Origin: a virus
Virus record (IMG/VR): IMGVR_UViG_3300046810_000452
Span: 1-21,352 of that record
Reading direction: 5' to 3' (one strand)
Length of the DNA stretch: 21,352 bases
Of the stretch, positions 1 through 21,352 are shown piece after piece. The notes below the pieces were generated by a model. The model saw nothing but the letters and a program-made list of their open reading frames with translations, was not told where the DNA came from and made no database searches. The position numbers and the translations under genes are program-made. Position 1 is the first letter of the stretch. Each line of letters begins with the position of its first letter.

Positions 1-67
1 TATCGACCTCGGTGTCGATATCGACCTCGACTTCCACGATCTTCGTGACGGTTACGCTCGTGAGCAT
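1..67 (-). CDS. Hypothetical early protein, 3' part missing
   Basis: An ATG at 67-65 overlaps the TGA of the preceding gene by one base (TGATG), so it is probably translationally coupled. Only 22 residues are visible before the window ends. They begin MLTSVTVTKIVEVEVDIDTE and are rich in Val, Asp and Glu. The second half carries an 18-bp direct repeat (TATCGACCTCG at 1-11 and 19-29), giving a repeating EVDIDT peptide. It would be the last visible member of the leftward early operon. No family can be recognised from this fragment. Confidence 0.5.
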   Translation of the reverse strand, partial: MLTSVTVTKIVEVEVDIDTEVD

Positions 68-477
68 CACGCGACCGCCTGGACGCTGAAGGGGACCAGA
101 TCGCGGGCATTCCAGGCTTCGGCGGCAGCCTCGGGCGTGGAGACCCGCGGCGAACGGATCTCGCACGGAGCGCACTCCACGTAGAAGCGCACGGCATTGT
201 TCCCGCGGGCCTCGTACATGTGCGGCCAACGGATGCAGTTGCACACGCGCAACGGCGGGTGGTTCTGAAGCTGGCGCTCGATCATGCGTGAAGCCTCCTG
301 CGGAGGAAGATTCGACCCGCGGGGGCGAGTTGCGGTGGACAGGGGGGAGAACCCGGGTACCCGCGGATCGAAAGTGGCGAGCACCTCGGCTGCCCTCGCA
401 ATCGTCCTGTCGGACATCGCGAGGGTCAGCTCGACCTGCTCAGAAACGGAAAGCTCGGACACGGCGAGGCAGCTCAT
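67..477 (-). CDS. Lar-like zinc-ribbon protein (putative restriction alleviation family)
   Basis: This 136-residue protein has a C-terminal half resembling Lar-type small phage proteins. It has a cysteine pair at C79/C81, a second pair C102-x2-C105, and then the typical STPEAAAEAWNAR ending. In Rac-prophage Lar the family modulates host type I restriction and modification, but many family members are only predicted. The first knuckle is odd: C-x-C instead of the usual C-P-x-C, so metal binding is uncertain. The N-terminal 70 residues are an extension of unknown role. The start ATG at 477 lies in an ATGA overlap with the upstream stop, which explains the lack of a clear ribosome binding site. 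Family assignment is by motif only. Confidence 0.55.
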   Translation of the reverse strand: MSCLAVSELSVSEQVELTLAMSDRTIARAAEVLATFDPRVPGFSPLSTATRPRGSNLPPQEASRMIERQLQNHPPLRVCNCIRWPHMYEARGNNAVRFYVECAPCEIRSPRVSTPEAAAEAWNARDLVPFSVQAVA

Positions 478-704
478 GCGCGGACTGCCGGCTTGACGCG
501 GTCGAGCGGGATGCAGCTGCGGCCTTCCTGCACCCAGATCACAGCGGTATGGCCGCCGAGGACCTGCGCCACCGTCGTGGTGGTGGAATGGAACTGCTCG
601 CCGCCGTCACGTGTGACGATGACGGGCGTACCAATCGGGCACTGCTGGTTGAAGCGGTCGCATTCGCGCTGCAGCTGAGCGGGTGACTTGCGTACACGGG
701 TCAT
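474..704 (-). CDS. Small phage protein of unknown function
   Basis: A 76-residue basic-to-neutral protein, overlapping both neighbours by 4 bases (ATGA at each junction), within the leftward early operon. The core reads like a small beta-rich fold: a PIGTPVIVTRDGG segment, then a Thr-rich stretch, then AVIWVQEGRSCIPLDRVKP. Similar short proteins with a GTPV motif and a terminal VxLDxVxP motif are common in phage early regions and have no known role. No signal peptide or membrane segment is seen. Confidence 0.6.
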   Translation of the reverse strand: MTRVRKSPAQLQRECDRFNQQCPIGTPVIVTRDGGEQFHSTTTTVAQVLGGHTAVIWVQEGRSCIPLDRVKPAVRA

Positions 705-1021
705 GGGGCACCCCTGACACGCTTCAGTGACTCCTGGAGGCGATAGAAGTCCATCGCCTTGATCTGGACGTTGTGCACGGTCATGTTGTCCGGGATCGAT
801 CGGCCACCGAGCAGGCCGTTGAACTTGGTGGCGACGGCGATCAACTCGGCGACGGCGGCACGTGCGACGTGAAGGTTGCGCACATTGGCTTCATGGGCCG
901 CTTCCACCTCGGCGACGTTTGGGCCGCTTTCGTCGCGCTCGCCCTGTATGGCCGCTTCACCCACAAGAATCTGTAGGTCGATCAGCGCCAACACATCGAT
1001 CTTCTGCACTTCGGTACTCAT
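701..1021 (-). CDS. Hypothetical early protein, helical
   Basis: 106 residues, from the ATG at 1021-1019, which overlaps the preceding TGA (ATGA). The open frame continues upstream, but that part would lie over the next gene and has a shadow-like composition, so the coupled ATG is preferred. The protein is acidic in its first half and mostly predicted helical, with a long Ala/Val/Glu-rich stretch (residues 30-65). It has no Cys and no membrane segment. I do not recognise the family. Operon position suggests an accessory early function. Confidence 0.55.
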   Translation of the reverse strand: MSTEVQKIDVLALIDLQILVGEAAIQGERDESGPNVAEVEAAHEANVRNLHVARAAVAELIAVATKFNGLLGGRSIPDNMTVHNVQIKAMDFYRLQESLKRVRGAP

Positions 1022-1371
1022 GCGACCACCCGAAGGGCCGGGGTAATGCGCTGGCGACGAGCGTGACGCATGCGGGCCCGCGCAGTCGCCCAATAGGCTA
1101 TGTCGATCTGCACGTACTCCTGTTCGGATAGTGGCTCCTGGTTCGTGATCTCGCGAAAGCCGTCGCGAGAGACCGCGATGCTGTCGGTGAGATCGCCTTC
1201 CGGGTCGTAGTAGTCGACGATGAAGGCTGCCGTTTCGATGGGCACGGCCAGGTGGCGGATGCTGTCGAACGCAAGCTTGGTCAAACGGTCGGTGTCGAAC
1301 TCGGCGCCGATCCCAGTCTTTCGGGCATCGTGGTCCGAGTCGATGAAGATCATTTCCATATAGGCGCTCAT
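1018..1371 (-). CDS. Hypothetical early protein
   Basis: 117 residues, joined to its neighbours by ATGA overlaps at both ends. The first 75 residues are acidic (several Asp/Glu clusters, for example IFIDSDHD and DYYDPEGDL). The last 25 are strongly basic (ARARMRHARRQR), which gives a charged tail that could bind nucleic acid or an acidic partner. No catalytic motif, metal site or membrane segment is visible, and no family is recognised. Confidence 0.55.
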   Translation of the reverse strand: MSAYMEMIFIDSDHDARKTGIGAEFDTDRLTKLAFDSIRHLAVPIETAAFIVDYYDPEGDLTDSIAVSRDGFREITNQEPLSEQEYVQIDIAYWATARARMRHARRQRITPALRVVA

Positions 1372-1715
1372 GCGCTGGCCCTCGCGGTGGTGTCGTGGCG
1401 ACCATCCCGAAGGGCATCGCCAAGGAAGTTGATGAGGAGAGGAACGTCGGTCGTCGCTACGCGGAACTGGGTGTCAGCGATCCACAGCGCGGCATGCGCC
1501 TCGTTTCCTTGGGCGTCGTCCTGCAGCACGCAGCGCGAGCCCCAGGACCAGGCAAGGGCGGGGCGGAACGCCTGCCCCGCGGTGATCGGCTCGAACAGCC
1601 CGACGGAGATCTCTGGAAGGCTCGCCGGGTAGGACTTGAGGTTGATCACCAGATCGAGAACGCCTGGCAGCTCGAGGACGCGCGCCTTGCCGACCGTGTA
1701 GGTCCGGGCGCTCAC
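1368..1715 (-). CDS. Hypothetical early protein, GTG start
   Basis: The start chosen is GTG at 1715-1713, because it forms a GTGA overlap with the stop of the upstream gene, matching the rest of the operon. An upstream ATG at 1745 would add ten residues and a longer overlap. The resulting 115 residues contain a central hydrophobic/aromatic region (FRPALAWSWGSRCVLQDD) and a mixed beta pattern. It resembles a small soluble domain. No family recognised, no signal peptide. Confidence 0.5.
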   Translation of the reverse strand: MSARTYTVGKARVLELPGVLDLVINLKSYPASLPEISVGLFEPITAGQAFRPALAWSWGSRCVLQDDAQGNEAHAALWIADTQFRVATTDVPLLINFLGDALRDGRHDTTARASA

Positions 1716-1984
1716 CGCGGACCGTCCAGGAGCAGGCCGATCCACACGAAGGCGGTCGCGACGATGAGGAGTGCCATCAAGACGCCGAACTGGGCGGCGC
1801 TGATGGATTGAGGTGTGCCGTCCGCGCCCGGGGCGGCGGGGTCGTCGGGCGGACCGACGTCGGAAACGGGGAAGCGGAGCCGAACTACGTTGCTTTCGGA
1901 GTCCAGAGTGACCAGGGCATTTCCGGACTGGACGTCGCGGTACCGGTCGACCGGCCGCGGGAACCGCGTGGGCTGAGCGTGCAT
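1712..1984 (-). CDS. Small single-pass membrane protein, first gene of the leftward operon
   Basis: The ATG at 1984-1982 is preferred over the longer frame from 2035, because a GGGGG run lies about 8 bases upstream. The 90-residue product has a soluble basic and then acidic N-terminal part, with a clear membrane segment near the C-terminus (about residues 66-85, FGVLMALLIVATAFVWIGLL), followed by a short DGPR tail. That gives a tail-anchored or C-in topology. It is the promoter-proximal gene behind the operator region. Function unknown; small early membrane proteins often act in exclusion or host takeover, but nothing specific shows this here. Confidence 0.5.
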   Translation of the reverse strand: MHAQPTRFPRPVDRYRDVQSGNALVTLDSESNVVRLRFPVSDVGPPDDPAAPGADGTPQSISAAQFGVLMALLIVATAFVWIGLLLDGPR

Positions 1985-2022
1985 GAGCGAACCCCCAATG
2001 AGCGTGGCAGACTGGGACGGCG

Positions 2023-2035
2023 GTGGTATAACCAC
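2023..2035 (-). repeat. Inverted repeat in the left early leader (boxB-like candidate)
   Basis: GTGGT-ATA-ACCAC is a perfect 5-bp stem with a 3-base loop. It lies about 20-33 bases into the predicted leftward early transcript, before the first gene. The place matches lambda nutL, but the loop is not GNRA-like and no boxA is evident. It could equally be a protein-binding palindrome. Confidence 0.3.
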
Positions 2036-2041
2036 ACGCTT

Positions 2042-2056
2042 GTTGCGCCCCGTGAC
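2042..2056. promoter_or_regulatory. Degenerate repressor operator (third left site)
   Basis: GTTGCGCCCCGTGAC matches the GTCACG-N3-CGTGAC pattern with a perfect right half and two mismatches in the left half. Its centre is 24 bp from the site at 2066-2080, and it lies at the predicted start point of the leftward transcript. Confidence 0.4.
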
Positions 2057-2062
2057 ACCGAT

Positions 2063-2091
2063 ATAGTCACGGAACGTGACATTTAGGGCAA
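2063..2091 (-). promoter_or_regulatory. Leftward early promoter (PL-like)
   Basis: On the minus strand there is a -35 TTGCCC (2091-2086), a 17-bp spacer and a -10 GACTAT (2068-2063), giving a start near 2056. The hexamers are weak alone. However, layout and sequence parallel the rightward promoter at 5058-5086: TTGC-YY, five bases ending AAT, then the operator beginning GTCACGTT. That supports a matched PL/PR pair. Confidence 0.55.
2066..2080. promoter_or_regulatory. Repressor operator (left, over PL)
   Basis: GTCACGGAACGTGAC is a perfect inverted repeat with 6-bp arms and a 3-bp centre. The arms are identical to those of the site between the repressor and Cro-like genes. It sits between and over the -35/-10 of the leftward promoter, so a bound repressor would block RNA polymerase. 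Confidence 0.75.
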
Positions 2092-2099
2092 GTCAGCCA

Positions 2100-2114
2100 G
2101 TCACGTTGCGTGAC
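2100..2114. promoter_or_regulatory. Repressor operator (left, distal; identical to the right operator)
   Basis: GTCACGTTGCGTGAC is base-for-base identical to 5069-5083. It lies 51 bp upstream of the secreted-protein gene at 2165 and about 9 bp beyond the PL -35, so it could serve cooperative binding at PL or control the rightward gene. Confidence 0.75.
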
Positions 2115-2164
2115 TATCGTTTATCAAGCATTCATGAAACTTCACCCATCGGAGGCTCTCCAAG

Positions 2165-2608
2165 ATGCGACGCGCCCAGCTCTCACGGATCGGATTTGCG
2201 CTGTTACTTACCGGTTTAGGTGTGTCATTGAGTGCCCACGCGGAATTGCCGTGCTGCGCCTCGGGGGACAACGGCAAGCCGCATGCGATGGCGGTGCCGA
2301 CGCAAACGGACCTGGGCAAGGCAGCCCCGGAAGCACAGAACCTTTCGGCGGCGCCGGATTGGCGCGTGTACGTCTTCACGCGGGATACGGTGCGCTATGT
2401 CGAGCTGACCGACGCCACCGGCGTTCCGCGCGCTGCGTATACCGTTGTGGGCGACCGAGTGCTGGCGCTGCCGATCGGCAGCGATGTGGTGCAGCAAGTG
2501 GCCGTTGCGCCGCCAGTTGCGGTGGTGGTGTATCAGGACGACTACTCGGTGGTGGGTGTTGTCACCAATGCCGACGGCACTGTCACTTGGCAGGTCTTCG
2601 TCAAGTAA
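2165..2608 (+). CDS. Small secreted protein of unknown function in the immunity region
   Basis: 147 residues with a clear Sec signal peptide: basic MRRAQLSR, a hydrophobic core IGFALLLTGLGVSL, and a likely cut after SAHA (about residue 26). The mature part begins ELPCCASG and then has beta-rich segments (WRVYVFTRDTVRYVELTD, VAVVVYQDDYSVVGVV). GGAGG lies 9 bases before the ATG. The gene is isolated and faces right, with a repressor operator 51 bp upstream and a strong terminator directly downstream, so it is likely a one-gene unit. It is probably periplasmic. No family is recognised. Position between the left operator and the rex-like locus suggests an accessory (moron) gene, possibly affecting the envelope, but that is inference. 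Confidence 0.7.
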   Translation: MRRAQLSRIGFALLLTGLGVSLSAHAELPCCASGDNGKPHAMAVPTQTDLGKAAPEAQNLSAAPDWRVYVFTRDTVRYVELTDATGVPRAAYTVVGDRVLALPIGSDVVQQVAVAPPVAVVVYQDDYSVVGVVTNADGTVTWQVFVK

Positions 2609-2628
2609 GGCTTCGAGCTCTAGAAACG

Positions 2629-2658
2629 AAAAGGCCCCTCACGGGGCCTTTTCTTTTT
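2629..2658. terminator. Strong intrinsic terminator between convergent genes
   Basis: A perfect 10-bp stem AAAAGGCCCC / GGGGCCTTTT has a TCAC loop and is followed by TTCTTTTT. The A-rich left arm makes it usable from both directions. It ends the 2165-2608 gene, and the stop codon of the opposing gene lies within the hairpin. Confidence 0.9.
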
Positions 2659-4282
2659 GAGCGCGTTGAGCTCTTCGGGTGACGTGCCCTCGCAGCGTTG
2701 GTATCCCGTGCCGTTCCATCGCCTCGTCCAGGAGGATGACCCGGATACGGTGCGGCTTATTGTGAAACGATCCCTCGTAGGCCAAGGCGCGCGTGCGAAG
2801 GCCGGCCAGGCGAGCAGTGTCTACCGACGACCTCGTGGTCACCGCTGGATCGCGAGCGTAGAGAGCGATGCTTACGTGGCCACGCCCATTGCGGGTCGTG
2901 CAGCGCACGCGGATCTGCATGCTTGTGGGAATCGAGGCGAGCAGATAGTCCACCGACTCGCCGATCACACGGTATACAGCGCGCTGGGTCGCGATCGGGA
3001 GATCCTGGGCCGAGCCCAGGAGGTCGAGATTGCACTCCACGGATGCCATGTCGAACTGTAGGTGAAATGCCTCCGAGTTCAGCGCCGCGTAAAGGCCGTC
3101 GCGCTCGAGCGTGAGTGGGTAAAGGGCATCGACGATGATCTGTTGAAAGGCTGCGGCTTGGCTGTGGGCGATACCCACCAAGCCCATGGCGACCTCGGAA
3201 TGGCCCTGTGCCCTGAGCCACTTAATCGTCGACTGCATGGCCGTGCGGCTGCTCGTCTGGAGCTCCTCGGCCCGAATGGCGCGTTCGCGCATGAGCGATT
3301 CGCTGGAGTCGAAGCTGGCCTTGGCCAGGTGGCGTGCCGCGCGCTCGGCGTTGCTCGCCCCTGTTGCCTCATGCATTCGCTCGTAGATCCGGGCGCCGAG
3401 CACGAACATGGAGCAGGCGATCAGGGCGAAGGCCTCTTGCATCACCAGCGCTCCCGGGTCGCTGAGACCGGCGTCTTGGTGAGGGATGGTCAAGAAGAGC
3501 GCCACGTTGGATGCCACAGCACCGACACACGCGCCCCGGTAGCCAAAGCGGACCGACATCGCGACGGCCGGAACCAGCAACAGCATGCGCATGCCCTGGA
3601 CGAGGTTCGTATCGGCGCTAGTGGTGGTGGCGGCGGAGATAGCCGCAGCGAGGATGAGCGAAAGCACGATAGTGACCCCGGCCTCGATCCGGAGCATGCG
3701 CTCGCGCCGTGGATCCACACATTTGCCGAAAATGCAGATAGCGACGAACGAGAAGAGCAGGATCCCCTGCAGGTGGCCCATCGTGTAGACGAAGAGGTCC
3801 GAGAACTTCATCGCGCCAGCGCTGTGCCTCAGAAGGGCAGAGCATGCCTTGTTGAGAAAGCTTGGCAGCTCTGCAGCAATCAGTGCGGCGATGACGAACC
3901 AGCCGGCGTCCATGGCCGTGCGAATGTGCGGGAGCGCCGACTTCTTCCGAAGCTGGTACACGACCGCGGCTACGGCGGGCCACACCGGGAAGACCGAGGC
4001 CGTCACCCAAGCGATACCGTCGCTCGGAATCATGGGAATGCGGAATAGGCCCAGCGCAACGATGTCGCCGGCGTACAACGCGGGCCAGTATCGCGTCGGG
4101 GTGATGAGTAACATGACGAAGCGAAGGCCAGCCGGCAGATACCACTGGTCGTTTGACGTCTCGCGAAGCGCCAGATAAGCAAGCGCATAGGTCGCCGCAA
4201 TGGCAACGTGACTCAAAGCCCGTGCGGCCTTCCTTGCCAATGCGCTGCGCGCGCCCCAAGCATCCACTGCACGGTCAATCAT
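2639..4282 (-). CDS. MASE1 membrane protein with degenerate UhpB-like histidine kinase tail
   Basis: 547 residues. Residues about 20-305 hold roughly eight hydrophobic segments with a MASE1-like pattern (QWYLPAGLRF near 46-55, WPAL near 66). A helical linker follows (310-350), then a kinase-like tail. The HATPase N-box of HisKA_3/UhpB kinases is recognisable but altered (YRVIGESVDY, 437-446, where family members carry E-x-x-x-N). The last glycine motif is reduced to LAGLRTRALAYEG (492-504). No phosphoacceptor His motif and no DxGxG box are seen, so kinase activity is unlikely. It lies 66 bp downstream of the repressor on the same strand, matching lambda rexA/rexB, so it is probably made in the lysogen. 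Role unknown; superinfection exclusion or sensing of an envelope or metabolic cue are possible. The stop lies in the terminator hairpin. Confidence 0.75.
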   Translation of the reverse strand: MIDRAVDAWGARSALARKAARALSHVAIAATYALAYLALRETSNDQWYLPAGLRFVMLLITPTRYWPALYAGDIVALGLFRIPMIPSDGIAWVTASVFPVWPAVAAVVYQLRKKSALPHIRTAMDAGWFVIAALIAAELPSFLNKACSALLRHSAGAMKFSDLFVYTMGHLQGILLFSFVAICIFGKCVDPRRERMLRIEAGVTIVLSLILAAAISAATTTSADTNLVQGMRMLLLVPAVAMSVRFGYRGACVGAVASNVALFLTIPHQDAGLSDPGALVMQEAFALIACSMFVLGARIYERMHEATGASNAERAARHLAKASFDSSESLMRERAIRAEELQTSSRTAMQSTIKWLRAQGHSEVAMGLVGIAHSQAAAFQQIIVDALYPLTLERDGLYAALNSEAFHLQFDMASVECNLDLLGSAQDLPIATQRAVYRVIGESVDYLLASIPTSMQIRVRCTTRNGRGHVSIALYARDPAVTTRSSVDTARLAGLRTRALAYEGSFHNKPHRIRVILLDEAMERHGIPTLRGHVTRRAQRAQKEKAP

Positions 4283-4348
4283 TGAATGTTCTGCAAGGTG
4301 ACTCCCCGGCCGCGAACGCTACCACTGGGATGAACGCCAGTCTATGGA

Positions 4349-5044
4349 TTACAGGCAGTCTATGACTAGGCCGCCGATCTCGAGCTTCGAGTAGTCAGCG
4401 CGCGCCAGCTCGAAACGGTTGTCTGTTTCGCGATCGCCCACCAGGCGAATGGACTCATCGCCCGGCATGAGCTGGATCCGCCGGATGTCGGGACGACCGT
4501 ACAGGCGCACAGCGTATGTCTCCCCATCCATGACCTGGTCCAGGTCGCTGTGACTTACATCTACGAGCACCAAGGCGCCCGGTTGGATACGTGGTCGCAT
4601 CACGGTGGTCGGATTTCGGATCCAGCGGACGTTCTTCAGGTTCGCATGAGGCACACGCTGGCGCACGAGGAACTCAGGTAGGTAGAGCTCGTTTGGCCCA
4701 GTGTGCTTGTCGAACCCGGCCAATCGATCGATCTGCACGTGGCCAGGGATGTCGCCGCGGATGGTCGGTGCACGCTCTTCGCCCAGGATCTCGTCGCCTT
4801 CGACCAGCACGTCGAGCGTGTACCCAAGCGCCTTGGCGATTTCGGTGAGATCCGCAAGCGAAGGGATGCGGTTCCCGCTTTCGTAGTTGCCCAGCCGACT
4901 GGTCGACGCGTAGCCGAGGTGGGCCGCGAGCCTCTCCTGAGTCAGGTTGAGGCTCTTTCGGGCGTTGGCGATTCGTGCGCCGAGCAGATGAGGATCCATG
5001 GGGCGGGATGGTTCGCGCTTTGCGGTGAAGCCGCCATCACCCAT
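4349..5044 (-). CDS. CI/LexA-type phage repressor, S24 fold lacking the catalytic dyad
   Basis: 231 residues from the ATG at 5044, with a GGGA about 4 bases upstream. The open frame runs further upstream through the operator but without a plausible start. An internal ATG at 4999 (M16) is possible but has no ribosome site. Residues 22-82 are an XRE helix-turn-helix (LTQERLAAHLG, then SRLGNYESGNRIPS). Residues about 120-231 follow the S24/LexA dimerisation domain (PGALVLVDVSHSD, MDGETYAVRLYG). The active-site Ser of the usual SMxP is Val (VMRP, 148-151), and the Lys position in YAV..KR is Arg (188-189). RecA-stimulated self-cleavage is therefore not expected. It diverges from the Cro-like gene over a shared operator. 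Confident as repressor; the missing dyad is read by eye alignment. Confidence 0.85.
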   Translation of the reverse strand: MGDGGFTAKREPSRPMDPHLLGARIANARKSLNLTQERLAAHLGYASTSRLGNYESGNRIPSLADLTEIAKALGYTLDVLVEGDEILGEERAPTIRGDIPGHVQIDRLAGFDKHTGPNELYLPEFLVRQRVPHANLKNVRWIRNPTTVMRPRIQPGALVLVDVSHSDLDQVMDGETYAVRLYGRPDIRRIQLMPGDESIRLVGDRETDNRFELARADYSKLEIGGLVIDCL

Positions 5045-5059
5045 GTTTCCCAACGTGTT
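5045..5059. promoter_or_regulatory. Possible weak second right operator
   Basis: GTTTCCCAACGTGTT matches the operator pattern at 10 of 15 positions when read on the minus strand. Its centre is 24 bp from the perfect site at 5069-5083, the same spacing seen between two left sites. It abuts the repressor start codon, so binding could give autorepression. Confidence 0.3.
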
Positions 5060-5063
5060 GCTT

Positions 5064-5085
5064 AGAATGTCACGTTGCGTGACAA
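5064..5085 (-). promoter_or_regulatory. Possible repressor maintenance promoter (PRM-like)
   Basis: On the minus strand there is a good -35 TTGTCA (5085-5080) overlapping the operator edge, but no good -10 follows at 16-18 bp (best near TTCTAAGC). A weak promoter that needs activation would fit a repressor gene. The start would be near 5050, a few bases before the ATG. Confidence 0.3.
5069..5083. promoter_or_regulatory. Main right operator between repressor and Cro-like genes
   Basis: GTCACGTTGCGTGAC has perfect 6-bp arms around TTG, extended by T and A to TGTCACG...CGTGACA. It lies between the -35 and -10 of the rightward promoter and overlaps the -35 of the leftward repressor promoter, so one site can control both. 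An exact copy is at 2100-2114. Confidence 0.85.
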
Positions 5086-5092
5086 TGAGCGC

Positions 5093-5434
5093 ATGACCCT
5101 CACTGCTCCTGACCTGGTTCCTTGTCCCCGCGACGCCGAGGCTGACGCCGCTGCTGCCGACTTGGTCCTTCAAGCTCTTGATCTGGCGATTCAACATGTC
5201 GGTGGCGTCTCGAAGATGGCGCGGGCTCTCGGGGTGCCTCCCAACCAGGTCAGCATGTGGCGGCTCCGCAAAAGCGTTCCGCCCGATCAGGTGGTCCCCA
5301 TGGAGCAGGTGGTCGGCGGGTTCGTTACTCGGTATCAGTTGCGCCCCAAGACCTTCGGCGCCGCCCCTGTTCCCGATCAGTCCGCGTCCGGTGGCTACCT
5401 GCCAGCTGGAATCCGGCCGTCGGAGGCGCAGTAA
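5093..5434 (+). CDS. Cro-like regulator of the YdaS helix-turn-helix family
   Basis: 113 residues. Residues 27-88 match the YdaS/Cro pattern: ALDLAIQHVGGVSKMARALGVPPNQ, then VSMWRLRKSVPPDQVVPMEQ and the diagnostic end GGFVTRYQLRPKTFG. The protein should bind the operators as a dimer and turn down the repressor in lytic growth, the usual Cro role. The N-terminal 24 residues (Ala/Asp-rich) and the C-terminal Pro/Gly tail are extra. The ATG at 5093 is the first ATG in frame; it lies on the predicted transcript start and has no real ribosome site, suggesting leaderless translation. It is first in the rightward early transcript. Confidence 0.75.
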   Translation: MTLTAPDLVPCPRDAEADAAAADLVLQALDLAIQHVGGVSKMARALGVPPNQVSMWRLRKSVPPDQVVPMEQVVGGFVTRYQLRPKTFGAAPVPDQSASGGYLPAGIRPSEAQ

Positions 5435-5484
5435 ACATGAGCGCCCACATCCTCAGCAATCCTCGGCCGCGGTGGCCAAACAGC

Positions 5485-5832
5485 CTATTTCGGCCAGTGT
5501 TCGAGGTGCGACCAGTGGGATCGGTCGTTGAAGGCCTGCTCGAAGAGGCGGCACGTCGCGCCCCAGGCTGCCTGACGCTGCGCCGGCCCCGGGGGCCATT
5601 CGAGGTTGAGGCCCTTGTCTCGCAACGCTTCACCGGTCGCGGCGCCCCAGCTCGCCATGGCCGCCCTGCGCACGTCGGCAGTGCTCTCGGGCACGTGCTG
5701 GACGAACGAAGCCGTGGGGAGATCCACCAACTGGTCGCACTCGTCAAGGATCTCAAGGGCCGTCTGAGCCGGATAGTCCGCGCCCGCGAAGTTCAGGCAG
5801 GCGGCGAGGCCGAGCGCGCACGCAACAGGCAT
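5485..5832 (-). CDS. Small antisense-oriented protein with signal-like N-terminus
   Basis: 115 residues from the ATG at 5832, chosen because AAGGA lies 7 bases upstream; the longer frame from 5889 has no ribosome site. The N-terminus MPVACALGLAACLNFAGA resembles a short signal peptide, though its n-region lacks positive charge. The remainder is mostly acidic and helical (QTALEILDECDQLVD) with Trp-rich ends. Composition looks like a real protein, unlike the plus-strand frames here. It runs against the surrounding rightward early genes and converges on the Cro-like gene, which suggests separate expression, perhaps in the lysogen. No family recognised. Confidence 0.5.
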   Translation of the reverse strand: MPVACALGLAACLNFAGADYPAQTALEILDECDQLVDLPTASFVQHVPESTADVRRAAMASWGAATGEALRDKGLNLEWPPGPAQRQAAWGATCRLFEQAFNDRSHWSHLEHWPK

Positions 5833-5909
5833 GGGGCATTCCTTGGCATCAGAGACATCTGCCAAGTCTGCCACAGCCATTAAAGCCACATTTTGTAGGG
5901 GTAGTAGGG

Positions 5910-6116
5910 ATGCGCGACGCGCCGCTCAGCAATGCTCAGGCCCGGCCATCGCCGAGCCCTTCGAATGTCACGCCGTCGCCCTCGCTGGCGCTTCCGTTCG
6001 CTTTCATCGCCGGCGTTGTGCTGGCGCTTGTCACCTCATTCGCCGTACGTCCGGCTCCTGGCCAGACGTGCAGTGCGTCCGACACAGCCATTCCGAGGTT
6101 GCACCATGCGCATTGA
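5910..6116 (+). CDS. Possible tiny single-pass membrane protein
   Basis: 68 residues: a Pro/Ser-rich N-terminal 25, one strong hydrophobic segment (about 27-46, LALPFAFIAGVVLALVTSFA), then a short polar tail. It overlaps the following gene by 11 bases. The ribosome site is poor (GGG abuts the ATG), so existence rests on the membrane segment and on filling the gap. Function unknown. Confidence 0.4.
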   Translation: MRDAPLSNAQARPSPSPSNVTPSPSLALPFAFIAGVVLALVTSFAVRPAPGQTCSASDTAIPRLHHAH

Positions 6117-6585
6117 TGCACAGTGGATGCAGCGGGGTCTTGACGCCCTGCGCTCAACGCTCGACGTCGACGGCGCTACGAAGCGCCGGATGATCGAGGT
6201 GCTGTTCGACGAGGGATTCTGGGATCGAGAGCGTTTATCCCAGGACGCCGCGATCAGCCGTTTCAACGATTGCCTCAACCCGGGCAAGCCTGCGTACTTC
6301 AAGATTGGCGAGGTCTGGGCGCTGATGCTGCACTTCGAGCGCCACGAGCTGTTCTTCGCGATGGCGCGAGATCTCGGGTTCGAAGTCCGACGCATTCCGA
6401 CCGAGGAGCGTAGGCAGTCGCTGCTCGAGCGCATCGCCACGGCCACAGAGGCGCACGCCGCGATGCTCGCCCAGGCGACGGCAGAGCTCGCCCGTCTCGG
6501 CGCCGACGCGCCACCAGGTCGCGGCATCCCCGGCCAGACCACACGCTTCTCGCTCGGCGACGAGCCCTCGCCGGGAGGCTTCTGA
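6106..6585 (+). CDS. Early regulatory protein, possibly CII-like (Phage_CP76 type)
   Basis: 159 residues, with GAGG 7 bases before the ATG. Residues about 25-95 suggest a helical DNA-binding domain. SRFNDCLNPGKPAYFKIGEV followed by WALMLHFERHELFFAMARDLG resembles the LNP-x-x-P and Glu-helix part of Phage_CP76/CII-like regulators, in which a helix-turn-helix precedes such a segment. A helical stretch (98-132, ERRQSLLERIATATEAHAAM) could oligomerise. The slot after cro and before the replication gene is where lambdoid phages place cII. Similarity is partial, so the function is tentative; it may be an unrelated early protein. Confidence 0.5.
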   Translation: MRIDAQWMQRGLDALRSTLDVDGATKRRMIEVLFDEGFWDRERLSQDAAISRFNDCLNPGKPAYFKIGEVWALMLHFERHELFFAMARDLGFEVRRIPTEERRQSLLERIATATEAHAAMLAQATAELARLGADAPPGRGIPGQTTRFSLGDEPSPGGF

Positions 6586-6616
6586 TGGACCGCGATCGAA
6601 GTGGGGCGACGTAAGG

Positions 6617-7696
6617 ATGGAGCCACTCGTTCCCAACGACGTCGATCTAAGGGGCATGCCCTTCATGCCCCTGGACGTTAACCGACTGCGAGATAGCCAG
6701 TTGTCGATCAGCGCCACCGGCGACGAGTTTCGCGCGGCGGTGTTGCTGTGGTGTGCCTCCTGGAACCAAGTGCCGGCGGCAAGCCTTCCCGACGATGAGC
6801 TATCGCTCGCCGCGTATGCGGGCTACGCGCGTGACGTAAAGGGCTGGCGCAAGGTCCGCAAGGGCGCCCTGCGTGGCTTTGTCATGTGCAGCGATGGCCG
6901 CTGGTACCACCCTGTGGTTGCCGATAAGGCGCTGGAAGCCTGGGCCGAGCGTCAGGAATATCGGGAAGGCAAGGAGAACGAGAAGGATCGAAAGACTCGC
7001 GAGCGCCAGTGGCGAAAGCGAGCCTTCGAAGCACTTCGCGCGATCGGCATCGTGCCCGAGTGGAACGTCAAGACGTCCGTCTTGCGCACGATGGTGCAAG
7101 ACCACGACCTGCCGATCGATATGCGTGACTCATCCGTGACAGGTCACGCACATGTCACTGTGACAGGTCACGGACCTGACACGGCTAAGACAGGGACAGG
7201 GACAGGGACAGGGACAGGTAAAGCTAACTCCATAGGTAACTCCTCTCCAAGCGAGGAGACTGAGGAAGGGGAGGGCGTGCCCCCACTCGCCGTCGATCGC
7301 GACGTGTTGATCGCGATGGCTAAGGCGCTGCGCGATCTGGGCATGAACGACGTCAGTCCGAGCCGCGTGGAGCTCCTGCAGCTGGTGGCGGCTGGCGCCA
7401 CGGTCGAGCAGGCGGTGGACACCGCGCTCGAGCTCCAGCGCCGCCCGAAGGCGAACCGGCAGGTTCCGAAGCTCAACTACCTCGCGGCGACCCTGATGGG
7501 CCGCGCCGCCGACTTCAATCTCTCGCAGGGGAACTTCGATGCAGCAGGCCAAACAGGTCGCGGCGACGCTGGTGGACGTCAAGCACCGAAAAATGAATCA
7601 GTCGCTGCTCGATCAGAACGCAAACGACGGGAGGCAGACGCCCGTGACGAAGAACTCGAGCGGGAAAGGGAATCAGCCGACGCTCACGCCGGCTGA
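6617..7696 (+). CDS. DUF1376-type replication initiation protein
   Basis: 359 residues. The N-terminal about 110 residues follow DUF1376: FMPLDVNRLRDSQLS, an SLPDDELSLAAYAGY motif, and a WHP-like DGRWYHPVVADKALE segment. A charged helix (EYREGKENEKDRKTRERQWRK) and a low-complexity linker (VTGH repeats, then TGTGTGTGTG) lead to a C-terminal helical domain (about 230-300) and a charged tail. Such proteins occupy the lambda O position and are thought to recognise the origin and recruit the helicase loader. The gene itself carries palindromic and tandem repeats in the linker. GTGGGG lies 10 bases before the ATG at 6617; an internal ATG at M14 or M17 is possible. Confidence 0.7.
   Translation: MEPLVPNDVDLRGMPFMPLDVNRLRDSQLSISATGDEFRAAVLLWCASWNQVPAASLPDDELSLAAYAGYARDVKGWRKVRKGALRGFVMCSDGRWYHPVVADKALEAWAERQEYREGKENEKDRKTRERQWRKRAFEALRAIGIVPEWNVKTSVLRTMVQDHDLPIDMRDSSVTGHAHVTVTGHGPDTAKTGTGTGTGTGKANSIGNSSPSEETEEGEGVPPLAVDRDVLIAMAKALRDLGMNDVSPSRVELLQLVAAGATVEQAVDTALELQRRPKANRQVPKLNYLAATLMGRAADFNLSQGNFDAAGQTGRGDAGGRQAPKNESVAARSERKRREADARDEELERERESADAHAG
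7124..7172. repeat. Cluster of GTGAC/GTCAC palindromes inside the replication gene (candidate origin)
   Basis: Two copies of the 13-mer GTGACAGGTCACG (7136-7148 and 7160-7172) start 24 bp apart, with GTCACTGTGAC (7154-7164) between them and an extra CGTGAC at 7124-7129. Each 13-mer is itself an inverted repeat. Lambda-type phages carry iterons inside the initiator gene, so this may be the origin. The arms also equal the operator half-sites but in the opposite orientation. Confidence 0.45.
7189..7218 (+). repeat. Five perfect tandem GACAGG hexamers
   Basis: GACAGG repeats five times without change, encoding a Thr-Gly linker within the DUF1376 protein. It lies 16 bp after the palindrome cluster. 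Whole-codon units keep the frame if copies are gained or lost by slippage. Confidence 0.95.
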
Positions 7697-8309
7697 GCGA
7701 CGGATCCTGCGTCACCTGTGGTCGAAGATGACGGGCATCTACGGATACCGGTGGGCGAGTGCGTTCGGAGATTCCCCGGAGCGCGACGACGCGGACAAGG
7801 CGTCGGGCAACGTAGGGCTGACAGACGCAGGCATCGTGTGGGCCGAAGGCCTCACTGGTCTCTCACCGCAGTCGATCGCCGCTGGCGTGCGGCGCGCAGT
7901 GTTCAGCGCGAACGGTTTTCCTCCGACGCTGCCCGAGTTCCGCGCCATGTGTCTTGGCGTGCCCCCGCTGGCGCGCGTGCAGCTGCTGCTCGGACGCCAG
8001 GACCAGGCCGACGATCCGTGGCTGCAGGGTTTCATTCGCCTGGTGCTTAGGAACATCGATACCTGGCGACTCGACCACGACGACCCGAAGTCATTTACCT
8101 TCGCGGTACGCGATGCATACGGGCTGGCGCGCGAACACATCATGTCGGGCGGTGACGTGCCACCTGCGCCAGCTGGATACCTCGCAGGGCCGTCGAAGAA
8201 GCGTGAGAAGCCGGTGCCCGCACCCGACCACGTCGTGGAGGCGCATATGTCCCAGATTCGCGAGCTCCTGTACCGATCACGTGACGAGGAGGCTGGTCAT
8301 GGCGGCTGA
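7539..8309 (+). CDS. Lambda P-like replication protein (helicase loader)
   Basis: 256 residues from the ATG at 7539. Residues about 55-140 match the replication P pattern: LWSKMTGIYGYRWASAFGD, WAEGLTGLSPQSIAAGVRRAV, then NGFPPTLPEFRAMCLGVPP. Lambda P binds host DnaB and delivers it to the origin through O; this protein likely does the same with the upstream DUF1376 protein. AGGGGAA precedes the ATG by about 6 bases, giving an unusual 158-base overlap with the upstream gene in another frame. A GTG at 7644 with GGGAGG upstream would cut the overlap to 53 bases and lose only a low-complexity N-terminus. Confidence 0.75.
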   Translation: MQQAKQVAATLVDVKHRKMNQSLLDQNANDGRQTPVTKNSSGKGNQPTLTPAERRILRHLWSKMTGIYGYRWASAFGDSPERDDADKASGNVGLTDAGIVWAEGLTGLSPQSIAAGVRRAVFSANGFPPTLPEFRAMCLGVPPLARVQLLLGRQDQADDPWLQGFIRLVLRNIDTWRLDHDDPKSFTFAVRDAYGLAREHIMSGGDVPPAPAGYLAGPSKKREKPVPAPDHVVEAHMSQIRELLYRSRDEEAGHGG

Positions 8310-8796
8310 CAGATTCGACGATCTGCTCCTGGCCGCGCTGGCAAGGGAGTCAAAGCCCGCGAACAGCGACACGCTGCTGGACCTCGCGATGGGTATGGCG
8401 CTGTCCATTGGTTGGACATCATCACAGACAGCTGCGCTCACCCGCCGCATCGTCGCTGCGCGCCTGCAGCTGCTCGAAAAGGCTGGTCTCGTCCGAAAGG
8501 CCGGTACCGACTATGACGGCCGCGCACGGCGCACGACGCCGGCCTATCAGGTGACCGAGGCTGGCTCCTACAAGACACCACCACCACCGCCGCCGGCCGA
8601 GATCCCAGACATGCGGGTGGCCACTGGCCGCGCGCGCGACGAGCTCGGCAGCATGTCACGCGACCAGGTGGCAACCTTGCTCGACGGGCAGGACCTGCTT
8701 ATCGAGTGCGTGAGCCGGTTCCTGCAGGATCTCTCGACCACTCGCGAGAAGGTACGGCTGCGCCTCGCCGCCGCGGGTCTAGGCGAACACGGGTGA
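8299..8796 (+). CDS. Hypothetical early protein, winged-helix-like
   Basis: 165 residues, with GAGGAGG 7 bases before an ATG that overlaps the P-like gene by 11 bases. Residues about 20-95 have a helical pattern ending in LEKAGLVRKAGTDYDGRARR, then a TPAYQVTEAG strand, the shape of a winged-helix DNA-binding domain. A run of six prolines (about 94-99) separates it from a helical C-terminal part (REKVRLRLAAAGLG). It could be a regulator or replication accessory protein; no family is recognised with confidence. Confidence 0.6.
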   Translation: MAADRFDDLLLAALARESKPANSDTLLDLAMGMALSIGWTSSQTAALTRRIVAARLQLLEKAGLVRKAGTDYDGRARRTTPAYQVTEAGSYKTPPPPPPAEIPDMRVATGRARDELGSMSRDQVATLLDGQDLLIECVSRFLQDLSTTREKVRLRLAAAGLGEHG

Positions 8797-9212
8797 GCAA
8801 CGGTCTTCGCTTTACCAGCATGGACGTGTTGCCACTGGCCTTGCGCGCTCGCATCGAGGCCCAGGTGGGGAAGGCAAAGGCAGCGGAGGCGCCAGCGCCA
8901 ACCGAGCCGCAGCGCAAGTACAAGAACAAGCCCACGACCGTCGACAGCATCCGTTTCGATAGCAAGAAAGAGGCTCGGTACTACGAGCAGCTCAAGCTGC
9001 GCCAGGCTGCAGGCGAGGTTTGGTACTTCCTCCGCCAGGTGCCGATATATCTGCCGGGCGGCACACGCTACGTCATCGACTTCCTCGTGTTCTTCAAGGA
9101 TCCCAACCGCCTCGCCGAGTACGTCGACGTGAAGGGCAGGGAGACGCAGGTCTTCCGCCTCAAGAAGCGCGAGGTCGAACACCACTACCCGATCCGGATC
9201 ACGCTTGCCTGA
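8793..9212 (+). CDS. DUF1064 family, PD-(D/E)xK nuclease-like protein
   Basis: 139 residues from a GTG at 8793 forming a GTGA overlap with the previous stop. The DUF1064 core is clear: YKNKPTTVDSIRFDSKKEARYYEQL, a YVIDFLVFF strand and YVDVKG. The residues E60, D96 and D112-x-K114 form the expected metal-dependent nuclease set. The family is proposed to act as phage recombination or Holliday-junction-type nucleases, unproven for most members. It sits after the replication genes, where lambdoid NinR-type recombination functions occur. The first about 40 residues are an Ala/Glu-rich extension, so an internal ATG at 8820 is possible. Confidence 0.8.
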   Translation: MSNGLRFTSMDVLPLALRARIEAQVGKAKAAEAPAPTEPQRKYKNKPTTVDSIRFDSKKEARYYEQLKLRQAAGEVWYFLRQVPIYLPGGTRYVIDFLVFFKDPNRLAEYVDVKGRETQVFRLKKREVEHHYPIRITLA

Positions 9213-9739
9213 TGACCACCCGCAATTCCCGAGGCCCGCGACGCGCCCTCGAAACGTCCATGCTCGACGGCCGCGGCGCGATCGAACGTCTTTCCCGCCT
9301 CGCCGGAGGAAGCACCTTCCGCGAGCCAGCGCTGGGCCGCGGGTCACGCAGCCTGTCTGTCGGCGCCGAGGATCTGTCGTACGCGCTCAGGTACATCACT
9401 GACCCGTTGATGCAGTGCCTGGCGCTGGCACTCTCGTGCCAGACGGCTGCCGAATGGCCGAAGATCCAGGAGCTGGCCGCGCCAATGATCCTGGTCGATC
9501 TGCGTAACAACCCGACGATGCGTGGCCTGGTCGAAGACCACCGGAAGTACCGCGTGAGGCTCGTGCTGCACGATGTGTTTCACGACATGGCGCTCGTCCG
9601 ACCATCGCGCCCTTGGAGGGAAGCCGCTTCCGGCGTGCGCATGAACGAGAGCGCCTACCGTGCCCTCTATGAGTGGATCGCTGGGTTCCTGGAAACACAG
9701 GCGGGCGAGGGCGCCATGCAGGCAATCAAGGCGCTATAG
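9212..9739 (+). CDS. Candidate late regulator (Q-like by position)
   Basis: 175 residues; its ATG overlaps the previous stop by one base (TGATG). The N-terminal 40 residues are basic. The middle has a helical domain (SYALRYITDPLMQCLALAL) and a segment LRNNPTMRGLVEDHRKYRVR that could bind nucleic acid. The end, MNESAYRALYEWIAGFLE, resembles the C-terminal part of some phage antitermination Q proteins. It is the last early gene, directly before a promoter followed at once by a terminator, exactly where Q acts in lambda. No zinc knuckle is present. Call rests mainly on context. Confidence 0.4.
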   Translation: MTTRNSRGPRRALETSMLDGRGAIERLSRLAGGSTFREPALGRGSRSLSVGAEDLSYALRYITDPLMQCLALALSCQTAAEWPKIQELAAPMILVDLRNNPTMRGLVEDHRKYRVRLVLHDVFHDMALVRPSRPWREAASGVRMNESAYRALYEWIAGFLETQAGEGAMQAIKAL

Positions 9740-9749
9740 CCAGTCTTCA

Positions 9750-9840
9750 CGCACATCGATACGCACACGACGCGCACATGATCCGCACATCACGCGCACA
9801 CGTATCGAAGTGCGCGCACATGTTGACACCGGCGTGCACA
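9750..9840 (+). repeat. Helically phased CGCACA repeats upstream of and into the late promoter
   Basis: CGCACA occurs at 9750, 9762, 9773, 9784, 9795 and 9815, with TGCACA at 9835. Spacings are 12, 11, 11, 11, 20 and 20 bp, close to one or two DNA turns, so all would face one side of the helix. An inverted pair CGATACG (9757-9763) and CGTATCG (9801-9807) is embedded. This suggests a binding array for a regulator or a bent region. Confidence 0.7.
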
Positions 9841-9851
9841 CGCCCTACAAA
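9823..9851 (+). promoter_or_regulatory. Late promoter (pR'-like)
   Basis: -35 TTGACA (perfect), a 17-bp spacer, and -10 TACAAA (9846-9851), giving a start near 9858. It is the best sigma-70 promoter seen in the window, and it drives toward the lysis and head genes. Confidence 0.75.
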
Positions 9852-9881
9852 TCACCACAACCACGAATCCCTCCGAGATTC

Positions 9882-9915
9882 AAAGCCCCGACGCGATGTG
9901 CGCCGGGGCTTTTTC
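9882..9915 (+). terminator. Intrinsic terminator just after the late promoter (tR'-like)
   Basis: Stem AAAGCCCCG / CGGGGCTTT (9882-9890 with 9904-9912), a 13-base inner region that can pair further, then a T-rich tail TTTTTCGTTT. It lies about 25 bp after the predicted start, so late genes need read-through, as with Q antitermination. Confidence 0.85.
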
Positions 9916-10099
9916 GTTTCCGCATTGCGGCCGGCAGAACGCGCCAACCATGCAGCGTCGTGAGACGCAGCGGCGCTGTGACTTACAAAAGACGTTACCC
10001 CCTAGATCGATAAGCCGGCCCACCTCCCCGGGCCGGACGTCGCGCGTCCGCCGCATCCTTTTCAAGGCATGAGCCTTTCTCGCCACCAAGGAAAAGCCC
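9916..10099 (+). other. Non-coding late leader with successive hairpins
   Basis: No convincing gene. It holds CCGGCCC/GGGCCGG (10015-10021 with 10030-10036), GGACG/CGTCC (10035-10039 with 10045-10049) and AAGGC/GCCTT (10064-10068 with 10073-10077). None has a T run, so they are more likely RNA structure than terminators. AAGGAAA near the end is the ribosome site of the next gene. Confidence 0.4.
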
Positions 10100-10468
10100 A
10101 TGTCCGAAGATTCACCCAACACCCAGCTCGGGGCTCTCCAGCGTTTCGGTGAGGCTGCCGCCGTACGCCTGGCGTGGATCGTTGCGAAGGTACTCGTCAC
10201 AGCGACAGTCACCGGATCGATCGCGCTGGCCACGGGTTACATACGAGACATGCGCGATGACATCAAGGTCGCAAGGCACAGCACCGAGCAGCTGACGCTC
10301 GATCAGCACGACACCACGATCCAGGTGGCTAACCTGCAGAAGGTGAGTGACGCCACCGTGGTGGCGCTGCAGCAGATCGACGGGCGGGTGCGGCAGACCG
10401 AGTTCGACGTCGGCTACCTGAAGCAAGCTGCTACGCAGGAAGTTCAGCGATCGAGGCCCGTCCGGTGA
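10100..10468 (+). CDS. Membrane-anchored coiled-coil protein of the lysis region (inner-spanin-like or holin accessory)
   Basis: 122 residues with AAGGAAA before the ATG. One membrane segment (about 24-47, AWIVAKVLVTATVTGSIALATG) is followed by about 70 residues of charged helix with heptad character (DDIKVARHSTEQLTLDQHDT onward). This is the build of an inner-membrane spanin, and the next gene, overlapping by 4 bases, encodes a lipoprotein. However, a second, canonical Rz/Rz1 pair follows at 11436. It may thus be a duplicate spanin, an anti-holin or a structural membrane protein. First gene after the late promoter. Confidence 0.6.
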   Translation: MSEDSPNTQLGALQRFGEAAAVRLAWIVAKVLVTATVTGSIALATGYIRDMRDDIKVARHSTEQLTLDQHDTTIQVANLQKVSDATVVALQQIDGRVRQTEFDVGYLKQAATQEVQRSRPVR

Positions 10469-10716
10469 ATCGTCGCCTAGCTGCCGTCCTATTCCTCGCC
10501 CTGGTGACCGCATGCGCCGCCAAGCCGAAAGCGATGCCGCCACCAAAGCCTTCGCCGAGTTCGACCGTCCGCGTTGAGTTGCCAGTGCCGGTATGCCCAG
10601 CGCCCGTCGTGACAAAGGTGAACACGTCAACGCGCAGGAACGCTGCCGATTGGAAGGCCTACGCATTGAAGCTCGAGCAGCTGCTCGGCATTGACCACGA
10701 CGGTGACACTCCATGA
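10465..10716 (+). CDS. Proline-rich small lipoprotein (outer-spanin-like)
   Basis: 83 residues from a GTG in a GTGA overlap. A lipoprotein signal peptide (MNRRLAAVLFLALVTAC) has a VTAC lipobox, so C17 would be lipidated after cleavage by signal peptidase II. The mature part begins AKPKAMPPPKPSPSS and stays Pro-rich (ELPVPVCPAPVV) before a short helix (DWKAYALKLEQLLG). Proline-rich short lipoproteins are typical of Rz1-like outer spanins. It overlaps the holin gene by 4 bases. Role is inferred from build and place. Confidence 0.65.
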   Translation: MNRRLAAVLFLALVTACAAKPKAMPPPKPSPSSTVRVELPVPVCPAPVVTKVNTSTRRNAADWKAYALKLEQLLGIDHDGDTP

Positions 10717-10946
10717 TCAAGCTTGTCGATAACTGGCGCAGTGCCTGGAAGTGGGCGTCTGTGCAGCTGAGCGCCGTATCCACGACCACGCACACGTTGC
10801 TGGCGTGCGTCGTCGGCGGAATGAAGCTGGCACTGCCCCTGGTCGGCATTGTGCCGCTCCGGTGGGTGTTCATCGCCGGCGCCGTTGTCTCGGTGGCCAC
10901 CTTCATTGGCCGCCTGGTCACCAAGAGGCCCAAGGCCGATGGCTAA
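10713..10946 (+). CDS. Holin, two membrane segments
   Basis: 77 residues, ATG in an ATGA overlap with the lipoprotein gene. The N-terminal amphipathic Trp-rich stretch (MIKLVDNWRSAWKWASVQ) is followed by two membrane segments (about 27-46 and 50-68) and a basic tail (RLVTKRPKADG), as in small class II holins. It lies directly before the endolysin, which it overlaps by 8 bases. With a SAR endolysin it would act as a pinholin-type trigger that depolarises the membrane. Confidence 0.75.
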   Translation: MIKLVDNWRSAWKWASVQLSAVSTTTHTLLACVVGGMKLALPLVGIVPLRWVFIAGAVVSVATFIGRLVTKRPKADG

Positions 10947-11439
10947 GCTCGGCAAGACAACTTTCACGGCAGCCAGCGCGGCTCTGGTCATGGCCATCGT
11001 CGCAGCACTTCCTGCGCACGAAGGTCGGAAGTACGTGCCGTACTGGGACAAGTTGGGTCGTGTGTGGACTGTCTGCGCCGGCGTCACTGGCCCCGACGTC
11101 ATCCCAGGAAAGACGTACACGTCCTCCGAGTGCGACAGCCTCGAGGCGGCCTACGTCACGAAGATGCTCGGGCACATGGGCGGGTGTGTGCACACCGAGC
11201 TCGAGTTCCACGAGATCAGGGCGTGGGGCGACTTCGCCTACAACGTCGGCACCGCAAACTTCTGCAATTCAACGGCCGCTCGCCTGCTCAACGCGGGCGA
11301 GAACAAACGCGCTTGCGCCCAGATCCCGAGCTGGGTGTACGCGGGAGGCAAGGACTGCCGCATTGCTTCGAACGACTGCGCGGGCATTCCCGATCGCCGG
11401 GAGTGGGAGTACTCGCTTTGCACGGGAGATCAGTCATGA
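10939..11439 (+). CDS. SAR endolysin, glycoside hydrolase 24 (lysozyme type)
   Basis: 166 residues from the ATG at 10939; the longer frame upstream lies over the holin. The N-terminal segment TTFTAASAALVMAIVAALPA (8-27) is weakly hydrophobic and Ala-rich, as in signal-arrest-release anchors. The catalytic set starts with E28 (HEGRKY) and D37 (PYWDKLG), then T44 in VWTVCAG. The D-to-T gap is six residues rather than the usual five. Eight cysteines suggest disulfides that form or swap in the periplasm. It cuts peptidoglycan. It overlaps Rz by 4 bases. Confidence 0.85.
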   Translation: MAKLGKTTFTAASAALVMAIVAALPAHEGRKYVPYWDKLGRVWTVCAGVTGPDVIPGKTYTSSECDSLEAAYVTKMLGHMGGCVHTELEFHEIRAWGDFAYNVGTANFCNSTAARLLNAGENKRACAQIPSWVYAGGKDCRIASNDCAGIPDRREWEYSLCTGDQS

Positions 11440-11837
11440 AGCCCGCCACGATCTTGGCCGTAGTCCTCGTGGTGTTTGCGCTGGGCATCTTCATCGGTTG
11501 GCGCGCCGGCGGTTCCAGCAGCGCGAAGGCGGAAGCGACCGCGGCGGATGCGCGTACCGATGCGATCACGGCCGGCGTGAGCAAGGGGCTGGCCCGGCGC
11601 CAGGCAGACCTGACCGCACAGCAGGGACAGACGCTGGCCCTGCAGAAAGACCAGGCCGGCACGCACGCCGCCATGGCCGACATCCATCTGGAGATCTCCA
11701 ATGCTCGCTTCGATCTGCCGGCGAATGCTGGCGTCTGTCCTGACCCTGTTGGCAGCGACGACTTTGTCCGCCTGTACAACGGGGCCGCGACGGCTCATCG
11801 AACTACCGGTGATTCCGCCAGCGCCAGCTCCCGCTGA
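11436..11837 (+). CDS. Rz: Inner-membrane spanin, Rz-like
   Basis: 133 residues, ATG in an ATGA overlap with the endolysin. A membrane segment at about 4-22 (ATILAVVLVVFALGIFIGW) is followed by a helical periplasmic domain rich in Ala, Gln, Arg and Asp (ADLTAQQGQTLALQKDQAG). The next gene is nested in the +1 frame and encodes an Rz1-like lipoprotein, the classic arrangement. The pair spans the periplasm and fuses the two membranes in the last step of lysis. Confidence 0.8.
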   Translation: MKPATILAVVLVVFALGIFIGWRAGGSSSAKAEATAADARTDAITAGVSKGLARRQADLTAQQGQTLALQKDQAGTHAAMADIHLEISNARFDLPANAGVCPDPVGSDDFVRLYNGAATAHRTTGDSASASSR

Positions 11838-12006
11838 GTGCCTGAGGGCTTCGCTCGAAGGTTTTGCTCCCGAGTTGGCCGGCCTGCCAGACAACTACCA
11901 GACGCTTTCGCCGAAGGGTCGCGCTCAGACCTTGCTGGATCTGAAGGCGTCCGATTCCGAGGCCTACAAGACCCTCCGCGCGCAAGCCATCCGCTGCGCC
12001 CGCTAA
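11701..12006 (+). CDS. Rz1: Outer-membrane spanin lipoprotein, Rz1-like, partly nested in Rz
   Basis: 101 residues. GGAG lies about 8 bases before the ATG at 11701; a second ATG at 11725 is possible. The signal MLASVLTLLAATTLSAC ends in a LSAC lipobox (C25), followed by TTGPRRLIELPVIPPAPAPAE, the Pro-rich Rz1 signature. The first 137 bases overlap Rz in another frame and the gene then extends 169 bases past it. The C-terminal half (about 60-101) is longer than in lambda Rz1 and helical. Confidence 0.85.
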   Translation: MLASICRRMLASVLTLLAATTLSACTTGPRRLIELPVIPPAPAPAECLRASLEGFAPELAGLPDNYQTLSPKGRAQTLLDLKASDSEAYKTLRAQAIRCAR

Positions 12007-12025
12007 CTAACGATGGAGCGATTCA

Positions 12026-12547
12026 ATGAGCATCACGGCATATAAGCTGGTAACTGCTGATTCCGCCTACCCGGACGGGTTGAGCCTCGCGGTCTCCAAC
12101 GCGATCGCAGCAGGATGGCAACCGTTTGGCCAGCCCATCGCTTTCAACGGAAAGCTGGTGCAGGTGGTGATTGAAGGTGTCCCCGACGGCGCCGGCGGTG
12201 CGCCTGTCGATCTGCAGATTGCAGACGTCGGCGGCCTGCAGGCCGCGCTCAATGCGAAGGCGTCGACGCAGGAACTGACCGATGGCCTGGCGACGAAGCT
12301 CGGGACAAACGGAACGGCGGCAGCAGCTACGAAACTCGCCACGGTTCGAACCATCGCCGGCGTCGGGTTCGACGGCACAGCGAATATCGCGATCACCGCG
12401 GCGGGAGTTGGCGCGCTGGCAACCGGAGGCACAGCAGCTGCGGCAACGAAGCTGGCGACCGCGCGGCAGATCGCTGGTCATGCATTCGACGGTACCGCCG
12501 ACATCGTGATAGCGGCCTCGGACGTGGGCGCGCAGCCGGCTGGCTGA
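12026..12547 (+). CDS. DUF1737 plus tail-fibre repeat protein
   Basis: 173 residues, GGAG 8 bases before the ATG. Residues 5-51 match DUF1737 (YKLVTADS, then LAVSNAIAAGWQPFG and VQVVIEG). Residues 96-170 are two copies of a 39-residue-period repeat (GTAAAATKLATVRTIAG, FDGTANIAI) known from phage tail fibres. The frame then stops after DVGAQPAG, where fibres normally continue. It could be a short fibre or adhesin component, or a fibre fragment fused to DUF1737. Its site, between lysis genes and terminase and far from tail genes, is unusual. Confidence 0.75.
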   Translation: MSITAYKLVTADSAYPDGLSLAVSNAIAAGWQPFGQPIAFNGKLVQVVIEGVPDGAGGAPVDLQIADVGGLQAALNAKASTQELTDGLATKLGTNGTAAAATKLATVRTIAGVGFDGTANIAITAAGVGALATGGTAAAATKLATARQIAGHAFDGTADIVIAASDVGAQPAG

Positions 12548-12563
12548 CCTGACATTTCCGAAC

Positions 12564-13385
12564 ATGCCTCGATCCCCCGCCAAGACCACGAAGAAGAGCA
12601 AGCCGGCAGCCAAGAAGGCTGCTGGCAAGGCGGTGCACGGCGTCAACCGCGTGGACGTGTTCGTGGCCGAGTACCTGGTCGACCTCAACGGCAGGCAGGC
12701 GGCGATCCGGGCGGGCTACAGCGCGCAGTCAGCCCGACAGACGGCTTCCGAGCTGCTGGCCACGTCCGAGGTGCAGGAGAAGGTCCAGGCGAAGATGACC
12801 GAGCGCATGGAGCGGGTAGGCATCACAGCCGATGACGTGGTGGTACGACTGCGGGCGATCGCTGACGCTGATCCGCGCGAGCTCATCGAGTTGCACCGTG
12901 TGTGCTGTCGCTACTGCTGGGGCAAGGGACATAAGTTCCAGTACACGCCCCGCGAGCTGGCGGAGGCGAAGGAAACCCACGCGGACGAGAACCGGAAGCT
13001 GATCGTCGACGGGAAGAAGCCGCGGAAGTTCAGCGAGGCAGGAGGCATCGGCTACAGCCCGAAGAACGACCCGAACCCTTCGTGCCCAGAATGCTTCGGC
13101 GACGGTGTGGAGCGGGTCTTCGCCAAAGACACCCGCGATCTATCGCCGGAAGCTCGTCGCCTGTACGCCGGTGTGAAGACGACTCAGCACGGCCTTGAGA
13201 TCAAGATGCACGGGCAGACTGAGGCGTTGGTGAACATCGGCAAGCATCTTGGCGTGTTCAAGGAGCGAGTCGAGTTGACCGGCAAGGACGGCGGCCCGGT
13301 CGCGCATTCGATGAACGACATCCTCGCCGCGATCGACGGCGCCGGCACAGGCTTACCGAGGCCAGGCGGCAATGGCGGTAGCTGA
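12564..13385 (+). CDS. terS: Terminase small subunit (Terminase_2) with zinc-ribbon insert
   Basis: 273 residues. After a Lys/Ala-rich start, residues 28-85 match Terminase_2: VFVAEYLVDLNGRQAAIRAGY, SARQTASELL, EVQEKVQAKM. Residues 114-118 (CCRYC) and 174-177 (CPEC), with GKG and GDG nearby, form a DnaJ-like zinc ribbon split by a long basic insert. The C-terminal part (about 220-255) carries the usual LVNIGKHLGVF-x-E motif. It recognises phage DNA and feeds it to the large subunit. It overlaps terL by 14 bases. Confidence 0.85.
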   Translation: MPRSPAKTTKKSKPAAKKAAGKAVHGVNRVDVFVAEYLVDLNGRQAAIRAGYSAQSARQTASELLATSEVQEKVQAKMTERMERVGITADDVVVRLRAIADADPRELIELHRVCCRYCWGKGHKFQYTPRELAEAKETHADENRKLIVDGKKPRKFSEAGGIGYSPKNDPNPSCPECFGDGVERVFAKDTRDLSPEARRLYAGVKTTQHGLEIKMHGQTEALVNIGKHLGVFKERVELTGKDGGPVAHSMNDILAAIDGAGTGLPRPGGNGGS

Positions 13386-14970
13386 GCGCATTGACGCCGA
13401 CGACGAGGCTGCGGCCAGGGCCGATGCCCAGGCGCGGCTGATGGCGCTCCTTGCCGATCGCGACTGGCGGCTGCGCAATCTTTACAAGATCGTCGACAAG
13501 AACGGCGACGTCGTCATGTTCAAGCCGAACACCGTGCAGGAGCTGTTCCTCGCGGGGTTCCACAATCGCAACATGGTGCTGAAGAGCCGTCAGCACGGCA
13601 TCACCACCATGGCCGCGATCCTCGCCCTAGACACGGCGCTGTTCCGGTCGAACACGACGTGCGGCCTCGTCATGCACAAGCAGGGCGATGCTGAGAAGGT
13701 GTTCCAGGGCAAGATCCTGTTCGCGTACGACCGTCTGCCGGACTGGCTGAAGGCAGCCAGGCGCATCGTCAAGCGGGACATGGGTGGCGAGCTCGAATTC
13801 TCCAACGGATCGAAGCTCTACGTCTCGCTGTCCCACCGCTCGGGCACGCTGCAGTTCCTGCACATATCTGAATACGGCCCGATGTGCGCGTTCTATCCGC
13901 TGCGCGCGTCCGAGGTGAAGTCCGGTGCCTTGAACACGGTCTCGCCTGATGCCTTGGTCACGATCGAGTCCACGGCGCACGGCCGCATCGGCGACTTCTA
14001 CCAGATGGTCCAGCGCTCGATCCAGCTGGACGCCATGGTGAAGGCGGGCACTGCGGTCCTGACAAAGCTCGACTACCGCTTCAACTTCTTCGGCTGGTTC
14101 GAGGATCCGATCAACGAGCTGGACCCGGAGGGCGTGACCTTCGGTACCGAGATCCTCGAATACTTTACGAAGCTCGAGAACGAAAGCGGGATCGTCCTCT
14201 CCGACCGAAAGCGTGCCTGGTACGCGAAGAAGTCGGAGGAGCAGGGCGACAAGATGAAGCAGGAGCACCCGTCGACGCCCGAGGAAGCCTTCGAGCAGGC
14301 GATCGAGGGTGCTTACTACGCCAAGGAGATCGCCAAGGCCATGAAGGAAGGCCGGGTCACCGACCTGCCGATCATCCCTGGCATCCCCGTCAACACCTTC
14401 TGGGACATCGGCCGCTCCGACTCCACCGACATTTGGTTCCACCAGCAGGTCGGCGCGTGGCACCACTTCATCGACTTCTACGAGATGTCAGGCGAGCAGG
14501 CCGAACACTACGTGCGGATCATGCGCGAGAAGCGATACATCTACGGAAAGCACTACCTGCCGCACGACGGCATCAACATCGAGTGGGCCGGTACCGGAAA
14601 CAAGACGCGCCTGCAGGTCCTGCAGGATCTGCTACCGGGCAAGGTCGTCCTCGTCGAACGGATCGACAACCTGCAGGATGGCATCGACATGGTTCGCCAG
14701 TCCCTGTCGCGCTGCCGCTTCGATCGCACACGCTGCGGCGAGAGTCCTCCTGGGTCGGGCCGCGGCGGCCTGCCGGCACTCATGAGCTACCGCAAGGACT
14801 GGAACGAGAAGCTCGAGGTCTGGCACGACCATCCCCTGCATGACTGGGCGTCCAACGCTGCCGATGCCTTCCGACAGTTCTCCCAAGGCCATCCCATGAA
14901 CGGCGTCAACGACGCCTCGACAACCCAGCGCCGGTACGACCGGCGCGAGCGCAATTGGAGAACCTCATGA
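13372..14970 (+). CDS. terL: Terminase large subunit (packaging ATPase and nuclease)
   Basis: 532 residues. ATPase part: a Walker A variant KSRQHGIT (71-78), a Walker B region LQFLHISE (160-167, Ser where Asp is common before the Glu) and a coupling motif TIESTAHG (197-204). EHPSTPEEAFEQA (298-310) is a standard marker of this family. Nuclease part: FWDIGRSDSTD with D345 and YLPHDG with D399 as likely metal ligands. It cuts concatemeric DNA and pumps it into the prohead through the portal. Full length for the family. It overlaps the next gene by 4 bases. Confidence 0.92.
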   Translation: MAVAERIDADDEAAARADAQARLMALLADRDWRLRNLYKIVDKNGDVVMFKPNTVQELFLAGFHNRNMVLKSRQHGITTMAAILALDTALFRSNTTCGLVMHKQGDAEKVFQGKILFAYDRLPDWLKAARRIVKRDMGGELEFSNGSKLYVSLSHRSGTLQFLHISEYGPMCAFYPLRASEVKSGALNTVSPDALVTIESTAHGRIGDFYQMVQRSIQLDAMVKAGTAVLTKLDYRFNFFGWFEDPINELDPEGVTFGTEILEYFTKLENESGIVLSDRKRAWYAKKSEEQGDKMKQEHPSTPEEAFEQAIEGAYYAKEIAKAMKEGRVTDLPIIPGIPVNTFWDIGRSDSTDIWFHQQVGAWHHFIDFYEMSGEQAEHYVRIMREKRYIYGKHYLPHDGINIEWAGTGNKTRLQVLQDLLPGKVVLVERIDNLQDGIDMVRQSLSRCRFDRTRCGESPPGSGRGGLPALMSYRKDWNEKLEVWHDHPLHDWASNAADAFRQFSQGHPMNGVNDASTTQRRYDRRERNWRTS

Positions 14971-15167
14971 ACCACGTTAACCAACCGGCGAACCAGCCCG
15001 GTGCCCGAGAGGGCGCGCTCCGCTTCGGCAACCTCGCCACGTGCATCTGCGCCGGCCTATATGGCCTGAACGACAACGACGTCCAGGCCATGGTCCAGCG
15101 GAACATCACGATCGACAGCGAGCGTGCGTTCAACGTCCAGTATTCTAAGCAGGAGAAGGAAGCATGA
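14967..15167 (+). CDS. Small hypothetical head-region protein
   Basis: 66 residues; TTGGAG stands about 7 bases before the ATG at 14967, in an ATGA overlap with terL. An ATG 12 bases upstream is less well placed. Polar, Asn/Gln-rich N-terminus, then a helix (FGNLATCICAGLYGLNDNDV) and an acidic/basic end. No motif known. Likely a minor or non-structural product of the late unit. Confidence 0.55.
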   Translation: MNHVNQPANQPGAREGALRFGNLATCICAGLYGLNDNDVQAMVQRNITIDSERAFNVQYSKQEKEA

Positions 15168-16021
15168 ACCAGAACAGCGTTACGCAGGACCAGATCGCAG
15201 CCCTACGTGCCCGGGTCACGATCGTTTTCACCAACCCGGAAGGGACTACCTCGACGTTTGCGCACGCGTTCCTCGACGGCCGCTTCTACCTGGACACCGG
15301 GCATAGCGCCTGCGTGGACCCGGCGAACTTCGACGCCGAGAAGGGCAAGGACTACGCCGCGCAGAGCCTGGAGCCCAAGATCCTTGGCAAGCTCTGGCAG
15401 TTCGAGGGTTACGCCCTCTACAAGCAGCTTGCGGCCGGATCACAGCTGAGGGTGGATCCGCAGCCGGTTGCTGTCGATGCGGCAGCGCCAACGGTGGCGG
15501 ACGATGCCGCCGGCACGCTCGGCGCTGAGCTCGTGGAGGCGGAGCCCGCGTCGACGAACGAAGTGGCAGCCGATCCCGCGCAGGCTGCACCGCCTACGCC
15601 CGTGGCGCCCACCGCCGTCACCGACGAGCACGTTACGGCGTTCCTGCAGTATCCGCTGCCCGAAGACGTCCACCCGGATGTGGTTCCGGGGTCCCAGAGC
15701 TACGGAACTCATTTGCTCTCGTGGCCGCAAGCGAAGGCGATGCTTGAACACGTCTTCAGCTTCGGCAAGAAGGCCGAGGATCCGCCGGCGGACACGTGGC
15801 TTGACCGGCTGCGCGCCGAGCAGGCCGAGCTCGCGGCCCGCGTGGTCAAGCTCAACGCGTTTCTGGACGGGCACGGCGCTCCCACGGATACGGACGAAGC
15901 GTTGCTCCGCCGCCAGGCGAGCTTGATGGATCAGCTCGACGATGTGCTCCTCCAGCGGATCGCCCGTGCGCTTGCCACCGCACCGGTGCCTGTTGCGGCA
16001 GCCCTGGAGACGCAGGCATGA
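15164..16021 (+). CDS. Gp49-like protein fused to a crAss001_48-related domain
   Basis: 285 residues, ATGA overlap at both ends. Residues about 10-88 match the phage Gp49 pattern (AFLDGRFYLDTGHSACVDPA, NFDAEKGKDYAA, KLWQFEGYAL). A Pro/Ala/Glu-rich linker (95-150) follows, then a segment ending in SFGKKAED. Residues 210-268 match the crAss001_48-related helical domain (DTWLDRLRAEQAELAARVVK, LLRRQASLMDQLDD). Both domains are common in phages and of unknown role. The fusion places them in one late protein beside the portal. Confidence 0.7.
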   Translation: MNQNSVTQDQIAALRARVTIVFTNPEGTTSTFAHAFLDGRFYLDTGHSACVDPANFDAEKGKDYAAQSLEPKILGKLWQFEGYALYKQLAAGSQLRVDPQPVAVDAAAPTVADDAAGTLGAELVEAEPASTNEVAADPAQAAPPTPVAPTAVTDEHVTAFLQYPLPEDVHPDVVPGSQSYGTHLLSWPQAKAMLEHVFSFGKKAEDPPADTWLDRLRAEQAELAARVVKLNAFLDGHGAPTDTDEALLRRQASLMDQLDDVLLQRIARALATAPVPVAAALETQA

Positions 16022-16281
16022 AGGGCTCGATCGGTCGCATCATCATCGTGAAGGGCAAGGTCGTAACCAGCAACGGCACCGACCTCGCGCCGGCGATCAT
16101 CACCCGGTCGTGGTCCGACAAGGACACCCTCGCAGAGCCGGTGATGGTCAACTGCACGGCGCAGCTGGACCTCGCCGGTGCGCAGCACATCGGCAGCGTG
16201 ATGCTGTACGACACCGAGGCCGAGGCCTTGGCGGCGTACGACGGCGCGAATCCCGTCGCGTACTGGCCGCCTCGGGTCTGA
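16018..16281 (+). CDS. Hypothetical late protein
   Basis: 87 residues in an ATGA overlap. The sequence is beta-rich with no membrane segment: GSIGRIIIVKGKVVTSNG, VMVNCTAQLDL, HIGSVMLYD, ending ANPVAYWPPRV. This looks like a small beta-barrel or SH3-like fold. No family recognised. It is translationally coupled to the next gene by TGATG. Confidence 0.55.
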   Translation: MKGSIGRIIIVKGKVVTSNGTDLAPAIITRSWSDKDTLAEPVMVNCTAQLDLAGAQHIGSVMLYDTEAEALAAYDGANPVAYWPPRV

Positions 16282-16757
16282 TGCCGATGAAGCGGGAGAG
16301 CTTCGCTTACGCAATGACGCCCGGCGGCGGCAACAACGCCGGCGTCAACCACGTCACGTCCAGGCATAGCCACGTCGGTAAGAAGGGCGACCTGACCGTC
16401 GAACTCCACTACGGGAACTTCGGTACTGGCCACGGCCGACAGGCAGCCCTCTTCCTCAGGCGCAACGACCCGGGGAAGGGTGTGTTCATTCCGCTGTCGA
16501 TGATGTGGCAGTACGCGGAGCACAACGCCATACACCTGATGATCCCACCCCTTGCCCAGCAGCTGTACGGCTTCGTGACCAAGGACGACTTGTTCCGGGT
16601 GATGGATGCCGTGATGGATTACCTCGGCGATCTGCGCAAGTCGCCACCCGATCCGGACCTCTACAAGGACAAGTGCCTGGACGCGTTCATGGAAGGCTGC
16701 GCTCAGGAAGGGCTCGAGTTCTTCGTCGAAGTGAATGGCAAAAGGACGGTGGGCTGA
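16281..16757 (+). CDS. Hypothetical late protein
   Basis: 158 residues, coupled to both neighbours by TGATG. The N-terminal half is Gly/Asn/His-rich (MTPGGGNNAGVNHVTSRHSH) with beta segments (LTVELHYGNFG, GVFIPLSMMW). The C-terminal half is helical and acidic (DLFRVMDAVMDYLGDLRK). No catalytic motif is clear. Being directly before the portal suggests a head-related or packaging-accessory role, but this is unproven. Confidence 0.55.
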   Translation: MPMKRESFAYAMTPGGGNNAGVNHVTSRHSHVGKKGDLTVELHYGNFGTGHGRQAALFLRRNDPGKGVFIPLSMMWQYAEHNAIHLMIPPLAQQLYGFVTKDDLFRVMDAVMDYLGDLRKSPPDPDLYKDKCLDAFMEGCAQEGLEFFVEVNGKRTVG

Positions 16758-18943
16758 TGGCAACGGGCATGCTTGACGTTCATGGTCAGAATAACGGCGA
16801 CGGGTTCGGCGCGCTTCAGCCAGCTGATCCTGCGGACAACCCGCCGACGCACTACCTGGACACCGACGAAGGGACGCGGATCCTCCGCCGCCTTGAAGAC
16901 TGGTGGACCGAGGCGCGTGACCAGCACGCCGACAGTCGTCGCGAGCAGCTCATCGACGCGGACTACTACGACTCGATCCAATGGCGCGCTGAAGATGCCC
17001 AGGTCCTCCTCGAGCGTGGCCAGGCGCCGCTCACCTTCCCGATCATCAAACAGATGGTTGACTGGGTGATCGGTACCGAACGCCGCACGCGTATCGACTG
17101 GGACGTTCTGCCCCGGGCCGATCAGGACGTCGACATTGCCGCGGTGAAGAAGGATGTCCTGAAGTGGATCTCCGACGTGAACGGCGCCGGCTGGGAGCGT
17201 AGCGCGCAGTTCGCCGATGCGGCGAAAGTTGGCATCGGCTGGACCGAGGAGTGCTACAACAACGACAAGTCCGAGGAGGCCATCACGGTCCGCCACCAGG
17301 ACTGGAAGGGTATGTGGTGGGATCCGTACAGTCGTAGCAACGTCATGCGCGACTGCCGGTACATGACCCGCGCCAAGTGGATCGACCTCGACTACGCCAT
17401 CGCTATGTGGCCCGATCGTGCCGCCGAGCTGGACAAGCACGCGATCGACACTCTCGACTCCCCGATGGAGTCGTTGATCATGGAGTCGTCGGTACCGCAG
17501 ATGTTCTTTGGCGCACCGGCGCCCTTCTCGTCAGACCGCACCGCCAACTCTGGCTCGTTCAACCTCTACGGGTCGAGCAGCATGTTTCGTCGGGCGCGCA
17601 AGCGCGTGCTCTGCCTCGAGACCTGGTTCAAGCGTGCCGTGAATACGCCGCTCGTCCTGGGCGATAGCGCCAGCGACCTTAATGGCCTGCCGTTCGACCC
17701 GAAGAATGCCGTTATGCAGGACGCTCTCTCCACCGGCGTTGTCAGCCTGGTCGACAGCGTCACCGAGGAAATGTGGTTTGCCCTCTGGACGCCTGGCACG
17801 CTGCTGCGCCTGAACAAGTCTCCCTACAAGCACAAGCGCTTTCCATTCACCCCTACTTGGGCGTATCGCCGCCACAGGGACGGCATGCCTTACGGCCTCA
17901 TCCGGCCAGCGCGTGACGCCCAGGACGAGTACAACAAGCGCCGCTCGAAGATCCTGTTCGACCTGTCGACCACGCGCGTCATCTACGAGACCGGGGCGAT
18001 GGAGGAAGCGGACGAGGATCGCAACCTCGAAGAGGCGAAGCGACCAGATGGCGAGATCCGCCTGGCGCCGAACGGTATGGAGAAGTTCAAGATCGATCGC
18101 GCCCTCGACGCGATGACCGGCCAGATCGCGATGCTCGCCGAATCGAAGGGCAACATCTACGAAGCGAGTGGCGTCACACGCGAGAACACGGGCCAGGGCG
18201 CCAGCAGCGACCAGAGCGGCAGGGCGATCCTCGCCAAGCAGCAGCAGGGCAGCGTCACGACTGCGGAACTCTTCGACAACTTCCGCCAGGCCATCCAGGA
18301 GTCCGGGCAGAAGACGCTCAGCAACTGCGAGAAGTTCTTATCGCTGCCGAAGGTCGTTCGCATCGCCGGCGCAGATGGGGCGATCAAGTTCTTTTCCATT
18401 AACAGCCCGCAGTACAACCACGCGACGGGCGACGTGACCTGGAACAACGACATCACGGACAGCGAGGCCGACTTCGTCATCGATCAGACCGACTATCGCG
18501 AGACGGTTCGTATGGCCATGGCCGAGTCGTTGTTCGAACTCATCGGCCGCATGCCACCCGACGTCGGTGTCCAGATGCTCGATATGGCCGTCGACCTCAC
18601 GGACATTCCGAACAAGCAGGCCCTCGTCAACCGAATCCGCCAGATCAATGGCCAGACGGCACCCGGCCTGGAGAACAGCCCAGAGGCCCTGCGGGCGCAG
18701 CAGGCCGCAGATGCCGCGAAGCAGGCACAGGAGCAGACCGCGACCGAGGCCCAGCAGGCAAAGACCAGGCTCGACAACGCACGCGCGTCGGCTGCCGAAG
18801 CAACCGCGCGGAGCACGACGGTGGAAGGTAAGACGCAAGCCCTTCAGACCGCTGGAATGCTCCATGCGTTGGCGCCGCTCGCTCCCGCGGCGGACCGTCT
18901 GTACGACCCACAGGCGGCAGCACCCGCCGCTCCCATCCAGTGA
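16757..18943 (+). CDS. Portal protein, P22 type
   Basis: 728 residues, very close to the P22 portal length. Family-like features: the opening helix RILRRLEDWWTEARDQHADS, DADYYDSIQW, FPIIKQMVDWVIGTERRTRIDWDVLP, DWKGMWWDPYSR, and RDAQDEYNKRRSKILFDL; then NTGQGASSDQSGRAILAKQQ in the stem/crown region. The C-terminal 80 residues are a long Ala/Gln-rich helix (barrel-like in P22). Twelve copies form the DNA channel at one vertex and bind terminase. TGATG joins it to the upstream gene. Confidence 0.9.
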   Translation: MATGMLDVHGQNNGDGFGALQPADPADNPPTHYLDTDEGTRILRRLEDWWTEARDQHADSRREQLIDADYYDSIQWRAEDAQVLLERGQAPLTFPIIKQMVDWVIGTERRTRIDWDVLPRADQDVDIAAVKKDVLKWISDVNGAGWERSAQFADAAKVGIGWTEECYNNDKSEEAITVRHQDWKGMWWDPYSRSNVMRDCRYMTRAKWIDLDYAIAMWPDRAAELDKHAIDTLDSPMESLIMESSVPQMFFGAPAPFSSDRTANSGSFNLYGSSSMFRRARKRVLCLETWFKRAVNTPLVLGDSASDLNGLPFDPKNAVMQDALSTGVVSLVDSVTEEMWFALWTPGTLLRLNKSPYKHKRFPFTPTWAYRRHRDGMPYGLIRPARDAQDEYNKRRSKILFDLSTTRVIYETGAMEEADEDRNLEEAKRPDGEIRLAPNGMEKFKIDRALDAMTGQIAMLAESKGNIYEASGVTRENTGQGASSDQSGRAILAKQQQGSVTTAELFDNFRQAIQESGQKTLSNCEKFLSLPKVVRIAGADGAIKFFSINSPQYNHATGDVTWNNDITDSEADFVIDQTDYRETVRMAMAESLFELIGRMPPDVGVQMLDMAVDLTDIPNKQALVNRIRQINGQTAPGLENSPEALRAQQAADAAKQAQEQTATEAQQAKTRLDNARASAAEATARSTTVEGKTQALQTAGMLHALAPLAPAADRLYDPQAAAPAAPIQ

Positions 18944-18950
18944 GGACCAT

Positions 18951-19970
18951 ATGAACGACACGACGAACACCGAGCCGACCCACAACATCGACGCCGGCGC
19001 GCCCACCGACAACGAAGCACGGCTCACCGCGCAGCTGGCAACCATCGGTGAAAACCCCCTGGTCGACCCTGACGCAGCTCCAGCAGCAACGGACGCGGCT
19101 GCTGCCGCCGCAGCAGCTGCAGCGGCGGCGGCAGCGCCGCCCGCCGCGGGTGCCGTGCCGGCGGCCGAAGGTGCTCCGGCGGCCGCTGCCATCGGCGCGG
19201 CCACGGACGATGCTGCCGCGAACGCCGCCGCAGCAGCTGCGGCAGCCGCCGCCAGCGTGCCGACGCCCGTCGTGCCGGCGGCAGCGCCACCTGCGCCACC
19301 GCAGGTCGCGATGCCGAGCGCCCCGAAAGACTTCGATGCCGAGTTCCTCGCGGTCCAGAAGCGCTATGACGACGGCGAGATCGACAGCGGTGAGTTCCAG
19401 GCGCAGTCCCGCGCGCTAAGCAAAGAAGAGAGCGTCTTCAACACACGGCTCACGCTCTGGCAGGAAGAGCAAACACGTGCCGCGAATGCCGCTACCGTGG
19501 ACTTCAACACTGCCTCGGCCGCGTGGATGGAGGCCAACAAGGCCTTCATGGCCAACCCGGTGCGTCGCGATGCGATGCAGCGGGCGATCGAGGTCATCGA
19601 CCGCGAAACCGGAGGAAAGCTTCCCTCGCAGGAGCTGCTCGCACGCGCAGCAGAGGCCGCATTCGAAGCATTCGACTACAAGCCGACAGCCGCGCCCGCT
19701 GCCGGCGGCCCAACAGCGGCCGAGGTAGCGTTGGCAGCAGCGACTGCGGGCCGTACGCCGCCGGCGGTGCCGCAGACACTTGCCAGCGCGCCAGCGGCGG
19801 CCTCCATGGAACGACCGGCCGGCAACACCGCGTACGGCACGTTGGACGGAAGCGACATTAATTCCCTCGAGCTCGCCCTGGCCAAGATGACCCCTGATGC
19901 CGTGGAGGCATACCTGCGCGATGCGCCGGGGGCCACGACCTCGGGCAAGCCCTCTGGCACGCCGGAATAA
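18951..19970 (+). CDS. Putative scaffolding protein, alanine-rich
   Basis: 339 residues, GAGGA 6 bases before the ATG. Residues about 40-115 are almost all Ala with Pro, from GCN-rich DNA. Residues 124-235 form a charged helical domain (DFDAEFLAVQKRYDDGEIDS, FQAQSRALSKEESVF, MEANKAFMANPVRRDAMQRA). The end is acidic and short. Place between portal and capsid, low complexity and helical make-up fit an internal scaffold that is lost from the mature head. No sequence family is certain. The Ala tract is prone to slippage. Confidence 0.7.
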   Translation: MNDTTNTEPTHNIDAGAPTDNEARLTAQLATIGENPLVDPDAAPAATDAAAAAAAAAAAAAAPPAAGAVPAAEGAPAAAAIGAATDDAAANAAAAAAAAAASVPTPVVPAAAPPAPPQVAMPSAPKDFDAEFLAVQKRYDDGEIDSGEFQAQSRALSKEESVFNTRLTLWQEEQTRAANAATVDFNTASAAWMEANKAFMANPVRRDAMQRAIEVIDRETGGKLPSQELLARAAEAAFEAFDYKPTAAPAAGGPTAAEVALAAATAGRTPPAVPQTLASAPAAASMERPAGNTAYGTLDGSDINSLELALAKMTPDAVEAYLRDAPGATTSGKPSGTPE

Positions 19971-19975
19971 CGCCC

Positions 19976-20224
19976 ATGTCGCTTCACCTTGATCTCGCTC
20001 CAGGCGATACACTGCTCATCGGCGACGGCACGCGCATCCGGCTCGAGAAAAAGACCGGACAGCGGGCCCGCCTGGTGATCGACAGTCCGGACGACGTGAG
20101 TCGCGTCAAGGCTGGAGTACCGATACCCGCGACCGCTCCGTTAGCGAGGCAGCGGCCACCGATCAAAGAAGGGGCGAAGGACGAGAGTCGTCCCTTTTTG
20201 ACGAGGCATACGCAGAGCGCGTAA
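19976..20224 (+). CDS. CsrA-like small protein with altered RNA-binding residues
   Basis: 82 residues. The first 47 follow CsrA: LAPGDTLLIGDGTRIRL, a Lys/Gly turn, then RARLVIDSPDDVS, matching the G-E-T-L-x-I-G-D and V-R-I-G-x-x-A-P-x-x-V parts. The key RNA contacts of CsrA are changed: the R6 position is Leu and the R44 position is Lys. The C-terminal tail is Pro/Arg-rich and unlike CsrA. Weak ribosome site. It could still dimerise and bind RNA in another way, or be a decoy for host CsrA. The last third of the gene contains an intrinsic terminator. Confidence 0.6.
   Translation: MSLHLDLAPGDTLLIGDGTRIRLEKKTGQRARLVIDSPDDVSRVKAGVPIPATAPLARQRPPIKEGAKDESRPFLTRHTQSA
20179..20199 (+). terminator. 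Intrinsic terminator inside the 3' end of the CsrA-like gene
   Basis: GGACGA-GAG-TCGTCC followed by C and five T. A perfect 6-bp stem with a 3-base loop, about 100 bp before the capsid gene. Either a partial attenuator or a boundary that requires antitermination to reach the capsid gene. Confidence 0.7.
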
Positions 20225-20297
20225 ACCTCACCCGCGCAAGAGCGCGACAATTCGATCCGGCGCATGAGTGCCTTCCCTTATTTCGAGGAAAGAACTC

Positions 20298-21352
20298 ATG
20301 TCGCAGACCATTGTTGGCTTGAACAACCCCATTGCGGTGAAGCGCTGGTCCGCCACGCTTTTCACCGACCAGGCACGCGATTCGTACTGGCAGTCCCGCT
20401 TTGCCTCCAAGAAGGAGGATGCTCCGGTGCCGATCCAGGTACTCACGGAGCTCGAGAATGAAGCGGGCGACACCATCAAGTACGACTTGTTCGCGCCGCT
20501 GACGCAGAAGCCCACCTTCGGTGACAACCTGCTGCGCGGTAAGCACGAAAAGCTGAAGAACTTCAGCGACACCATCATGATCGACCAGGTCCGCTGCGGC
20601 GTTAACGCCGGCGGCCGGATGAGCCGGAAGCGGACGCTGCACAACCTGCGCTCGATTGCCCGCGTCAAGATGTCCGAGTGGTGGGCGCGCTGGAGCGATG
20701 AAGAGACCTTCATGACTGCGTCTGGCTCCCGGGGCATCAACGGCGACTTCATCCAGGACCTCGGTTATGCGGGCTTCGCCGGCAACCAGTTCACGACGCC
20801 CGACGGCGACCACTGGCTGTTCGGCGGCGATGCGACCAACTTCGCGACGCTCAGCAACGACGACTACATGGACCTCTCCGTGATCGACCGGGCTGTCACC
20901 AAGGCGGCGACGATGGGCGGCGGTTCGGATGGTCGTGTGAAGCTGCGCCCGATCAAGATCAATGGCGAGGATCGCTACGTCATGGTCATGCACTCGTTCC
21001 AGGAGCACGACCTGCGGACGAAGAACCAGGGCACGACCGGCTGGCTCGAAATCCAGAAGGCGGCCGCCGCTGCGCAGGGCCAGGGCAACCCGATCTTCAC
21101 CGGCGCGCTCGGTATGCATCGCGGCGTCATCCTGCACAGCCACAACGGCGTGATCCGTTTCAACAATGCCGGCGTCGACAACGCCCAGCCTGCGGCGCGA
21201 GCACTGTTCCTGGGTGCGCAGGCTCTCGTCCAGGCATACGGTAGCCCGGGTTCCGGCCTGCGCTACGACTGGTATGAGGGTACCGAGGACGATGGCAACC
21301 AGATCGTCATCTCCTCGAGCACGATCCTGGGCATGAAGAAGACTCGCTACAA
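20298..21352 (+). CDS. Major capsid protein, N4-gp56 family (3' end outside window)
   Basis: 351 residues are visible without a stop. GAGGAAAG lies 6 bases before the ATG, the strongest ribosome site here, fitting high expression. Family-like parts: the start GLNNPIAVKRWSATLFTDQA, LLRGKHEKLKNFSDTIMIDQ, RVKMSEWWARWSDEE, and VMVMHSFQEHDLRTK before GNPIFTGALGMHRGVILH. This protein builds the icosahedral shell with an HK97-like fold, as inferred for the family. Most of it is present; usual length is a little under or over 400 residues. Confidence 0.88.
   Translation, partial: MSQTIVGLNNPIAVKRWSATLFTDQARDSYWQSRFASKKEDAPVPIQVLTELENEAGDTIKYDLFAPLTQKPTFGDNLLRGKHEKLKNFSDTIMIDQVRCGVNAGGRMSRKRTLHNLRSIARVKMSEWWARWSDEETFMTASGSRGINGDFIQDLGYAGFAGNQFTTPDGDHWLFGGDATNFATLSNDDYMDLSVIDRAVTKAATMGGGSDGRVKLRPIKINGEDRYVMVMHSFQEHDLRTKNQGTTGWLEIQKAAAAAQGQGNPIFTGALGMHRGVILHSHNGVIRFNNAGVDNAQPAARALFLGAQALVQAYGSPGSGLRYDWYEGTEDDGNQIVISSSTILGMKKTRY

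Follow-up and report, generated by a model that had tools for sequence, protein, structure and literature searches.

The gene at positions 2639 to 4282 of the window (the whole 21,352-nucleotide stretch of virus record IMGVR_UViG_3300046810_000452) encodes a MASE1 membrane protein whose sequence and predicted structure support its description as a catalytically dead histidine kinase derivative with a kinase-like fold. The gene belongs to a cassette that is real and conserved and that combines known parts in an undescribed way. Our preferred reading, to which we give a probability of roughly 0.45, is that it forms the membrane part of a prophage immunity cassette and would act on the prophage repressor through binding-based transmembrane signaling. 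The original prediction had recognized the membrane half, the kinase remnant, and the position of the gene, but it overlooked the features that change the picture most, namely, a convergent partner gene and a dedicated pseudo-protease domain in the repressor. The cassette was not described in the openly licensed papers that we searched for MASE1 with prophage, Xanthomonas, or pseudokinase and for pseudo-histidine kinases with phage. The features of the region are as follows.

2066 to 2080: putative left operator, GTCACGGAACGTGAC, an exact palindrome, with the same arrangement in the related virus contig L002.
2100 to 2114: putative left operator, GTCACGTTGCGTGAC, an exact palindrome whose end lies 51 bp before the start of the secreted protein gene.
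2165 to 2608, plus strand: gene for a small secreted protein of 147 amino acids with a signal-peptide-like N terminus and an all-beta domain at residues 66 to 146 (sequence, structure prediction, and family-wide linkage).
2628 to 2653: terminator hairpin with an 11-bp stem, stable on both strands (z scores of -4.4 and -5.0), with a T tail on the plus strand.
2639 to 4282, minus strand: MASE1 pseudo-histidine-kinase gene, 547 amino acids, ATG start (ORF list, Pfam, NCBIfam, AF2, and Foldseek).
2729 to 3376, minus strand: pseudo-kinase half, residues 303 to 518, with DHp-like helices and a GHKL-like alpha/beta domain (model, Foldseek, alignment, and purifying selection).
3377 to 4207, minus strand: MASE1 integral membrane domain, residues 26 to 302 (Pfam PF05231; helices at residues 2 to 265 in the model).
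4349 to 4999, minus strand: prophage repressor with an HTH_3 head and a degenerate S24-like C-terminal domain, 216 amino acids from the ATG at 4999 (Pfam, PHROGs, and alignment).
4349 to 4765, minus strand: S24-like C-terminal domain of the repressor, in which other residues stand in place of the catalytic Ser (NPTTVMRPRI) and Lys (PDIRRI) (alignment of 31 domains and linkage to pseudo-kinases).
5069 to 5083: putative right operator, GTCACGTTGCGTGAC, an exact palindrome between the repressor and the cro-like gene.
5093 to 5434, plus strand: Cro/YdaS-like divergent regulator, a marker for the right-hand side of the immunity region (Pfam YdaS_toxin, E value of 9.1e-16; P22_Cro, E value of 3e-7).

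The ORF coordinates agreed with the claim that a 547-residue gene lies on the repressor's strand and 66 bp downstream of it: the coding part of the repressor covers 4352 to 4999 on the minus strand, and because its stop codon ends at 4349, the intergenic gap is 66 bp. Three exact GTCACG-N3-CGTGAC palindromes were observed in the window (at 2066, 2100, and 5069), where 0.01 was expected. With these palindromes as operators, the gene occupies the position before the left operators that lambda rex holds, as had been proposed, and the rightward secreted gene together with the leftward pseudo-kinase and repressor genes fills the space from the left to the right operators. The secreted gene starts 51 bp from a putative left operator, and its expression may therefore be under repressor control. 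The hairpin at 2628 to 2653 comes after the secreted gene and overlaps the pseudo-kinase gene at its 3' end; a search of the region for sigma-70 consensus promoters found none. When other cassettes were searched, shared palindromic operators were clear only in the window, in L002, and, as a variant, in L007. The arrangement is not a contig artefact, as it is nearly identical in L002 and related ones are present in many genomes. The 64-kb L002 contig also contains, outside the part common to the window, an ORF of 726 amino acids (14842 to 17022, plus strand) that appears ParB-like by eye.

Residues 26 to 302 of the window protein matched Pfam MASE1 (PF05231) with an E value of 2.7e-18, which upholds the earlier assignment of the membrane half. 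No Pfam match to HisKA_3 or HATPase was found in the protein even at an E value of <1. The tail is nonetheless truly kinase derived and of the UhpB type, because the NCBIfam UhpB model aligns over residues 30 to 507 (E value of 9.9e-14), although the score of 50.9 bits falls below the equivalog cutoff of 408. In an alignment against intact MASE1-HisKA_3 kinases, which carry HELHDE..GQ, the N-box Asn, and DDGIG, none of the three catalytic signatures (the H-box phospho-His, the N-box Asn, and DxGxG) was present. The original prediction had described a tail that keeps traces of the N-box and of the last Gly motif while lacking the phospho-His and DxGxG; the alignment agreed and showed that the N-box Asn is gone as well, with AVYRVIGE at this position retaining only the AVYR helix start. 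The second DHp helix is still recognizable as LYPLTLERDGLYAAL and the final Gly motif is also still recognizable, LRTRALAYEGSF being a further kept segment, whereas the phospho-His helix is altered along its length, beyond the loss of the His itself. An ordinary sensor kinase was rejected on the missing motifs.

The AlphaFold model of the protein (mean pLDDT of 88.8) combines a bundle of membrane helices with long coiled helices and an alpha/beta domain. The best solved match of the tail in Foldseek was the DesK catalytic core (3ehj; E value of 1.8e-5), followed by other histidine kinases, so that model and Foldseek both place a DHp plus GHKL (CA) fold in the tail. A phmmer search of PDB sequences with the window protein gave no meaningful match, and the relation to DesK is visible by fold alone. 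Thus, the profile search and structure prediction proposed for this protein returned a kinase-like fold without its motifs, the proposed origin from a sensor kinase was borne out by the UhpB-model alignment and the DesK-like fold, and the pseudo-kinase claim survived a search for intact HisKA or HATPase motifs. PHROGs contained no family for the pseudo-kinase. PADLOC had no model matching the window protein or a plasmid member, and membership in a known antiphage defense system was rejected for this reason.

Homologues were found in viral contigs (L002 and L007 to L019), in the genomes of Xanthomonas and other Lysobacterales (L020 to L054), and on mobilizable Xanthomonas plasmids. Scanning the genome contigs with the window protein alone gave no matches, and the relatives came with an alignment query; the phages collection yielded only one chance-level match to the pseudo-kinase. 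A survey of 299 genomes of the bacterial family recovered 95 pseudo-kinase loci in 58 genomes, with a wide score gap between the pseudo-kinase family (E values of <1e-100) and ordinary MASE1 proteins (E values of >1e-38), to which a single gene fragment was the exception. Among the 30 aligned family members, all matched MASE1 in Pfam and none matched HisKA_3 or HATPase at an E value of <0.01. The H-box with its phospho-His was missing from the family as well as from the window protein, whereas intact relatives have it. The suggestion that the same gene might serve as an ordinary sensor in phage-free chromosomes had a mixed outcome: the gene is common in Xanthomonas chromosomes and plasmids, yet there too it is a pseudo-kinase with a convergent secreted partner. 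On four mobilizable Xanthomonas plasmids (L003 to L006, all large), a related pseudo-kinase and the convergent secreted gene lie beside DUF6602 and HD-domain genes, with a tyrosine recombinase not far away.

The loss of every catalytic motif could also mean that this is a decaying passenger gene without function. We give this explanation almost no weight, as it is contradicted by the selection data: in repressor-linked pairs both protein halves are under purifying selection, with dN/dS well below 1 and mostly 0.05 to 0.25 in the pseudo-kinase half. It also sits poorly with 95 loci in 58 genomes, 85 of which keep the partner, and with a fold and shared motifs that are common to the family at about 22 to 51% identity. 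The sequences thus describe a pseudo-kinase family that is old, conserved, and not decaying, and the window protein, with its kinase fold, lost catalytic motifs, and maintenance by selection, is a pseudo-histidine kinase.

Intact kinases group together (support of 100) in a 138-protein tree. The repressor-linked pseudo-kinases occupy several positions among the deeper Lysobacteraceae branches, and the large Xanthomonas group from chromosomes and plasmids forms a single clade nested among them. Although the root and some long branches are uncertain, this topology fits the domestication of repressor-free copies from an old phage cassette. Tandem copies of the MASE1 pseudo-kinase were seen at L095, L184, L092, and G132:C7, sharing one secreted partner, except that none was found at L092. 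At L089, an intact MASE1 kinase adjoins a second MASE1 gene with decayed H, N, and G boxes, which is a separate pseudo-kinase outside the family of the window protein.

The secreted protein gene is convergent with the pseudo-kinase gene in the window. Its all-beta domain is confidently predicted, and the 147-residue protein matched no Pfam family and no PDB fold. A partner homologue was in the same convergent position at 52 of the 54 loci that we fetched, the remaining two being cut by contig ends, and in the 299-genome survey the partner gene faced the pseudo-kinase at 85 of 95 loci, with contig ends and tandem copies accounting for most exceptions. Distant homologues of the secreted protein (E values of 1e-9 to 1e-17) occur unpaired with a MASE1 pseudo-kinase at G299:C1:2465891, G246:C1:1662513, G072:C1:4020743, and some 25 similar places, and they perhaps represent an older host family. 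In a sample from the wider order, the partner was beside seven of eight pseudo-kinases and none of seven intact MASE1 kinases, indicating that motif loss and the secreted partner go together. Most of the intact kinases that we examined instead adjoin a NarL-type response regulator (Pfam Response_reg plus GerE).

Another explanation is that the window protein interferes with host two-component signaling, in the manner of RocA on CovS: it would either dimerize with intact kinases of the MASE1/UhpB type or titrate a NarL-type response regulator. The DHp-like helices retain their shape in the model, intact MASE1-HisKA_3 kinases are present in the wider order, and inactive kinases that regulate active ones are known (RocA, PMC7380576; DivL, PMC4211667). 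We consider such interference improbable: the phospho-His helix is rewritten throughout rather than at the His alone, and interference predicts neither the secreted partner nor the repressor domain.

The same-strand gene directly upstream of the pseudo-kinase was a phage-type repressor or regulator at 36 of the loci examined, and 31 of these 36 have in common one S24-like C-terminal domain, which Pfam recognizes below threshold. The DNA-binding heads joined to this domain vary (HTH_3, Phage_CI_repr, and weak YdaS/HTH_3). The Ser/Lys dyad was complete in none of the 31 aligned domains, with Arg in place of the Lys and usually Ala or another residue in place of the Ser; the window repressor, with TTVM and IRRI at these positions, likewise lacks the catalytic dyad. 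All 21 strong matches to the domain in the 299 genomes (E values of ≤4.2e-48) were directly upstream of a MASE1 pseudo-kinase; one of them, G123:C30, was absent from the pseudo-kinase survey list, and its pseudo-kinase was observed in L164. The next-best matches (E values of 2e-10 to 7e-8) were active-looking S24 repressors with GDSM and VKRL or IKRL and with no MASE1 gene nearby. Searching the viral contigs for the repressor domain alone, with two tight repressor alignments as queries, recovered four loci that the pseudo-kinase scan had missed (L191 to L194), each of which has both the pseudo-kinase and the partner. The phages collection contained no homologue of the domain.

We measured co-variation with an indirect, mirror-tree statistic, the partial correlation of pairwise identities over 31 cassettes, with bootstrap intervals and with pairs that are not independent. 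The repressor domain co-varied with the pseudo-kinase half (0.58; 0.43 to 0.70) and much less with the physically nearer MASE1 half (0.16; -0.08 to 0.40). The secreted protein, in turn, co-varied with the MASE1 half (0.30; 0.01 to 0.58, an interval just above zero) and not with the pseudo-kinase half, which is nearer to it on the DNA (-0.01). Both patterns are the reverse of what linkage predicts, which is suggestive, and they would fit a chain from the secreted protein to the MASE1 domain, the pseudo-kinase, and the repressor domain, although they are not proof of one. In three pairs of loci (L151 and L164, L138 and L139, and L144 and L145), divergence is small in the repressor domain and the pseudo-kinase half but far larger in the MASE1 half, which looks like exchange or diversification of the sensor half.

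Under the preferred reading of control by contact, the MASE1 half would read the secreted protein or a state of the envelope, and the pseudo-kinase half would signal by binding, without phosphotransfer, through a cytoplasmic contact with the repressor's C-terminal domain. The contact would hold, free, or sequester the repressor, which would take the seat that a response regulator has beside intact kinases. Such control would replace RecA-driven self-cleavage, so that lysogeny would be induced or stabilized by envelope signals. A stronger version, which we regard as rather unlikely, is a new lysogeny switch: a membrane pseudo-kinase that reads a secreted protein of the phage would control a repressor free of SOS cleavage by way of the repressor's dead S24 domain, amounting to a two-component system rebuilt without phosphorylation and with the repressor replacing the response regulator. 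The secreted protein in such a switch would possibly signal from one lysogen to another or serve to gauge the envelope. It is important to note that co-inheritance as a DNA block could alone produce the exclusive linkage of domain and pseudo-kinase. Four loci with unrelated upstream repressors that do not have the S24-like domain (L013, L016, L152, and L154) count against the contact reading, as does the repressor-linked locus G107, L093, where no secreted partner was found. Moreover, most family members in genomes have no adjoining repressor, and repressor contact therefore cannot be the general job of the family.

It is also possible, and we take it seriously, that the two genes are a lysogenic-conversion or exclusion pair, a rex-like moron that alters the envelope or surface polysaccharides such as LPS and EPS so that adsorption or injection by rival phages is impaired, with the repressor operon serving only as a lysogen-specific promoter. 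A slot on the repressor's strand between the left and right operators suits this explanation, and so does the occurrence of the same gene pair in chromosomes and plasmids as well as in prophages, a spread typical of portable accessory modules. A mutant phenotype in Xanthomonas citri points the same way. The chromosomal family gene in Xanthomonas is preceded by the MFS transporter of a xylose gene cluster, an order identical to that of X. citri XAC1776 (xylose isomerase), XAC1777 (MFS transporter), and XAC1778 (PMC8245568, PMC10380989, PMC3130047). XAC1778, described in 2011 as a UhpB-like sensor kinase with MASE1 (PMC3130047), is probably a member of the pseudo-kinase family, to which synteny and MASE1 annotation rather than its own sequence assign it. 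Its transposon mutant had EPS at 48%, swimming at 54%, and swarming at 61%; the LPS pattern was changed and the biofilm impaired (PMC3130047). Phage exclusion could plausibly arise from such changes in LPS and EPS. However, a rex-like pair leaves unexplained why the pseudo-S24 domain is never found without the pseudo-kinase and why co-variation skips the nearer protein half, and no PADLOC model matched. We therefore prefer repressor control by contact over a surface or exclusion function, and both can hold together. The earlier interpretation of a kinase-derived membrane protein, perhaps an exclusion or signal-interfering factor, stands in part: the kinase ancestry, the death of the motifs on sequence, and the position were supported, while homology to Rex was not seen in Pfam.

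How prophages that have no cleavable repressor decide when to depart is largely an open question, for which this cassette is a recurring, compact, and testable candidate: its membrane protein, its secreted protein, and its repressor domain co-occur across many prophages. It suggests an undescribed route by which a dormant virus reads the state of the host cell envelope. Because the repressor-free pair is found in plant-associated Xanthomonas and the syntenic mutant is changed in LPS, EPS, motility, and biofilm, the module is possibly a general envelope-signaling device, which may have been domesticated from, or captured by, phages.

Several known systems resemble parts of this cassette. Lambda rexA and rexB are likewise 3' of the repressor, on its strand, and between the left and right operators, and rexB-rexA-cI fills the operator-to-operator space as the window cassette does. 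The window differs in having one kinase-derived gene rather than two and a secreted convergent gene between the pseudo-kinase and the left operator, and its protein matched neither RexA nor RexB in Pfam or PHROGs. S24/LexA-type repressors such as lambda CI and P22 c2 share the HTH head and the S24-like C-terminal domain, but the dyad is incomplete in 31 of 31 cassette repressors, and their domain was found only beside MASE1 pseudo-kinases. Kinases of the UhpB or MASE1-HisKA_3-HATPase kind (HPK7, DesK/NarX type) are alike in the MASE1 domain, the DHp and CA fold, and the full-length UhpB-model alignment; the window protein, without the phospho-His, the N-box Asn, and DxGxG, is far under the UhpB cutoff, and its neighbor is a convergent secreted partner and not a response regulator. 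In Escherichia coli DgcE, the MASE1 domain is the docking site for a partner that drives signaling, RdcA/RdcB (PMC6510439), although the output of DgcE is a diguanylate cyclase and its partner is a cytoplasmic GTPase, while the partner in the window is secreted. Other bacterial pseudo-histidine kinases, such as RocA, DivL, and ChrS in its pseudo form, keep a kinase fold with catalysis lost or repurposed and act by protein contacts on host kinases or regulators (PMC7380576, PMC4211667, PMC9491836). The window protein differs from these in being phage borne and MASE1 based and in its linkage to a secreted protein and to the domain of a phage repressor.
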